Assembly (NCBI RefSeq): GCF_011759705.1
Contig: NZ_JAAOZF010000002.1
Span: 496,001 to 560,000, forward strand
Origin: Microbacterium ulmi
GTDB taxonomy: Bacteria; Actinomycetota; Actinomycetes; Actinomycetales; Microbacteriaceae
DNA length: 64,000 bases
Direction of reading: 5' to 3'
This document shows, one piece after another, positions 1 through 64,000 of the stretch. Every line of letters begins with the position of its first letter. The first letter of the stretch is position 1. Below the pieces are notes generated by a model. The model had not been told where the DNA came from and searched no databases. It saw only the letters and a list, made by a program, of their open reading frames with translations. The translations under genes and the position numbers were made by a program.

Positions 1-372
1 GGCGAAGAGCGCCCAGAGCGTCATCCCCCCTGAGACCGTCAGCACAGCGAGCACGAGCGCCGTCGCCGTGCGGATGACGTTTGCGAGCGCCATCACCCTG
101 CGCCGGTCGAAGCGATCGACGATGATCCCCGACGGGATGCCGAACACGAGCCAGGGCACGTAGGCGAGCGCCGCGAGCACCGAGATCGCCAGCGGGTCAT
201 GCGTGAGCGTCGTCGCGATGAGCGGAACGGCGATGCGGGCGATGCCGTCGGCGAGGTTGCTGAACCCCGCAGCCGCCCAGAGCATTGCGAAGGGGCGGCC
301 GAGCGGCGGTCTGCGCTTCGCGGGGGATGTCGTGTCGGCATCCGCCGACGCGATCGGTGCCGGTGCCCTCAT
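1..372 (-). CDS. MFS transporter, N-terminal part (runs off left edge)
   Basis: The first 124 codons of a major facilitator superfamily transporter; the rest lies beyond position 1. The translation has a short polar N-terminus, then hydrophobic helices and the typical MFS loop between TM2 and TM3 (GIIVDRFDRRRVM near residue 90). Substrate cannot be predicted. The ATG at 372 overlaps the stop of the small gene upstream by 4 bases (ATGA), so translation is probably coupled and the gene is the third member of an ArsR-led operon. A drug or metabolite exporter under ArsR control is a reasonable inference, not shown by sequence. Confidence 0.85.
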   Translation of the reverse strand, partial: MRAPAPIASADADTTSPAKRRPPLGRPFAMLWAAAGFSNLADGIARIAVPLIATTLTHDPLAISVLAALAYVPWLVFGIPSGIIVDRFDRRRVMALANVIRTATALVLAVLTVSGGMTLWALFA

Positions 373-587
373 CGCAGGCCGAGCCAGTGCGCCTCGGCGC
401 GATGCGCGTCCCGCGCGGCCGCGGCATCCTGCACCGTCGTGCGCGCCGGTACTGCGCCGGCGACGCGGTCTGCCCGGCGCTGGATGCGCCACGCCACGAC
501 GTCGGCGATGCGCACGGCGATAGCGAGCGCGACCCGCTCCGCGGGAGTGGGCTGCGACGTGATCCGCGTCGCGTGTACGAGGGCCAT
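369..587 (-). CDS. small hypothetical protein (72 aa) between ArsR and MFS genes
   Basis: A 72-residue basic, alanine- and arginine-rich protein with no recognisable domain and no membrane segment. The middle third (AERVALAIAVRIADVVAWRI) could form an amphipathic helix. It is supported as a gene by its packing: its ATG overlaps the ArsR stop (TGATG, positions 585-589) and its stop overlaps the MFS ATG (ATGA, 369-372), so all three genes are probably translated in a coupled way. Function unknown; a small accessory of the transporter or regulator is a guess. Confidence 0.65.
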   Translation of the reverse strand: MALVHATRITSQPTPAERVALAIAVRIADVVAWRIQRRADRVAGAVPARTTVQDAAAARDAHRAEAHWLGLR

Positions 588-1216
588 CAGTGGTCCGTCC
601 CTTCCGTCTGGGGCTTGGCATCGTCGATGGGGAACAGGTCGAGACGCATGAGGTAGGTCCGCACTCCGTCGCCCTGCTGATCGCGGTACTTCTCGACCGC
701 TTCCGTCACGATCGCGTGGATGCGCTCGGAGATGTCCTGAAACTGCTCCTTCGTGAGCCGCGTCGTCGCGGTGGACAGATCCGCCGCCGTCTCGTCGACG
801 TCGCCCGTCCTCATCGACTCGTCGATGAAGTGCATGAGCTGCTCGTGGCGCTGGCGGTAGACCTCCGTGATGACGATCTGCGAGGCGGCACGGCCCGAGG
901 GGGTGCGGACGGCATCCGGACTCGACATCGTCACGGAGCCTCGTGGGCGCTCCCACCAGCGCTCCCTCGCCGTGCCCCGCCCCTCCACCTCCCGGATGAG
1001 ATCGTGTTTCGCGAGGGCGCGCAGGTGGTAGCTCGTCGCACCGCTGGACTCCCCCAGACGCTCCGCGAGCGAGCTCGCCGTCTGCGGGCCGTACTGGCTG
1101 AGGATGTCGAAGATCCGTACGCGCAGCGGGTGTGCGAGGGCCTTCAGCGCTCCGGCATCGAGCACCCGGCTCTCACCGGTCGACGCGGGGGCCTCGGCGT
1201 CGTGCGATTCGGTCAT
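587..1216 (-). CDS. ArsR-family winged-helix transcriptional regulator
   Basis: A 209-aa regulator. Residues about 20-90 form an ArsR/HTH_20-type winged helix: LKALAHPLRVRIFDILS, then a recognition helix near SSGATSYHLRALAKHDLI. The C-terminal half is a helical extension of the kind found in larger ArsR-like regulators that pair with MFS exporters; no metal-binding cysteine cluster is present, so it is probably not a metal sensor. The start at 1216 is preferred over upstream non-ATG options because a good promoter ends six bases before it, which implies a leaderless mRNA. It leads the operon with the 72-aa protein and the MFS transporter and probably represses it. Confidence 0.85.
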   Translation of the reverse strand: MTESHDAEAPASTGESRVLDAGALKALAHPLRVRIFDILSQYGPQTASSLAERLGESSGATSYHLRALAKHDLIREVEGRGTARERWWERPRGSVTMSSPDAVRTPSGRAASQIVITEVYRQRHEQLMHFIDESMRTGDVDETAADLSTATTRLTKEQFQDISERIHAIVTEAVEKYRDQQGDGVRTYLMRLDLFPIDDAKPQTEGTDH

Positions 1217-1222
1217 GACATC

Positions 1223-1265
1223 AGGGTAACCATGCAAACATCCCTTTGCAAGCACTTCTTTGCAT
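1223..1265 (-). promoter_or_regulatory. arsR operon promoter with TTTGCAT/ATGCAAA operator repeats
   Basis: On the minus strand a -35 element TTGCAA (1251-1246), a 17-base spacer and a -10 element TACCCT (1228-1223) are followed after six bases by the arsR ATG, a leaderless arrangement. Three related heptamers cover this promoter: ATGCAAA (1232-1238), TTTGCAA (1245-1251) and TTTGCAT (1259-1265). The first and third form a perfect inverted repeat. They sit on the -35 and spacer, as expected for an autorepressor operator. Binding is inferred. Confidence 0.6.
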
Positions 1266-1308
1266 AGATTCGTCTGCATGCTGTGCGACTCGCTCTAGGC
1301 TGGTGGCC

Positions 1309-3357
1309 ATGACCGATGCCAATCCGCTGCTCGCGCCCAGTGCGCTCCCGTACGGCCTGCCCGACTACTCGCTCATCGAGCCTGGGCACTACCTGCCCGC
1401 GTTCGAAGCGGCGTTCCAGGAGCACACGCGCGAGGTCTCGGCCATCACGCGGGTCCGGTCGATGCCGACGTTCGAGAACACGATGGTGCCGCTGGAGGCG
1501 AGCGGGAGGCTCCTCGGCGATGTGGCCCGCACCTTCTACACCGTCAGCTCCGCCGATGCGACCGACGCGATCCAGGAGATCGACGAAGCGCTCGCACCGC
1601 TCATGGCGGCCCACACCGATGCCATCCAGCTCGACGCAGAGCTCTACCGGCGCATCAAGACCCTCCATGACCGGCTCGACGAGCTCGCGCTCGAGCCGGA
1701 GCAGCGGTACCTCGTCGAGCGGCACTTCCGCGAGATGACGCAGGCGGGCGCGGGATTGGATGCCGAGGCCAAGGCCCGTCTGACGGAGCTCAATCAGCGA
1801 CTGTCGTCCCTCACGACGACGTTCGAGAAGAACCTCCTCGCCGACACGAACGACCTGGCCGTCGTCTTCGACGATGCCGCCGAGCTCGACGGGCTCACGG
1901 AGAGCGAGCTCTCGGCCGCGGTGCAGAACGCCGTCGACCGCGGGCTGGAGGGCAAGCACGTCGTGACGCTCACGCTGTTCACGGGGCATCCCTACCTCGC
2001 GAGTCTCACCAACCGCGAGAGCCGTCGCCGCATCCTCGAGGCGTCCCGCTCCCGCGGAGCACGCGGCAACGAGAACGACAACCGCGACGTGCTGCGCGAG
2101 ATCGTGCGCCTGCGCGCCGAGCGTGCCGAGCTCCTCGGCTTCGCGACGCACGCGGAGTATGTCACGTCCGACGAGACGGCAGGCTCCCCTGAGGCGGTCC
2201 ACGACCTGCTCCGTCGGCTCGCCGCGCCGGCCGCGACCAACGCCTCCCGCGAGCAGGCGGCCCTGCAGGAGATCGTGGATGCCGAGCCCGAGCCGTTCCC
2301 GCTCGAGGCGCACGACTGGGCGTTCTACACGGAGAAGGTGCGTCAGGCGCGGTTCGACCTCGATCGGACGGCGCTGCGCCCGTGGTTCGAGGCGGAGCGC
2401 GTTCTCCAGGACGGCGTCTTCCGCGCCGCGACCGAGCTGTACGGCATCACCTTCGCCGAGCGCCCCGATCTGCGCGCGTACCACCCCGACGTCCGCGTCT
2501 TCGAGCTGCACAACGCCGACGGCAGCGCGCTCGGGCTGTTCCTGCTCGACCTCTACACGCGCGACACGAAGCGCGGCGGCGCGTGGATGAACTCGATCGT
2601 GTCGCAGTCACGGCTGCGCGGCACGAAGCCGATCGTCGTCAACAACCTCAACGTGCCCAAGCCCGCCCCCGGCAGGCCGACGCTGCTGACTCTCGACGAC
2701 GTCACGACGCTGTTCCATGAGTTCGGGCACGCGCTGCACGGCCTGTTCGCGACGGTCACCTACCCGCACTTCGCCGGTACCGCCGTCTTCCGCGACTTCG
2801 TCGAGTTCCCGAGCCAGGTCAACGAGATGTGGATCTACTGGCCCGCGATCCTCGCGGGATATGCGAAGCACGTCGAGACCGGCGAGCCGCTGCCGGCCGA
2901 GGTCATCGACAAGCTGCTGGCCTCCGAGACGTTCAACCAGGGCTTCGCCACGAGCGAGTACCTCGCCGCGAGCTGGATCGATCAGGCGTGGCATTCGCTG
3001 ACGGCCGAGCAGGCGGGCGCCGACATCGACGTCGCCGGGTTCGAGGCGTCCGCCCTCGCCGACATCGGACTCGACAATCCCGTCGTTCCGACGCGCTACT
3101 CGTCGACCTACTTCGCGCACGTCTTCTCCGGCGGATACAGCGCGGGCTACTACTCGTATATCTGGAGCGAAGTGCTCGACGCCGACACGGTCGAGTGGTT
3201 CCGTGAGAACGGCGGGCTCACCCGCGCGAACGGCGAGCGGTTCCGCGACCGGCTCCTCGGCGTCGGCGGCTCGAAGGATCCCCTCGAGGCCTACCGCGAC
3301 TTCCGCGGGCGGGATGCCGACATCCGGCCTCTCCTGGAGCGCCGAGGACTCGCCTGA
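1309..3357 (+). CDS. dcp: M3-family metallopeptidase (peptidyl-dipeptidase Dcp-like)
   Basis: A 682-aa zinc peptidase of the thimet oligopeptidase/Dcp family, which removes dipeptides or cleaves short peptides in the cytoplasm. The zinc motif HEFGHALH is at residues 470-477, inside the family's usual C-terminal catalytic half, and the glutamate-rich downstream region and the Tyr-rich segment near the C-terminus (SGGYSAGYYSYIW) match M3 substrate-binding elements. Length fits the family. The ATG at 1309 is chosen because it gives the conserved N-terminus (NPLL, LPDYSLIEPGHYLPAFE). The gene is followed after one base by the methyltransferase. No signal peptide is present. Confidence 0.93.
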   Translation: MTDANPLLAPSALPYGLPDYSLIEPGHYLPAFEAAFQEHTREVSAITRVRSMPTFENTMVPLEASGRLLGDVARTFYTVSSADATDAIQEIDEALAPLMAAHTDAIQLDAELYRRIKTLHDRLDELALEPEQRYLVERHFREMTQAGAGLDAEAKARLTELNQRLSSLTTTFEKNLLADTNDLAVVFDDAAELDGLTESELSAAVQNAVDRGLEGKHVVTLTLFTGHPYLASLTNRESRRRILEASRSRGARGNENDNRDVLREIVRLRAERAELLGFATHAEYVTSDETAGSPEAVHDLLRRLAAPAATNASREQAALQEIVDAEPEPFPLEAHDWAFYTEKVRQARFDLDRTALRPWFEAERVLQDGVFRAATELYGITFAERPDLRAYHPDVRVFELHNADGSALGLFLLDLYTRDTKRGGAWMNSIVSQSRLRGTKPIVVNNLNVPKPAPGRPTLLTLDDVTTLFHEFGHALHGLFATVTYPHFAGTAVFRDFVEFPSQVNEMWIYWPAILAGYAKHVETGEPLPAEVIDKLLASETFNQGFATSEYLAASWIDQAWHSLTAEQAGADIDVAGFEASALADIGLDNPVVPTRYSSTYFAHVFSGGYSAGYYSYIWSEVLDADTVEWFRENGGLTRANGERFRDRLLGVGGSKDPLEAYRDFRGRDADIRPLLERRGLA

Positions 3358-3358
3358 C

Positions 3359-3994
3359 GTGGATGCCGACGCGGTGCGCCGCGCCATCCGCGAGGCGTTC
3401 GACGAGCGGGCGGAGGCCTACGACGAGAGTGCGATGCACCGCGCCCTCGCCTCGGAGGCCGCCGCGTTCGCCGAGCTCGCGACGGTGCGGACGGTCCTCG
3501 ACGTCGCGACCGGGACAGGGCTCGTACTCCGCGCGCTCGCCGAGCGACGGCCGCAGCTGCGGATGACGGGCGTCGACGTGTCGGCCGGCATGCTCGCCGT
3601 CGCGCGACGGGCCCTTCCCTCGGCCGAATGGGTCCAGGCCGACGCCGTCGCCCTGCCCGCCGCGGACGGCTCCGTCGATCTGGTCACGTGCGCGACGGCG
3701 CTGCACATCATCGTCGACACGGACGCCGCCATCTCCGAGTGGGCGCGCGTGCTCGCGCCGGGAGGCAGGGTCGTGACGGCGACGTTCGCACAAGGCGACC
3801 ACGAGCCGGGCCACGTGCACGCGCAGACGCATGACAGGGCCGCCCCGCGCTACCCGCGCGTGCACGGCCCGTTCGCGTCGCCGGAAGCGCTCGCCCGCAC
3901 GGTCGCCGGTGCCGGGTTCGCCGTGTCGCGTCACGCTCTCTGGTCGTATGCAGACGACCACGTGCTCATCGCGGAGCTGACGCTCGACGGCTGA
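3359..3994 (+). CDS. class I SAM-dependent methyltransferase
   Basis: A 211-aa methyltransferase of the Methyltransf_11/UbiE type. Motif I is seen as VLDVATGTG around residue 45, an acidic residue after the second strand (GVDVSAG) would bind the adenosyl ribose, and LAPGGRVVTATF is the usual post-motif. Substrate unknown. The GTG at 3359 is taken as start: it lies one base after the peptidase stop and gives a protein that begins directly with the conserved helix before motif I. The pair is probably co-transcribed. It converges on clpX with about 20 bases between the ends. Confidence 0.8.
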   Translation: MDADAVRRAIREAFDERAEAYDESAMHRALASEAAAFAELATVRTVLDVATGTGLVLRALAERRPQLRMTGVDVSAGMLAVARRALPSAEWVQADAVALPAADGSVDLVTCATALHIIVDTDAAISEWARVLAPGGRVVTATFAQGDHEPGHVHAQTHDRAAPRYPRVHGPFASPEALARTVAGAGFAVSRHALWSYADDHVLIAELTLDG

Positions 3995-4013
3995 TCCCCG
4001 CGGTCGACGGGGC

Positions 4014-5282
4014 TCAGGCGCTCTTGCGCTTCTGCCTCAGGATGAGCGTCGGCGGAGCGCCCTCGTCGACCGACGCGCGCGTCACGATGACCTTGTCGAC
4101 GTCTTCCGCGGAGGGGATCTCGAACATGATCGGACCGAGCACGTCCTCCAGGATCGCGCGCAGACCACGGGCGCCCGTCTTGCGGGCGACGGCGAGCTCG
4201 GCGATCGCCTCGAGCGCGTCGTGCTCGAACTCCAACTCGACATCGTCGAGCTGGAACATGCGCTGGTACTGCTTGACGAGCGCATTCTTCGGCTCTGTCA
4301 GGATCTCCATGAGCGCGACCCGGTCGAGCGGCGATACCGACGCGACGACCGGCAGGCGTCCGATGAACTCGGGGATGAGCCCGAACTTGTGGAGGTCTTC
4401 GGGCTGCACCTCGCTGAACAGGTTGAGGTCGTCGCCCTTGCTGTGCAGCGGTGCGCCGAATCCGACGCCGTGCTTGCCGACCCGCGACGAGATGATGTCT
4501 TCGAGCCCCGCGAACGCGCCCGCCACGATGAACAGCACGTTGGTCGTGTCGATCTGGATGAACTCCTGGTGCGGGTGCTTGCGACCGCCCTGCGGTGGAA
4601 CCGATGCGACCGTGCCTTCGAGGATCTTCAGGAGCGCCTGCTGGACGCCCTCGCCCGAGACATCGCGCGTGATCGAGGGGTTCTCCGCCTTGCGAGCGAT
4701 CTTGTCGACCTCGTCGATGTAGATGATGCCGGTCTCTGCGCGCTTCGTGTCGAAGTCCGCGGCCTGCAGGAGCTTGAGGAGGATGTTCTCGACGTCTTCG
4801 CCGACATAGCCCGCCTCGGTGAGCGCGGTCGCATCGGCGACCGCGAAGGGGACGTTGAGGCGCTTCGCGAGCGTCTGCGCGAGGTACGTCTTGCCGCAGC
4901 CGGTGGGGCCCAGCAGGAGGATGTTGCTCTTCGCGAGCTCGATCTCGTCGGCGCGCTGCTCGGCGGGCTGGATCGTGCCGTGCGCACGCACGCGCTTGTA
5001 GTGGTTGTAGACCGCGACCGACAGCGCGCGCTTCGCGTCGTCCTGACCGACGACGTACTCCTCGAGGAAGGCGAAGATCTCACGGGGCTTGGGAAGATCG
5101 AAGTCCGAGACGACGCCCGCCCCCTGCTCGGCGGCACGCTCCTCGATGATCTCGTTGCACAGCTCGACGCACTCGTCGCAGATGTACACACCGGGGCCCG
5201 CGATGAGCTGCTGGACCTGCTTCTGGCTCTTGCCGCAGAAAGAGCACTTGAACAGGTCGGCGCTCTCACCGATACGTGCCAT
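4014..5282 (-). CDS. clpX: ClpX, ATP-dependent unfoldase of the ClpXP protease
   Basis: A 422-aa AAA+ unfoldase that recognises tagged proteins and feeds them to ClpP. The N-terminal zinc-binding domain has Cys13, Cys16, Cys35 and Cys38. Walker A is GPTGCGKT (residues 125-132) and Walker B is IYIDEVDK (about 187-194); the RKSA end follows the normal C-terminal domain. Length is typical. It lies downstream of clpP1-clpP2 on the same strand, separated from clpP2 by a strong terminator hairpin, so it may have its own promoter. Partner proteins ClpP1, ClpP2 and ClpS are all encoded in this window. Confidence 0.98.
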
Positions 5283-5405
5283 CGGGCCTCTCCTCGCAGC
5301 TGACGGGGCACTTCCCCCCGGAATGGTTCGAGCCTAGACGCTCCCGCCGACGCGGGGGCGTATCGCCACGACGTTGTGAACGGATGCGGCATCCCGAACA
5401 TGACG

Positions 5406-5436
5406 ACGGGGATGCCGCGAGCCGCGGCATCCCCGT
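5406..5436 (-). terminator. rho-independent-type hairpin after clpP2
   Basis: Fourteen-base perfect stem (ACGGGGATGCCGCG with its complement) and a three-base loop, between the clpP2 stop and the clpX start. No T-run follows, as is common in high-GC actinobacteria. The stem contains the GGATGCC word that recurs at other terminators here. Confidence 0.75.
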
Positions 5437-5450
5437 GTCTTCCCGTGTCG

Positions 5451-6125
5451 CTACTTCGTGAGCGCCGCGGGCGTGCGCTTGCGCGTCGTCAGGACCTGGT
5501 CGACGAGTCCGTACGTGACGGACTCCTCCGCGGACAGGATCTTGTCGCGGTCGATGTCGCGGTTGACCTCGGCCTGCGTCTTGTTCGAGTGCTTCGAGAG
5601 CGTCTCCTCGAGCCACGTGCGCATGCGGAGGATCTCCTGCGCCTGGATCTCGATGTCGGACGCCTGGCCGTGACCGGCCTCGCCCATGGCGGGCTGGTGG
5701 ATCAGGATCCGAGCGTTCGGCAGCGCGAGGCGCTTTCCGGGCGCACCGGCGGCGAGGAGCACCGCCGCGGCCGAGGCGGCCTGGCCGAGCACGACGGTCT
5801 GGATCTGCGGCGAGACGTACTGCATCGTGTCGTAGATCGCGGTCATCGCCGTGAACGAGCCGCCGGGCGAGTTGATGTACATGATGATGTCGCGGTCGGG
5901 ATCCTGGCTCTCGAGCACGAGCAGCTGCGCCATGACGTCGTCGGCGGACGCGTCGTCGACCTGCACGCCGAGGAAGATCACACGGTCCTCGAACAGCTTG
6001 TTGTACGGGTCCTGGCGCTTGTATCCGTAGGCGGTGCGCTCCTCGAACTGCGGAAGGACGTAACGGCTGCTCGGGACCTGGAGGCCCCGGGGGCTCGTCT
6101 GCGGACCGAAGGTGGGGGTGTGCAT
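5451..6125 (-). CDS. clpP2: ClpP2, ATP-dependent Clp protease proteolytic subunit
   Basis: A 224-aa ClpP serine protease subunit. The catalytic serine is in GQAASAA (Ser118), the histidine in LIHQP (His143), and the aspartate in the DRDKILSA segment. Actinobacteria usually make a mixed tetradecamer of ClpP1 and ClpP2 rings; the longer N-terminus and second position in the operon fit ClpP2. The ATG at 6125 is chosen because a GAGAGA purine stretch lies about eight bases upstream; longer starts would run into clpP1. It is separated by about 30 bases from clpP1 and is probably co-transcribed with it. Confidence 0.96.
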   Translation of the reverse strand: MHTPTFGPQTSPRGLQVPSSRYVLPQFEERTAYGYKRQDPYNKLFEDRVIFLGVQVDDASADDVMAQLLVLESQDPDRDIIMYINSPGGSFTAMTAIYDTMQYVSPQIQTVVLGQAASAAAVLLAAGAPGKRLALPNARILIHQPAMGEAGHGQASDIEIQAQEILRMRTWLEETLSKHSNKTQAEVNRDIDRDKILSAEESVTYGLVDQVLTTRKRTPAALTK

Positions 6126-6156
6126 TCTGCGTTCTCTCTCTTTCGCCTTCGGCCGG

Positions 6157-6741
6157 TCAGTTCGCGGTTCCGCCGCCGCCGACGACATCCGTCGCCGACT
6201 CGCGGATGTGGTCGACGAATCCGTACTCGAGCGCCTCCTGGGCGGTGAACCAGCGGTCGCGGTCGCCGTCCTCGTTGATCTGCTCGACGGACTTGCCCGT
6301 CTGCGCCGCCGTGATCTCGGCGAGCCTGTTCTTCATCGACACGATGAGCTGCGCCTGCGTCTGGATGTCGCTCGCGGTGCCGCCGAAGCCGCCGTGCGGC
6401 TGATGCAGCAGGACGCGCGCGTTGGGCGTGATGTAGCGCTTGCCCTTCGTGCCGGCCGTCAGCAGCAGCTGGCCCATCGAGGCCGCCATGCCGATGCCGA
6501 CGGTCACGATGTCGTTCGGGACGAACTGCATCGTGTCGTAGATCGCCATGCCCGCGGTGATGGAGCCGCCGGGTGAGTTGACGTAGAGGAAGATGTCCTT
6601 CTGGGAGTCCTCAGCTGCCAGAAGCAGGATCTTGGCGCAGATCTCGTTGGCGTTCTCGTCGCGCACCTCGGACCCGAGCCAGATGATGCGGTCCTTGAGG
6701 AGCCTGTCGAAGACGCTCGTCGCGACAAGGGGTTCGGCCAT
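6157..6741 (-). CDS. clpP1: ClpP1, ATP-dependent Clp protease proteolytic subunit
   Basis: A 194-aa ClpP subunit with catalytic Ser88 in GMAASMG, His113 in LLHQP and Asp162 in DRDRWF. It would combine with ClpP2 into the heteromeric protease core served by ClpX. The ATG at 6741 is preferred over the in-frame GTG two codons upstream because the AGGAG ribosome site sits five bases before the ATG and would overlap the GTG. It is upstream of clpP2 and about 80 bases downstream of the TPR gene. Confidence 0.97.
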
Positions 6742-6821
6742 GTTCACTCCTGATTCGGTGGTCGTGGGATCGAATCTACCGGCGCGTCGGGGGCGACCCG
6801 CCCGTGTTCGCCGTGGGCAGA

Positions 6822-7313
6822 TCAGTCGCGCCGGCTCCCCAGCTCGCGCGCGTAGCCGGCGACCGATCGGGTGTAGCGCGACAGGTGCGGCGCGAGCGCC
6901 TGCAGAGAGATCGAGAGCCCGCGCAACGGGTCGCCCGCGCTGGCGAGTGCGAGGGCGTAGAAGGCGGATGCCTCGTCGTGCAGCGGCCCGCCGATGCTGT
7001 CGTCGTATGCGTCGCCGAGCATGCGCAGCGCCTCGTCGATCTTGCCGAGGTTGCGGATCGTGCTGGCGAGCTGGATGCGCGCGCGCGTACGGCGATAGGG
7101 GTCGAGGCCGCCCTCGAGAGCACGGCGGTACAACGCCTCGGCCTCGTCCTCGACGCCGGCCGAGTCGCGAGCGCCGGCACGCTCGAAGAGCGCAACGGGA
7201 TCGTCCGGGTCGCGCTCCATCGCCAGCGCGTCGATGCGTGCGATGCGCTCCTGGTCGGTCAGCGCGTCATCCGCCCAGACCTGTTCGACCCGTGCCTTCC
7301 AATCGGTCGTCAT
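6822..7313 (-). CDS. tetratricopeptide-repeat protein
   Basis: A 163-aa soluble, all-helical protein with TPR-like repeats (residues about 40-150, for example [20 protein letters not shown] and [12 protein letters not shown]). It resembles small TPR_5-type actinobacterial proteins of unknown role that bind other proteins. The start at 7313 has a purine-rich GAGAGAGGG upstream; an earlier in-frame start would overlap the terminator of tig. It lies between tig and clpP1 in the same orientation, which suggests but does not prove a link to protein folding or turnover. Confidence 0.75.
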
Positions 7314-7361
7314 CCGATCGCCCTCTCTCTCGTCGGCTCCGAGTCCGTCGCCGTTCGCGAA

Positions 7362-7395
7362 GGAGGGGGTGGATGCCGCGGCATCCACCCCCTCC
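7362..7395 (-). terminator. terminator palindrome after tig
   Basis: A 34-base perfect palindrome with 17-base arms beginning GGAGGGGGTGGATGCC, just after the tig stop. It can fold into a very stable hairpin. The centre is the GGATGCC word facing its complement. It separates tig from the TPR-clpP transcription unit. Confidence 0.75.
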
Positions 7396-7418
7396 ACGGT
7401 TCGTCGCTCGTGCGGCGA

Positions 7419-8849
7419 CTACTCCTTGTCGGCGGCGGCCTTCTTCTTGGAGGGCGCGCGCTTCTTCGCCGCGGGCTTCTCCTCCGCCTCGATGATCTCA
7501 TCGGCGTCGGCTGCGGCATCCGCGATGTCCTGCGCCTCTTCGACGACCTCGTCCTCGGCTGCGACCTCGTCCTCGATCGCGACGAAGCCGGCGAGATCGA
7601 CGGGGTTGCCGTTCGTGTCGACGACCGACACCTTGCCGAGGGCCACCGCGAGGGCCTTGTTGCGGGCGACCTCGCCGATGAGCGCCGGCAGCTGGTTGTT
7701 CTGCTGCAGCGTGTCGACGAACTCCTGCGGCGCCATGCCGTACTGCGCGGCGGACTGGATGAGGTACTGCGTGAGCTCGTCCTGCGAGACCTGGACGTCG
7801 AACTTCTCCGCGATCGCGTCCAGGAGAAGCTGCGTGCGGAACTGCTTCTCGCTCGCCTCCGTCACCTCCGCACGGTGCACGTCGTCCTCGAGGCGGCCCT
7901 CGGACTCGAGGTGGTTGTGCACCTCGTCCTCGATGACGCCCGTCGGAACGGGGATCTCGACCTCTGCGAGCAGCTTCTCGACGAGCTTGTCGCGCGCCGC
8001 GGAGCCCTGCGTGAAGACGGACTGCTCCGAGACGCGCTCCTTGAGGCTGTCGCGCAGTTCGGCGATCGTGTCGAACTCGCTCGCGATCTGCGCGAAGTCG
8101 TCGTCGGCCTCGGGGAGCTCGCGCTCCTTGACGGCCTTGACCGTGACGGAGACCTCCGCCTCCTCGCCGGCGTGATCGCCGCCGACGAGCTTCGAGCGGA
8201 ACGTCGTGTCCTCACCGGCGGTGAGCGAGTCGATGGCGTCGTCGATGCCCTCGAGGAGCTCCCCCGAGCCGACCTCGTACGACACGGCCTCGGCGCGGTC
8301 GATCTCGGCGCCGTCGATCGTCGCGACGAGGTCGAGCTCGACGAAGTCGCCCGACGCCGCGGGACGGTCGACCGTGATGAGAGTGCCGAAGCGACCGCGC
8401 AGGCGGTCGAGCTCCTCGTCGATCGACGCGTCGTCCGCCTCGACGGCGTCGACCTCGACGGTCGTGCCCTCGAAGGCCGGCAGTACGAACTCGGGGCGGA
8501 CGTCGACCTCGATCTCGACCTTGAGGTCGCCCGAGAAGTCCTTCTCCGCCGGCCACTCCTTGACGTCGGCGCTGGGGCGGCCCATGACGCGGATGCCGTG
8601 CTCCTCCACCGCGTCGCGGTAGAAGCGGTCGAGGCCGTCGCTGACGGCGTGCTCGAGCACCGCGGTGCGGCCGATGCGCTGGTCGATGATGGGGGCGGGG
8701 ACCTTGCCCTTGCGGAAGCCGGGGACCTGGACGTCCTGCGCGATGTGCTCGTAGGCGTGCGCGATGCTCGGCTTGAGGTCCTCGGGGGTGACCGTGATGT
8801 TCAGCTTCACCCGGGTGGGGCTGAGCTTCTCGACGGTGCTGTTGACCAT
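7419..8849 (-). CDS. tig: trigger factor, ribosome-associated chaperone/peptidyl-prolyl isomerase
   Basis: A 476-aa trigger factor that binds nascent chains at the ribosomal exit tunnel. The N-terminal ribosome-binding domain carries the signature GFRKGKVP (residues about 44-51, family signature GFRxGxxP), followed by an FKBP-type isomerase domain (about 160-245) and a helical C-terminal chaperone domain. The last 60 residues are a low-complexity acidic stretch ending in a lysine-rich tail, common in actinobacterial homologues. GAGGAG lies upstream of the ATG. It begins the minus-strand proteostasis block. Confidence 0.97.
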
Positions 8850-8868
8850 GCGTCGTTCTCCTCGTTCA

Positions 8869-8890
8869 GACCGCGCGGGAGCTCGCGGTC
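8869..8890 (-). other. inverted repeat in the tig leader
   Basis: Seven-base arms GACCGCG and CGCGGTC lie about 20 bases upstream of the tig ATG, between it and the displaced tRNA fragment. It could be part of the tig 5' leader or the former terminator/processing region of the tRNA that once stood here. No promoter could be assigned with confidence. Confidence 0.35.
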
Positions 8891-8915
8891 AGGTCTGGGT
8901 CTGTGGGGCCGTGAC

Positions 8916-8950
8916 GTCGGGGCGACAGGATGTGAACCTGCGGCCTCCCG
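8916..8950 (-). repeat. displaced tRNA-Pro 3' fragment (att-like repeat)
   Basis: Thirty-three of 35 bases match positions 13914-13948, the 3' end of the intact tRNA-Pro gene from the 3' strand of the anticodon stem through the T-arm and acceptor strand. The differences fall at 8932 (T-loop) and 8943 (variable loop). The CCA end is not kept. Bases further in (8951-8989) no longer match the tRNA. It is the expected outer attachment-site remnant of an element inserted in tRNA-Pro. Confidence 0.75.
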
Positions 8951-9189
8951 TGGCCACCGAGCCATTGCCGGGTGGCCCCGGCTGCCCCGGAATGTCTTGG
9001 GTTTCCTTGTGTCAGCAGGGAATACGGCGACGGCCGAACATAGAGTCTATCGGAACATCTGCGATCGCCTGCGGTCGATAGGGGTGGGCTGCCGATGACC
9101 GCCGGTCAGGCGTGGGTCGTGCCGAGCCCCGTGGCTTGTGGAGGATGATGAGCCGACCGTATGCGACCGAGGATCGAGTGGCGCAGGTA

Positions 9190-9220
9190 GATGGCCCTCG
9201 CCGGATTGGCGAGGGCCATC
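9190..9220 (-). terminator. hairpin after the DUF4389-type gene
   Basis: Thirteen-base perfect stem (GATGGCCCTCGCC) with a five-base loop, starting about 20 bases beyond the stop of the minus-strand membrane-protein gene. No T-run. Probably terminates that gene. Confidence 0.7.
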
Positions 9221-9238
9221 GTTCCGATAGACCGTCTT

Positions 9239-10084
9239 CTACTTCTCGAGTGCGCCTGGGTCGAGGCGGAAGGGCGGGTACTCGTCGCGCATGAGCGCCG
9301 TGTACGCGAAGACCCGGTACATCCAGCGGTGTGCGCCCATGATCAGGTTGAACAGTCCGAGCCGGTAGACGCCGGTGAACAGCAGGATGATCGCCGCGAG
9401 GAGGAGGAGCAGCCCGAGCAGGGAGAGCGTCTCGCCGTGGCCGCCGGTCCACGCGGCCCAGGTGCCGCCGGTGACGAGAGCGACGATCACAAGGTGCGGG
9501 AGCGCGAACAGCCACGACTTGAACAGCACCTTCCAGCGTGAGAGCGCGGTCGGGTACTCGACCTCGAAGGTGGCGGGATAGTCGGTGCGCGCAAGCGTGA
9601 AGGGCGGGTACTTGTCGCTGCCGAGCACGCCGTTGGCGTAGAACGCGACGCGCCAGTTCCAACGGAGCACTCCGTTGGTGAACTGGAACAGCCGAGCCGG
9701 GTAGCGGCCGGTGAACAGGATCGCGAACCCGGCAGCGACGGTCACGACGACGAACGCGATCCAGAGGATGGCCAGCACGACGAAGTGCGGGATGGCGAGC
9801 AGCCACTTCACGAGCCACATCCAGCGCGTCAGCTTCGGGTCGAGCACGCCCTCGACGCTCACCTTGCGGGCTGCCGGGGGCGCTCCGCCGATGGATCCGC
9901 CGAGGCCCGTCGCACCGACGATGATCAGCGCGACCCCGACGAGCACGGCGGCGATCGTGATGAGTGGAGACAAGTCGTACGCAAGCGCCGTCGGTGCGGC
10001 GGCGCCGGTGAGCACGCCGGCGACGAGCGCGAGCATGTGTCGGGCGTTCATCCTGTGCGGCGTTGGGGACGTGATGGTGGTCAT
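9239..10084 (-). CDS. DUF4389-type multi-pass membrane protein
   Basis: A 281-aa integral membrane protein with five or six hydrophobic segments. Two similar blocks are visible (near residues 125-165 and 235-275): each has an aromatic-rich RLFQFTNGVLRWNWRV or RLGLFNLIMGAHRWMYRV stretch and ends in a YPPF motif, the signature of DUF4389 proteins. Function of the family is unknown. The ATG at 10084 opens with a threonine-rich N-terminus and has weak upstream purines. It lies on the tRNA-Pro island and ends at a clear hairpin. About 55 bases separate it from the oxidoreductase upstream, so it may be the last gene of that operon. Confidence 0.8.
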   Translation of the reverse strand: MTTITSPTPHRMNARHMLALVAGVLTGAAAPTALAYDLSPLITIAAVLVGVALIIVGATGLGGSIGGAPPAARKVSVEGVLDPKLTRWMWLVKWLLAIPHFVVLAILWIAFVVVTVAAGFAILFTGRYPARLFQFTNGVLRWNWRVAFYANGVLGSDKYPPFTLARTDYPATFEVEYPTALSRWKVLFKSWLFALPHLVIVALVTGGTWAAWTGGHGETLSLLGLLLLLAAIILLFTGVYRLGLFNLIMGAHRWMYRVFAYTALMRDEYPPFRLDPGALEK

Positions 10085-10140
10085 GATGTGGTGTTCCTTC
10101 GGTTGGGTGCTGCAGTTCGACGGCCGGTTGGCGGGCGAGG

Positions 10141-11109
10141 TCAGACGGAGATCGCGACTTTGCCGGAGGCGTGCTCGTCGACGAAGTACTCGACCGCAGC
10201 CGGCACCTCGGCGAGCGGGAAGGTGCGGTCGATCGCTGGCGTGACGTGCCCCGCCTCCAGCAGCTCGCGCAGCTCATCCAAGACCTGGGTGGTGCCGTGC
10301 TGCGAGAAGAGGCTGAGCGTCTGACCGACGAACGGTGACATCGCGACGGCGCTCATGATGCGTCCCATCGGTCCGAACACCGGATGCCCGGTGCCGCTGG
10401 AGAGCACGAGCGTGCCCTTCGGGGTCAGCACCGATCGGAGCCGGCCGAGCGAGTGGTTGCCGATCAGGTCGAGGATGACGTCGTACCGGGCGGTGTCCAG
10501 CGTGAAGTCGTCCCGGGCGTAGTCGATCGCGCGGTCTGCGCCGAGTCCGCGCACGAGCTGCGCGTTCCGGGAGCTCGCGACGGCGGTGACCTCGGCACCC
10601 AGCGCCTTGGCGATCTGCACGGCGAACGTGCCCACTCCGCCGGAGGCGCCGTTGATCAGCACCCGCTGTCCAGGAGTGACTGCCCCGGCGTCGCGGAGGC
10701 CGAGGTACGCGGTCATGCCCGCAAGAGGAATGGTGGCCGCCTGCTCGAAGGTGAGGATCGCGGGCTTGCGCGCGATCTTCGCGACCGGCGCGGCCACGAA
10801 TTCCGCGAAGGTGCCGGATTCGAGTTCGCCGTACACCTCGTCGCCGACCTTGAAGGCGGTGACACCAGACCCGACGGCTTCGATGACTCCGGCGACATCC
10901 TTCCCGCGCACCGGTGTCTTCGGCGTCCTCAGCCCGAAGGCGAGGCGGGAGATGCTCGGCCGGCCGGAGATATAGACCCAGTCGGCGTGGTTGATGCTCG
11001 CAGCCCGAACGCGGACCAGCACCTCGCCGTCACCGATCGTAGGGCTCTCGGTCTCCTCCAGCCGCAGCACGCTGGCGTCGCCGTAGGCGCGCTGGACGAT
11101 GGCCTTCAT
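10141..11109 (-). CDS. NADP-dependent alcohol dehydrogenase/quinone oxidoreductase (zinc-free MDR)
   Basis: A 322-aa medium-chain dehydrogenase/reductase of the quinone oxidoreductase type. The GroES-like domain covers residues 1-120 and the Rossmann domain has the NADPH motif INGASGGVGTFAVQ near residue 145. The zinc-ligand cysteines of true alcohol dehydrogenases are missing, as is normal for this subgroup. Substrate unknown. Its ATG overlaps the SDR stop by four bases (ATGA), so the two reductases are translated together, and both are probably repressed by the divergent TetR protein. Confidence 0.88.
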   Translation of the reverse strand: MKAIVQRAYGDASVLRLEETESPTIGDGEVLVRVRAASINHADWVYISGRPSISRLAFGLRTPKTPVRGKDVAGVIEAVGSGVTAFKVGDEVYGELESGTFAEFVAAPVAKIARKPAILTFEQAATIPLAGMTAYLGLRDAGAVTPGQRVLINGASGGVGTFAVQIAKALGAEVTAVASSRNAQLVRGLGADRAIDYARDDFTLDTARYDVILDLIGNHSLGRLRSVLTPKGTLVLSSGTGHPVFGPMGRIMSAVAMSPFVGQTLSLFSQHGTTQVLDELRELLEAGHVTPAIDRTFPLAEVPAAVEYFVDEHASGKVAISV

Positions 11110-12035
11110 CGGGTGCTCGCCATCTGGACCGCCGGGTAGGGCACGCCGGTGAGTTCCTCCGACACCGCCCACAGGCGGGCGGCGATGAGCGGGTCGGCTG
11201 CGGCATCCGAGCGGCCCACCAGGACCGGCGCTCCTGCCATCTCGCGCTTGTTGGCCGGTCCGGCGTAGCTGCCACCGGGGATCTCGGCGGTGGCGGCGAA
11301 CAACGTCGGCAACGCGCCGGCTGCCGCATCCTGGGCGAACAGGCGCACGACCACCGTGGCGAAGACGGTCATGATCGCGCTCTCGGAGCTCGACATGAGG
11401 TTGGTCGAAGCCATGCCCGGATGAGCCGCCGTCGAGAGGACGGAGGATCCGGATGCCGTCAGCCGGCGCTGCAGCTCGAGCGAGAACAGCAGGTTCGCAA
11501 GCTTCGACTGCTCGTACCCACCGGCGCCCCCGCCGTACTTCCGGGTCGCCCAGTTGAGGTCGTCGAAGTCGATCGTGCCCGAGCGGTGCGCACTGCTCGC
11601 GACCGTGACGACCCGGCTGGTGACGTGCGGGAGCAGGAGGTTGGTGAGGGCGAAGTGACCGAGGTGGTTGATGCCGAACTGCAGTTCGAATCCATCCTTC
11701 GTGTACCCGAGCGGCGGGACCATCACCCCGGCGTTGTTCACCAGCACGCGGATGTCGCCGGTCCAACCGGCGGCGAAGGCACGCACCCAGCCCAGGTCGG
11801 CGAGGTCGAGATGGCGCACCTCGGTGGATCCACCGATGCCGGCCGCCGCATCCTCACCCTTGTGAACGTCGCGCACGGCGAGCACGACGTGCGCACCCTT
11901 CGCGGCGAACACCCGGGCCGCTTCAAGCCCGATGCCGCTGTTGCCGCCGGTCACGACGATCGTCGCGCCGTCGAGTTCGGGCATGCGGTCGATCGTCCAG
12001 TCGGGGACTGCGTCGTGCGTCCGGTTGCCGTTCAT
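11106..12035 (-). CDS. short-chain dehydrogenase/reductase
   Basis: A 309-aa SDR resembling retinol-dehydrogenase/WW-domain oxidoreductase-like enzymes. The NAD(P) motif VVTGGNSGIG is at about residues 24-33, NNAG at about 100, and the catalytic pair in YEQSKLAN (YxxxK) at about 170. AGGAG lies five bases before the ATG at 12035, which fixes the start. It leads a two- or three-gene operon on the tRNA-Pro island, divergent from tetR with two palindromic operators between them. Substrate unknown; typical of detoxification modules controlled by TetR. Confidence 0.88.
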   Translation of the reverse strand: MNGNRTHDAVPDWTIDRMPELDGATIVVTGGNSGIGLEAARVFAAKGAHVVLAVRDVHKGEDAAAGIGGSTEVRHLDLADLGWVRAFAAGWTGDIRVLVNNAGVMVPPLGYTKDGFELQFGINHLGHFALTNLLLPHVTSRVVTVASSAHRSGTIDFDDLNWATRKYGGGAGGYEQSKLANLLFSLELQRRLTASGSSVLSTAAHPGMASTNLMSSSESAIMTVFATVVVRLFAQDAAAGALPTLFAATAEIPGGSYAGPANKREMAGAPVLVGRSDAAADPLIAARLWAVSEELTGVPYPAVQMASTR

Positions 12036-12052
12036 GGCATCTCCTTGATTCG

Positions 12053-12101
12053 CCCTTACGCTGTAAGGGTGCTGTGGTGAAGCTACCATACGTTGTAAGG
12101 T
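12053..12101. promoter_or_regulatory. paired 17-bp TetR operators between SDR and tetR
   Basis: Two dyads of identical architecture (7-3-7). The first, 12053-12069, is perfect: CCCTTAC-GCT-GTAAGGG. The second, 12085-12101, reads ACCATAC-GTT-GTAAGGT and has one mismatch. Centres are 32 bases apart, about three helical turns, so two dimers could bind the same DNA face and shut off both divergent promoters. Confidence 0.75.
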
Positions 12102-12131
12102 GATGTCTAGCACACCGGAAGGAAGACACGG

Positions 12132-12815
12132 ATGGCTCGCACCGAACGACGGGAACCCGTCACTCGCGATCGCGCCATCGGCGTTGCAATCGCACTGGCC
12201 GACGCGGGCGGACTCGAGTCGTTGAGCATGCGCAAGCTCGCCGCCGAGCTGGGCATCGAGGCGATGTCGCTCTACTACCACGTGAAAGGCAAGAGCGACC
12301 TGCTCGACGGCATGCTCGATGCCGTCTACACGGAGTTCTCGACACCACGGGCCGGGAACGAGTGGCGGCAGGCGATGCAGGATCGCGCCCGCTCGACCCG
12401 TGCGGTGCTGGCGAAGCATCCATGGGCGATCACCATCAAGGCACGTACCTCCCCCGGCCCTGCGACCCTCGGACACCTGGATGCGGTGATCGGCTGCCTG
12501 CGCGCAGCCGGCTTCTCCATGCCCCTGATCGGCCACGCGATGTCGCTGCTCGACAGCTACGTGCAGGGCTTCGCGCAACAAGAGGCCTCCCTGCCATTGG
12601 ACCCCGCAGGCGACATCGCCGCAGCGACCGAGGAGATCATGGCGCAGCAGGCGCACATGGCGGAGACGTTCCCGAACCTCGCCGACATGGCGGCAGAACT
12701 CATCCTGAAGCCGGGCTACGCGTACGGAAACGAGTTCGACTTCGGGCTCGAATTGGTGCTCGACGGCCTCGCCGCCGCCCACGCGGAGGATCACGGCGTC
12801 ACGGTCCGCGACTAG
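12132..12815 (+). CDS. TetR/AcrR-family repressor
   Basis: A 227-aa regulator with an N-terminal TetR HTH (residues about 14-60: VAIALADAGGLESLSMRKLA, then SLYYHVKGK) and a TetR_C-type ligand-binding domain. The HTH resembles tetracycline-repressor-class proteins with the LYYHVKGK signature. Purine stretch GGAAGGA lies about nine bases upstream of the ATG. It is divergent from the SDR-oxidoreductase operon and probably autoregulates through the two 17-bp dyads. It belongs to the tRNA-Pro island. The inducer is unknown. Confidence 0.9.
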   Translation: MARTERREPVTRDRAIGVAIALADAGGLESLSMRKLAAELGIEAMSLYYHVKGKSDLLDGMLDAVYTEFSTPRAGNEWRQAMQDRARSTRAVLAKHPWAITIKARTSPGPATLGHLDAVIGCLRAAGFSMPLIGHAMSLLDSYVQGFAQQEASLPLDPAGDIAAATEEIMAQQAHMAETFPNLADMAAELILKPGYAYGNEFDFGLELVLDGLAAAHAEDHGVTVRD

Positions 12816-12836
12816 GTTGGGGCCGCGTCCGGGCCT

Positions 12837-13507
12837 CTCATCACGACCGAGCTCCACGTGCCGACGCGGCGCGCGGCGACCATCCCCCGGCCAGAGACGA
12901 CCACTCGACTCAGCACGACCGGCCGACTCATCCTCGTGGCGGCCCCCGCCGGATTCGGCAAAGACGAGCATCCTGACCGAGTGGCCGACTTCCCTCGGGG
13001 ACAGCACAGCCGTCGCCTGCTCTCGCTCGACGAGCGCCCCAGCGAGCCGAGCCAGTTCAGGACAGGACCCACGTGATCACCGCGTTGGACCGGGCTGTGC
13101 CGGAGTCGGGGGCGCTGCGCTCGAGGTCTTGCCGTCCAATCCGCCGTCGACCGAGACGGTCATCGCCACGCTGATCGACGACCTCGATTCCGCTGGAACC
13201 GACGTCGCGCTGGTGCTCGACGACTTCCACGTCATCGAGAACGGCACCATCCACGCCGGGATGTCGTACTTCGTCGAGAACCTTCCCGCCCATGTGCGCC
13301 TGGTCATAGCGAGCCGCGCCGCCCCCGCCGCTTCCGCGAGTCCGACTGCGAACCCGCGGGGAGCTGATCGAACTCCGCGCGGCCGACCTGCGATTCACGC
13401 CGTCCGAGGCATCCGCCTACATGAACGACGTGATGGGGCTCGCGCGCGGCGCGGGTGACGTCGTGGCGGTCGGCGATCGGACCGAGGGATGGATCGTGGC
13501 GACCTAA
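12837..13507 (+). pseudogene. frameshifted remnant of a LuxR/MalT-type ATP-binding regulator
   Basis: Parts of one MalT-like N-terminus are spread over three frames. Frame 3 from 12837 gives LITTELHVPTRRAATIPRP and the Walker A APAGFGK. Frame 1 then gives KTSILTEWPTSLGDSTAVA. Frame 3 returns with LSLDERPSEPSQF. Frame 1 gives VALVLDDFHVIENGTIHAG (Walker B and beyond), and the last part (GELIELRAADLRFTPSEA to EGWIVAT) needs another shift before a stop at 13505. The C-terminal repeats and LuxR DNA-binding domain are gone. At least three frameshifts plus truncation mean it is not functional. It follows tetR directly. Confidence 0.85.
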
Positions 13508-13831
13508 CTCGCGGCACTTTCGATGAAGGGCCGGGATGACCCGAGCGCGGCCCATCGGGTCACCTCCCGCCTGCTCGTGCGCATCGAGTTCCCGCTGCTG
13601 CTCGATCCAGATCCGCACGTCCGATCCCGCGAGCTTCAGGTGCTTGCCGAAGCGGTGCGCGCGCGGCCCGAGGCCGCGGGTGCGCCAGTCGTAGACCATC
13701 GAGACCGGCACGCCGAGGTACGCAGCCAGCTCGCCCACGTCGAGCAGCGGCTCCAGCCCCCACGGGTTCGATGCGGTGTCGGCGTCCATACCGAACAGGT
13801 ACGACGGCACCTCCGGGGCAACGTGAGACAT
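13304..13831 (-). CDS. excisionase/AlpA-like helix-turn-helix protein, C-terminus doubtful
   Basis: The reading frame gives 175 aa. Residues about 30-78 are a MerR/excisionase-type winged helix: LLDVGELAAYLGVPVSMVYD, RTRGLGPRAHRFGKHLKL and DVRIWIEQQ, like small phage or plasmid excisionases and helix_turn_helix-17 proteins. Residues beyond about 108 are read antisense to the LuxR/MalT remnant and look non-native, so the gene has probably lost its own end and reads on into neighbouring DNA. The start at 13831 is the first ATG; it lacks a good ribosome site. Its place just inside the tRNA-Pro 3' end is where excisionase genes of integrative elements usually sit. Confidence 0.5.
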   Translation of the reverse strand: MSHVAPEVPSYLFGMDADTASNPWGLEPLLDVGELAAYLGVPVSMVYDWRTRGLGPRAHRFGKHLKLAGSDVRIWIEQQRELDAHEQAGGDPMGRARVIPALHRKCRELGRHDPSLGPIADRHDVTRAAREPHHVVHVGGCLGRRESQVGRAEFDQLPAGSQSDSRKRRGRRGSL

Positions 13832-13914
13832 CCGGAGAAGACACGGCGCTGCCGGAGCGCCTGGCCGCGGATGTGGCCCGGCGGCAGCCATTGAGATACT
13901 GCGGGCGAAACTGG

Positions 13915-13988
13915 TCGGGGCGACAGGATTTGAACCTGCGACCTCCCGCTCCCAAAGCGGGCGCTCTACCAAGCTGAGCTACGCCCCG
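13915..13988 (-). tRNA. tRNA-Pro(UGG)
   Basis: Full cloverleaf on the minus strand: acceptor CGGGGCG pairs with CGCCCCG, D-arm AGCTCAG, anticodon loop TTTGGGA with anticodon TGG, T-arm GCAGG-TTCAAAT-CCTGT, discriminator A. CCA is encoded at 13914-13912. It forms the right border of the probable island. Confidence 0.97.
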
Positions 13989-14226
13989 GGCGAGAGCGCA
14001 CGCGCGCGTGCACCGAACGGCCATGAGGAGTCTAGCCGACGGGCGTGCGAGGCGCCTGAACGGGCGGGGTGCGCGGTGCACCGCCCCAGGTTCGCAGGAC
14101 CGCGTGAACTTCGCAGCATCCGCCCGCGATCCTGCGAGAATCGCTCGATACTCTGAAGTCTGTGAATGCTGTCCGGGGCGCTGCCGGCCGTGCCATAGAC
14201 TTATGGATGCCGCGGCACGCCGCTGC

Positions 14227-14297
14227 GGGGATGTAGCTCAATGGTAGAGCCTCAGTCTTCCAAACTGATGGTGCGGGTTCGATTCCCGTCATCCCCT
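14227..14297 (+). tRNA. tRNA-Gly(UCC)
   Basis: Acceptor GGGGATG pairs with CATCCCC, anticodon stem TCAGT/ACTGA closes loop CTTCCAA (anticodon TCC), T-arm GCGGG-TTCGATT-CCCGT, discriminator T, and encoded CCA at 14298-14300. The 238-base space to tRNA-Pro holds nothing recognisable. Confidence 0.97.
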
Positions 14298-14333
14298 CCA
14301 ATTGGTGAAGACGTCGGCCGCCGGGTCGTGCGC

Positions 14334-15341
14334 TCAGAACTCGCACACCCACCCGTCGTGGTCACGGTCCTGATACCAGTTGTACTCGGGGTCGACGCCC
14401 TGCTGATAGTTGCCGTATCCGGCCTGGTTCGCATCTCGGCACGTCCGGAACTGCGGGTCCGTTGCGGGGGCGACGGGCTGCGCGGGTTCGGCAGGCGCCG
14501 GGGCGACGGGAGCCGGGGCGACAGGGGCCGGCGCCGGGGCCACAGGCGCCGGAGCGGGCTCCGAGGGCATGTCGTGCTGCGCATCGAGCGTGACGTACTC
14601 GGACTCGAGCGGGTGCGCGCCATATCCGTCGCGACTGTCGTACCTGGCGACGGCCCAGCCGGTCTCGATCATGTGGGAGCCGGCATCCTGACCGCCGACG
14701 CGCACGTACCGCAACAGCCGCCCGTACTGATCGCTGTCGTCACGCCCATCGACCGCGACCAGTGTCAGGGTCCCGCCTCCCAAGAAGGCGGCAAGTTCCG
14801 CCGATGCCTGGTCGTATCCCCACAGGCCGATCTCGGGCGTGTCGATTCCGATGAGGCGCACTTCGCCCGCGGACGTGTCGATCGTGTCTCCATCGACGAC
14901 AGACAGGAGCGTCACTGCGCTGGCTGTCGTCGGCGTCGGCGTCGGCGAGGGAGGAGCGGGGCTCTGTGTCGACTCCGCAGACGAACCCGCCGAGAACGCC
15001 ACGGGCTCGTCGTCCGTGGCGCCCGCCAGAACGACGTTCGCGAGGCTGCCGGTGATCAGGAGGCCGACAGCGGAGACGGCGGTCACCCATATCGCAACCT
15101 TCCGATCGCGCAGCCGGAGCCACGTGGGCGTGTTCTTCGCAAGAGCGACGATTCCGGTGACGAGGACGATGAGGAAGATCACGACGAAGATCGGAGACAG
15201 GAGGACGCCGAGCCCGAAGGCGCCGATTCCGATAAGCACCCATGCCCAGACAGGTAGGCGTCGCTTCGCCTTGGGGGCTCGTCGGGCGGGTGGTGGCGTC
15301 AGTCCGATCACCGCGGTCGACTCCTGGGTCGGCTCGCTCAT
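14334..15341 (-). CDS. membrane-anchored thermonuclease-like protein with excalibur domain
   Basis: A 335-aa protein. Two or three hydrophobic segments lie in residues about 25-105, so the nuclease part is probably outside the cell. Residues about 135-245 form a staphylococcal-nuclease (SNase) fold with VVDGDTIDT, VRLIGIDTPE and YGRLLRYV, containing the usual Asp, Arg and Glu positions. A proline/alanine-rich linker (repeats of PAPVAP) leads to a C-terminal excalibur calcium-binding motif DRDHDGWVC. GGAG lies five bases before the ATG at 15341. Degradation of external DNA or RNA is likely. The 3' end faces tRNA-Gly. Confidence 0.88.
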   Translation of the reverse strand: MSEPTQESTAVIGLTPPPARRAPKAKRRLPVWAWVLIGIGAFGLGVLLSPIFVVIFLIVLVTGIVALAKNTPTWLRLRDRKVAIWVTAVSAVGLLITGSLANVVLAGATDDEPVAFSAGSSAESTQSPAPPSPTPTPTTASAVTLLSVVDGDTIDTSAGEVRLIGIDTPEIGLWGYDQASAELAAFLGGGTLTLVAVDGRDDSDQYGRLLRYVRVGGQDAGSHMIETGWAVARYDSRDGYGAHPLESEYVTLDAQHDMPSEPAPAPVAPAPAPVAPAPVAPAPAEPAQPVAPATDPQFRTCRDANQAGYGNYQQGVDPEYNWYQDRDHDGWVCEF

Positions 15342-15437
15342 TCGTTCTCCAAGTCGTTCGGGGGGCGCTCGCAGCCGCCGTGCGGCAAGTGCGACCGTCC
15401 ATCGGCAGCGCCCTGCCGCGAGCTCGAGATGAATCAT

Positions 15438-15453
15438 ATGAGAGGTTTCTCAT
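15438..15453. promoter_or_regulatory. small dyad upstream of the nuclease gene
   Basis: ATGAGA-GGTT-TCTCAT, a perfect six-base inverted repeat about 100 bases before the nuclease start. It lies in the 289-base gene-free stretch 15342-15630, in which nothing else was recognised. Possible operator; no regulator is assigned. Confidence 0.3.
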
Positions 15454-15630
15454 GTTTCACTCGACGCACGCTGAGTGCACGCTGTCACCGCTGCAATAGA
15501 TCCGGGAATCTCCGACGCGACGAAGGCGCCCCCGGCCTCCCTCCCCACACGACGGCGCGGTGGCTGTGACACCTCAGCTGTGCGACCGGCGATCGATGCG
15601 GACCGCGGCCACCTCCTCAGCCCGGCCGCG

Positions 15631-15996
15631 TCATTCGTCGGCGAGCACCGCGACGAACGACTCCGGCAGTTCGACGTTCTCGCCGGCAGCGCGGAAGAAC
15701 CCTGCGACCTCCTCGGGTGTATAGCCGGCGATCCCGCAGCCGACCTCGGTCATGAGGAACCGCAGCTCGGGATGGGACGCCGCGAAAGCGATGAATCGCC
15801 GAGCCTGCTTCTCGAAGACCTCGAGCCCCGACATCGTGTCGATCCCGTACGCCTGGCCCTGCAGCCCCTCCGCCTGTCCCCAGACGGCGCCGAACCGCTC
15901 GTATGCGAAGCGCGCCGCTCCCCCGCCGTGCGCGCCGCGCGAGTTGGAGCCGAAGACGAAGACCTCGCCTCTACCCAGCGACTCGATCCGCGTCAC
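15631..15996 (-). CDS. conserved protein of a phage-associated family (A1S_2505-like)
   Basis: A 121-aa soluble protein. The N-terminus VFVFGSNSRGAHGGGAARFA and the later LMTEVGCGIAGYTPEEVA match a small family found in bacteria and phages, sometimes labelled A1S_2505-like, that resembles a minimal macro-type fold. Function is unknown. The GTG start at 15996 overlaps the stop of the carbonic-anhydrase-like gene by four bases (GTGA), so the two are translated as a unit. The family name is from memory and is less certain than the gene itself. Confidence 0.65.
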   Translation of the reverse strand: MTRIESLGRGEVFVFGSNSRGAHGGGAARFAYERFGAVWGQAEGLQGQAYGIDTMSGLEVFEKQARRFIAFAASHPELRFLMTEVGCGIAGYTPEEVAGFFRAAGENVELPESFVAVLADE

Positions 15997-16529
15997 ACCC
16001 GAGTCGCCTCCTCGTGCGCCGTCACGTGGGCGCGGTAGATCTCCGCGTTGCGGACGATGCCCGCACGTTCCTCCTCGGTCAACTCGCGTCGCACCTTGGC
16101 GGGCACCCCGGCCACGAGCGAGCCGTCGGGGATGACCGACCCCTCGAGCACGACCGCTCCGCCTGCGACGAGGCATCCGGCGCCGATGACGGCGCCGGAG
16201 AGCACGACGCTGCCCATCCCGATGAGCGACCCGTCGCCGATCTCGCAGCCGTGCACGACGGCGTTGTGCCCCACCGAGACGTTCTCGCCGATGACGACGG
16301 GATGCCGCGAGTCCACGTGTACCGAGACGTTGTCCTGCAGATTGCTGCCCGCCCCGACGGTGATCGCGTCGCTGTCGGCACGAAGCACCGCGTTGTACCA
16401 GACGGACGCTCCCTCGGCGAGCGTCACGGCACCGATGATCCGCGCACCGGATGCGACGTACGCAGACTCGTGGAGTTCGGGGATCCTCCCCGCGACGGAC
16501 AGAATGGAGGCGTCTTCGGCGATCGTCAT
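15993..16529 (-). CDS. gamma-carbonic anhydrase-like hexapeptide-repeat protein
   Basis: A 178-aa left-handed beta-helix protein with many hexapeptide turns and a short C-terminal helix, the plan of gamma-carbonic anhydrases and YrdA/CaiE relatives. Candidate metal ligands are in VHVDSRHPVV and GHNAVVHGC, at the spacing of the three His ligands of the family. Reversible hydration of CO2 is possible, but many homologues lack measurable activity. It is the first gene of a two-gene unit with the A1S_2505-like protein and is divergent from dps. Confidence 0.88.
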   Translation of the reverse strand: MTIAEDASILSVAGRIPELHESAYVASGARIIGAVTLAEGASVWYNAVLRADSDAITVGAGSNLQDNVSVHVDSRHPVVIGENVSVGHNAVVHGCEIGDGSLIGMGSVVLSGAVIGAGCLVAGGAVVLEGSVIPDGSLVAGVPAKVRRELTEEERAGIVRNAEIYRAHVTAHEEATRV

Positions 16530-16651
16530 GACTCCAACCTATTGCGCTGCGCCACGGGTGAGCCGAGCCTTCGCTTCCTTGCGGAATGCCGACGCCCGAG
16601 TAGCGTTTCACTCAGCAGACGTTTTCTGCCGATACGGAGGCGAGTGATCCA

Positions 16652-17137
16652 ATGACCAAGACGCAGACGACCCCCGCGACCGCAGCCGACCCGACCGTCG
16701 CTGCGGGCACGGCTCAATTCCTCACGCCCGTCGTGCTGGGACTCCAGGCGCTGACGATCAACGGCAAGCAGGCGCACTGGCACGTGCGCGGCGCGAACTT
16801 CATCGGGGTCCACGAGCTGATCGACCAGATCGTCGAGCGCGTCGAGGGCTGGGCGGACGAAGCCGCCGAGCGGATCGTCGCGCTGGGCCTGCCTGTCGAC
16901 GCTCGCCTCGGCACGATCGCCGAGAAGGTCGCTCCGACGGCGGTCGGCGCCGGCTTCGCCCAATGGGATGCCGTCGTCCGTGCGCTGATCGCCGACATCG
17001 ACGCCGTGCTTCCTGACATCCAGGCGGCCATCGAAGGTCTCGACGAGGTCGACCTCACGAGCCAGGACATCGCCATCGGCATCAAGGAGGGCCTCGAGAA
17101 GGACCGCTGGTTCCTCTTCGCCCACCTCGCCGAGTAG
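16652..17137 (+). CDS. dps: Dps-family DNA-protecting ferritin-like protein
   Basis: A 161-aa four-helix Dps protein that stores iron oxidised with peroxide and protects DNA as a dodecamer. Ferroxidase ligands can be seen in GKQAHWHVRG (two His) and in HELIDQIVERVEGWADEAAE (Asp, Glu). Length is typical. GGAGG lies about twelve bases upstream of the ATG. It ends at a strong bidirectional terminator facing the response regulator. Stationary-phase or oxidative-stress expression is known for the family; no control site was identified here. Confidence 0.93.
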   Translation: MTKTQTTPATAADPTVAAGTAQFLTPVVLGLQALTINGKQAHWHVRGANFIGVHELIDQIVERVEGWADEAAERIVALGLPVDARLGTIAEKVAPTAVGAGFAQWDAVVRALIADIDAVLPDIQAAIEGLDEVDLTSQDIAIGIKEGLEKDRWFLFAHLAE

Positions 17138-17190
17138 CGCTGACGACGATGCCCCCCGGTCGCTCGACCGGGGGGCATCGTCGTCAGCGC
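17137..17190. terminator. 25-bp bidirectional terminator between dps and a response-regulator gene
   Basis: A perfect 25-base stem with loop GCTC (17162-17165). It begins at the last base of the dps stop codon and its other arm covers the last codons of the convergent response-regulator gene. Contains GATGCCCCCC. Serves both directions by symmetry. Confidence 0.85.
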
Positions 17191-17837
17191 TGCAGGAAGG
17201 CGAGTACCGCTAGCACGCGGCGATGCTCGGTCGCCGACTCCTCGAGCCCGAGCTTGGCGAAGATCGACGTGACGTTCTTCTCGACGGCGCCGACCCCGAT
17301 GAAGAGGCGCTGGGCGATGCTGCCGTTGCTGCGGCCCTCCGCCATGAGCTCCAGGACGTCTCTCTCGCGGGGCGTGAGCGACGCGAGAGGATCCGCGCGG
17401 GCCGCCAGAAGCCCGCGGACGACGAGCGGGTCGAGCACGGTTCCGCCCTCGTGCACGCGGCGCACGGCATCCGTGAACTCGTCGAGCGATGTCACACGGT
17501 CTTTCAGCAGGTACCCGACCCCGCCCTCGCCGTCGGCGAGGAGCTCGCGGGCGTAGACCCCTTCGACGTACTGACTGAGCACGAGGATGCCGACCCTCGG
17601 CAGCGCCGCGCGGATGGCGAGCGCCGCGCGGATGCCCTCGTCGCGGAACGTCGGCGGAAGGCGGACGTCGAGGATCGCGACATCCGCCCTCACGCCTTGG
17701 ACACGCGCGACGACGTCGTCGGCGTCGCCCCAGGCGCCGGCGGTCTCGTAGCCGGCCTCCTCGAAGAGGCGCACGAGACCTTCCCTCAGCAGGAGGGAGT
17801 CCTCGACGAGGACGACGCGCAGGGGGCGGTCGGTCAC
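17184..17837 (-). CDS. NarL/LuxR-type two-component response regulator
   Basis: A 217-aa regulator. The receiver domain (residues 1-120) has the acidic pair in LVEDS, the phosphoacceptor Asp in AILDVRLPP, and Lys in LLKDR. The LuxR-type HTH (about 150-210) has LTPRERDVLELMAEG and GAVEKNV. GTG at 17837 gives the complete receiver N-terminus. It lies 29 bases downstream of the histidine-kinase gene, its cognate partner. Its final codons form one arm of the shared terminator. Targets unknown. Confidence 0.93.
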   Translation of the reverse strand: MTDRPLRVVLVEDSLLLREGLVRLFEEAGYETAGAWGDADDVVARVQGVRADVAILDVRLPPTFRDEGIRAALAIRAALPRVGILVLSQYVEGVYARELLADGEGGVGYLLKDRVTSLDEFTDAVRRVHEGGTVLDPLVVRGLLAARADPLASLTPRERDVLELMAEGRSNGSIAQRLFIGVGAVEKNVTSIFAKLGLEESATEHRRVLAVLAFLQR

Positions 17838-17866
17838 GCCCTCAGAATAGGCGTCGCCCTCGCCGC

Positions 17867-19237
17867 TCACGCCTGCACCGAGGCGGGCAGGTGGACGCCG
17901 ACCGTCGTAGGTCCGCCGAGCGGGCTGTCGACGACGAGGTGCCCACGCAGACCCTGCACGCGCCCCTCGAGTCCGACGAGACCATGACCCGGCGCGACAT
18001 GCGCACCGCCCCGCCCGTTGTCGACGACCCAGACGTCGAGCATCGCGTGCGCGCCGGGCCGCATCGCCGCCTTGAGAGTGACTCCCGTCGCCCCTGAGTG
18101 CTTCGCGACGTTCGTGAGCAGCTCGGCGACGACGAAGTACGCGGCGCGCGCGACCTCGGGGCCGACCTGCGTCTCGATCGCGGGATCGAGGTCGGCGTTC
18201 ACCGGCACGGCGCTCGCCGCGGCGAGGGCCCCGAGTGCGGCGACGAGCCCTCGGTCCTGCAGGAGCGGCGGCGCGACACCGCTCGAGAGCGCGCGCAGCT
18301 CGTCGAGTGCAGCCTTCGCGTGCACCTGGGCCTCGCGAGCGAGGGCGGCCGCGGCATCCGGATCCCCCGCCTCGGCCCGGCGCTCGAGAGCCGCGAGATC
18401 GAGCTGCAGACGCACGAGGCGCTGCTGCGGTCCGTCGTGGATGTCGCGTTCGAGGCGGCGGAGCGCGGCATCCTCCGCCCGCACTGCGGCCGTGCGCGCC
18501 ATCGCCTCGGCACGCGCCTCGGCGGCTAGGTCGTCGGACGGCCAGCGTCCGAGCATGCCCTGCGCGACGGCGTGGTGCGCGCGGGCGAGGCCGCCGAGCA
18601 CCCAGGGCATCGTGATCGTGAACAGGATGCCGGCCGCGAGGTACAGCACGACCTCGACGGCCCAGCTCGACCACCCGCCGAAGAGCCACGGCACGGCGTC
18701 GGAGACGTAGCGCCCCCACTCGCCCGCGTCGCCGCGCGGGAGGAACAGTCCCCAGAACCAGTACGTGAGACCGCCGAGCCCGACGCTCAGCCAGGCGACC
18801 GTCAGTGCGAACGAGATCGTGCTGAGGACGGGGCTCACGATCATGCCGTGCACGAGCGAGAGCCAGTAGCGCGCATTGCGCAGCGGCCTCGTGAGCACGC
18901 GCCAGAACCCGGTCTGGTCGGGCCGGTCGCTCGTCCACTCCGGCTCCGCGATCCCGGGGAGCCCCGTGAGCCGCAGCAGGAAGCGGTCGGCCGCCCCGAA
19001 CCCGCGCGCGACGAAGAGCGATGCGACCACGACGGGAAGGCCGATGACGAGGATGAGCATCCCGACGCCCGCCCAGAACACGCTCGCGAGCACGCCCACC
19101 GCCGTCATCGCGAGAGGGAACACGACGAGCAGGTAGACGGCGCTCCCCGGCGTCGCCCTCCACCAGTCGGCGTACGACGCCCAGAAGCCGCGCGGTTCGA
19201 CGGCGGCGGCAGAGGCTCGGGGCTGTGCGGTGGTCAT
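17867..19237 (-). CDS. sensor histidine kinase (HisKA_3 type)
   Basis: A 456-aa membrane kinase. Four to six transmembrane helices in residues about 25-220 form a putative sensor module of the kind common in actinobacteria. The dimerisation box with the phosphoacceptor histidine is ERDIHDGPQQRLVRLQLDL (about residue 265) and the ATPase domain has the DNGRGG G1 box near the end. The ATG at 19237 is chosen because GAAGGA lies eight bases upstream; an ATG six codons earlier is the alternative. It is co-transcribed with the response regulator. The signal sensed is unknown; cell-envelope stress is common for this architecture. Confidence 0.92.
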   Translation of the reverse strand: MTTAQPRASAAAVEPRGFWASYADWWRATPGSAVYLLVVFPLAMTAVGVLASVFWAGVGMLILVIGLPVVVASLFVARGFGAADRFLLRLTGLPGIAEPEWTSDRPDQTGFWRVLTRPLRNARYWLSLVHGMIVSPVLSTISFALTVAWLSVGLGGLTYWFWGLFLPRGDAGEWGRYVSDAVPWLFGGWSSWAVEVVLYLAAGILFTITMPWVLGGLARAHHAVAQGMLGRWPSDDLAAEARAEAMARTAAVRAEDAALRRLERDIHDGPQQRLVRLQLDLAALERRAEAGDPDAAAALAREAQVHAKAALDELRALSSGVAPPLLQDRGLVAALGALAAASAVPVNADLDPAIETQVGPEVARAAYFVVAELLTNVAKHSGATGVTLKAAMRPGAHAMLDVWVVDNGRGGAHVAPGHGLVGLEGRVQGLRGHLVVDSPLGGPTTVGVHLPASVQA

Positions 19238-19388
19238 GAGGGTTCCTTCGGTCATGATCCCAGCCTCGCGAGCGCGGCGCTCGCGCGGCATCCGAGTGCC
19301 ACCCGGATCGGCACGGGGGCTGTCCCCCGTGCCACGGCGACCTTCGCCGTCCGAGGGAACCGGTAGGGGTTCGCGTCCCGAGTGCCCG

Positions 19389-20891
19389 CTATGCGCGGTG
19401 CGTGACCCGTCCGGCAACGAGCGTCGCCGTGACCTGCATCGCGCGCAGCTCGGGCTCCCCGGCCGTGAGGGGGTCGGCCGCGCACAGGGCGAGGTCGGCG
19501 ACCCCGCCCGGCTCGACCACGGCTCCGGATGCCGAGCCCCCGTGCGACGAGGCGGCGAGGGCCGTCGCGGCGTCGAGCGCCTGCGCCGGCTGCCAGGGCT
19601 CCCGGCCGTCGCGCGTGCGGAAAGCGGCGGCTGCGACGGCCGCCCACGGATCGAGCGGGCTGACGGGCGCGTCCGATCCGAACAGCAGGTTCGCGCCGGA
19701 CTCGGCGAGTGCCCGCAGAGGGTACGGCAGCGCCGTCTGTCCCGCCCAGATCGAGTCAGTGAGATCGCGGTCGTCGACGGCGTGCTCGGGCTGAACGCTC
19801 GCGCCGACGCCCAGCCGGGCGAAGCGCGGGATGTCGGCGTGGGCGACCAGCTGAGCGTGCTCGATCGTCCCCGTCGCGCCGGTCAGCGCGAACGCGTCGA
19901 GCGCGTGACTGTTCGCGACGTCGCCGATCGCGTGGATCGCGCAGGAGAGCCCGTTGCCCGTCGCGGTCGTCATGAGATCGACGAGCTCCTCGGGCTGGAC
20001 GGCGAGCACGCCATGGTTGTGCGGATCGCCCGGATAGGCGTGCGAGCAGGCCGCCGTGCGGGTGCCGAGCGAGCCGTCGGTGATGACCTTGAGCGATCCG
20101 ACGCGGACGAGATCGGATGCCGCGCCCCTGACGAGGTCGCCCGTGCGCAGGCCCGCCGCGACGGCGCGCTCGAGCAGGTCGGGGTAGATCCCGAACTCGA
20201 CCCGCAGCGCGTCGAAGCCGGCCGCGAGACGCCGGGCCCACGCCTCTTCGTTCCAGGCCATGTCGAGGTCGACGATCCCGACGACGCCGCGGGACGCGGC
20301 ATCCCGGGCCACCCGCGCGACGAGCTCGTCGCCGGCGCGCGGATCGACGGCGTTCAGCCTGCGCGAGATCTCGAAGGCGGGGCCTTCTCGCAGCATGCCG
20401 TCGGCCGACTCGAAGCCCTCGCGACGCAGAGCGGCGGAGTTGAGCCACACGCTGTGCACGTCGGCGTTGATGAGGTAGGTCGGCACCTCCCCCGTCGCGG
20501 CATCCAGAGCGACGAGCGAGGGCGCGTCGGGCCAGAAGGCGTCGCGGAAGCCCGCGCCGACGCGACGCCCGTCGGCGAGCACGGGGGCGCCGGCCATCAT
20601 GCGCGCGGCCTCCGCCGCAGAGGCGGCCTGGCCGAGCGGCTCCCGCTGCGCGGCGAGCGCCCACTGGACGGTGTGGACATGGTGGTCCCACAGGCCGGGG
20701 ACGAGCCAGGCGCCGTCGGCGTCCAGCCGCGCTCCGTTCGACCGGAGCGCGCCCGCGGGGGCGATGTCGACGACGACCCCGTCGGCGAGGTGGACGTCGA
20801 CGAGCTCGTCGCCGAACGGGTCGGAACGCCCCGCGCCCGTCAGCCGCGCGTTGGCCAGGACCGCTGCCGTCTCGCCGCGGACGAGCGTCAT
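19389..20891 (-). CDS. amidohydrolase (Amidohydro_3, YtcJ-like)
   Basis: A 500-aa metal-dependent hydrolase of the imidazolonepropionase-like/YtcJ type. The HxH motif is in GLWDHHVHT (about residue 68), further metal ligands lie in SCAIHAIGD and IEHAQL, and the late aspartate in LLFGSDAPVS. Substrate unknown. Start ATG 20891 overlaps the PaiB-like stop by four bases (ATGA). The end abuts the two-component operon with about 150 bases between, so it is a separate unit on the same strand. Confidence 0.9.
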   Translation of the reverse strand: MTLVRGETAAVLANARLTGAGRSDPFGDELVDVHLADGVVVDIAPAGALRSNGARLDADGAWLVPGLWDHHVHTVQWALAAQREPLGQAASAAEAARMMAGAPVLADGRRVGAGFRDAFWPDAPSLVALDAATGEVPTYLINADVHSVWLNSAALRREGFESADGMLREGPAFEISRRLNAVDPRAGDELVARVARDAASRGVVGIVDLDMAWNEEAWARRLAAGFDALRVEFGIYPDLLERAVAAGLRTGDLVRGAASDLVRVGSLKVITDGSLGTRTAACSHAYPGDPHNHGVLAVQPEELVDLMTTATGNGLSCAIHAIGDVANSHALDAFALTGATGTIEHAQLVAHADIPRFARLGVGASVQPEHAVDDRDLTDSIWAGQTALPYPLRALAESGANLLFGSDAPVSPLDPWAAVAAAAFRTRDGREPWQPAQALDAATALAASSHGGSASGAVVEPGGVADLALCAADPLTAGEPELRAMQVTATLVAGRVTHRA

Positions 20892-21529
20892 CGGGCAGCC
20901 CGACGCGTGTCGAGGTCGCGCTGCATCTCGCCGGGAAGCCGTGGATCCGTGTACCGCCCCGACCCAGCGCCGAGCTCGGCGATGATCGTCTCGACGACGT
21001 CGTCCGGCCGGTTCTGGCTGAGCTTGCGCTTCGCGACGATCCTCGTCGGCGTGAGGCGGAACCCGACCGTGCCCCTCTCGAGCCTCGTGACGAAGTCGGG
21101 ATCGTTCGGACGCTCCCAGAGGAGACGCGGGTTCGGCATCCCGCGCTCGAACCGCTCCACGAGACGGTCGAGCACACGCAGGTTCTCGGTGGGAGAGAGC
21201 AGCTCGGGGATCCCGGAGAGGTGCGCGGAGACGAAGTTCCAGGTCGGCACGGCGGCGACGTCGCCGTACCACCCGGGCGAGATGTACCCGTGGGGGCCCT
21301 GGACCACCACGAGCAGCTCACGCTCGCCGAGGCCGTGGATGAGGTCGTCGGGCTTGCCGACATGCCCGACGATCGTCAGGTCGTCTCGGTCGTCGTCGAG
21401 CAGCACGGCGTAGTGCGAAGCGACGAGCCCATCGGCGGTCGCGCTCACGAGGGTCGTCCAGGGGTTCTCGTCGACGAGGCGACGCAGCTCGACGACATCC
21501 GCCATCGCGAAGCTGGGGTTCTGGCGCAT
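20888..21529 (-). CDS. PaiB-like FMN-binding protein
   Basis: A 213-aa flavin-binding split-barrel protein of the PaiB family (FMN-binding negative regulator). Family features are the YAVLL and IVGHVGKPDD segments and ISPGWYGDVAAVPTWNFVSAH. In Bacillus PaiB lowers protease and sporulation gene expression, but the biochemical role is unclear and a flavoenzyme function is possible. It is translationally coupled to the amidohydrolase. The ATG at 21529 starts close to the conserved N-terminus. Confidence 0.88.
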   Translation of the reverse strand: MRQNPSFAMADVVELRRLVDENPWTTLVSATADGLVASHYAVLLDDDRDDLTIVGHVGKPDDLIHGLGERELLVVVQGPHGYISPGWYGDVAAVPTWNFVSAHLSGIPELLSPTENLRVLDRLVERFERGMPNPRLLWERPNDPDFVTRLERGTVGFRLTPTRIVAKRKLSQNRPDDVVETIIAELGAGSGRYTDPRLPGEMQRDLDTRRAAR

Positions 21530-21590
21530 GCGAACAGCCTACGGTCCGCGCCGCCGGGGCCTCCTCCCCCCGCTGCGGGATGCGCCGTGC

Positions 21591-22019
21591 TCAGCGAGCA
21601 GAGGCGCCGTCGGCGACGAGCTCGCTCGCGAACATCGCGAACACCTCCGCGAGGCTCCTCGCGCTGCGGATCTCCTCGTCGTGCAGGGCCGCGATGAGGG
21701 CGCGGATGCGGGGTGTCATGACGAGCAGATACCGCGCGGGCCCGGGGCCTTCATTCCAGTACGTGTGTGCGACGCCCGCACGGGCGCAGGCCGCGCCGCC
21801 GGCCGGCACGACGTGCCCGACGCCGTCGAGCAGGAACCCCATCGTCCCCTCGAGCACGTACCAGCCCTCGTCGTCCTCGTGGTGGATGTGCACCGGCGCC
21901 ACGAACTCGCGCGCTGCACCGGCAGGGGCATCCGCCGTCCATTCCGCCAGAACGAACGCGCCTCCCGGATCCAGCTCTCTCTCGGCGACGGACGGACTGA
22001 TCGGCTCTGTCGACGACAT
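21591..22019 (-). CDS. cupin-domain protein
   Basis: A 142-aa single-domain cupin. The first cupin motif is visible as HIHHEDDEGWYVLEG (residues about 50-64) and the second as AGVAHTYWNEG, giving His-His-Glu-His metal ligands. Function unknown; dioxygenase, isomerase or sensor roles occur in the family. The ATG at 22019 is preferred because AGAGGGG lies about seven bases upstream; the ATG two codons earlier is too close to it. It stands alone between the PaiB pair and a small plus-strand gene. Confidence 0.82.
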   Translation of the reverse strand: MSSTEPISPSVAERELDPGGAFVLAEWTADAPAGAAREFVAPVHIHHEDDEGWYVLEGTMGFLLDGVGHVVPAGGAACARAGVAHTYWNEGPGPARYLLVMTPRIRALIAALHDEEIRSARSLAEVFAMFASELVADGASAR

Positions 22020-22125
22020 CTTCATGCCCCTCTGCTCCGCGGACACGTCCGCTGCACCCGCGGTGGCAGGATACGCGTGTGCTCGGAAGCCCGCACCCCT
22101 CTCGCGCTGCGCCGCGGAACCGCTG

Positions 22126-22269
22126 ATGTGCCCTGATGACCTCGCCTACGGCGTCCTCGAGTTCTCCGGCGTCGACATGCACGAGGCGCAGACCACGTCG
22201 GGGGCGTGGTTCATGCGCGACACGGAATGGAGCTGGATGCTCGGGTCCGCGCCCGTCGACGACCTCTGA
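22126..22269 (+). CDS. small hypothetical protein (47 aa)
   Basis: A 47-residue acidic, tryptophan-containing protein (AWFMRDTEWSWMLG). It is listed because its codons have strongly G/C third positions over the whole length, unlike the other two frames, and because it occupies a space with no other gene. No ribosome site is obvious and no family was recognised. It could be a true small gene or the surviving 3' end of a longer one, since the frame stays open upstream without an ATG. Confidence 0.4.
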   Translation: MCPDDLAYGVLEFSGVDMHEAQTTSGAWFMRDTEWSWMLGSAPVDDL

Positions 22270-22284
22270 GCGCAGGCTCCGCCG

Positions 22285-23289
22285 TCACGCCTGGCAGGAG
22301 GGGCACCAGTACAGCTTGCGCGTCGCGAGCTCCTCCACGACGATCGCCGTGCCGCATACGCGGCAGGGGAGGCCCGCACGGTGGTAGACCCAGTGGCGGT
22401 CGTCGCGGTGCGCCATCGCGGCACGCCAGTCGTCCGGCGAGAGGTCGTCCATCGTCATCATCTGGCCCGTCTCGACGCCGATGCGCAGGAGTCGCGCCCA
22501 ATCGCGCCAGAGCCCGCGGACGATCTCCTCCGGCACCTCGCGACCGGGGGTGTGAGGGTTCAGTCGCGCGCGGAACAGCATCTCGGCGCGATACACGTTG
22601 CCGATTCCGCTCACGACGCCCTGGTCCATGAGCAGGAGCGCGATCGAGGTGGGCTTGCGCCGCACGACCGACGTGAAGCGCTCCTCCCCCTCTGCGAGGT
22701 CGTCGACGAGCGGATCGGGGCCGAGCTTCGCGATCGTGGCGGCGACCTCGTCGGGCGTCTGCAGCTCGCACGCGGTCGGGCCGCGCAGGTCCGCGCACGT
22801 GGCGTCGGTCAGCAGACGCAGCCGCACCTGCCCCACGACGGGCGGCGGCCACTCCCCCGGATCCTCGTCGGGGAGCCCCGTCGTCTGCTCCGACATGCGC
22901 ACGTGCACGCGCGTCCGCCGAGGCGCGCCGATCGAGGTGAGCGAGTTCTCGCCCGCGGCATCCATCACGGCGTCATCCTCGAGGAAGGTGCCGCGCTGGT
23001 TCGTCTGGCCCATGCGGCCGTTCGCCGACGCGATCGTCGGGTCTACGAGGATCTCGCCCGCGAAATCCCATGCGCCGTACATGCCGAGGTGCACACGCAG
23101 CCACAGATCGCCCTCGAACTCGAGGAACATCTGCTTGCCGACGGCGCGGACGGATGCCGCGGCCCGCCCGTCGATGAGCGACGCGCCCTCGGCGAACCGG
23201 CCCTGCGGGCTCGAGGCCGCGACCGTCCGCCCGACGATGTTCCGGTCGAACTGGCGGGCGATCCGGTGGACGGAGTGCCCCTCCGGCAT
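22285..23289 (-). CDS. nei: Fpg/Nei-family DNA glycosylase-lyase
   Basis: A 334-aa base-excision repair enzyme. Pro2 and Glu3 (MPEGHSVHR) are the catalytic N-terminal residues, used after removal of Met1. The helix-two-turn-helix region holds DQGVVSGIGNVYRAEML, and a C-terminal zinc finger has CRVCG and WCPSC. The PEGHS start resembles actinobacterial Nei2-type proteins more than MutM, so oxidised pyrimidines are the likelier substrates. It is coupled to rpiB: the rpiB stop overlaps its ATG by one base (TGATG). Length is slightly above the family mean because of a middle insertion. Confidence 0.92.
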   Translation of the reverse strand: MPEGHSVHRIARQFDRNIVGRTVAASSPQGRFAEGASLIDGRAAASVRAVGKQMFLEFEGDLWLRVHLGMYGAWDFAGEILVDPTIASANGRMGQTNQRGTFLEDDAVMDAAGENSLTSIGAPRRTRVHVRMSEQTTGLPDEDPGEWPPPVVGQVRLRLLTDATCADLRGPTACELQTPDEVAATIAKLGPDPLVDDLAEGEERFTSVVRRKPTSIALLLMDQGVVSGIGNVYRAEMLFRARLNPHTPGREVPEEIVRGLWRDWARLLRIGVETGQMMTMDDLSPDDWRAAMAHRDDRHWVYHRAGLPCRVCGTAIVVEELATRKLYWCPSCQA

Positions 23290-23834
23290 CAGCCGGCTTC
23301 GGGGTCGAACGTGCTGTCGTCGTCGACGAGGACATCGGGCTGCGCACGCGCGGCCCGAGGGTCGGGCAGCAGCGAGCCGTCGGTCTCGTACGCCGCGATC
23401 TGCGCGATGCGTCGGACGTGCCGCTCCTCGTTCGAGAACGGCGTCTCGATGAAGCGGTCGATGAAGCTCGTCACGTCATCGAACGTGTGCTGGCGGGCAC
23501 CGATCGCGATGACGTTGGCGTCGTTGTGCTCGCGCGCGAGCTCGGCCGTCGAGATGTTCCACACGAGGGCGGCGCGGATGCCGCGCACCTTGTTCGCGGC
23601 GATCTGCTCGCCGTTGCCCGATCCGCCGAACACGATCCCGAGCGCCTCGACGCCCGCCTCCTGGTCGCGGACGACCGCCTGGGCTGCGCGGACGCAGAAC
23701 GAGGGGTAGTCGTCCACGGGGTCGTACTCGACGGGTCCGTGATCCACGACGTCGTGACCCTGGTCGGCGAGGTGGTGCTGCAGCTGCGTGGAGAACTCGA
23801 GGCCCGCGTGATCGGTCGCGATGTGGATGCGCAT
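23289..23834 (-). CDS. rpiB: ribose-5-phosphate isomerase B
   Basis: A 181-aa sugar-phosphate isomerase of the RpiB/LacAB family, interconverting ribulose 5-phosphate and ribose 5-phosphate. The N-terminal ATDHAG phosphate site and the GGSGNGEQIAANK loop are present; this glutamate-containing loop is the actinobacterial form that lacks the catalytic Cys of enterobacterial RpiB. The last 25 residues are a disordered acidic tail. It precedes the Nei-type glycosylase in a coupled pair. Confidence 0.92.
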   Translation of the reverse strand: MRIHIATDHAGLEFSTQLQHHLADQGHDVVDHGPVEYDPVDDYPSFCVRAAQAVVRDQEAGVEALGIVFGGSGNGEQIAANKVRGIRAALVWNISTAELAREHNDANVIAIGARQHTFDDVTSFIDRFIETPFSNEERHVRRIAQIAAYETDGSLLPDPRAARAQPDVLVDDDSTFDPEAG

Positions 23835-23913
23835 GCCTCAATCCTAGGGAGCGGCGAAGGTCTCGCCCTCGTCCGCGTGCGCCGCCCGACTGTCTCAGAC
23901 GCTCGCCGAGTGA

Positions 23914-23949
23914 TACCTTGTGGCTCTAGGTACATAGAAGCACAAGGTA
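23914..23949. promoter_or_regulatory. PadR operator: 36-bp dyad
   Basis: Nine-base arms TACCTTGTG and CACAAGGTA flank an inner CTA...TAG pair with the same centre. It ends ten bases before the padR ATG, overlapping the likely -10 region and leaving the AAGGAG ribosome site just outside. Autorepression by the adjacent PadR is the simplest reading. Confidence 0.65.
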
Positions 23950-23959
23950 AGGAGCGCGG

Positions 23960-24328
23960 ATGCGCATCGGCAAGGACCTCGTGGCCGCGACGGCGACTCC
24001 GCTCGTGCTCGGCATCCTCGCGGAGGGCGAGTCGTACGGATACGCGATCCTCAAGCGCATCTCCGAGCTCTCCGGCGGCGAGCTCGACTGGAGCGACGGG
24101 ATGCTGTACCCCCTCCTGCACCGCCTCGAGCGCCTCGGGTACGTCGAGTCGTCGTGGCACGCCTCCCCCGAAGGCCGGCCCCGAAAGCACTACGTGCTGA
24201 GCGTCGACGGCAGCCGGGCGCTCGCGGATCACCGCCGGCAGTGGACCCTCGTCGACGACGCGCTTCGCCGGGTGTGGAAGTCGGCGACGGATGCCGCATC
24301 CCTCCGACCCGCACTCGGGGAGGCCTGA
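23960..24328 (+). CDS. PadR-family transcriptional regulator
   Basis: A 122-aa regulator with the PadR winged helix: TPLVLGILAEGESYGYAI, GGELDWSDGMLYPLLHRLE, and the wing GRPRKHYVLS. The C-terminus is one dimerisation helix, so it is the short PadR-s2 type. AAGGAG lies five bases before the ATG. It is followed after one base by the permease-prefix protein, a pairing seen widely in Gram-positive bacteria, and has a large dyad in its promoter. Confidence 0.93.
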   Translation: MRIGKDLVAATATPLVLGILAEGESYGYAILKRISELSGGELDWSDGMLYPLLHRLERLGYVESSWHASPEGRPRKHYVLSVDGSRALADHRRQWTLVDDALRRVWKSATDAASLRPALGEA

Positions 24329-24329
24329 C

Positions 24330-25729
24330 GTGCCCGCGACGCCCGACGACGACCTGGTCGAGTCCCGCATCGCCGAATGGCGGACCCGGCTCGAGCGGCG
24401 CACGGCCTTCGACCGCGCAGACGCGGAGGAGCTCGAAGCGCACCTGCGCGAGCAGATGGACGAGCTGCGCCGATCGGGCCTCTCCGACGACGAGTCCTTC
24501 CTGATCGCGATCGGGCGGGTGGGATCACTCGACGACCTCTCGCGCGAGTACGCCCGCGAGCACTCCGACCGGCTGTGGAAGCAGCTCGTGCTCGGCGAGC
24601 CCGAGTCCGGATCCGTCCGGCGTCGCCGCGGGGTCGTCGCGGTCGTGCTCGCGATCGCGGCGGGCCTCGCGCTCAAGGCGCCGACGCTGTTCGGGATCGG
24701 ACCGGACGGCTCGAACGGCGGTGGGCCCACGATCTTCGGAGCCGGCGTCGACAGCGCGTTCTATGCCCGCAACGGCATGCTGCTGGTCCTCCCGTTCCTC
24801 GGCCTGTACTTCGCATGGCGCAACCGGCCGACGCCTGCGGTCGCGGCATCCGTCGCCGGCGCGTTCGCACTCGCCGCCGTGCTGGTGAACGTCTACCCGT
24901 TCGCGCAGGACGGGATGACGCTCGGTCTCGCCGCCATCCACGTCCCGGTCGCCCTCTGGCTCGTGCTCGGCCTCCTCTACGCGCCGACGGCGGCCCGCTC
25001 GGACCGCGCGCGGATGGACTTCGTGCGGTTCACGGGCGAGTGGTTCGTCTACTACGCGCTGCTGGGCCTCGGCGGCGCCGTGCTCATCGGCCTCGGCTCC
25101 GCGGTCTTCGGCGCGATCGGCGTCGACGTCCAGTGGTTCATGGTGGAGTGGGTGCTGCCGTGCGGCGCGGCGGGGGCCGTCGTGATCGCCGCATGGCTCG
25201 TCGACGAGAAGCAGAGCGTCATCGAGAACATCGCTCCCGTGCTGACCCGCGTCTTCACTCCCCTGTTCACGGCGATGCTCCTCGCGCTCATCGTCGCCGC
25301 CGTCGTCCAGCGCGACCTCATCCAGTCGGACCGCGAGCTGCTCATCGTGTTCGACGTCGTGCTGATCGTCGTGCTGGGGCTGCTGCTGTACTCGATCTCG
25401 GCACGGGATGCCGCCCGCCCGCCGGGATGGTTCGAGAGGCTCCAGCTGGGGCTCGTCGGCAGCGCGATCGTCGTCGACCTCCTCGTGCTGGTCGCGATGC
25501 TCGGGCGGATCGGGGCGTTCGGGTTCAGCGCCAACAAGGTCGCCTCGCTCGGGCTGAACCTGATCCTGCTCGCGAACCTCCTCGGCTCCGCGTATCTGCT
25601 CGTCCGCTTCCTGCGCGACAAGCGGGGCTTCGACCGCCTCGAACGCTGGCAGACGGGCTTCCTTCCCGTGTACCTCGCCTGGGCGGCGCTCGTCGTGATC
25701 GTCATCCCGCCCTGTTCGCGTTCGTGTGA
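24330..25729 (+). pseudogene. permease-prefix-domain membrane protein with apparent 1-base deletion near the 3' end
   Basis: About 466 residues. Residues 1-75 are a helical permease prefix (HAAS-like) domain (AEELEAHLREQMDELR, then IAIGRVGSLDDLSREYA), followed by about ten transmembrane helices. GTG 24330 follows the PadR stop. After residue about 460 the frame goes from VVIVIPP into a basic, non-membrane sequence that overlaps the next gene until 26042. Adding one C to the CCC at 25710-25712 restores a normal hydrophobic end (LFAFV) and a stop at 25727-25729. It is either a real frameshift or a sequencing error in a C run; most of the protein would still fold. Confidence 0.75.
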
Positions 25730-25754
25730 CGCGCGGAGCCGTCGGCAAGGCTTC

Positions 25755-25776
25755 GGTATGATGACTTCATCATGCC
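25755..25776. promoter_or_regulatory. dyad and -10 element overlapping the ArsR start
   Basis: Arms GGTATGATG and CATCATGCC (one mismatch) with a four-base centre. The left arm contains TATGAT (25757-25762), a near-consensus -10, and the right arm contains the ATG at 25772. Transcription would begin at or next to the ATG, so the message is probably leaderless and the operator covers the start. Confidence 0.55.
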
Positions 25777-26140
25777 GATATCACCGCGGCAGCGGCCGCT
25801 GTACGAAGTCAAGGCGAACCTCTTCAAAGGGCTGGCGCATCCGTTCCGCATCCGGATCCTCGAGCTGCTCTCGACGGCGCCCGAGCGCAGCGTCGCAGAC
25901 CTGCAGTCGGAGACGGGCCTCGAGGCATCCCATCTCTCGCAGCACCTCGCGGTGCTGCGGCGGCACCGCCTCGTGGAGTCCGAACGGCGCGCGAGCCACG
26001 TCTACTACCGACTGTCCGACCCCGCCGTCGCCGACCTGCTGACGGCGGCGCGCACGCTCCTGCTCGGCGTTCTCCAGGCCGACGGCTCGCTGCTGGCCGA
26101 TGCGCGCGACCTGCCGGCCCTGCCGGAGGCGACACGATGA
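25772..26140 (+). CDS. ArsR-family regulator coupled to SulP transporter
   Basis: A 122-aa winged-helix protein (KGLAHPFRIRILELLST, ASHLSQHLAVLRRHRLV, ASHVYYRLSD). No ELCVC-type metal site is present. The C-terminus is short. The ATG is supported by the palindromic -10/operator directly before it. Its stop overlaps the SulP start by four bases (ATGA), so regulator and transporter are made together; the likely job is feedback control of anion uptake, which is inference from position. Confidence 0.9.
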   Translation: MPISPRQRPLYEVKANLFKGLAHPFRIRILELLSTAPERSVADLQSETGLEASHLSQHLAVLRRHRLVESERRASHVYYRLSDPAVADLLTAARTLLLGVLQADGSLLADARDLPALPEATR

Positions 26141-27831
26141 CGAACCCGGCCGTCCCGCTCCGTTCGCGCGTCGGCGCCTACCTCGCCGGCCTCGTCCCTC
26201 GCGCCTCGGACTACGCGCTCACGCGGCGGACGTGGCGCGCCGACCTGCTCGCGGGGCTCACGGTCGGCATCGTCGCGCTGCCGCTCGCGCTCGGCTTCGG
26301 CGTCAGCTCGGGCCTGACCGCCGAGGCCGGTCTCGTCACGGCCATCGTGGCCGGCCTGCTCGCCGCGGTCTTCGGCGGCTCGAACGTGCAGGTGTCGGGT
26401 CCGACGGGCGCGATGGTCGTGATCCTCGTCCCGATCGTCGCGACGCAGGGCGCCGCCGCCGTCGCGACTGTGAGCGTCGTCGCGGGGATCGTCGTCGTCG
26501 CGGCGGGCGCGCTGCACCTGGGACGTGCCGTGTCGTTCATCCCGTGGCCCGTCATCGAGGGGTTCACGCTCGGCATCGCCGTGATCATCTTCCTGCAGCA
26601 GGTGCCGCTCCTCCTCTCGCCCCGCACGGCGCACGCGGGCGACCACAGCCCGAACGCCGTCGTGGCCGCGGGTCAGTCCCTCACCGGCGCGGACTGGTCC
26701 TACGTGCCGTGGGCGCTCGGCGCCGCGGCGATCGTCGCCGCCTGCATGGTCGTCGCCCCCCGGATCCACCGCTCCCTCCCCGGCTCCCTCATCGGCATCG
26801 TCGTCGTGACGCTTCTCGCGTTCCTCCTGCCGACGCCGCTCGCCGTCATCGGCGTGCTTCCCGCCTCGCTCCCGGCGCCCGTCCTGCCGGCGCTCGACCC
26901 GGCTTCGCTCGGCGCGCTGCTCCTCCCCGCACTGACGGTCGCGGCGCTCGCCGCGATCGAGTCGCTCCTGTCTGCGCGAGTCGCGGCATCCCTCGCCGAC
27001 ACCGGCGCGTACGACCCCGACCGCGAGCTCGTCGGACAGGGCATCGCCTCGATCGGGTCGGGCCTGTTCGGCGGCATGCCCGCGACGGGTGCGATCGCCC
27101 GCACGGCGGTCAACGTGCGCTCCGGCGGACGCTCGCGGCTCTCCGCGATCGTCCACGCGGTCGTCCTGCTGCTCGTGGTCCTCATCGCGGCCGGACCGGT
27201 GGGGGCCATCCCGCTCGCGGCCCTCGCCGGCGTTCTCATGGTGACGGCCGTGCGGATGGTGCACGCGGGCACGGTCCGCGCGATCCTGCGCTCGACCCGC
27301 GCGGACGCCCTGGGTTTCGTGCTCACCGCGATCGTGACGGTGTCGTTCGACCTCATCATCGCCGTGCTGATCGGAGTCGTCGTCGCGGGGGTCTTCGCCC
27401 TGCGCAACCTCTCCCGGGCGACCGGCGTGCATCGCGAGCCGATCCCCGCGGATCCCGAGCCCGGCGACGACGGCATCGCGATCATCCGGTTCGACGGGCC
27501 CCTCTTCTTCGCCGCAGCCGATCGGGTCTTCGACACCGTCACGGCGCTCGGCGACGACGTGACGGTCGTCATCCTCCGGATGTCGCAGCTCGAGCTCGTC
27601 GACGCGACGGGCGCCCGCATCCTGTCCGACATCGTGCAAGCCCTCGAGAGGCGCGGCGTCACCGTGCTCATCAAGGGGGTGCAGGCCGGCCACGAGGAGC
27701 TGTTCCGCACCGTCGGCGTGCTCGACTCGCTGCGCCACCACAACCATCTGTTCGCCGAGCTGCCGCCCGCGATCGAGCACGCGCGCAGCCACATCCGGCG
27801 CTCCGACACGACGTCGCGCACGACACCGTAG
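26137..27831 (+). CDS. SulP-family anion transporter with STAS domain
   Basis: A 564-aa transporter with about 10-12 membrane helices in residues 35-430. SulP features are the QVSGPTGAMVV segment and GMPATGAIARTAVNVRSGGR. The C-terminal STAS domain (about 450-560) contains VILRMSQLELVDATGA. Substrate may be sulfate, bicarbonate or another anion; sequence does not decide. It is coupled to the ArsR-type regulator. The next gene, pepN, starts about 70 bases downstream with its own ribosome site. Confidence 0.92.
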   Translation: MTNPAVPLRSRVGAYLAGLVPRASDYALTRRTWRADLLAGLTVGIVALPLALGFGVSSGLTAEAGLVTAIVAGLLAAVFGGSNVQVSGPTGAMVVILVPIVATQGAAAVATVSVVAGIVVVAAGALHLGRAVSFIPWPVIEGFTLGIAVIIFLQQVPLLLSPRTAHAGDHSPNAVVAAGQSLTGADWSYVPWALGAAAIVAACMVVAPRIHRSLPGSLIGIVVVTLLAFLLPTPLAVIGVLPASLPAPVLPALDPASLGALLLPALTVAALAAIESLLSARVAASLADTGAYDPDRELVGQGIASIGSGLFGGMPATGAIARTAVNVRSGGRSRLSAIVHAVVLLLVVLIAAGPVGAIPLAALAGVLMVTAVRMVHAGTVRAILRSTRADALGFVLTAIVTVSFDLIIAVLIGVVVAGVFALRNLSRATGVHREPIPADPEPGDDGIAIIRFDGPLFFAAADRVFDTVTALGDDVTVVILRMSQLELVDATGARILSDIVQALERRGVTVLIKGVQAGHEELFRTVGVLDSLRHHNHLFAELPPAIEHARSHIRRSDTTSRTTP

Positions 27832-27904
27832 GCTGGAACGGTTGCCGTCGTCGCCTTCCGCGGCGACAGTCCGGCAGACACGGAAGCCACACGGGAGTTC
27901 AGAA

Positions 27905-30451
27905 GTGCCTGGAGAGAACCTCACCCGCATCGAGGCGCAGGAGCGCCGCGCGATCGTCGACACGCAGTCGTACGACGTCGCACTCGACCTCACGAAGGGA
28001 CCCGAGGTCTTCGGGTCGAGGACCCGCGTGCGCTTCGGCGCGGCCGAGGGCTCGTCGACCTTCATCGACCTCATCGCCCGCGAAGTGCGCTCGATCGAGC
28101 TCAACGGCCGTGCGCTCGACCCTGCGGTCGTCTTCGCCGACTCGCGCATCGCGCTCGTCGACCTCGCGCAGGAGAACGAGCTCGTCATCGACGCCGACTG
28201 CCTCTACACGAACACGGGCGAGGGCCTGCACCGCTTCGTCGACCCCGTGGACGGCGAGGCCTACCTCTATTCGCAGTTCGAGGTGCCGGACTCGCGCCGC
28301 ATGTTCGCCGTCTTCGAGCAGCCCGACCTCAAGGCGACGTTCCAGTTCACCGTGACGGCCCCCGAGCCGTGGAAGGTCGTGTCGAACTCCCCCACGCCCG
28401 AGCCCAAGCGCCACGGCGACGGCGCGGCGACGTGGACCTTCGAGCCGACCCCCCGCATCTCGTCGTACATCACGGCCCTCATCGCCGGCCCGTACGAATC
28501 GACGTTCTCCGAGCTCACGAGCGCGTCGGGGCGTGTCATCCCGCTCGGCGTGTACGCGCGCAAGAGCCTCTGGCAGTTCATGGATGCCGACTACGTGTTC
28601 GAGAAGACGCGCCAGGGCTTCGCATACTTCGAGCAGAAGTTCGCGTACCCCTACCCGTTCGCGAAGTACGACCAGCTCTTCGTCCCCGAGTTCAACGCCG
28701 GTGCCATGGAGAACGCCGGGGCCGTGACGTTCACCGAGACGTACGTCTTCCGCAGCAAGGTGACGGATGCCGTCAAGGAGCGTCGCGTCGTCACGATCCT
28801 CCACGAGCTCGCCCACATGTGGTTCGGCGACCTCGTCACGATGAAGTGGTGGAACGACCTGTGGCTCAACGAGTCGTTCGCCGAGTGGGCGTCGACGATC
28901 GCGACGGCGGAGGCCACGGAGTGGACCGAGGCCTGGACGACCTTCAACGCGATGGAGAAGACCTGGGCGTACCGCCAGGACCAGCTCCCCTCGACCCACC
29001 CCGTCGTCGCCGAGATCAACGACCTCGAGGACGTCCAGGTCAACTTCGACGGCATCACCTACGCGAAGGGCGGCTCGGTCCTCAAGCAGCTGGCCGCATG
29101 GGTCGGCATCGACGAGTTCTTCGCGGGAGTCGCCGCCTACTTCGCGAAGAACGAGTGGTCGAACACGGAGCTCTCCGATCTCCTCGGCGAGCTGGAGACC
29201 ACGAGCGGGCGCGAGCTCTCGTCGTGGTCGAAGAAGTGGCTCGAGACGGCGGGCGTCAATACGCTCTCCCCCGAGATCGTGACGGATGCCGCCGGGGTCA
29301 TCACGCGCTTCGCGATCGTGCAGACGGCGCCCGCCGACTATCCGACGATCCGCCCGCACCGGCTCGGCGTCGGCTTCTACAGCCTCTCGGGAGACGCGCT
29401 CGAGCGGGTCCACCGCATCGAGCTCGACGTCGACGGCGATCTCACGGAGGTGCCTCAGCTGAAGGGCCTCACGCGACCCGACCTCGTGCTTCTCAACGAC
29501 GAAGACCTCGCGTACGCCAAGATCCGTCTCGACGACCGGTCGCTGAAGACGGCGATCGAGCACCTCGGCAAGATCAGCGACCCGCTCGCTCGTTCGCTCG
29601 TATGGGGTGCGGCGTGGGATCAGACACGGGATGCCGAGGCCTCCGCCTCGGACTACGTCGACCTCGTGCTGCGCAACATCGGATCCGAGACCGAGTCGAC
29701 GACGGTGCGGACCACGCTCGCGCAGCTGCAGCTCGCCGCCAACTCGTACGTCGCGCCCGACAAGCGCGCCGCGACCCGCGAGAAGGTCGCAGAGGGCCTC
29801 TGGGCGCTCGCACAGGCCGCCGAGTCGGGCAGCGACAGCCAGCTGCAGTTCGTGACGTCGTTCGCGAGCGCCGCTGCGACGCCCGGGCAGTGGGACAGGG
29901 TACGTCAGGTGCGCGACGGCGTCGTGGCGTTCGAGGGCCTCGAGATCGACACCGACCTGTCGTGGCAGCTGCTCGTGTCGCTCGCGGCGGGAGGCCTCGT
30001 CACGGTCGCCGACATCGACGCGGCCCTCGCAGCCGACAACACGGCCAAGGGCGGAGAGTTCGCTGCGCAGGCGAAGGCCGCACTCCCGGATGCCGCGGCC
30101 AAGCGCGTCGCGTGGGACTCGCTCGTCGAGAACGACGACCTTCCCAACACCATCGTGCGCTCCGCAGCGCTCGGTCTCGTGCACCCCGCCGGCGTCGAAC
30201 TGCTGGGCGGTTTCGTGCAGCCCTACTTCGACATGCTCCTGCCGATCTGGGAGTCCCGCTCGTATCAGATCGCGCAGTACCTCATCGTGGGCCTCTACCC
30301 GGCCCCGCTCGCGAACGTCGCGCTGCGCGACGCGACGCGCGCGTGGCTCGCCGCGAACGTCGACGCCCCCGCGGCGCTTCGCCGACTCGTGGGCGAGAAC
30401 CTCGCGGGCGTCGAGCGCGCCCTCTCGGTGCAGTCCCGCGACGCGGAGTAG
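27905..30451 (+). CDS. pepN: aminopeptidase N (M1 family)
   Basis: An 848-aa cytoplasmic zinc aminopeptidase that removes N-terminal residues from peptides made by Clp and other proteases. GAMEN exopeptidase motif is at residues 266-270; the zinc site HELAH is at 300-304, with Glu about 19 residues later in WLNE. An ERAP1_C-like helical domain fills the C-terminal third. GTG at 27905 has GGAG seven bases upstream and gives the usual actinobacterial N-terminus PGENLTRIEA. It ends at a strong hairpin, so it is probably a single-gene unit. Confidence 0.96.
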   Translation: MPGENLTRIEAQERRAIVDTQSYDVALDLTKGPEVFGSRTRVRFGAAEGSSTFIDLIAREVRSIELNGRALDPAVVFADSRIALVDLAQENELVIDADCLYTNTGEGLHRFVDPVDGEAYLYSQFEVPDSRRMFAVFEQPDLKATFQFTVTAPEPWKVVSNSPTPEPKRHGDGAATWTFEPTPRISSYITALIAGPYESTFSELTSASGRVIPLGVYARKSLWQFMDADYVFEKTRQGFAYFEQKFAYPYPFAKYDQLFVPEFNAGAMENAGAVTFTETYVFRSKVTDAVKERRVVTILHELAHMWFGDLVTMKWWNDLWLNESFAEWASTIATAEATEWTEAWTTFNAMEKTWAYRQDQLPSTHPVVAEINDLEDVQVNFDGITYAKGGSVLKQLAAWVGIDEFFAGVAAYFAKNEWSNTELSDLLGELETTSGRELSSWSKKWLETAGVNTLSPEIVTDAAGVITRFAIVQTAPADYPTIRPHRLGVGFYSLSGDALERVHRIELDVDGDLTEVPQLKGLTRPDLVLLNDEDLAYAKIRLDDRSLKTAIEHLGKISDPLARSLVWGAAWDQTRDAEASASDYVDLVLRNIGSETESTTVRTTLAQLQLAANSYVAPDKRAATREKVAEGLWALAQAAESGSDSQLQFVTSFASAAATPGQWDRVRQVRDGVVAFEGLEIDTDLSWQLLVSLAAGGLVTVADIDAALAADNTAKGGEFAAQAKAALPDAAAKRVAWDSLVENDDLPNTIVRSAALGLVHPAGVELLGGFVQPYFDMLLPIWESRSYQIAQYLIVGLYPAPLANVALRDATRAWLAANVDAPAALRRLVGENLAGVERALSVQSRDAE

Positions 30452-30456
30452 CACGC

Positions 30457-30498
30457 ACGACGGATGCCCCGGCGCTGGTTCGCCGGGGCATCCGTCGT
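30457..30498 (+). terminator. terminator after pepN
   Basis: Eighteen-base perfect stem (ACGACGGATGCCCCGGCG) with a six-base loop, starting six bases after the pepN stop. Contains GGATGCC in the stem. Confidence 0.85.
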
Positions 30499-30578
30499 TC
30501 TGCGGTATCGGTCGCGGAGGCGGAGACGGCACTGCGGGAGGACGCGCGCCGACGCCCTCGCTCTCTACCGTCGAAGGC

Positions 30579-31490
30579 ATGATCACAGCAGAAGGCCTCA
30601 CCAAGAGGTTCGCAGACAAGACGGCCGTCGACGACGTGTCGTTCACGGTTCAGCCGGGAAGGGTCACGGGCTTCCTCGGGCCGAACGGCGCCGGCAAGTC
30701 CACGACGATGCGCATGATCGTCGGGCTCGACCGCCCCACAGCGGGCCGCACGACCGTCAACGGCGCTGAGTACGGGCGCCATCGCGCGCCGCTGACGGAG
30801 GTCGGCGTGCTGCTCGACGCGAAGGCCGTGCACACGGGACGCACGGCGCGCAGCCATCTGCGGGCGATGGCGGCGACGCACGGCATCCCGAACTCACGCG
30901 TCGACGAGGTCATCGACATCACGGGCATCGGCTCGGTCGCAGGCAAGCGCGCAGGCAAGTTCTCGCTCGGCATGGGTCAGCGGCTCGGCATCGCCGCCGC
31001 CCTCCTGGGCGACCCGCACACGCTGATCCTCGACGAGCCCGTCAACGGACTCGACCCCGAGGGCGTGCGCTGGGTGCGCCAGTTCGTGCGGCACGCGGCA
31101 TCTGAAGGACGCACGGTGCTCCTGTCGAGCCATCTCATGAGCGAGATGGCGCAGACCGCAGACCACGTCATCGTGCTGGGGCGCGGCAAGGTGCTCGCGG
31201 ATGCCGATCTCGGCGACCTGGTGCGCGCCTGGACCACCCTGGGCGTGCGGGTGCGCAGCCCTCGTGCGGCAGAGCTCGCCGCGGCGATCGCCGGCCCCGC
31301 CGTCGAGATCGTCACGACGAGCCCGGAGACCCTGGACGTCGTGGGAGTCCCCGCCGCGCGCATCGGCGACCTCGCCGCCGAGCGCGGCATCCCCATCCAC
31401 GAGCTGACGCCCACGACGGGGTCGCTCGAAGACGCCTACCTCGCTCTCACGGGCGAGTCCGTCGAGTACCACTCCAAGGAGATCGCATGA
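30579..31490 (+). CDS. ABC transporter ATP-binding protein
   Basis: A 303-aa ATPase of the ABC-2/antibiotic-exporter type. Walker A GPNGAGKST is near residue 40, the signature is FSLGMGQRLG near 130, and Walker B LILDEPVNGLD near 150. The last 80 residues form the accessory domain usual in DrrA/YhaQ-like ATPases. ATG 30579 gives a start two residues before the first strand. It overlaps the permease by four bases and heads an exporter plus two-component operon. Confidence 0.93.
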   Translation: MITAEGLTKRFADKTAVDDVSFTVQPGRVTGFLGPNGAGKSTTMRMIVGLDRPTAGRTTVNGAEYGRHRAPLTEVGVLLDAKAVHTGRTARSHLRAMAATHGIPNSRVDEVIDITGIGSVAGKRAGKFSLGMGQRLGIAAALLGDPHTLILDEPVNGLDPEGVRWVRQFVRHAASEGRTVLLSSHLMSEMAQTADHVIVLGRGKVLADADLGDLVRAWTTLGVRVRSPRAAELAAAIAGPAVEIVTTSPETLDVVGVPAARIGDLAAERGIPIHELTPTTGSLEDAYLALTGESVEYHSKEIA

Positions 31491-32341
31491 CCGCCCTCGC
31501 CTCCGCGGCACCGCAGACGCGGGCCGCCTCGCCGTACCGCCTCTCGTTCCCTCATCTGCTGCGCAGCGAATGGATCAAGCTGTCCACGCTCCGCTCGACC
31601 TGGTGGTCGATCGGCGTCGTCGTCGTGCTCTCGGTCGGCGTCTCGCTCCTCATCGCCGGCGCGCTGACGTCGTCCGCCGCGATGGCGGAAGAGGCAGGGG
31701 GAACCGTCACGATCGATCCGATCATGGCGGTGCTGAGCCCGACGCAGTTCACGATGCTCTTGGCCGGCGCGCTCGGCGCCATCGCGATCACGGGCGAGTA
31801 CTCGACGGGGATGATCCGCTCGAGCCTCACGGCCGAGCCGCGCAGGGGTGCCGTGCTCGTCTCGAAGGCCGTCGTCGTGGCCGCGCTTCTCGGCGTCTCG
31901 AGCCTCGTCGTCTTCGCGATCTCGATCGTCGCGACGGCGCCGATTCTGCGCGACACGCCCGTCGACTGGAGCGATCCGTCGGCATCGAGCATACCGGTGC
32001 TCTACGGCGCCCTGGCGATGGCGGTGTTCGCGCTCATCGGGCTGTCGTGGGGGTTCATCCTGCGCAACGGACCTGGTGCGATCGCGGCGACCGTGGGGCT
32101 GCTGTTCGTGCTGCCCATCGTGTCGAGCATGTTCCCGTACGGCGATCCGTCGTGGCAGTGGATCCACGACCTCGCCGATCATCTGCCGATGTTCGCAGCC
32201 CAGGCGCTCATGATGCCGGGGCAGGAGTCCAGCATGACGGGCGCGGGAATGACGGATGCCGTCGCCCTTCTGACGCTGGGCGCGTGGGTCGCCGCGGGTC
32301 TGCTCGGCTCGTGGGCGGTCCTGCGCACACGTGACGCGTAG
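31487..32341 (+). CDS. ABC-2-type transporter permease
   Basis: A 284-aa membrane protein with about six helices and a soluble N-terminus carrying SEWIKLSTLRSTWW, the motif typical of ABC-2 permeases that follow such ATPases. Start ATG overlaps the ATPase stop (ATGA). With two ATPase and two permease subunits it would form an exporter, perhaps for a lipid or an antimicrobial peptide. The downstream histidine kinase begins before this gene ends. Confidence 0.9.
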   Translation: MTALASAAPQTRAASPYRLSFPHLLRSEWIKLSTLRSTWWSIGVVVVLSVGVSLLIAGALTSSAAMAEEAGGTVTIDPIMAVLSPTQFTMLLAGALGAIAITGEYSTGMIRSSLTAEPRRGAVLVSKAVVVAALLGVSSLVVFAISIVATAPILRDTPVDWSDPSASSIPVLYGALAMAVFALIGLSWGFILRNGPGAIAATVGLLFVLPIVSSMFPYGDPSWQWIHDLADHLPMFAAQALMMPGQESSMTGAGMTDAVALLTLGAWVAAGLLGSWAVLRTRDA

Positions 32342-33662
32342 AGTCGAGCCCGTGCCGAACGGGTCCAGCCGCAGCTCCGCCGTCCACCCGGACGCGGAGC
32401 TGCGGCTCCCCCGTCCGCCGGGTGTCATCCGCCAGTTCTGGGCGCGGCATCCGCTCTTCACCGACATCCTGATCGCCGGCGCGTGGCTCCCACTGTCGAT
32501 CGTCCCCTTCGTCTCGTACACCTCATCGATCGAGCCGGGCACGGGCGGGTACGCCCGCACTACGGTGCCGGTCATCGAGTCGGCGGCTGTCACCATCCTC
32601 GTCGTGATCGCGTGCGCGACCCTTCTCCTGCGGCGACGGCTGCCGCTCATCCCGTTCGCGATGGCCGTGCTGGTGCAGCTCTCCTTCCTCGTCGTCCCGA
32701 CGACCGCCGGCACGCCGCTTCTTCTCATCACGGCCTACTCCATGGCCGTCTATCGATCGAACCGGGCGTGCTGGGCGGGATTCGGGATCGCCGTCGGGGT
32801 CGTCGCCATCGTCGCGGCTGCCTCCGCATCGTGGGGCGGGGTCGCCGTGAGCACGGCGTCGAACGCGGTCATCCTCACGATCGTCTTCGGCCTCATCGGG
32901 TCGCTCGTGGGCGTCAACGTCGGCAACCGCAAGCGCTACATCGAGGCCGTCATCGACCGCTCGCGGCAGCTCCTCGTCGAGCGCGACCAGCAGGCGCAGC
33001 TCGCCGCAGCCGCCGAGCGGACGCGGATCGCGCGCGAGATGCACGACATCGTCTCGCACTCGCTCACCGTCGTCGTCGCTCTCGCCGAGGGCGCCGCCGC
33101 GACGGACGACCCGGTTCGCGCACGCGAGGCGATGGATGCCGCATCCGCGACGGCGCGCACGGCGCTCGCCGAGATGCGCGCGACGCTCGGCGTGTTGCGC
33201 ACCGACGACCCGGGCGCCCCGCTCGTGCCCGCCGAGCCCGTCTCGCCGCAGAGCACGGTCGCCGCGGCACAGCGCGCGGGCTTCCCCGCCACGCTCACGG
33301 TGACGGGCGACGACACGTCCCCGCCGGTGGTCCGCTATGCGACCGGCCGCATCGTGCAGGAGGGCGTGACCAACGCGATGCGCCATGCCCGGCTCGCGAC
33401 GCAGATCCGCGTGCGGATCGACCGCTCGCCGACCCGCGTGCGGATCGAGATCATGAACGACGGCGCGCACGGCTCTGCGTCGGAGGGCGGCTTCGGCATC
33501 CGCGGACTCGTCGAGCGTGCCGCGCACGTCGGCGGGACGCTGCATTCGGGCCCCGCGGGCGGGGGCCGCTGGCTGCTGCACGCCGACCTGCCGTTCGTCG
33601 CGCCGCCGGTGCCGCAGGATGCCTCCCCGGTGCCGCAGGATGCCGCCGAGGCCTCCGCATGA
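32331..33662 (+). CDS. sensor histidine kinase (NarX/DesK type)
   Basis: A 443-aa kinase with about five membrane helices (residues 45-205), a coiled segment, the phosphoacceptor box RIAREMHDIVSHSLTVVV (His about residue 242) and a HATPase domain ending near 420. The tail has a duplicated VPQDA unit caused by an 18-base tandem repeat. GTG 32331 overlaps the permease gene by eleven bases; GTG 32352 is an alternative start and neither has a strong ribosome site. Its stop overlaps the response-regulator ATG. Confidence 0.92.
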   Translation: MTRRVEPVPNGSSRSSAVHPDAELRLPRPPGVIRQFWARHPLFTDILIAGAWLPLSIVPFVSYTSSIEPGTGGYARTTVPVIESAAVTILVVIACATLLLRRRLPLIPFAMAVLVQLSFLVVPTTAGTPLLLITAYSMAVYRSNRACWAGFGIAVGVVAIVAAASASWGGVAVSTASNAVILTIVFGLIGSLVGVNVGNRKRYIEAVIDRSRQLLVERDQQAQLAAAAERTRIAREMHDIVSHSLTVVVALAEGAAATDDPVRAREAMDAASATARTALAEMRATLGVLRTDDPGAPLVPAEPVSPQSTVAAAQRAGFPATLTVTGDDTSPPVVRYATGRIVQEGVTNAMRHARLATQIRVRIDRSPTRVRIEIMNDGAHGSASEGGFGIRGLVERAAHVGGTLHSGPAGGGRWLLHADLPFVAPPVPQDASPVPQDAAEASA

Positions 33663-34318
33663 GCGACCGCATCCGGATCCTCCTGGTCGACGATCAGGAG
33701 CTCATCCGTGTCGGATTCCGGCTCGTCCTCGAGGCCGAGCCCGATCTCGCGGTCATCGGCGACGCGGCAGACGGCGCCGAGGCGATCCGACTCGCCGCGG
33801 CGCTTCGCCCGGACGTCGTCCTGATGGACATCCGGATGCCGGGGATCGACGGCATCGCCGCGACGGCTTCCATCGTGGGAGACCTCCCCGAGACGCGCGT
33901 GCTCGTGCTCACGACGTTCGACCTCGACGAGTACGCGCTGGGCGCGATCGAGGCGGGCGCCAGCGGCTTCCTGCTCAAGGATGCGCAGCGGCACGAGCTC
34001 TCCGCGGCCGTTCGGGCGGTCCACCGCGGCGACGCGATACTCTCACCCAGGGTCACCCGGATGCTGCTCGACCGCATGGCGCCGCATCTGGCCGCCGCGC
34101 CGCCCGACCCCCACCCGGCGGCGCAGCTGACCGAGCGGGAGCGGGACGTCTTCCTCGCGATCGGCCGCGGAATGACCAACGCCGAGATCGCGGCATCCCT
34201 CTTCCTCAGCGAGTCCACTGTCAAGACGCACGTCGGGCGGGTCCTCGCCAAGCTGGACGCGCGCGACCGCGTCCAGGCCGTGATCCTCGCACACGAATGG
34301 GGACTCGCTCGCCCCTGA
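33659..34318 (+). CDS. NarL/LuxR-type response regulator
   Basis: A 219-aa regulator with receiver motifs LVDDQ, VVLMDIRMPG (phosphoacceptor Asp) and LLKDAQ, followed by a LuxR HTH with LTERERDVFLAIGRG and STVKTHV. Coupled by ATGA to the kinase. The four genes 30579-34318 have the order of self-regulated exporter modules in which the two-component system controls the ABC transporter; this is inference from position. Confidence 0.94.
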   Translation: MSDRIRILLVDDQELIRVGFRLVLEAEPDLAVIGDAADGAEAIRLAAALRPDVVLMDIRMPGIDGIAATASIVGDLPETRVLVLTTFDLDEYALGAIEAGASGFLLKDAQRHELSAAVRAVHRGDAILSPRVTRMLLDRMAPHLAAAPPDPHPAAQLTERERDVFLAIGRGMTNAEIAASLFLSESTVKTHVGRVLAKLDARDRVQAVILAHEWGLARP

Positions 34319-34362
34319 CCGCCCCCAGATCACGAGGAGATGTGCTCGGTAGGATCGAGACG

Positions 34363-35424
34363 ATGATGACCGTTCCCCCTGACACGCCGCTCGCCGACCC
34401 TGGCTTCTGGGCAGAGGTCGGCGCGTTCTTCGCGCAGGTGGGCTGGAAGCTCGCCGCCATCGTCGGCATCATGGTCGGTGCCTACGTCCTGACCTGGCTC
34501 CTGAGGTTCGTGATCAGGAGAGTCGTCAATCGCATCGTCTCAGGCGCCAAGAACAAGGCCAACGTCGACGACACGCAAGCGCTCGAGCGCTCGCCGCTGG
34601 CCGCGGTCAGACTCGTCCAGCGCACGCGCACGCTCGGATCGATCCTGCAGAACATCGTCAACGTCGCGATCGTCATCGTCGCGATCATCCTGATCGTCAA
34701 TGTCATCAACGACGCGATCCTCGGGTCTTTCGCGCTGCTCACCGCCGCGATCGGCGCGGGCCTCGGCTTCGGCGCGCAGAACATCGTCAAGGACGTCCTC
34801 AACGGCATCTTCATCGTCGCGGAAGACCAGGTAGGCATCGGCGACGTCGTCGATCTCGGCCTCGCGACCGGCATCGTCGAGTACGTGAGCGTCCGCGTGA
34901 CGCACGTGCGCGACGTCAACGGCACGCTGTGGTACGTCCGCAACGGCGAGATCCTCCGCATCGGCAACATGTCCCAGGGCTGGTCGCGCGTCATCATCGA
35001 CCTCGCGGTGCCCGTCGACGCCGACATCGGAGAGGTCGAGCAGACCATGCTGGATGCCGCGAAGGGCCTCGCGAAGGATCCCAAGTGGCGCACGCGCGTC
35101 CTCGAGCAGCCGGAGGTGTGGGGCCTCGAGTCCGTCTCCGGCGATGCTCTCGTCATCCGGCTCGTCATGAAGACCCGCGCCAACGCGAAGGACGACGTGG
35201 CACGCGAGCTGCGCATGCGGCTCAAGCACGCGATCGACGAGCTCGGCCTGACGCTCCCGCAGCTGAACTCGATCACGCTCACGGGCCTGGAGGGGGCGCA
35301 GCGCGTGCGCGGAGCCAACCCGCCCAGGACAAAGCCGCATCCCGTCACGCCGGACAAGCCCGTCTGGAAGCCGAAGAAGGGCGGCTCCGGCGCCGCTCCC
35401 GACGACGGCGACACGACGCCATGA
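34363..35424 (+). CDS. mechanosensitive ion channel, MscS family
   Basis: A 353-aa channel. One helix at about residues 28-50, a second at about 95-118, and the pore helix with the glycine/alanine pattern AAIGAGLGFGAQNIVKDVLN, followed by the beta domain (GDVVDLG) and a C-terminal alpha/beta domain. The last 40 residues are a polar, disordered tail. It would release solutes on hypo-osmotic shock. Start is ATG 34363 or the next codon but one; both are ATG in frame. It is coupled to the globin gene by ATGA. Confidence 0.92.
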   Translation: MMTVPPDTPLADPGFWAEVGAFFAQVGWKLAAIVGIMVGAYVLTWLLRFVIRRVVNRIVSGAKNKANVDDTQALERSPLAAVRLVQRTRTLGSILQNIVNVAIVIVAIILIVNVINDAILGSFALLTAAIGAGLGFGAQNIVKDVLNGIFIVAEDQVGIGDVVDLGLATGIVEYVSVRVTHVRDVNGTLWYVRNGEILRIGNMSQGWSRVIIDLAVPVDADIGEVEQTMLDAAKGLAKDPKWRTRVLEQPEVWGLESVSGDALVIRLVMKTRANAKDDVARELRMRLKHAIDELGLTLPQLNSITLTGLEGAQRVRGANPPRTKPHPVTPDKPVWKPKKGGSGAAPDDGDTTP

Positions 35425-35897
35425 CCGACGCATCCGTCCCCATGAGCTTCTACGACGAGGTCGGCGGCCACGAGACGTTCGTGCGACTCGTCGCCGCGTT
35501 CTACCGGGGCGTCGCGACCGACGAGGTCCTTCGACCCATGTACCCCGACGCCGACCTCGGTCCGGCCGAGGAGCGCCTGCTCATGTTCCTCGAGCAGTAC
35601 TGGGGCGGCCCCACGACCTACGGCGAGCGCCGCGGCCACCCGCGGCTGCGGATGCGCCACGCCGCGTTCCACGTCGATCCCGCCGCTCGTGACCGCTGGC
35701 TCCTGCACATGCGGGCGGCCGTCGACGAGCTGCAGCTGCCGCCGCTGCATGAAGCGACGCTGTGGGACTACCTCCAGCGCGCCGCCCACGCGATGGTGAA
35801 CACGTTCGAACCCTCGGGCATCGGACCGGCGGCGGGCGGGCGGGATGGTGCATCCCTCCCCGTGACGACGCGCCCGCCGCACGAGCCCACCGCCTGA
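35421..35897 (+). CDS. truncated haemoglobin (group II, trHbO-like)
   Basis: A 158-aa 2-over-2 globin. Group II features: FYDEVGGHETFVRLVAAFY at the start, MYPDADLGPAEERL, the WGG motif in LEQYWGGPTTY, and the proximal His in MRHAAFHVD followed by a conserved Trp in RWLLHM. Binds oxygen or NO; roles in NO detoxification or respiration are known for the family. The C-terminus has an extra disordered stretch. Its ATG overlaps the MscS stop. A flavoprotein gene follows about 30 bases later with a strong ribosome site. Confidence 0.93.
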   Translation: MTDASVPMSFYDEVGGHETFVRLVAAFYRGVATDEVLRPMYPDADLGPAEERLLMFLEQYWGGPTTYGERRGHPRLRMRHAAFHVDPAARDRWLLHMRAAVDELQLPPLHEATLWDYLQRAAHAMVNTFEPSGIGPAAGGRDGASLPVTTRPPHEPTA

Positions 35898-35926
35898 TCC
35901 CACCCCGCGCGACGAAGGAGTCGACC

Positions 35927-37597
35927 ATGCCCCCTGCACCCACCACCCGCACGACCGACGTGCTCGTCATCGGGTGGGGCCTGGCCGGCCTGGTCGCCGC
36001 GAGCGAGGCCGTCGCCGCGGGCAGACGCGTCGTCATCGTCGACCAGGAGCCCCGGACCAATCTCGGCGGTCAGGCGTGGTGGTCGTTCGGCGGGCTGTTC
36101 TTCGTCGACTCGCCCGAGCAGCGCAGGTTCGGCATCAAGGACTCGCTCGAGCTCGCGCGCCAGGACTGGTTCGGCACGGCCGGCTTCGATCGCGACGAGG
36201 ACGCCTGGCCTCGCCGGTGGGCAGAGGCATACGTGAACTTCGCTCACGGCGAGAAGCGGGCGTGGCTGCGCGAGAAGGGCGTCGGCTTCTTCCCCGTCGT
36301 CGGCTGGGCCGAGCGGGGCGGCTACACCGCGACGGGTCCTGGCAACTCCGTGCCGCGCTTCCACATCACGTGGGGCACCGGTCCCGGGCTCGTCGCGCCG
36401 TTCCAGGCGGCGGTCGAGGAGGGTGAGGCCCGCGGCCGTCTCACGATCCTGCAGCGACACCGCGTCACGGCCCTCACGACAGCCGACGGCGCCGTCACGG
36501 GCGCGACAGGGGACATCCTCGCGCCGTCCGGCACGGCACGCGGCTATGCGACCACTCGCGAGGTGGTCGGCTCGTTCGAGATCACGGCGGGCGCGACGAT
36601 CGTCTCGTCCGGCGGCATCGGCGGCAACCACGACCTGGTCCGCACGCGCTGGCCCGAGCGTCTCGGCACACCTCCCGAGACGATGGTCACGGGCGTCCCC
36701 GCCTACGTGGACGGCTCGATGCTCGCCGTCACGGAGCATGCGGGAGCGCGGCTCATCAACGGCGACCGCATGTGGCACTACGTGGAAGGCATCCAGAACT
36801 GGGATCCGGTCTGGCCGGGGCACGGCATCCGGATCCTCCCGGGGCCATCGTCCGTGTGGCTCGACGCGACGGGTGCGCGTCTTCCCGTTCCCCTCTTTCC
36901 GGGCTTCGACACCCTCGGTACGCTCGCGCACCTGCGGAGCACCGGGCACGACCATTCGTGGTTCGTCCTCTCGCAGCAGATCATCGAGAAGGAGTTCACG
37001 CTCTCGGGAAGCGAGCAGAACCCCGATCTCACGGGCAGGGACCTGCCGCTCCTCATCACGTCGCGACTGGGCAGGGGCGCAGCGGGACCCGTGCAGGCGT
37101 TCATGGACGAGGGCGCCGACTTCGTCGTGCGCGACAGCCTCGACGACCTCGTCGCCGGGATGCGCGCACTCCCGGGCGGCGATGCCCTCGACCCCGAGCT
37201 CGTCCGGTATGAGCTCGAGGCGCGCGATCGCGAAATCGACAACGACTTCACGAAGGACGCGCAGATCGCGATGCTGCGCTCCGCGCGCGCCTACCGCGGC
37301 GACAGGCTCATCCGCACGGCGACGCCGCACCGCATCCTCGATCCGGCGGCCGGACCCCTCATCGCTGTGAAGCTGCACATCCTGACCCGCAAGTCGCTCG
37401 GCGGCATCGAGACCGACCTCTCCGCGCGGGCCCTCGCCCCTGGCGGCATCCCCGTTCCCGGTCTCTACGCGGCCGGCGAGGCGAGCGGATTCGGGGGCGG
37501 CGGCGTGCACGGGTATCGCGCCCTCGAGGGCACGTTCCTGGGGGGATGCCTCTTCTCGGGCCGTACGGCGGGTCGCGCTGCTGCCGCCTCGGTCTGA
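35927..37597 (+). CDS. FAD-binding dehydrogenase (KstD/fumarate-reductase-like)
   Basis: A 556-aa flavoprotein. The dinucleotide motif VIGWGLAGLVAASEA is at residues about 14-28, with the family's GGQAWWSFGGLF after the FAD site, and the C-terminal FAD segment GEASGFGGGGVHGYRALEG near 520. It belongs to the FAD_binding_2 group of predicted steroid-dehydrogenase-like enzymes; the true substrate is unknown and no steroid genes are nearby. GAAGGAG lies six bases before the ATG. It may be co-transcribed with mscS and the globin gene. Confidence 0.88.
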   Translation: MPPAPTTRTTDVLVIGWGLAGLVAASEAVAAGRRVVIVDQEPRTNLGGQAWWSFGGLFFVDSPEQRRFGIKDSLELARQDWFGTAGFDRDEDAWPRRWAEAYVNFAHGEKRAWLREKGVGFFPVVGWAERGGYTATGPGNSVPRFHITWGTGPGLVAPFQAAVEEGEARGRLTILQRHRVTALTTADGAVTGATGDILAPSGTARGYATTREVVGSFEITAGATIVSSGGIGGNHDLVRTRWPERLGTPPETMVTGVPAYVDGSMLAVTEHAGARLINGDRMWHYVEGIQNWDPVWPGHGIRILPGPSSVWLDATGARLPVPLFPGFDTLGTLAHLRSTGHDHSWFVLSQQIIEKEFTLSGSEQNPDLTGRDLPLLITSRLGRGAAGPVQAFMDEGADFVVRDSLDDLVAGMRALPGGDALDPELVRYELEARDREIDNDFTKDAQIAMLRSARAYRGDRLIRTATPHRILDPAAGPLIAVKLHILTRKSLGGIETDLSARALAPGGIPVPGLYAAGEASGFGGGGVHGYRALEGTFLGGCLFSGRTAGRAAAASV

Positions 37598-37913
37598 GCC
37601 GTGCGACATCGAGCCGCCGCGGGCAGTGCCCCCGTCCGATGACGGGGATGACGGGATCGCGGGCGGATCCTCGCGCGGGCACCGGCATCCGCTCGCACTC
37701 GCGCTTCTGCCGTCCGAGCGACCCTCCCTGAGCACGCGGCGAGGGCCGTCCGCGCGACGAGGGGATCACTCCCTCGCCACGACGAGCGAGCGGGCGAAGG
37801 CGACCGCAGCGGCCGGGGCGCGGCTCGACACTCGACAGGAACCGTGCCGTCGTGGCGGGCGACGCGGTCGGCGTGCACTCCCCGGCGCGGGGCGCCGGCG
37901 GGGATGCTCGCTG
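37598..37913. other. gene-free convergent intergenic region
   Basis: A 316-base GC-rich stretch between two convergent genes. No tRNA, family-like protein, clear hairpin terminator or repeat was recognised. Open frames exist on both strands, but their arginine-rich composition looks like chance translation of GC-rich DNA. Confidence 0.5.
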
Positions 37914-38588
37914 TCAGCGCGGCGTGCCGGTGGTCCGCACGGGCGTCAGGCCCGTCCGCACGGGTCCTCGCACGAGCACGTGGCCGCGAGCGAGCGTCAG
38001 GCGCGTCCACGCGCCCGCGGTGCGGCGCTGGGCCTGCTCGTCACCCGCGATGAAGCCGAGGCCGAAGGCCGCGAACGCGACTCCGAGCGGCAGACCCCCG
38101 AGCGCGTCGTCGGGCACGCCCCACACGGATGCCCGGATCGTGCGCACGATGTCCTCTCCCGGGTCCTGCGGCATCGCCTCGGCGACCGCGGCGATCCCCC
38201 ACTGCGCCCGTGTCGCGAGGACGGATGCCGCGACCGCCCCGTCCTCGCTCCAGCCGCCGCGCGGAGGCGACACGCCCGCCCACGGGGGCGCGAGACCCGT
38301 CTCAGGCAGGACGACGGCTCGCCCGTCGTCGGGTGCTGCGACGAGCTCGGATGCCTCGACCACGAGGTCGCACACGAGTTCTGCGTCGACGCGGAGCACG
38401 CGCAGCCCGAGCACGGTCGGCGTGCTGTCGAGAAGTCCCCGTGGCGCGAAGGGCGCCGACGTCATCGCGAGCACGCCGTCCGCGGCACGCAGTCGGACGG
38501 CGCCGTCTCCGAGCCGCGCAGCGCGACTCGCGAACGTCAGCGCGTCGGCTGCGGCGTGGTGGTCGGGGAACAGAAGGCGCTGCGACAT
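37914..38588 (-). CDS. conserved hypothetical protein (224 aa)
   Basis: A 224-aa soluble alpha/beta protein, alanine- and valine-rich, without a motif that I recognise. Segments such as GLRVLRVDAELVCDLVVEA and WGIAAVAEAMP have normal protein character and G/C third positions. Divergent from the acyl-CoA thioesterase gene, with about 55 bases between starts that must hold both promoters. Function unknown. The C-terminal 25 residues (RGPVRTGLTPVRTTG) look low-complexity. Confidence 0.7.
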   Translation of the reverse strand: MSQRLLFPDHHAAADALTFASRAARLGDGAVRLRAADGVLAMTSAPFAPRGLLDSTPTVLGLRVLRVDAELVCDLVVEASELVAAPDDGRAVVLPETGLAPPWAGVSPPRGGWSEDGAVAASVLATRAQWGIAAVAEAMPQDPGEDIVRTIRASVWGVPDDALGGLPLGVAFAAFGLGFIAGDEQAQRRTAGAWTRLTLARGHVLVRGPVRTGLTPVRTTGTPR

Positions 38589-38643
38589 CCGCCCTAAACT
38601 ACCAAGCGAAGCCGCGGCATCCGCTCGCGAGACGGGAGACACA

Positions 38644-39555
38644 GTGACCGACGCCGCCACCGACGCGTCAGCGCGGACCGAGGATCCCATCGCTTCGCTG
38701 CTCACGGTGCTCGACCTCGCCGACAGCGACGCCCGCACGACCGAGGACATCTTCACCGGTGTGTCCCAGTCGATGCCGCTCGGACGGGTGTACGGCGGCC
38801 AGGTTCTCGCCCAGTCGATCATCGCGGCGTCGCGCACGCTCCCCGAGCAGCGCACGGCGCACTCGATGCACGGATACTTCCTGCGCCCCGGCGACTCGTC
38901 GAAGGGCATCACGTTCGCCGTCGACCGCATCCATGACGGACGCTCGTTCTCGACGCGCCGGACCCAGGCGTATCAGGAGGGCGTTCCGATCTTCTCGATG
39001 ATCGCGTCCTTCCAGGACGAGGATCCGGGCATCGAGCATCAGGCCCCCATGCCCGACGGCATCCCCGGTCCGGACGACGTCTCCGACGACGAGGATCACC
39101 TCACGGGGCTGCACCCCATGTCGAAGCGGCTCTTCACGGATCGGCCGGTCGACCTGCGGCACGTGACCAAGCCGATCTACACGTCGGTCGAGGGCGAACG
39201 CGTTCCACGGCAGGCCGTATGGATGCGCACCCGTCGGCCGCTGCCCGACGATCCCCTCCTCCACCGCGCGGCTCTCGCGTATCTGAGCGACCTGACGATC
39301 CAGGAGTCCGTCCTCCGCGCGCACGGCGTCCCGTGGGCGACCCCGGGGCTCAAGGTCGCGAGCCTCGACCACGGCATGTGGTGGCACCGCTCAGGGCGTG
39401 TCGACGAGTGGCTGCTGTACGTGCAGGAGTCCCCGAATGCGCTCGGCGGCCGAGGTCTCGCGACGGGGCGCATCTACACGCGGGAAGGGCTGCTGCTGGC
39501 CACCGTCGCTCAGGAGATCATGGTGCGCGTGCCGGAGTCCGGCCCCGCGGGGTGA
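38644..39555 (+). CDS. tesB: acyl-CoA thioesterase II (TesB family)
   Basis: A 303-aa double-hotdog thioesterase that hydrolyses acyl-CoA. Family marks: YGGQVLAQSI, HSMHGYFLRPGD in the first hotdog, and LDHGMWWHR followed by DEWLLYVQESPNA in the second, with the conserved Asp and Gln/Thr positions. GTG 38644 has GGGAG five bases upstream. It converges on the second thioesterase gene with only about 20 bases between the two stops. Confidence 0.94.
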   Translation: MTDAATDASARTEDPIASLLTVLDLADSDARTTEDIFTGVSQSMPLGRVYGGQVLAQSIIAASRTLPEQRTAHSMHGYFLRPGDSSKGITFAVDRIHDGRSFSTRRTQAYQEGVPIFSMIASFQDEDPGIEHQAPMPDGIPGPDDVSDDEDHLTGLHPMSKRLFTDRPVDLRHVTKPIYTSVEGERVPRQAVWMRTRRPLPDDPLLHRAALAYLSDLTIQESVLRAHGVPWATPGLKVASLDHGMWWHRSGRVDEWLLYVQESPNALGGRGLATGRIYTREGLLLATVAQEIMVRVPESGPAG

Positions 39556-39577
39556 GTCGGCTCGTCCTCGACGGTCG

Positions 39578-40093
39578 TCAGCGCCGGTGGGTGTAGACGA
39601 TCGGGTCGTCGACGTACGGCGACCAGGCAGCGCGCTCCTCGGGCGACAGCCTGAGCGGGCGGCCGGTCGCGGCATCCACCTTGACGACGATCGACGTGGC
39701 CCGCGCATACACCGTCTGTCCGCCGCTCCGCTCCGCCGTCTCGAGGGGGCTGCGCACTTCGTAGCAGACCTCGATGCTCGATCCGCCGAGCGCGCCGAAC
39801 CACAGCTGCACGTCGAGGGGATGCCGCTGGTACGGCACGGGCGCGAGGTATTCGATCTCCTGGCGCGCGATGAGGGTCAGGACCCCGCTGTGCAGCCCGG
39901 ATTCGAGGACCGCCGTCGCGGGTGCCGTCTCTCCCGCCTCGGGCAGCCAGAAGGCGCGCACGCGCGCCTCTTCGAGGAGCTTGAGCATCGACGTGTTGTT
40001 GACGTGATTGAACGCGTCGAGGTCGCCCCATCGGAGCGGGATCGGCACGTGGAGACGTGTGCCGCCGCTCGGCTTCTCGGCCGTGTCGCTCAT
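39578..40093 (-). CDS. 4-hydroxybenzoyl-CoA-type thioesterase (4HBT/YbgC-like)
   Basis: A 171-aa single-hotdog thioesterase. The signature PLRWGDLDAFNHVNN at residues about 20-34 contains the catalytic Asp of the YbgC/4HBT group. Substrate probably a short or aromatic acyl-CoA. ATG 40093 is chosen since it gives the normal N-terminus; an upstream in-frame start would overlap ettA. The gene follows ettA by 25 bases and is probably co-transcribed with it. Confidence 0.9.
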   Translation of the reverse strand: MSDTAEKPSGGTRLHVPIPLRWGDLDAFNHVNNTSMLKLLEEARVRAFWLPEAGETAPATAVLESGLHSGVLTLIARQEIEYLAPVPYQRHPLDVQLWFGALGGSSIEVCYEVRSPLETAERSGGQTVYARATSIVVKVDAATGRPLRLSPEERAAWSPYVDDPIVYTHRR

Positions 40094-40118
40094 TCGGTCA
40101 CCCGTGCCCGTCGCATCG

Positions 40119-41798
40119 TCAGTCGCGCGTGAGCTTGCGGTACGCCGACCGGTGCGGCTTGGCGGCATCCGGGCCCAGTCGTGCGATCTTGTTCTCCTCG
40201 TAGGCCTCGAAGTTGCCCTCGAACCAGTACCACTTGTCGGGATCGTCGTCGGTGCCCTCGTAGGCGAGGATATGCGTCGCGATCCGGTCGAGGAACCACC
40301 TGTCGTGCGTGATCACGACGGCGCAGCCGGGAAACTCGAGCAGAGCGTTCTCGAGCGACTGCAGCGTCTCGACGTCGAGGTCGTTCGTCGGCTCGTCGAG
40401 AAGCAGCAGGTTGCCGCCCTCCTTCAGCGTCAGCGCGAGGTTGAGCCTGTTGCGCTCGCCGCCGGAGAGGACGCCGGCCTTCTTCTGCTGATCCGGGCCC
40501 TTGAAGCCGAACTTCGAGACATACGCGCGGGACGGGATCTCGATCTTGCCGACGGTGATGATGTCGAGGCCGTCCGAGACGACCTCCCACAGCGTCTTGC
40601 TCGGGTCGATGTGGGAACGCGTCTGGTCGACGTAGCTGATCTTGACCGTCTCGCCGATCTTGAGGTCGCCGCCGTCGAGCGGCTCGAGGCCCACGATCGT
40701 CTTGAAGAGCGTCGTCTTGCCGACGCCGTTCGGACCGATGACGCCGACGATCCCGTTCGGGGGCAGGCTGAAGCTGAGTCCGTCGATGAGCGACCGGCCG
40801 TCGAAGCCCTTCCGGAGTTTCTTCGCCTCGATGACGATGCTGCCCAGCCGCGGACCCGGCGGGATCGTGATCTCCTCGAAGTCCAGCTTGCGCGTGCGGT
40901 CGGCCTCGGCCGCCATCTCCTCGTAGCGTGCGAGCCGTGCCTTCGACTTCGCCTGGCGGCCCTTCGCGTTCGAGCGCACCCAGTCGAGCTCTTCCGCGAG
41001 CCGCTTCGCGAGCTTGGCGTCCTTCTTGCCCTGGACCTCCAGTCGCTCGCCCTTCTTCTCGAGGTAGGTGGAGTAGTTGCCCTCGTATCCGATGAGCCGG
41101 CCGCGATCGACCTCGGCGATCCACTCCGCGACGTTGTCGAGGAAGTACCGGTCGTGCGTGACCGCGATGACGGCGCCCGCGTACTTCTGGAGGTGCTGCT
41201 CGAGCCAGAGCACGCTCTCGGCATCGAGGTGGTTCGTCGGCTCGTCGAGGAGCAGGAGGTCGGGCTTCTGCAGGAGGAGCTTCGTGAGCGCGACGCGACG
41301 CTTCTCACCACCCGAGAGGTTCGAGACGGATGCCTCGCCCGGAGGCGTGCGAAGGGCGTCCATCGCCTGCTCGAGCTGCGAGTCGAGGTCCCAGGCGTCG
41401 GCTGCGTCGATCTCCTCCTGGAGCACGCCCATCTCGGCGAGCAGCGCGTCGAAGTCGGCGTCGGGGTCGGACATGAGCGCCGAGATCTCGTTGAAGCGAT
41501 CGACCTTGGCCTTGATCGCGATGCCCTCCTGGATGTTCTCGAGCACCGTCTTGGACTCGTCGAGGACGGGCTCCTGCATCAGGATGCCGACGGTGAATCC
41601 GGGTGTGAGCTTCGCCTCCCCGTTGGACGGGTGGTCGAGGCCCGCCATGATCTTGAGGATCGTCGACTTTCCGGCGCCGTTGGGACCCACCATGCCGATC
41701 TTCGCGCCCGGGAGGAACGCCATCGTGACGTCGTCGAGGATGAGCTTCTCGCCGACCGCCTTGCGGGCGCGGACCATCTGGTAGATGTACTCGGCCAT
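40119..41798 (-). CDS. ettA: energy-dependent translational throttle protein EttA (ABC-F)
   Basis: A 559-aa ABC-F ATPase with two nucleotide domains: Walker A GPNGAGKST and GPNGVGKTT, signatures LSGGEKRRVAL and LSGGERNRLNL, Walker B LLLLDEPTNHLD and LLLLDEPTNDLD. The interdomain linker and the arm typical of EttA are present, with no membrane segment. EttA binds the ribosomal E site and senses ATP level at early elongation. ATG 41798 gives the conserved MAEYIYQM start. Confidence 0.96.
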   Translation of the reverse strand: MAEYIYQMVRARKAVGEKLILDDVTMAFLPGAKIGMVGPNGAGKSTILKIMAGLDHPSNGEAKLTPGFTVGILMQEPVLDESKTVLENIQEGIAIKAKVDRFNEISALMSDPDADFDALLAEMGVLQEEIDAADAWDLDSQLEQAMDALRTPPGEASVSNLSGGEKRRVALTKLLLQKPDLLLLDEPTNHLDAESVLWLEQHLQKYAGAVIAVTHDRYFLDNVAEWIAEVDRGRLIGYEGNYSTYLEKKGERLEVQGKKDAKLAKRLAEELDWVRSNAKGRQAKSKARLARYEEMAAEADRTRKLDFEEITIPPGPRLGSIVIEAKKLRKGFDGRSLIDGLSFSLPPNGIVGVIGPNGVGKTTLFKTIVGLEPLDGGDLKIGETVKISYVDQTRSHIDPSKTLWEVVSDGLDIITVGKIEIPSRAYVSKFGFKGPDQQKKAGVLSGGERNRLNLALTLKEGGNLLLLDEPTNDLDVETLQSLENALLEFPGCAVVITHDRWFLDRIATHILAYEGTDDDPDKWYWFEGNFEAYEENKIARLGPDAAKPHRSAYRKLTRD

Positions 41799-41938
41799 AC
41801 CTGTTGCCACTCACTCCTCGATATCGAACCCGACCCTCAAGCCTACCGGGCACATGCCCGGGGTCCGGCCAGCCGATCGCCCGTGGTGCCGCCGGTACGG
41901 GATGCCGACACCGGGCGGTCGCACCGGGGCGGCGTCCG

Positions 41939-42457
41939 TCACCAGTCGATGGGGCGGGTGCGCCCGACGAGGCACGTCCCACCCTCGAGCCCGGGGACGA
42001 TCGTGGTGAAGGGAGCGCCCGTCGCCGGGCCTACCTGCCCGATGAGACACTCCGAGCCCCAACGGATCGAGAACTGGATGCTCTCGGCCGGATTGCCGAC
42101 CGTCGACTCATCCGGTGTCAGCTGCATCGCCGACTTGTCGAAGCCCGCCGCGACGAGCGCGTCGACATACGCGCGCCCCTGCACCTGCTGCGGAGAAGCC
42201 CACACGGCGTCGACCACGCTCGTGAAGAGCGGGAGGTTGGCCTCGGCCGTGCCGTTCTGATCCAGGACCGGTCCGGTCGGGGTAGGGCTCGGGGCGGGAG
42301 ACTCGCTCGGCGTCGCAATGCCGGTCGGCACGCCGGACGGCGATGGGATCGGCGCCGGCACGGAGCATCCGGCAAGGCCGAGCACGACACCTGCCGCGAT
42401 CGTCGCGACCGTCGCCGCGGCGGCCAGACGCGCGAGCGGATCGGGGCGGCGGGACAC
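41939..42457 (-). CDS. secreted lipoprotein (DUF6993-like)
   Basis: A 172-aa lipoprotein. The signal peptide ends in a lipobox GLAGC (Cys about residue 31), followed by a Pro/Ser/Thr-rich linker and a small domain with LPLFTSVVDAVW and conserved cysteines (SECLIG, GGTCLVG) that may form a disulfide. The domain resembles DUF6993 of actinobacteria; the name is from memory. Start is GTG 42457. Function unknown. Confidence 0.75.
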   Translation of the reverse strand: MSRRPDPLARLAAAATVATIAAGVVLGLAGCSVPAPIPSPSGVPTGIATPSESPAPSPTPTGPVLDQNGTAEANLPLFTSVVDAVWASPQQVQGRAYVDALVAAGFDKSAMQLTPDESTVGNPAESIQFSIRWGSECLIGQVGPATGAPFTTIVPGLEGGTCLVGRTRPIDW

Positions 42458-42510
42458 GGAACCGAGTCTATGGCCGCCGCCCCTGACCCCCGGCAGGGCC
42501 GAGCCCCTGC

Positions 42511-43062
42511 TCAGAACGGCGAGTCCGCCCCGACCAGCTCGGCGGCGCGCTCACGCTCGACACCGGCTCGACCGTCATCCGCTCCCGGAACGCTCCACTC
42601 GCCGTCCCGGGCGGGGGCCGCCGCCCAGGCGTCGGCCTCGGCGGGCGCGGTGGGGCCGCCTGCCCACGACTCCGCCGGAGCCTGCGCAGGAGTGGACGCG
42701 GTGCTCGGAGCGTCCTTCTCGAAGGTCGACCGCCCCCACAGCAGGTCGTGTCCGATGGCCTCCGCGTCGATCTCGACAGCCGTTCCGTTCTTTCCGTTGC
42801 TCTCCCACTGGCGGACGCGCAGGCGTCCGGTGAGGAGCACGCGGTCGCCCTTCCGCAGCGAGTGGAACGCGTGCTGGGCAAGGCCGCGGTAGGTCGAGAC
42901 GGTGTACCAGTTCGTGCCGGTCTCCGTCCATCTGCCCGTCGCCTGGTCGAACCGGCGCTGCCCGCTCGCCACTCGGAACGTCGTGATGGGGATCCCCGCC
43001 GACGTCCTCTTGTGCTCGGGGTCGGTGGCGATGTTGCCGGTGACGGTGATCGTGTCGCTCAT
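42511..43062 (-). CDS. ssb: single-stranded DNA-binding protein (paralogue)
   Basis: A 183-aa SSB with an OB fold in residues 1-110 (ITVTGNIATDPEHKR, TNWYTVSTYRGLAQHA, GDRVLLTGRLRVRQW) and a variable acidic, disordered tail ending in GADSPF. The tail lacks the canonical DDDIPF hexamer but keeps a terminal PF, so protein partners may still bind. Not next to rpsF/rpsR, so it is the second SSB type found in actinobacteria, linked in other species to stress or DNA uptake. Confidence 0.9.
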   Translation of the reverse strand: MSDTITVTGNIATDPEHKRTSAGIPITTFRVASGQRRFDQATGRWTETGTNWYTVSTYRGLAQHAFHSLRKGDRVLLTGRLRVRQWESNGKNGTAVEIDAEAIGHDLLWGRSTFEKDAPSTASTPAQAPAESWAGGPTAPAEADAWAAAPARDGEWSVPGADDGRAGVERERAAELVGADSPF

Positions 43063-43311
43063 CTCGCATCCTCTCGCTCGTCGCGGGGGACTGTCCTCCC
43101 GCGAGCCGCGTCGGTGCCCCCGTGCCCGGCGGGCACCGACGCGATGACCAGGATCCCGTCAGCCGGCCGAACCGACGCGGGCGTTCGCCGCGTCTGGGGA
43201 CGACCGCGAGCTCGTGCCGCCTGTGGAGGAGCCCCTGTGGCCGGTCTGGCGGGCACGCGCAATGTCGGAGGTCGTACATATCTTCGAATCAGGAGAGAGA
43301 GGAAGGTCATC

Positions 43312-43572
43312 ATGCTCACGATCACGTCCACCCCGACATCACCACCGGTGCTGCAACGGCCGAGCCAGGTGCGACTCGTGTCCGCGGCCCCGTCGCTGTG
43401 GCGCGTCATCGACGGGAACGGACGCGTGATCGGCCATCTCCAGGTGCTCTCGATCGGCTCGGAGCGTCGGTTCCGCGCGCGCCGTTTCCATGCCGCGACA
43501 CGGGCGTTCCGCGATCTCGGCGACTTCTGGTCGGCCGACGACGCGGTCGACTGCCTGAGATTCACTCGGTGA
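43312..43572 (+). CDS. small conserved hypothetical protein (86 aa)
   Basis: An 86-aa basic protein with a beta-rich core (LWRVIDGNGRVIGHLQV, then RFRARRFHAATRAFRDLGDFWSADDAVDCLRF). The strand-turn-strand with a C-terminal helix recalls small actinobacterial proteins of unknown role. AGGAAGG lies about five bases before the ATG at 43312. Divergent from ssb; about 250 bases between them hold no other gene. Function unknown. Confidence 0.7.
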   Translation: MLTITSTPTSPPVLQRPSQVRLVSAAPSLWRVIDGNGRVIGHLQVLSIGSERRFRARRFHAATRAFRDLGDFWSADDAVDCLRFTR

Positions 43573-43588
43573 TCGGCGCGCGAGGGCG

Positions 43589-45013
43589 TCAGACGACGGA
43601 CTCCAGCTGGTCGACGGAGGCGATGGGTGCGCCGGCGCGCACGCGCGCCCACGCCTCCGCAAGAAGGTCGACGGCGCGCTCGAGGTCATCCGATGGCGAT
43701 GTGAACGGCAGCCGCAGGTGACGGTCGTGTCCGCCCTCGACCGAGAAGCGGGGGCCCGCCGACAGCAGCACTCCTCGCGACCGGACGTCCATGACGAGCG
43801 CAGCACTGAGCGGCGCGTCGAGCTCGATCCACAGCGAGACACCGCCCTGCGCTCGCGGGACGCGCCACTCGGGAATCCGCTGTCCGAGCGCGGAGATGAG
43901 AGAGTCCCTCCCCGCCTTCAGCAGATGCGACCGCTGGGCGACGATCTCGTCGAGCCGCGGCAGAAGCCGCGATGCGACTGCCTGCTCGAACTCGGGAGTT
44001 CCCAGATCGTGCGACGACCGGGCCGCGACCAGGCGGCGGACGAGATCGCCCTCGGCGCGGATCCAGCCGACCCGCAGGCCTCCCCACACGGTCTTGCCGA
44101 GCGATCCCACGCGGACGACCGTCGCGGGGTCGCCGCCCGCGAAGCCAGGTGCCACAGGTCCTCGATCGATGTCGAGGTCCGCTGTCGTCTCATCGAGCAC
44201 GAGGATCGTCCCCGCCCGTTCGGCCGCCCTGTGGATCGCAGCACGTTCGTCGGCCGACATCGATCCGCCCGTGGGGTTCTGGAAGTCGGGCATGAGGTAG
44301 GCGAGCACGGGGAGAGTCCGCGAAAGAGCCTGCTCCGCGCGCTCGATGTCCCAGCCGTCATCGATCGTCACGGGCACACCGACCAGCCGCGCACCAGCGC
44401 GCCGCAGCGCGTCGGCCGCGTGAGGGTAGGTGGGCGTCTCGATGAGGACGCGGTCCCCCCGTCCGAGCAGCACGGCCGAGAGCAGGTGGATCGCCGACTG
44501 CGCTCCCGTCGTCACGAGGATCTCGGCCGCTGTCGTCGGGATGCCTCGTCTCGTGTACAGGGCCGCGATCGCCTCGCGCAGGTCCGGGCGCCCCAGCACG
44601 TCGTACCCCGAGCGAGCGACGAGGGCGGCGGATGAGGTCGCGACATCCGCCATCACTCCGGCAAGACCGGGCCAGGCGGGAGGACTCGCCTGCTGAAGAT
44701 CGATCGCGCCGGCCCCCGAGATCACCCGCCCGGGATCGCGACGGCGCAGCGGAAGCGTCACGCTGCCCGAGCCTCGGAGGCTCGCGATGTGGCCCGTGTC
44801 GCGCAGGCTCCGGTAGGCCGCCGCCACGGTGCTGCGACTCAGGTGGAGCATCGCGGCGAGCTCGCGTTCCGCGGGAAGCGCGGTTCGCGGTGCCAGCCGA
44901 TTGTCGAGGCAGAGGAGTCGGATTCCGTCGGCCAGAGCCTCGTAGGCGGGCTCGCGCGTCCGCCAGCCGCCGAGCGCCGCCGTGAGTGCACGAGCCGAGA
45001 CACGAGAATCCAT
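43589..45013 (-). CDS. MocR-type PLP-dependent regulator, YczR subgroup
   Basis: A 474-aa fusion of a GntR winged helix (residues about 20-90: YEALADGIRLLCLDNRLAP, RELAAMLHLSRSTVAAAYRSL) and an aminotransferase fold I domain (about 110-470) with the PLP lysine in VGSLGKTVWGG and LMPDFQNPTG. The fold senses rather than transaminates in MocR proteins. It is divergent from a YczE-type membrane gene, the hallmark of the YczR subgroup. ATG 45013 gives the complete GntR domain. Repeated TTGGA sites lie in the shared promoter. Confidence 0.92.
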   Translation of the reverse strand: MDSRVSARALTAALGGWRTREPAYEALADGIRLLCLDNRLAPRTALPAERELAAMLHLSRSTVAAAYRSLRDTGHIASLRGSGSVTLPLRRRDPGRVISGAGAIDLQQASPPAWPGLAGVMADVATSSAALVARSGYDVLGRPDLREAIAALYTRRGIPTTAAEILVTTGAQSAIHLLSAVLLGRGDRVLIETPTYPHAADALRRAGARLVGVPVTIDDGWDIERAEQALSRTLPVLAYLMPDFQNPTGGSMSADERAAIHRAAERAGTILVLDETTADLDIDRGPVAPGFAGGDPATVVRVGSLGKTVWGGLRVGWIRAEGDLVRRLVAARSSHDLGTPEFEQAVASRLLPRLDEIVAQRSHLLKAGRDSLISALGQRIPEWRVPRAQGGVSLWIELDAPLSAALVMDVRSRGVLLSAGPRFSVEGGHDRHLRLPFTSPSDDLERAVDLLAEAWARVRAGAPIASVDQLESVV

Positions 45014-45030
45014 GGAGCCAGAATACTCAG

Positions 45031-45068
45031 ATTGGACTGAACGGCTCGATCCAATTGTGCGGTTGGAT
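45031..45068. promoter_or_regulatory. TTGGA half-sites between yczR and yczE
   Basis: Three half-sites: ATTGGA (45031-45036), its complement TCCAAT (45050-45055) and TTGGAT (45063-45068). The first and third are direct repeats 32 bases apart (about three turns); the second is inverted. MocR regulators typically bind such combinations of direct and inverted repeats. The last site ends seven bases before the yczE ATG. Confidence 0.6.
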
Positions 45069-45074
45069 GTCGAC

Positions 45075-45797
45075 ATGACTCGACGCGTCCTGCAACTTCT
45101 TGTCGGTCTCGTCCTCTACGGGACCGGCTGCGCGCTCACGATCGAGGCGGGACTGGGCGTCGACCCGTGGACGGTGCTCGCTCAAGGTCTCGCCATCCAC
45201 ACCGCCATAGGCATCGGCTGGGTGACGAACATCCTGGGATTCGTCGTTCTCCTCCTGTGGATTCCGCTTCACCAGCGACCGGGCATCGGCACGATCGCCA
45301 ACATCCTGCTCGTGGGCACGAGCATGCAGGGGGCGCTCGCGGTCATTCCTCCCGTGTCTGGGATCGTCGCGCAGGTGGCGGTGCTGGTCGCAGGGATCGT
45401 GGTCGTGGCGATCGCGTCCGGCCTGTACATCGGCGCGCACTTCGGGCCCGGACCCCGCGACGGCCTCATGACCGGCATGCACTCGCGCCTCGGCTGGCCC
45501 ATCTGGGCGTGCCGAGCACTCGTCGAGGTGAGCGTGCTCGCTGTCGGCTGGATCCTCGGCGGAACGGTCGGCATCGGCACCGTGCTGTTCGCTGCCCTCA
45601 TCGGACCGCTCGTGCACGTGGCACTGCCCCTGCTCGACGTCTCGAGCCCGCACGACGGCGCGGCGCGTCCGCACGGCGGAGCGAACAGACACGGCGGTCG
45701 ACGGCGCGGCGAGACGAGTCGTCCGCGTGGCGGAACGCACGCGCGCCGTGACGGCGCGACGGCCGCGACCGACGAGACCGCCGCCGCGGCATCCTGA
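45075..45797 (+). CDS. YczE/YyaS/YitT-type membrane protein
   Basis: A 240-aa membrane protein with five helices in residues 1-185: LLVGLVLYGTGCALTIEAGLGVDPWTV at the N-terminus is the YczE family start, and GPGPRDGLMTGMHSRLGW is its central conserved loop. The last 45 residues are His/Gly/Arg-rich and disordered. Transport function is suspected, substrate unknown. ATG 45075 is chosen; an in-frame GTG at 45057 is the alternative. Regulation by the divergent YczR is likely. Confidence 0.88.
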   Translation: MTRRVLQLLVGLVLYGTGCALTIEAGLGVDPWTVLAQGLAIHTAIGIGWVTNILGFVVLLLWIPLHQRPGIGTIANILLVGTSMQGALAVIPPVSGIVAQVAVLVAGIVVVAIASGLYIGAHFGPGPRDGLMTGMHSRLGWPIWACRALVEVSVLAVGWILGGTVGIGTVLFAALIGPLVHVALPLLDVSSPHDGAARPHGGANRHGGRRRGETSRPRGGTHARRDGATAATDETAAAAS

Positions 45798-45798
45798 A

Positions 45799-46011
45799 TC
45801 AGTGCTCGCGGAACTCGGGCCAATCCGAGCCGGGCTTGAGCCGCGAGTAGAGGGCGTTCTTCGCGACCTCCATCGACGGGTAGACACCGAGGCTCGTGTC
45901 GGCCCCGGCCATCCGGACGGCGTACCCCTCGTCCTCGGTCTTCTCGATCGTGCCAAGCGCCCCTGCGTGGCCGTACGCGACCCAGAGGCGGCGTGAAGTC
46001 GTTTCCGTCAT
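45799..46011 (-). CDS. small conserved hypothetical protein (70 aa)
   Basis: A 70-aa soluble protein (RRLWVAYGHAGALGTIEKTE, then YAVRMAGADTSLGVYPSMEVAK). The pattern of two short beta units and a helix suggests a compact fold. AGGAG lies seven bases before the ATG at 46011, which fixes the start. It converges on yczE with one base between the stops. Function unknown. Confidence 0.75.
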   Translation of the reverse strand: MTETTSRRLWVAYGHAGALGTIEKTEDEGYAVRMAGADTSLGVYPSMEVAKNALYSRLKPGSDWPEFREH

Positions 46012-46157
46012 TTCGACACTCCTTTCGGGATTCGCCTGGTGACTGCACCCGACGCTACGCCCGGTCCAGGGCGTCCGCCAGGGTCGCACGCTGTGTGACG
46101 CTCGTCGTGGAGGAGATCCACAGGGTCGCCGGCGGACCGGTAATCTGGACTGACCTT

Positions 46158-46230
46158 CCCTCCGTAGCTCAGGGGACAGAGCGAGCGGTTTCTACCCGCA
46201 AGGTCGGGGGTTCGAATCCTCCCGGAGGGG
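46158..46230 (+). tRNA. tRNA-Arg(UCU)
   Basis: Acceptor CCCTCCG/CGGAGGG, D-arm GCTC/GAGC, anticodon loop TTTCTAC (anticodon TCT), T-arm GGGGG-TTCGAAT-CCTCC, discriminator G. CCA is not encoded. The outermost anticodon-stem pair is A-A. Confidence 0.93.
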
Positions 46231-46241
46231 CTCTGTGATGA

Positions 46242-46272
46242 GTCGTGACATAGGTCTCACCTGAGTCACGAC
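46242..46272. repeat. 31-bp near-perfect dyad downstream of tRNA-Arg
   Basis: Outer arms GTCGTGAC (46242-46249) and GTCACGAC (46265-46272), inner arms AGGT and ACCT, three-base centre CTC. Too regular for chance. It could be an insertion-sequence end remnant or a regulator site; it sits between the tRNA and the terminator. Confidence 0.6.
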
Positions 46273-46287
46273 ACAGGAGATATGAGG

Positions 46288-46320
46288 AGAAGGAGCCCGG
46301 CAATCGACCGGGCTCCTTCT
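46288..46320 (+). terminator. terminator of the tRNA-Arg transcript
   Basis: Thirteen-base stem AGAAGGAGCCCGG with a seven-base loop, about 55 bases after the tRNA. A short T-containing stretch follows. Confidence 0.75.
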
Positions 46321-46451
46321 GTGTGTCGCGCCAGCAGCGACGGTCGGGTCGATGGTGTTGGTCGCGATGTCGCGACTCGCCAGCGACCCATCGGAGGGGC
46401 TCGGCGGCCGATTCAGGTCGTCGCGTCGTATGCCGTCGTTAGGATGGGGCC

Positions 46452-47054
46452 ATGGTGGGCGCCTCCGAAAACGACCGGCTCGTCTGGATCGACTGCGAGA
46501 TGACGGGCCTCGATCTGGATTCGGACGAGCTCGTCGAGATCGCGATCGTCGTCACGGACTTCGAGCTGCGACCTCTCGATCCAGGATTTCAGATCGTGAT
46601 CAAGCCCGACGAGTCGGCGCTCGCCCACATGAGCGAGTTCGTCCGTGACATGCACTCGAAGTCCGGTCTGCTCGACGAGATTCCGCAGGGTGTCAGCGCG
46701 GCCGAAGCCGAGTTCCTCGCGCTCGAGTACATCCAGCGGTTCGTGCCCCGCGAAGGCAAGGCACCTCTCGCGGGCAACACCATCGGCACGGATCGCATGT
46801 TCCTCGCGAAGTACATGCCCCGCATCGACCGCTGGCTGCACTATCGCAACGTCGACGTGTCGAGCATCAAAGAGCTCTCGCGGCGGTGGTATCCCCGTGC
46901 ATACATCCACGCTCCTGCAAAGGGCGGCGGGCACCGCGCCCTCGCCGACATTCTCGAGTCGATCCGGGAGCTCGCCTATTACCGTCAGGCGGTCTTCGTT
47001 CCGCAGCCCGGTCCCACGAGCGACGGCGCGAGAGCGGCCGCGGCATCCGTCTAG
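46452..47054 (+). CDS. orn: oligoribonuclease
   Basis: A 200-aa DEDDh exonuclease that degrades short RNA (nanoRNA, pGpG) to mononucleotides in the cytoplasm. Exo I motif WIDCEMTGLD gives Asp14 and Glu16; GNTIGTDRMFL holds the second acidic site and GGGHRALADI the catalytic His and last Asp. Length is typical. It stands between tRNA-Arg and tRNA-His, a frequent order in actinobacteria. Confidence 0.96.
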   Translation: MVGASENDRLVWIDCEMTGLDLDSDELVEIAIVVTDFELRPLDPGFQIVIKPDESALAHMSEFVRDMHSKSGLLDEIPQGVSAAEAEFLALEYIQRFVPREGKAPLAGNTIGTDRMFLAKYMPRIDRWLHYRNVDVSSIKELSRRWYPRAYIHAPAKGGGHRALADILESIRELAYYRQAVFVPQPGPTSDGARAAAASV

Positions 47055-47117
47055 TGTCATCAGCGGTCCCGGAGATATGAGAGAATCAATGGGTTGCCCG
47101 CTCGCGCGGGAGACATG

Positions 47118-47190
47118 GTGGGTATAGCTCAGTTGGTAGAGCACCTGGTTGTGGTCCAGGGGGTCGCGGGTTCAAGTCCCGTTACTCACC
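47118..47190 (+). tRNA. tRNA-His(GUG)
   Basis: Acceptor GTGGGTA pairs with TACTCAC, anticodon stem CCTGG/CCAGG closes loop TTGTGGT (anticodon GTG), T-arm GCGGG-TTCAAGT-CCCGT, discriminator C73. The extra G-1 is encoded at 47117 and CCA at 47191-47193. Confidence 0.97.
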
Positions 47191-47286
47191 CCAAGAGAGC
47201 GACGCCGAGAATGCCACGCGTTCTCGAGCCGAGCGAACGAGGGTCGCGCGCACGCAGTGCGAAGCGCCCCGGTTAGGTTGGCGGTC

Positions 47287-47637
47287 GTGCTCGAGATGGA
47301 TGCCGCCGCGTTCGAGGAGCTCGTCGTCGACGAGCTCGACCTTCTCCCGGACGACATGGTCGAGGGGCTCGACAACGTCGTCTTCGTCGTGGAGGACCGC
47401 CCGGAGGACGGCAGCCCCGACCTCTTCGGGCTGTACGAGGGCTGGGCGATCACCGAACGCGACCGCTACGGCGCAGGAGAGCTCCCGGATCGGATCATCG
47501 TGTACCGCGAACCGCATCTGGCCGCGTGCGACACCGAGGGTGCGCTGCGCGACGAGATCCATACGACCCTCGTGCACGAGATCGCCCACTTCTACGGGAT
47601 CGACGACGAGCGCCTCCACGAGCTGGGGTGGGCATGA
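47287..47637 (+). CDS. zincin-like metallopeptidase-family protein
   Basis: A 116-aa minimal zinc metalloprotein with HEIAHFYGIDD (HExxHxxGxxD) near the C-terminus, as in the zincin-like family found beside clpS in actinobacteria. Activity has not been shown for most members. GTG 47287 is used; an ATG three codons later is an alternative. Its stop overlaps the clpS start (ATGA), suggesting a linked role in protein turnover. Confidence 0.87.
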   Translation: MLEMDAAAFEELVVDELDLLPDDMVEGLDNVVFVVEDRPEDGSPDLFGLYEGWAITERDRYGAGELPDRIIVYREPHLAACDTEGALRDEIHTTLVHEIAHFYGIDDERLHELGWA

Positions 47638-47936
47638 CTGCCGGCATCGCGACGCCGCGGCTCGAGGACGATCTCGGCATCGACGAGTCCGTCGAGGGCG
47701 CGCCGCCCTGGCAGACCGTCGTGTGGGACGACCCCGTCAACCTCATGAGCTATGTGACCCACGTCTTCCGCGAGTACTTCGGGCTGCCCAAGCCGATTGC
47801 CGAGCGGCTCATGCTGGCGGTCCACAACGAGGGCCACGCCGTCGTGGCGGAGGGTCCTCGCGAGCAGATGGAGCTGCACACCCGGGCCATGCACGAATAC
47901 GGGCTGTGGGCCACCGTCCGGAAGGCACCGCAATGA
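47634..47936 (+). CDS. clpS: ClpS, adaptor of Clp protease (N-end rule)
   Basis: A 100-aa adaptor that delivers proteins with bulky N-terminal residues to Clp ATPases (ClpC1 in actinobacteria). The conserved WDDPVNLMSYVTHVFREYFG is present at about residues 31-50 and EGPREQMELHTRAMHEYGL near the end. The DDPVN-type pocket is intact. Coupled by four-base overlaps to both neighbours. clpX and clpP1/P2 lie elsewhere in this window. Confidence 0.95.
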   Translation: MTAGIATPRLEDDLGIDESVEGAPPWQTVVWDDPVNLMSYVTHVFREYFGLPKPIAERLMLAVHNEGHAVVAEGPREQMELHTRAMHEYGLWATVRKAPQ

Positions 47937-48421
47937 CCGACCGCACCGTCGTCGTCGAGCTCGCCCGTATCGAGGCGGCTCACCTCTCCGCGCTCGTGTC
48001 GCAGTTCTCCGAGCTCCTCGACGAGACCGAGGACGCCTCCGACGACAGCGCCGTCGCCCGCCTCGTGCCCGACGCCTACGTCGACGACGCCGAGGCGTCC
48101 CGCGAGTTCCGCGACCTCACTCAGGACGACCTTCTCGCGCGCCGCCAGGAGGACGCTGCGGCGGTGCTTGTGTCGCTTCACGACGCCGCCCTCCTTCCCG
48201 AAGACTCCGATGACGCCGCCCTCACCGAGAACGTCGCCGTGGTCCTCGCTCCGGATGCCGTGCACGCGTGGCTGCGCACCCTCGCAGCCGTTCGCCTCGT
48301 CCTCGCGACGCGGCTCGGCATCGAGGACGCCGACGACCACGACGACGAGGACCCCCGCTTCGGGATCTACGAATGGCTCGGCTATCGCCTGGACGGCCTC
48401 GTCAGGGCGATCGAAGGGTGA
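47933..48421 (+). CDS. DUF2017-family protein
   Basis: A 162-aa acidic, helical protein (VVELARIEAAHLSALVSQFSE, then HAWLRTLAAVRLVLATRLG, ending YEWLGYRLDGLVRAIEG) that matches DUF2017, an actinobacterial family almost always encoded directly after clpS. Function unknown. ATG overlaps the clpS stop, so all three genes are one translation unit. Confidence 0.88.
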   Translation: MTDRTVVVELARIEAAHLSALVSQFSELLDETEDASDDSAVARLVPDAYVDDAEASREFRDLTQDDLLARRQEDAAAVLVSLHDAALLPEDSDDAALTENVAVVLAPDAVHAWLRTLAAVRLVLATRLGIEDADDHDDEDPRFGIYEWLGYRLDGLVRAIEG

Positions 48422-48431
48422 TCCGCGGGCG

Positions 48432-49022
48432 TCACGGGATCGGCACGACGACCGTCGCATGTGCGACCGGGTCGTCTCGGCGCACGTGGTCGTCCTCCTG
48501 CGAGGCCCAGCGCGTCCAGTGCGGCCGATACGTCTCGCCGTCCCGATCGAGCGCCCGACGTCGCCGCGACTCGCTGGGCGACTCGAGCCATACCCGCACG
48601 TCGCTGAGGCGTGCCGTGACGGGCGTGATGATGCCGGATCCCTCGACGATGAGCGGCAGCGACGGATCGACGGCGTGCGCCTCGGCGTGGGCGGAGGCAT
48701 CCCAGTCCCATCGCTGCCATACGCCCACGAACCCGCGCGCGTGCTGATTGAGGATGAGCTCCCGCGCCGACTCGACGCCCTCGGCGAGCCCGTCCCAGCC
48801 GGGATAGAGCGAGTCGAGCGCGACCAGCTGCACGCGTCCTCGGAGCGGCCACGCGGCGACGAGACGACGTGCGAGGCTCGACTTGCCGGCGCCGCTGCGT
48901 CCGTCGATCAGGACCACGGGGTTCGACGCGCCGACGGCCTTGACCGCAGCGACGACCCGCACCGTCGCGACATCGATCGCCGCAGCGAACGGGTCGCTAC
49001 TTCTTGAGGGCGCGGATGACAC
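48432..49022 (-). CDS. P-loop NTPase (uridine-kinase-like)
   Basis: About 196 aa. Walker A is GRSGAGKSSL, followed by LVALDSLYPGWDGLAEG (the Asp-rich segment of nucleoside kinases) and LIVEGSGIITPV. Fits the uridine kinase/AAA_18 group of small phosphotransferases; substrate unknown. Start uncertain: GTG 49022 overlaps the GerW-like gene by 26 bases, GTG 48962 would shorten the protein by 20 residues; neither has a clear ribosome site. Overlap suggests joint expression with the GerW-like gene. Confidence 0.78.
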   Translation of the reverse strand: MSSAPSRSSDPFAAAIDVATVRVVAAVKAVGASNPVVLIDGRSGAGKSSLARRLVAAWPLRGRVQLVALDSLYPGWDGLAEGVESARELILNQHARGFVGVWQRWDWDASAHAEAHAVDPSLPLIVEGSGIITPVTARLSDVRVWLESPSESRRRRALDRDGETYRPHWTRWASQEDDHVRRDDPVAHATVVVPIP

Positions 49023-49317
49023 GGCTGAGCGCGCTGCCCGCGACCCACACGAACGGAACGGCGACAGCCAGGAGCGAGACGATGTTGGGCTCGAAGCGCA
49101 GATCGTCACCCTTGCGGATGTAGGCGCCGACCGGAACGGCCCATCCGCCGCCTCCGCCGCCGCCGTTCCCCTCGTCGTCGGAGCCGCCGCCGAAGCCATG
49201 CCCGGCGATCGCGACGGGAACGAGGCGGACGCCGTCGACGTCCTGCTGTTCGCCGTAGACGGACGTGACTCCGATAGAGGCCGTCTGCTGCGCGAGCTCG
49301 ATTGCGATGTTGGGCAT
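48997..49317 (-). CDS. GerW/YtfJ-family protein
   Basis: A 106-aa protein of the GerW (Spore_YtfJ) family. Residues 10-95 hold the GVTSVYGEQQDVDGVRLVPV core, then a glycine-rich run (eight Gly) and GWAVPVGAYIRKGDDLRFEPN, then one C-terminal membrane-type helix. In Bacillus YtfJ/GerW is a spore protein, but homologues are widespread in non-sporulating actinobacteria with unknown role. It precedes the P-loop gene. Confidence 0.8.
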   Translation of the reverse strand: MPNIAIELAQQTASIGVTSVYGEQQDVDGVRLVPVAIAGHGFGGGSDDEGNGGGGGGGWAVPVGAYIRKGDDLRFEPNIVSLLAVAVPFVWVAGSALSRVIRALKK

Positions 49318-49362
49318 GGTCCCACGGTACTCGGCGTGCGACCGCCTGCCCAGGGCGGATGG

Positions 49363-50622
49363 TCAGTCGATGCGGGGAGGGCGGGGATTCGACGGGAGCG
49401 TCCGCCCGCCGCGCATGCCGCCCAGGAGCGTCGCACGCGTCACGGCGCCTCTCCCGAAGCGGGCGGCGGCGTCGTCGAGCGCGCCCTCCAGGCGTCGCCA
49501 CTCCTCGTCGTCGTCCCACAGCGAGGGGGGTGCGACGCCGGCGGGCCGGAGCTTCTCGGCGCGCACACCCACGAGCCGCACGGGAAGACGACGGTCGATC
49601 GAGGCGAACAGGTCGTGCGCGGCATCCCCTATCCGCTGTCCGACGGCCGTCGGCTCGGACAGCGTCTGCGATCGATTGACCGTGGAGAAGTCCGCGAACC
49701 TCACCTTGATCGCAATGGTCGCCGCCTCCCAGCCGTTCGCGCGCAGCCTCGCGCCGACACGGTCTGCGAGCCGCCGCAGCTCCGACCGCAGGATCGCGGT
49801 GTCGTCGATGTCGACGTCGAACGTCTCTTCGTGACCGACGCTCTTCTCGACCCGCTCCGTGTCGACCTCGCGGGGGTCGACTCCGCGTGCGAGATGCCAG
49901 ATGCGATCGCCCGTCGCCGCACCGAGCGCGCGATCGAGCACGGAGCGCGGCGCTTCCAGCACGTCGGCGACGGTCCGGATGCCGCGGCCCTCGAGCGCCT
50001 CGGCGGCCTTCGGACCGACCCCCCACAGCGCGCGCACGGGGCGCGCGGCGAGAAAGGCGGCGGTGTCGGCCTCCGCGACGATGAGCAGTCCGTCGGGCTT
50101 GCTGATGGTCGACGCCATCTTCGCGACGTGCTTGGTCGCCGCGACGCCGACCGAGCAGGTGAGCCCCGTCTCGTCGAGCACACGGGCGCGCAGCATCCGC
50201 GCGATCTCGCCTGGGCTCCCCCACAGCCGCCGCGCGCCGCGCACGTCGAGGAACGCCTCATCGATCGAGAGCGGCTCGACGAGCGGCGTGAACTCCCGGA
50301 AGATGCGCATGACCTCCGCCGACAGCGCCAGATACCGCTCGAAGTGCGGCATGACGACGATCGCGGTCGGACAGAGCCGAAGCGCCTGTCCGACCGGCAT
50401 GGCCGAGCGCACGCCGAACCGACGCGCCTCGTACGAGGCGCTCGAGACGACGCCGCGCCCTTCTGGGGCCCCGACGATGATCGGCTTGCCCTTCAGCGTC
50501 CGGTCGTCGAGGATCTCGACGGCCGCGTAGAACGCATCCATGTCGACGTGCAGGATGCCGGTGCCGGCGTCGTCCGCGTCAGGAGGCGAGACGAGCCGGC
50601 CCGTACCGTCGCCACGTCCCAT
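49363..50622 (-). CDS. dinB: DNA polymerase IV (Y family)
   Basis: A 419-aa lesion-bypass polymerase. The catalytic acids are in HVDMDAFYAAVE (about residues 26-36) and SIDEAFLD; the HhH thumb and the little finger (ATIAIKVRFADF) follow. It ends in a short arginine/proline tail without the consensus clamp-binding QLxLF, though a weak site may exist. ATG 50622. It is separated by about 30 bases from gatB and in the same direction. Confidence 0.95.
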   Translation of the reverse strand: MGRGDGTGRLVSPPDADDAGTGILHVDMDAFYAAVEILDDRTLKGKPIIVGAPEGRGVVSSASYEARRFGVRSAMPVGQALRLCPTAIVVMPHFERYLALSAEVMRIFREFTPLVEPLSIDEAFLDVRGARRLWGSPGEIARMLRARVLDETGLTCSVGVAATKHVAKMASTISKPDGLLIVAEADTAAFLAARPVRALWGVGPKAAEALEGRGIRTVADVLEAPRSVLDRALGAATGDRIWHLARGVDPREVDTERVEKSVGHEETFDVDIDDTAILRSELRRLADRVGARLRANGWEAATIAIKVRFADFSTVNRSQTLSEPTAVGQRIGDAAHDLFASIDRRLPVRLVGVRAEKLRPAGVAPPSLWDDDEEWRRLEGALDDAAARFGRGAVTRATLLGGMRGGRTLPSNPRPPRID

Positions 50623-50652
50623 GAGTCGATTGTCCCAGGGACCGCCGACACG

Positions 50653-52167
50653 CTACTGCGCGGCGCGCTCCAGCACGAGCTCGCGGACACGGGCCGCGTC
50701 GGCCTGCCCCCGCATCGCCTTCATGACGGCGCCGATGACGGCACCCGCGGCCTGCACCTTTCCGTCGCGGATCTTCGCGAGCACGTCGGGCTGCGCCGCG
50801 AGGGCCTCGTCGATCGCGGCGATGAGCGCGCCGTCGTCCGAGACCACCGCAAGCCCGCGAGCGTCGACGATCTGCTGAGGCGTGCCCTCCCCCGCGACCA
50901 TGCCTTCGAGCACCTGCCGCGCGAGCTTGTCGGTGAGCGTGCCGGCATCGACGAGCCTCTGCAGCTCCGCGACGGCGGCGGGCTCGACGAGCTCGGCGGG
51001 CTCCTTGCCCTCGACCTTCGCGATGCGCGTCAGCTCGCCCGTCCACCACTTGCGAGCGGATGCCGGTGAGGCGCCCGCTGCGACGGTCGCTTCGATCTCG
51101 GGGAGGATCCCGCTGTTGGCGGCATCCTGGAACTCGAGGTCGGTGAAGCCCCACTCGGTCTTCAGCCGGCGCCGGCGCACGGCGGGCGGCTCGGGCAGCG
51201 CCGATCGCAGCTCTTCGATCAGCTCGACCGAGGGGGCGACCGGCAGCAGGTCGGGCTCCGGGAAGTAGCGGTAGTCGTCCGCGTCCGACTTCGGGCGGCC
51301 CGGCGAGGTGGTTCCGGTGTCCTCGTGCCAGTGGCGCGTCTCCTGCGTGATCGTGCCGCCCGCAGCGAGGATCGCGGCCTGACGCTGGATCTCGTAACGC
51401 ACAGCGCGCTCGACGGAGCGCATCGAGTTGACGTTCTTCGTCTCGGTGCGGGTGCCGAGCTTCTCCTGGCCGCGTGGGCGAAGCGACACGTTCGCGTCGC
51501 AGCGGAGGTTGCCGCGCTCCATGCGGGCCTCGGAGATGCCCAGCGACAGCACGATGTCGCGGATCGTCTGGACGTACGCCTTCGCGATCTCGGGCGCACG
51601 GTGCTCCGCGCCGAAGATGGGCTTCGTGACGATCTCGACGAGCGGAACGCCTGCACGGTTGTAGTCGACGAGGGAGTACTCGGCGCCCTGGATGCGGCCG
51701 GTCGCGCCTCCGACGTGCGACAGCTTTCCGGCATCCTCTTCCATGTGCGCGCGCTCGATCGGCACGGTGACGATCGTGCCGTCGGCGAGCTCGACGTCGA
51801 CCGAGCCCTCGAACGCGATCGGCTCGTCGTACTGCGAGATCTGGTAGTTCTTGCCGAGGTCGGGATAGAAGTAGTTCTTCCGCGCGAACCGGGACGGCGA
51901 CGCGATCGAGCAGCCGAGCGCCAGGCCCAGGCTGATCGAGTACCGGACGGCGGTCTCGTTGACGACGGGCAGCGATCCGGGGAGCCCCAGGTCGACGGGC
52001 GCGATCAGCGTGTTGGGCGCTGCGTCGTGGTTCTCCGAGTTGGCGGGGTTCGCCGCCGCAGAGAACATCTTCGTCTTCGTGTTGAGCTCGACGTGCACTT
52101 CGAAGCCGAGCACGGGCTCGAACAGCTCGAGCGCCGCGTCGAAGTCCATCAGGGTGTCCTTGGCCAT
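50653..52167 (-). CDS. gatB: aspartyl/glutamyl-tRNA amidotransferase subunit B
   Basis: A 504-aa GatB with the kinase-like cradle domain ([20 protein letters not shown] near residue 20), metal-binding residues in the first half, and the C-terminal YqeY-like tail that grips tRNA. GatCAB converts mischarged Glu-tRNA(Gln) and Asp-tRNA(Asn). The ATG at 52167 overlaps the gatA stop by one base (TGATG). Confidence 0.97.
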
Positions 52168-53678
52168 CAGAGAGCCCCTCCCAGCATGGGCGCGCGATCG
52201 AGCAGCGGTGCGCCCCACGAGTCGACGAGGACGGCCTCCAGCGCCGCGCCGACGCGGTAGAGACGTGCGTCCTCGCGGGCCGGGGCGAGGAACTGGATGC
52301 CGACCGGCAGTCCGTCCTCCTCTGCGAGACCCGAAGGGATCGAGATCCCCGGGACGCCGGCGAGGTTCGCGGGGATCGTCGTGACGTCGTTGAGGTACAT
52401 CTGCAGCGGGTCGTCGATCTTCTCGCCGAGCCTGAACGCCGTCGTGGGCGCCGAAGGCGTCGCGATGACGTCGACCTGCGCGAACGCTGTGTCGAAGTCG
52501 CGCTGGATGAGCGTGCGCACCTTCTGCGCGGAGCCGTAATACGCGTCGTAGTAGCCGGCCGAGAGGGCGTACGTGCCGAGGATGATGCGCCGCTTCACCT
52601 CGTCGCCGAAGCCCGCGTCGCGCGTCGCGGCCATGACGTCCTCGACTGTGCCGCCGGGCACGTCGACGCGCAGGCCGAAGCGGACGGAATCGAACTTGGC
52701 GAGATTGCTGGATGCCTCGGCCGGAAGGATCAGATAGTACGCGGCGACGCCGTACTCGAAGTGGGGCGCGCTGATCTCCACGAGCTCGGCGCCGTGCGCC
52801 TCCATCGCTGCGAGTGCGCCGCGGAAGGATGCCGAGACCCCAGCCTGGAAGCCGCTGTCGGGCAGCTCCTTGATGACGCCGACCTTGAGTCCCTTGAGGA
52901 CGTCGCCACGGGCCCCTTCGCGTGCCGCGGCCGCGAACGAGGGCCAGGCCTCGGCGAGCGACGTCGAGTCGTGGGGGTCGTGGCCCCCGATGACGTCGTG
53001 GAGGAGACCCGCGTCGAGCACGGTGCGCGTCACGGGGCCGACCTGGTCGAGCGACGAGGCCAGGGCGATCGCGCCGTAGCGGCTCACGCCGCCGTACGTC
53101 GGCTTGAGGCCGACGGTGCCGGTGACGTGCGCGGGCTGGCGGATCGAGCCGCCCGTGTCGGAGCCGAGCGCGAGGGGAGCCTCGAAGGCCGCGACGGCGG
53201 CCGCGGAGCCGCCGCCGGAGCCGCCGGGGATCCGGTCGAGGTCCCACGGGTTGTGGGTCGCACCGTAGGCGGAGTGCTCCGTGGACGAGCCCATCGCGAA
53301 CTCGTCCATGTTCGTCTTGCCCAGGGGGACGAGTCCGGCGGCGCGCGAGCGCGCGACGACGGTCGCATCGACGGGCGAAAGGTATCCCTCCAGGATCTTC
53401 GAGCCGCTCGTCGAGGGCATGTCCGTCGTGACCAGCACGTCCTTGATCGCGAGCGGGACGCCCGCGACGGGCCCGAGCCGATCGCCCGCTCCACGCCGGC
53501 GGTCGATGTCGGCCGCGACCTCGAGAGCGTGGTCGCTCACGTGGAGGAAGGCTCGGATGTCGCCGTCCACGGCGGCGATCCGGTCGAGGTGCGCGCGCGT
53601 CGCCTCGACGCTCGAGATCTCGCGGCTCGCGAGCCTGTCGGCAAGATCGGCGGCCGACAGACGGGTCAGGTCGGTCAC
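52167..53678 (-). CDS. gatA: aspartyl/glutamyl-tRNA amidotransferase subunit A
   Basis: A 503-aa amidase-signature enzyme that frees ammonia from glutamine. The Ser-cisSer-Lys triad is visible: Lys79 in VPLAIKDV, the cis Ser in [11 protein letters not shown] and the nucleophile in [14 protein letters not shown] 53678 overlaps the gatC stop (GTGA). Order gatC-gatA-gatB is the standard operon. Confidence 0.97.
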
Positions 53679-53974
53679 TGCTCCTCCCCCAGGATCGCCG
53701 TCACGCGGAAACGCCCGTCCGCGGCATCCGGAGCATTCCGAAGGGCCTGTTCGAGAGTCAGCATGTCGCCGACCTCGTCGGCGCGGAAGACGTTCTCAAG
53801 CGGGATCGGGTGACTCGTCGCGGGGATGTCGGGGGTGGCCACCTGGGAGACCTTCGCGATGTTGTCGACGATGACGTCGAGCTGACCCGTGAGTCGCTCG
53901 ACCTCCGCATCGCTCAGCTGGATCCGGGCGAGCACGCCGAGGTGGCGCACGAGATCTGGGGTGATTTCAGACAC
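53675..53974 (-). CDS. gatC: aspartyl/glutamyl-tRNA amidotransferase subunit C
   Basis: A 99-aa helical subunit that wraps and stabilises GatA ([20 protein letters not shown], then [11 protein letters not shown], family PLRxDxV-like). GTG start 53974. First gene of gatCAB; the promoter would lie in the 58 bases before the divergent acyl-CoA ligase. Confidence 0.94.
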
Positions 53975-54032
53975 CGCACCAGTCTAGTTGGGCCGCCTGT
54001 GCCGCCCCTTCGCCCCGGCGTAGGCTGGACGC

Positions 54033-55739
54033 GTGACGACGTTCGACCCGCCTCGCCCTTGGACCGCCAGCTACGCCGAGGGGGTCCCTGCCGAGTTGGG
54101 GCCCGTCTCCGGATCGCTCGTCGACATCGTCGAGGCGTCCGCTCGCGACTACCCGGAGGCCCCCGCGCTGCAGTTCTTCGGCCGCGAGACGCCGTATCAC
54201 GCGCTCCTCGACTCGATCGAGCGCGCCGCCGCGGGCCTCAAGGCTCTCGGCGTGCGTTCGGGCGACCCCGTCGCGATCGTGCTGCCGAACTGCCCGCAGC
54301 ACATCGTCGCCTTCTACGCGATCCTGCGACTGGGCGCCATCGTGGTCGAGCACAACCCGCTCTACACGCCACGGGAGCTGCGCAAGCAGTTCGAGGACCA
54401 CGGCGCGAAGCACGCGATCGTCTGGAGCAAGGTCGTGGGCTCGGTGCAGGAGTTCCCGGCCGACCTCACCGTGCCGCACGTCATCTCGGTCGACGTCACG
54501 AAGGCGATGCCGTTCGGCATGCGAGTCGCTCTGCGGCTTCCGATCGCGAAGGCTCGCGACGCCCGCCGCTCGCTCACGGAGCGCGTCTCGGGCACGATCG
54601 CGTGGGAGACGCTGGTCGCGGCCGAGCCGCTGCCCGCGTCGCACCCGAAGCCCGCGACCGACGATCTCGCGATCATCCAGTACACGAGCGGGACGACGGG
54701 CACGCCGAAGGGAGCCGCCCTCACGCATCGGAACCTGCTCTCGAACGCGAAGCAGGCGCAGGCGTGGGTGCCGTCGATCCATCGCGGCGAAGGGTGCGTC
54801 GTGTACGCGGTGCTCCCCATGTTCCACGCATACGGGCTCACGCTGTGCCTCACCTTCGCGATGTCGATGGGCGCTCGGCTCGTGCTGTTCCCCCGCTTCG
54901 ACCCCGACATGGTGCTCGAGGTCGCCAAGAAGCACCCGGCGACCTTCCTTCCGCTCGTCCCACCGATCGCCGACCGGCTGCTGAAGGCCGCGAAGGAGAA
55001 GGGCGTCTCGCTGCAGGGCACCAGCATCGCGATCTCGGGCGCGATGGCACTCCCCCACGAGCTCGTCGTGCCGTTCGAGGCGGCGACGGGCGGCTATCTC
55101 GTGGAAGGCTACGGCCTGTCCGAGTGCTCACCCGTCCTGATGGCCAACCCCGTCGCGGCCCATCGCGTCCCGGGTACCGTCGGACTTCCGCTGCCGGACA
55201 CGGAGTGCCGCGTCGTCGACCCTGACGAGCCGACCCGCGACGTGCCGGCAGGCGAGCGGGGCGAGCTCGTCGTACGCGGGCCGCAGGTGTTCCAGGGCTA
55301 CTACGGCAAGCCCGAGGAGACCGAGCGCGTCTTCGTCGACGGCTGGTTCCGCACGGGCGACATCGTGCAGATCGACGACGCGGGCTTCGTCCGGATCGTC
55401 GACCGCATCAAGGAGCTCATCATCACAGGAGGCTTCAACGTCGCCCCGACCGAGGTCGAGAACGCGCTGCGACAGCATCCTCAGGTCGACGACGCGGCCG
55501 TCGTCGGGCTTCCGAACGAGCGCTCCGGCGAAGAGGTCGTCGCGGCCGTCGTCCTCTCGCCCGGCGCCGGCGACCCCGACATCGAGGGGATCCGCGAGTT
55601 CGCACGCAGCATCCTGACGCCGTACAAGGTGCCTCGACGCGTCTTCATCGTCGACGAGCTTCCCAAGTCGCTCATCGGCAAGGTCCTGCGCCGCCAGGTG
55701 CGCGAGTCGCTGCTCAACCTGACGGGCGCCGCGCAGTAG
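54033..55739 (+). CDS. fadD: long-chain fatty-acid-CoA ligase
   Basis: A 568-aa adenylate-forming enzyme activating fatty acids with ATP and CoA. The P-loop-like motif YTSGTTGTPKG is at about residues 217-227, GYGLSECSP near 365, GWFRTGDI near 445, and the C-terminal lysine in SLIGKVLRR. GTG 54033 follows the gatC divergent region. Converges on the YciI-like gene with three bases between. Confidence 0.93.
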   Translation: MTTFDPPRPWTASYAEGVPAELGPVSGSLVDIVEASARDYPEAPALQFFGRETPYHALLDSIERAAAGLKALGVRSGDPVAIVLPNCPQHIVAFYAILRLGAIVVEHNPLYTPRELRKQFEDHGAKHAIVWSKVVGSVQEFPADLTVPHVISVDVTKAMPFGMRVALRLPIAKARDARRSLTERVSGTIAWETLVAAEPLPASHPKPATDDLAIIQYTSGTTGTPKGAALTHRNLLSNAKQAQAWVPSIHRGEGCVVYAVLPMFHAYGLTLCLTFAMSMGARLVLFPRFDPDMVLEVAKKHPATFLPLVPPIADRLLKAAKEKGVSLQGTSIAISGAMALPHELVVPFEAATGGYLVEGYGLSECSPVLMANPVAAHRVPGTVGLPLPDTECRVVDPDEPTRDVPAGERGELVVRGPQVFQGYYGKPEETERVFVDGWFRTGDIVQIDDAGFVRIVDRIKELIITGGFNVAPTEVENALRQHPQVDDAAVVGLPNERSGEEVVAAVVLSPGAGDPDIEGIREFARSILTPYKVPRRVFIVDELPKSLIGKVLRRQVRESLLNLTGAAQ

Positions 55740-55742
55740 CGC

Positions 55743-56057
55743 TCACGAGAGCGAGTCGCGCGCGACGGCGACGCTGTACGGGTGCAGGGTCGCGAGGAAG
55801 AGTCCGCCCGCGATCGCCGGGTCGGCATCCATGAGCGCCCTCGCGACGGGCTCGTCGGGCGCATCGAAGATCGCGATGCCGACCGGGTCGTCCTCTTGCG
55901 TGCGGCCCGCGAGCACCAGGATGCCGCGCTCCTTCAGCTCGACGAGGTACGCGAAGTGCGCCTGAGCGAGAGCGACCTCCTCGGGAGTCGGATCTGCCGG
56001 CATCCCGGGGCGCGCCGGCACGATGCGGTAGATCCACTGCCTCGTCGTGTCGCCCAT
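55743..56057 (-). CDS. YciI-family protein
   Basis: A 104-aa ferredoxin-like dimeric-barrel protein with the YciI His in AQAHFAYLVELKERG and Asp in ADPAIAGGLF. Enzymatic role unproven. ATG 56057 is chosen rather than an earlier in-frame start, which would overlap ligA. It directly follows ligA. Confidence 0.85.
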   Translation of the reverse strand: MGDTTRQWIYRIVPARPGMPADPTPEEVALAQAHFAYLVELKERGILVLAGRTQEDDPVGIAIFDAPDEPVARALMDADPAIAGGLFLATLHPYSVAVARDSLS

Positions 56058-56064
56058 GCCCTGA

Positions 56065-58386
<2,322 letters not shown>

Positions 58387-59052
58387 CTAGGAGGGGGGCT
58401 GGACATCGCCCGCTGTCCCGTCGGGCGCTCCGAGCGAGGCGATCACCCGTTGGACGACGCGCTCGTGCCACGGGCTGTAGGGGGCTCCGATGTCGACGAC
58501 GGCGACCGACTGCCCCTTCAGCATCACCGGGCGATCCAGCTGCACGAGATAGGTGGCGATCCGCAGGGCGTCGAGATCCTGCACGATCCGCACGACGTCA
58601 CGGCCGCCGAGTCGAACGGTCCGCGTCTCGACGACCGATTCGGGATCCGCTGCCGCGAGGATCTGATCGGCGTGGTCGCGAGGAGTCCCGCCTCCGGCGC
58701 GGGCGCGGACGAAGAACTGCACGAGGAGGTCTCCGCCCTCCGGCACGACCGAGGTGCTGCATCCTCGCGACTCGTCGACGACCTGCCACGTCGCGCCGAC
58801 GTCGGGAAGCGAGTAGGTGAAGCAGGCGCCGCGCACCACACCGCTCTCGATCGACACGGGCTCCCGGCCCGTGACCTCGATCACGCGATCGGCGGCGCTT
58901 CCGGAGGCGGCGTTCGACACCCCGGCCGTCGCGCAGACGGCGAGGCACAGGGCCGCTCCCGTGACGACGGCCGCCAGCCGTGATCGTCGGCGATGCGCGG
59001 GTGCGGGCTCGGCGTCCGTGCTGCGGCGTGCTCGGGGGTCGATCGTGGTCAT
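58387..59052 (-). CDS. secreted hypothetical protein
   Basis: A 221-aa exported protein with an N-terminal basic region and signal-type helix (AAVVTGAALCLAVCATAGV, residues about 27-45) and an alpha/beta domain with two cysteines likely in a disulfide (ACFTYSLP and GCSTSVV). No family recognised. The gene ends nine bases before ligA and is probably upstream in the same transcript. Confidence 0.75.
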   Translation of the reverse strand: MTTIDPRARRSTDAEPAPAHRRRSRLAAVVTGAALCLAVCATAGVSNAASGSAADRVIEVTGREPVSIESGVVRGACFTYSLPDVGATWQVVDESRGCSTSVVPEGGDLLVQFFVRARAGGGTPRDHADQILAAADPESVVETRTVRLGGRDVVRIVQDLDALRIATYLVQLDRPVMLKGQSVAVVDIGAPYSPWHERVVQRVIASLGAPDGTAGDVQPPS

Positions 59053-59178
59053 GGCTCTCGGCCTCCTTGTGAGTGGGGTCGAGCCAACGTAGACCGGCAG
59101 ATCGATCGGCTGCGGAGCCGACCCCAGCGGCTGTGCAGCCGCCGCTGCGATGCCGTCCTTGTGGAGGAGGCGAGCAGA

Positions 59179-60276
59179 TCAGGCGCCGACCGGCACCGCC
59201 GAGACCGTGCGATCGATCGTGAACTGCCCGATGACCCGCGTGCCGTCGTACAGCACGGCCGTCTGACCAGGCGCCACACCGTCGAACGGCTCGACGGGAG
59301 TGACGGTCAGGAGCCCGTCGGCGAGCACCGCGCGGGCCGGCACGGGCTCGGCGTGCGCGCGGATCTGCACGTCGCAGTCGAACGCGTCGGCGGCCTCGGG
59401 GCGGCCCGCCCACGAGAACCGCTCGCCCGCGATCTCGGCCGTCGCGAGGGCCTCCTTCGGGCCGACGACCACGGTGTTCGAGACGGGGCGCACCTCGAGC
59501 ACGAAGCGGGGCCTGCCGTCGGGCGCGGGCACTCCGAGCTGAAGTCCGCGCCGCTGACCGACCGTGAACGCGTGCGCGCCGTCGTGGCCGCCGACGATGG
59601 CACCCGAGCGGTCGAGGATGTCGCCGCGCGCCGCGCCGACACGGTCGGCGAGCCAGCCGCGCGTGTCGCCGTCGGGGATGAAGCAGATGTCGTGGCTGTC
59701 GGGCTTGTGCGCGACCGTGAGCCCGCGCGCCTCGGCCTCCGCGCGGACGACGGCCTTCGACGGCGTCGACCCGAGCGGGAAGTACGTGTGCGCGAGCTGC
59801 TCGGCGGTGAGCACGCCGAGCACGTAGGACTGGTCCTTCGCGGCATCCGACGCGCGGTGCAGCTCTCGCCCGCGCGGGCCGTCGACGAGCGTCGCATAGT
59901 GTCCCGTGCACACGGCGTCGAACCCGAGCTCGATCGCCCGCTCGAGGAGCGCGGCGAACTTGATCCTCTCGTTGCAGCGCATGCAGGGGTTGGGCGTGCG
60001 GCCCGCGCGGTACTCGGCGACGAAGTCCTCGATGACGTCGTCGCGGAAGCGCTCCGAGAAGTCCCACACATAGAAGGGGATGCCGAGCCTGTCCGCCGCG
60101 CGGCGCGCGTCCATCGCATCCTCGATCGTGCAGCAACCGCGGCTGCCCGTGCGCAGCGTGCCGCCCGCGCGGGAGAGCGCGAGGTGCACGCCGACGACCT
60201 CGTGCCCCGCCTCGACGGCCCTCGCGGCCGCCACGGCGGAGTCGACACCGCCGCTCATGGCCGCCAGGATCCGCAT
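59179..60276 (-). CDS. mnmA: tRNA-specific 2-thiouridylase MnmA
   Basis: A 365-aa PP-loop enzyme that puts sulfur on U34 of Lys, Glu and Gln tRNAs. The PP-loop SGGVDS is at residues 8-13, the first catalytic Cys in NPCMRCN, the second in SHDICFI. It needs sulfur relayed from a cysteine desulfurase, and one is encoded about 110 bases upstream. Confidence 0.96.
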
Positions 60277-60386
60277 GGGTCCAGTCTACGAGCGGGGTCT
60301 GGGAGCGCGCTCCGCCCGACCCCGCGCGACAGCTGTCACCGTCCGCGGGTCGATCGCGAGGCGCCCGCCGGGGACCGTGGGTGCGC

Positions 60387-61553
60387 TCACGCCAGCGCGG
60401 ACGCGGCGCGTGCCCGCTCGACCGCCGCAGGCATCGCCGCGAGCAGGGCGTCGACGTCGGCCTCCGTCGACGTGCGGCCCAGCGTGATCCTGAGCACCTG
60501 GCGGGCCTCGGCATCCGTCCGCCCCAGCGCCAGCACGACGTGCGACGGCTCGGGGACGCCCGCCTGGCATGCCGATCCCGTCGAGACGGCGATGCCCGCC
60601 TGATCGAGGAGGAAGAGCAGCGTCTCGCCCGCCGCACGGGGGAAGAGGACATGCGCGTTGCCCGGGATCCGGTCGACGGGGTCGCCCAGCAGCTCCGTCT
60701 CGGGGATCGAGGACAGGATGCCGCGCACGAGCTGTTCGCGCAGCGCCGTGAGCCGTGCCCGCTCGAGCTCCAGCTCGGCGACCGCGAGCTCGGCGGCGGC
60801 GGCGAACGCGGCGGCGCCTGCGACGTCCTGCGTGCCGGAGCGCAGGCCGCGCTGCTGTCCTCCGCCATGCATGAGCGCGGACAGGCGAGCGTGCCGCGAG
60901 ACCACGAGCGCCCCGACCCCGACCGGTCCGCCGATCTTGTGGGCCGACACGGCGAGCGCGGCCAGGCCGGCCGCGCCCACGGACGCGCCGCGCAGCTGCC
61001 GGAACGACACCGGAACGTGCCCGAACGCCGCGACGGCATCCAGGTGGAGTGCGACGCCGGCGGCGGTCGCGTGGTCCGCGAGCGCTCGCGCATCGTTGAT
61101 CGTCCCGACCTCGTTGTTCGCGATCAGCGCGGTCGCGAGAGCGGCGCCGGGGAGAGCCGCCGCGAACGCCTCCGACGGGATCCGGCCGACGGCATCCAGT
61201 CCGACCGGCACGATCCGCGCTCCCTCGTGCGAGCGCAGCCATTCGACGGCGTCGAGCGTCGCGTGGTGTTCGCCGTCCGGCAGGATCACGGCATCCCGCC
61301 CCTCCTCGCGGGCCCACCACAGCCCTTTCAGCGCGAGGTTCGCCGATTCCGTCCCGCCCGACGTGAGCACGATCTCGATCGGATCGCAGTCGAGCACGGC
61401 GGCGAGCCGTTCGCGCGCGTCTTCCAGGACCCGTCGCGACCGCTGGCCGGATCCGTGGATCGACGACGCGTTGCCGACGACCTCGGATGCCGCGAGCCAT
61501 GCCTCACGCGCCTCGGGGCGCAACGGCGTCGAGGCCGCATGATCGAGGTACAC
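60387..61553 (-). CDS. cysteine desulfurase (NifS/IscS type)
   Basis: A 388-aa PLP enzyme that takes sulfur from cysteine. The PLP lysine is in SAHKIGGPVG and the catalytic Cys in STGSACQAG. The GTG at 61553 is preferred: GGAGG sits seven bases upstream of it but only about one base from the GTG at 61559. Neighbouring mnmA suggests service in tRNA thiolation, though Fe-S cluster supply is possible. Divergent from glgX. Confidence 0.93.
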   Translation of the reverse strand: MYLDHAASTPLRPEAREAWLAASEVVGNASSIHGSGQRSRRVLEDARERLAAVLDCDPIEIVLTSGGTESANLALKGLWWAREEGRDAVILPDGEHHATLDAVEWLRSHEGARIVPVGLDAVGRIPSEAFAAALPGAALATALIANNEVGTINDARALADHATAAGVALHLDAVAAFGHVPVSFRQLRGASVGAAGLAALAVSAHKIGGPVGVGALVVSRHARLSALMHGGGQQRGLRSGTQDVAGAAAFAAAAELAVAELELERARLTALREQLVRGILSSIPETELLGDPVDRIPGNAHVLFPRAAGETLLFLLDQAGIAVSTGSACQAGVPEPSHVVLALGRTDAEARQVLRITLGRTSTEADVDALLAAMPAAVERARAASALA

Positions 61554-61738
61554 CGTCACCCCTCCACTGTCCCACGCCGGTGCGCGGGTGGGCCGAGGCG
61601 GGCCCGGATCGCGCGTTCCAGCGGCGCGGCCGGGGCGCGTCCCGCGTCGGACGCGCGGCTCGCGCGCACCCCGCAGGCGCCGTGCGGGCCCGCGGCGACG
61701 TAACATCTCCGACGCACGGCGTCACTACTGTAGAGCGC

Positions 61739-63826
61739 ATGACCCGCCCGCAGTCCACGGCCACGGTGGCGACGACTCCCGGCCTGCTCAGCTCAGACCT
61801 CGACTCGATGGGAGTGACGCTCCATCCCGACGGCGGGACTCTTCGCGTGTGGGCCGGTCGCGCCGCGTCCGTCGAGCTCGTCGTGTTCGACGACACCGAC
61901 CTGGACTGGATCGTCGACACGGTCGCGCTCGAGCCCGCGGCCGGCGGCGTCTGGACCGTCACGACTCCGCTGCTCCGGCCCGGCACGCGCTACGCCGTGC
62001 GTGCGGACGGCCCGCACGGCGCGGGCAACACCTTCAACCCCGGCACCCTCCTGCTCGAGCCGTACTCGCGTGGACTCGTCGCCCAGCGCTTCGAGGACTG
62101 GCGCTCCGTCGTCGTGGAGGGCTCGTTCGATTGGGGGGGCGTCACGAAGCCGGATGTGCCGCTGGACAGGGTCGTGATCTACGAGGGCCATCTCAAGGGC
62201 CTCTCCAAGCGGCATCCCGCAGTGCCGCCCGCGCTGCACGGGACGTACGCGGGGCTCGCGCACCCCGCCATGATCGAGCACTTCCTCTCCCTCGGCATCA
62301 CGAGCATCGAGCTGCTCCCCGTGCACCAGTTCTCGTCCGAGCTCCGGCTGCTCCAGCACGGGCTCTCGAACTACTGGGGATACAACACCCTCAACTTCTT
62401 CACGCCCCACGCCGCCTACGCGACGGACGCGAGCCGCATGGCCGGCCCCGAGGCGATCCTCCGCGAGTTCAAGGGGATGGTGAGGCTCCTCCACGAGGCC
62501 GGGCTCGAGGTCATCCTCGACGTCGTCTACAACCACACGTCCGAGGAGGCGCTGGGCGGCCCCCGCACGAGCCTGCGCGGTCTCGACAACCGCGCCTACT
62601 ACCGTCAGCACGACGACGGCGCATACATCGACGTCACGGGGTGCGGCAACTCGGTCGACACGTCGACGGATGCCGCGGCCCGCCTCGTGCTCGACTCGCT
62701 TCGGTACTGGGCCGACGACGTGCAGGTCGACGGCTTCCGCTTCGACCTCGCCACGACCCTCGGTCGCGATGGGAACCACGACTTCTCGCCGGATCATCCT
62801 CTGCTGCAGGCGATCCTGAACGATCCCGCGCTCGCCGGCGTCAAGAAGATCGCCGAGCCGTGGGACGTCGGGATGGGAGGCTGGCAGACGGGCAACTTCG
62901 GACCCGGCTGGCACGAGTGGAACGACCGGTACCGCGACCGCGTCCGCAACTTCTGGCTCAGCGACGTCGACTACGCGCGTCGCGCGTCGACCGCGCCGGT
63001 CGGCGTCGGCGGCTTCGCGACGCGGCTCGCCGGCTCCTCGAACACGTTCAGCGACGAGCGCGGCCCGCTCGCGAGCATCAACTTCGTGACCGCGCACGAC
63101 GGCTTCACGCTGCGCGACCTCGTCTCGTACGACGTCAAGCACAACATGGGCAACGGCGAGCAGAACCGCGACGGCGCCGACACCAATCGCTCCTTCAATC
63201 ACGGCGCGGAGGGGCCCACCGACGACACGACGATCCTCGCGACCCGCCGCAAGGCGATGCGCAATCTCCTCGGCACGCTGCTGCTGTCGGCCGGCATCCC
63301 GATGCTGACCGCGGGCGATGAGTACGGCCGCACGCAGCGGGGCAACAACAACGCCTATTGCCACGACTCGCCTCTCACGTGGATCTCGTGGGAGCATGCG
63401 CCCTGGCAGGAGGACCTGTTCGCGCACGTCCAGCGGCTCCTGCAGCTGCGCCGGGAGAATCCCGCGCTGCGTCCCAAGCGGTTCGCGCACGACAAGAAGG
63501 TCGTGCCGAGCGCATCCGTCATCGACTGGTACGACGAGCACGGCGAGACGATGTCGATCGAGCGCTGGACCAACCCCGCGCACCGGACGCTCCAGTACGA
63601 CGCCGCGTCGACGCCCGAGCAGGAGGCGCCCAACAGGATCCTCCTCATCATCCACGGCAACGAGCGGCCCATCGATGTGACGCTCCCCGTCATCGACGGG
63701 ATCACCCGCTATGTCGCGCTCTGGTCGAGCGCCGACGAGCGGCCCAGCGACGAGCACGCCGTCTACGAGCCCGGCGACGTGCTCCCGATCGTCGCGACGT
63801 CGATGCACCTGTTCCGGATGGAGTGA
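61739..63826 (+). CDS. glgX: glycogen debranching enzyme GlgX
   Basis: A 695-aa GH13 enzyme with a CBM48 N-domain (GVTLHPDGGTLRVWAGRAAS) and catalytic barrel: VDGFRFDLA (nucleophile Asp), IAEPWD (acid Glu) and VTAHDGFTL (third Asp). It hydrolyses alpha-1,6 branches left on glycogen by phosphorylase. ATG 61739 is the first start giving the CBM48 domain; TACTGT lies just upstream as a possible -10 of a short leader. Confidence 0.95.
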   Translation: MTRPQSTATVATTPGLLSSDLDSMGVTLHPDGGTLRVWAGRAASVELVVFDDTDLDWIVDTVALEPAAGGVWTVTTPLLRPGTRYAVRADGPHGAGNTFNPGTLLLEPYSRGLVAQRFEDWRSVVVEGSFDWGGVTKPDVPLDRVVIYEGHLKGLSKRHPAVPPALHGTYAGLAHPAMIEHFLSLGITSIELLPVHQFSSELRLLQHGLSNYWGYNTLNFFTPHAAYATDASRMAGPEAILREFKGMVRLLHEAGLEVILDVVYNHTSEEALGGPRTSLRGLDNRAYYRQHDDGAYIDVTGCGNSVDTSTDAAARLVLDSLRYWADDVQVDGFRFDLATTLGRDGNHDFSPDHPLLQAILNDPALAGVKKIAEPWDVGMGGWQTGNFGPGWHEWNDRYRDRVRNFWLSDVDYARRASTAPVGVGGFATRLAGSSNTFSDERGPLASINFVTAHDGFTLRDLVSYDVKHNMGNGEQNRDGADTNRSFNHGAEGPTDDTTILATRRKAMRNLLGTLLLSAGIPMLTAGDEYGRTQRGNNNAYCHDSPLTWISWEHAPWQEDLFAHVQRLLQLRRENPALRPKRFAHDKKVVPSASVIDWYDEHGETMSIERWTNPAHRTLQYDAASTPEQEAPNRILLIIHGNERPIDVTLPVIDGITRYVALWSSADERPSDEHAVYEPGDVLPIVATSMHLFRME

Positions 63827-63857
63827 GCGCTTGAGCAGTTCCCGGCGATGCCGATCC

Positions 63858-63896
63858 CTGACATCCCTTCCGAGCGCAAGGTAGGTTCGAACCGTG
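63858..63896 (+). promoter_or_regulatory. predicted promoter of the last gene (leaderless)
   Basis: A -35 element CTGACA (63858-63863), 18-base spacer and -10 TAGGTT (63882-63887), followed after six bases by GTG at 63894. Such spacing predicts transcription from the start codon. Confidence 0.5.
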
Positions 63897-64000
63897 GTCA
63901 CGACGTCGCGCACCGCGCGCTCCGGATCCTGGCGGAGCGCCACCTCGATCCCCGTCCGTCCGGCGTCCGCCTGGCAGCCCACCCGTTCGACCGTGATGGG
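63894..64000 (+). CDS. start of an unidentified gene (runs off right edge)
   Basis: Only 35 codons are visible, starting GTG and open to the end. The sequence (SWRSATSIPV and on) is too short to place. It follows glgX, where trehalose or glycogen genes often lie in actinobacteria, but no family motif is seen. The promoter directly before it is the main support. Confidence 0.35.
   Translation, partial: MVTTSRTARSGSWRSATSIPVRPASAWQPTRSTVM

Follow-up and report, generated by a model that had tools for sequence, protein, structure and literature searches.

In a stretch of 64,000 nucleotides from Microbacterium ulmi (hereafter the window), the 3' end of a tRNA-Pro gene lies apart from the intact gene, and the question raised by this locus is how the two came to be separated. 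The gene at 7419-8849 (minus strand) is one we take to be tig, encoding trigger factor, the neighbour of tRNA-Pro in the genus. Close to it, at 8916-8950 (minus strand), is the displaced 3' fragment, a putative far attachment site. ARAGORN placed the intact tRNA-Pro(UGG), with its CCA encoded, at 13912-13988 (minus strand), and tRNA-Gly(UCC), the outer neighbour found in most relatives too, at 14227-14300 (plus strand). The intact gene has kept the usual 5' flank and promoter, like those of relatives, and its 3' flank is foreign. An earlier note, made from the sequence alone, had described the fragment as part of the tRNA-Pro 3' half, and a comparison with the whole genome found it again, with 33 of 35 positions (94%) identical to the 3' part of tRNA-Pro(UGG) and in the same orientation (E = 1.1e-8); the mismatches were a T-loop change from A to C and one more. 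The remaining genomic matches to this tRNA all lay in, or overlapped, called tRNA genes (Pro CGG, Pro GGG, Ile/Ala and Met). On the tig side, the fragment is flanked by GTCACGGCCCCACAGACC, which is the flank of tRNA-Pro in genomes with an empty site (L032, L051 and L069), indicating that the match goes beyond chance. An intact tRNA together with a displaced 3' fragment is the direct repeat by which Islander recognizes a tRNA-targeted island, and the principle of a regenerated target and a displaced fragment is set out in the available part of its description (Hudson et al., PMC4383910).

The uninterrupted site, another of the Islander criteria, was found in relatives. The tig gene was searched in 58 genomes and homologues were obtained in 57. 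In 31 of 33 other loci read in the same genus, the tRNA-Pro 3' end and the start codon of tig are 60-90 nt apart, in agreement with the earlier proposal that the original place of tRNA-Pro was beside tig. The two exceptions were G007, where the distance is 10.1 kb, and G003, where the contig ends after 6.4 kb and the best tRNA-Pro(UGG) match is truncated and on a different contig. In seven genomes from other families of the order, the distance was 0.1-6.5 kb, and the orientation was opposite in one. The compared relatives lack the 5 kb found in the window, and the sequence inward of the fragment bears no significant resemblance to the 5' half of the tRNA, which speaks against a diverged full tRNA gene; both results are as the proposed insertion would have it. 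The CCA is encoded at all 3 of the occupied sites whose tRNA is complete and at 5 of the 31 empty ones, which is no more than suggestive.

Among the loci examined in the genus, four tig-linked sites were occupied (the window, G242, G003 and G007), and the cargo was different at each, a check that the earlier note had called for. In G242, tig is followed by the same variant fragment, 1.3 kb of cargo with an HxlR regulator and a luciferase-domain protein, and the intact tRNA-Pro and tRNA-Gly. The fragment is also present in G003, where the cargo is unrelated (TetR, ABC transporter and FMN dehydrogenase) and the island is left incomplete by the contig end. The cargo of G007, of about 10 kb, comprises AsnC and GntR regulators, a thiamine-pyrophosphate enzyme, an aldehyde dehydrogenase, a glutamine-synthetase-like protein, an SDR and an amino-acid permease. 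Its displaced core is just 7-8 bp long and, although a TANNNT box is present, no arm was seen by eye; therefore, this island may have another history. A quick tree of tig grouped the window with G003 (support 94) and placed G242 and G007 in other clades, the latter among relatives with an empty site. Between the window and G242, identity was 84% across the opening 300 nt of tig, 64% for the spacer between tig and the fragment, 85% over 8951-9094, and 36% beyond.

The conserved segment next to the fragment would be the far end of an element (8951-9097, minus strand), common to the islands of the window, G242 and G003. It contains an imperfect palindrome, TTCCCTGCTGACACAAGGAA, at 9003-9022 (minus strand), a candidate arm-type site for an integrase, and a promoter-like TAGACT box facing tig at 9044-9049 (minus strand), inside a block at 9028-9054. 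This block, TCCGATAGACN{6,10}GGCCGTCG, occurs in 3 of the 366 genus genomes, once in each (the window, G242 and G007), and G003 carries an altered copy. When 8951-9110 was compared with the far ends of complete elements in tRNA-Pro(GGG) genes, the scores were 66 for G122 and 44 for G355, and none of 1000 shuffles scored as high; the shuffle means were 19-21, and the maximum of 328 control stretches was 34. Marginal scores were obtained for the tig-linked island of G007 (41, with 1 of 1000 shuffles as high), G097 (40, with 1), G329 (36, with 0) and G028 (36, with 3), and the score of 30 for Sediminivirga luteola L117 (10 of 1000 shuffles as high) was inside the control range. A palindrome like TTCCCTGTAAACACAAGGGAA is found just inside the core in G028, G329, G122, G355, G097 and L117. 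A TANNNT box with variable middle bases, probably a -10 box, precedes the arm by 27 nt in 9 of 9 sequences (28 in G242, where the arm match starts one base later), a count taken over related sequences rather than independent draws and leaving out G007. The window thus has the palindromic arm and the box at fixed spacing that mark the family, and its far end is shared with other islands and resembles that of complete elements, clearly for two and marginally for others.

At the opposite end, the gene adjoining the tRNA 3' end is excisionase-like, as the earlier note had it. This xis (HTH_17; 13553-13789, minus strand) was assigned by homology and extends to the start of the integrase, in a frame open to 13304; it reached 26.1 bits against TIGR01764, below the cut-off of 28.8. 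Relatives of xis (E up to 1e-6) were found in 76 of the 366 genus genomes, counting that of the window, and their gene order agrees with the assignment: among the best 29 loci outside the window, tRNA-Pro(GGG) lies upstream in the same orientation in 15, an integrase or a piece of one begins some 230-300 nt past the start of xis in 24, and the order tRNA-Pro(GGG)-xis-integrase is seen in 13. Three of the remainder had no integrase in view, one of them being cut just after xis, and in two the sole integrase lay on the opposite side. In the longest cases, the window aligns to these xis-integrase modules from 13803 to 13541-13548, a span covering the ribosome-binding site and ATG of the integrase, and the alignment ends there; 13804-13911 did not align to the modules, which we count against the explanation preferred below. 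What survives of the integrase is its start (13541-13555, minus strand), comprising the ATG (13555-13553) and roughly four codons, and the rest is missing. Since the alignment passes through the ribosome-binding site and ATG and then stops, the integrase gene was once present and has been lost from about codon 5 on, with a breakpoint at 13541-13547. The lack of an integrase reported earlier was borne out by the searches: PF00589 matched six places in the genome and none within the window, and a profile built from integrases of the genus, run against all six frames, found none in the window island, G007, G242 and the available part of G003, while the positive control, G122, was recovered at 7.5e-212, its own integrase being in the profile. 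The island therefore lacks an encoded integrase, which Islander asks for, and the integrase that follows xis directly in the family is gone here after about 5 codons. Having lost its integrase, the island is not expected to be able to move on its own.

Stretches were fetched for 11 genomes with the tRNA-Pro(GGG) site. Five of them yielded a displaced core, at 15.3 kb (G028), 16.3 kb (G329), 10.6 kb (G122), 9.5 kb (G355) and 9.9 kb (G097), and no far core was found within 40 kb in the other six. G028, G329, G122 and G355 combine an integrase with a displaced core of 31-36 bp, and G097 showed no clear integrase (9 bits in the profile search). These four elements resemble the window in their xis, integrase start, far-end box and arm, and core length. 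They differ from it in using the GGG gene as site, whereas the window occupies tRNA-Pro(UGG), in having the integrase, in their size of 9.5-16.3 kb and in their cargo; the genus elements with a core also have A in the T-loop, where the window has C. Among the cargo are TetR, an amine oxidase, an amino-acid permease and an aldehyde dehydrogenase in G122, a protein that matches Dsr1 in part (4.1e-46) and another with a partial Aga-type match in G329, and a ThsB-like protein in G097 (1.6e-54). G329 also encodes a serine recombinase that matches XisF and CcrB models below their cut-offs, and one G028 protein resembles it by eye. No complete element was found at the UGG site.

Taken together, the island in the window is very probably the remnant of a small element that integrated into tRNA-Pro(UGG) beside tig and has since lost its integrase by deletion. 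The integrative island of the earlier note was thus largely right, given the empty sites, the shared ends and the xis homology. The alignments show both an island inserted in tRNA-Pro and a xis-integrase end from which the integrase was deleted; the chemistry and the order of events would be as follows. A small integrative element would have entered the 3' half of tRNA-Pro(UGG) through site-specific recombination by a tyrosine recombinase, the tRNA being rebuilt with the 3' end of the element, CCA included, and the old 3' end being stranded next to tig. The layout of the family would then be tRNA-Pro, xis, integrase, variable cargo, a far end with the palindromic arm-like site and the promoter-like box, and the displaced tRNA fragment. 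A later deletion would have removed the integrase from about codon 5 and with it mobility, leaving cargo (TetR, two dehydrogenases and DUF4389), xis and both ends, and some of the cargo may have been replaced.

The same layout might have arisen if the whole tRNA-Pro with its promoter had been duplicated in tandem, the tig-side copy decaying and unrelated genes being inserted between the copies. The relic could be extended to 74 nt, up to a CCGGGGC able to close an acceptor stem, and a TAGACT box of the kind seen in the native tRNA promoter lies upstream of it. Against this, the 5' half had no significant similarity to tRNA-Pro in 4 of 4 sequences (the fraction of shuffles as high was 0.10-0.999), Rfam recorded no tRNA at the relic up to E = 5, and the region resembles instead the far ends of complete elements; moreover, the xis and integrase start beside the tRNA would be left unexplained. 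We consider such a duplication highly improbable. A full-length decayed tRNA was rejected on the same dissimilarity and Rfam result, and on RNA folding that was no better than that of shuffles (z -0.71).

Movement in trans, with a related integrase encoded at another locus, would account for an island without its own enzyme, and the contig that holds the window (C2:496001-560000) does carry a related xis at C2:648741-648920, beside an integrase at about C2:647516-648697. The surviving integrase start implies, however, that the gene existed and was lost, and the T-loop difference between the attachment copies could impair excision, so that we hold this route to be very unlikely. The cargo could also be younger than the ends, having arrived by homologous recombination or another route into an older decayed element that contributed the ends only, which is compatible with the preferred explanation as far as the ends are concerned. 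The four tig-linked islands differ in cargo while sharing the promoter-like block, and the broken frames abut the integrase breakpoint, as a replacement would predict; nevertheless, it requires extra events, and because elements that still bear an integrase differ in cargo too, independent integrations can explain the differences. A later arrival of the cargo is a serious possibility, albeit an unlikely one.

Coming back to the remnant of an integrated element, its promoter-like box may now serve tig. We tentatively suggest, with more doubt than conviction, that the family far end is a conserved outward promoter that assumes the transcription of the host gene lying past the tRNA and, at the tig site, displaces the tRNA-Pro promoter normally serving tig; it would hence be kept even as the integrase and cargo disappear or give way to others. 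If true, a housekeeping gene would have acquired its promoter from the end of a dead mobile element.

The cargo begins beyond the far end with a DUF4389 protein (9239-10084, minus strand; PF14333, 2.3e-16), followed by a zinc-type alcohol dehydrogenase/quinone oxidoreductase-like protein (10141-11109, minus strand; PF13602, 4.9e-24, with all NCBIfam matches under their cut-offs) and a short-chain dehydrogenase of the NF004846 oxidoreductases (11106-12035, minus strand; 322.8 bits, cut-off 268). Divergent from the dehydrogenases is a TetR-family regulator (12132-12815, plus strand; PF02909, 7e-21). Broken reading frames with stops occupy 12817-13546 (plus strand) and abut the integrase start; they are putatively LuxR/MalT-like. 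The oxidoreductase and TetR part of the cargo first described stood, and DUF4389 and HTH_17 were likewise borne out, while the LuxR/MalT remnant found no support in Pfam, even though the frames there are broken. PADLOC returned 0 matches for the three cargo proteins tested, and Pfam revealed neither replication genes nor FtsK/Tra transfer genes among seven window proteins.

The element pSAM2 integrates in tRNA-Pro. In the parts available of two accounts of AICEs, the vast majority of those with tyrosine recombinases are in tRNA 3' ends (PMC3218068, PMC9033027), and pSAM2 and other AICEs described there share with the present family a tyrosine recombinase with xis and a tRNA 3' end as target. 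Unlike them, the window carries no replication or FtsK/Tra genes in its cargo; the integrase-bearing elements were judged by eye in this respect. Like the tRNA-borne islands in the available part of the Islander paper, the island has a regenerated tRNA at one end and a displaced 3' fragment at the other in the same orientation, and it departs from them in that Islander insists on an integrase, deleted here (PMC4383910). The island is thus a decayed tRNA-borne island of an already known type. No description of the element family was found in the open-licence PMC papers covered, and the part available of a study on Microbacterium phages (PMC7302621) had nothing on the tRNA-Pro/tig site. The locus is of value because the stages from an integrase-driven island to a fixed islet are all visible, in the empty sites, the integrase-bearing relatives, the far end held in common and the point at which the integrase was cut off. 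It also points to a small-element family through which the genus receives genes of a catabolic or defence-like kind, and raises the possibility that the end of an element was recruited as the promoter of a core chaperone gene.

A phage origin found no support, as the variant core 20-mer had no match in viral contigs. Relatives of xis were absent from viral contigs and phages, two plasmid records contained them, and a phage search with the tRNA region gave mainly phage tRNA genes among the matches listed. Among named genomes, the 20-mer occurred in 50 stretches, of which 47 were actinobacterial; many were displaced tRNA-Pro(GGG) 3' ends, and two were inside tRNA genes called by ARAGORN (L121 and L146). 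In 394 genomes of the class, a check for any substitution at this T-loop position gave four matches, three with C (one being the window) and one with G. The T-loop change was therefore discarded as a special signature, given these few matches, the called tRNA genes that carry it, and the genus cores that keep A. No integrase was found directly beside the variant core in 13 genomes searched (L132 was left out), although there was a 140-aa remnant at 1.4 kb, a 66-aa piece at 8 kb and a 445-aa gene at 13.7 kb; this says little for long elements, because the family integrase sits at the tRNA end. Motif scans for integrases gave nothing useful. An intact tRNA-Pro lay 1.3-6.4 kb upstream in the same orientation in six of the 50 stretches (L119, L126, L138, L142, L147, which is G242, and L156). 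Between tRNA and core, no integrase was found in L119, L126, L138, L142 and L156 (best E 0.33, a search that divergent integrases could escape), suggesting that integrase-less tRNA-Pro islets are not unique to the window. In L122, the intact tRNA-Pro is 0.18 kb upstream of the core, and most other stretches show no tRNA-Pro at the locus.

At the tig-linked site that holds the island in the window, the relative G007 carried a 10-kb gene set between tig and tRNA-Pro (stretch L052), which comprised AsnC, a TPP enzyme, GntR, an aldehyde dehydrogenase, a glutamine-synthetase-like protein, an SDR and a permease, and the core at this site was only 7-8 bp. The aldehyde dehydrogenase and permease families were also found in the tRNA-Pro(GGG) element of G122. 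In the tig-side region of G025 (L072), tRNA-Pro adjoined tig, and tRNA-Gly was located 3.4 kb away on the opposite strand, a placement that is a second rearrangement of the tig/tRNA-Pro neighbourhood.

A displaced tRNA-Pro 3' end with the T-loop A to C change was recurrent in many Actinobacteria (stretches L111-L160), and several Streptomyces and Pseudonocardia copies had TTGGGGACCA-like direct repeats about 120 nt from it, which are candidate arm-type sites.

The tRNA-Pro elements of the genomes G028 and G329 (L203-L206) contained, besides the integrase, defence-like genes and a serine recombinase of the large type, which in G329 is CcrB/XisF-like; a nested element is possible. In G355 (L221), a separate 40-nt stretch at 367-406 repeats the 5' end of tRNA-Pro(GGG) and stops about 50 nt ahead of the intact gene at 458-534, as though a 5' half had stayed behind. 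ARAGORN also called a tRNA-Arg(gcg) at window positions 36522-36619; at 98 nt it is unusually long, and the prediction could be spurious or intron-like.
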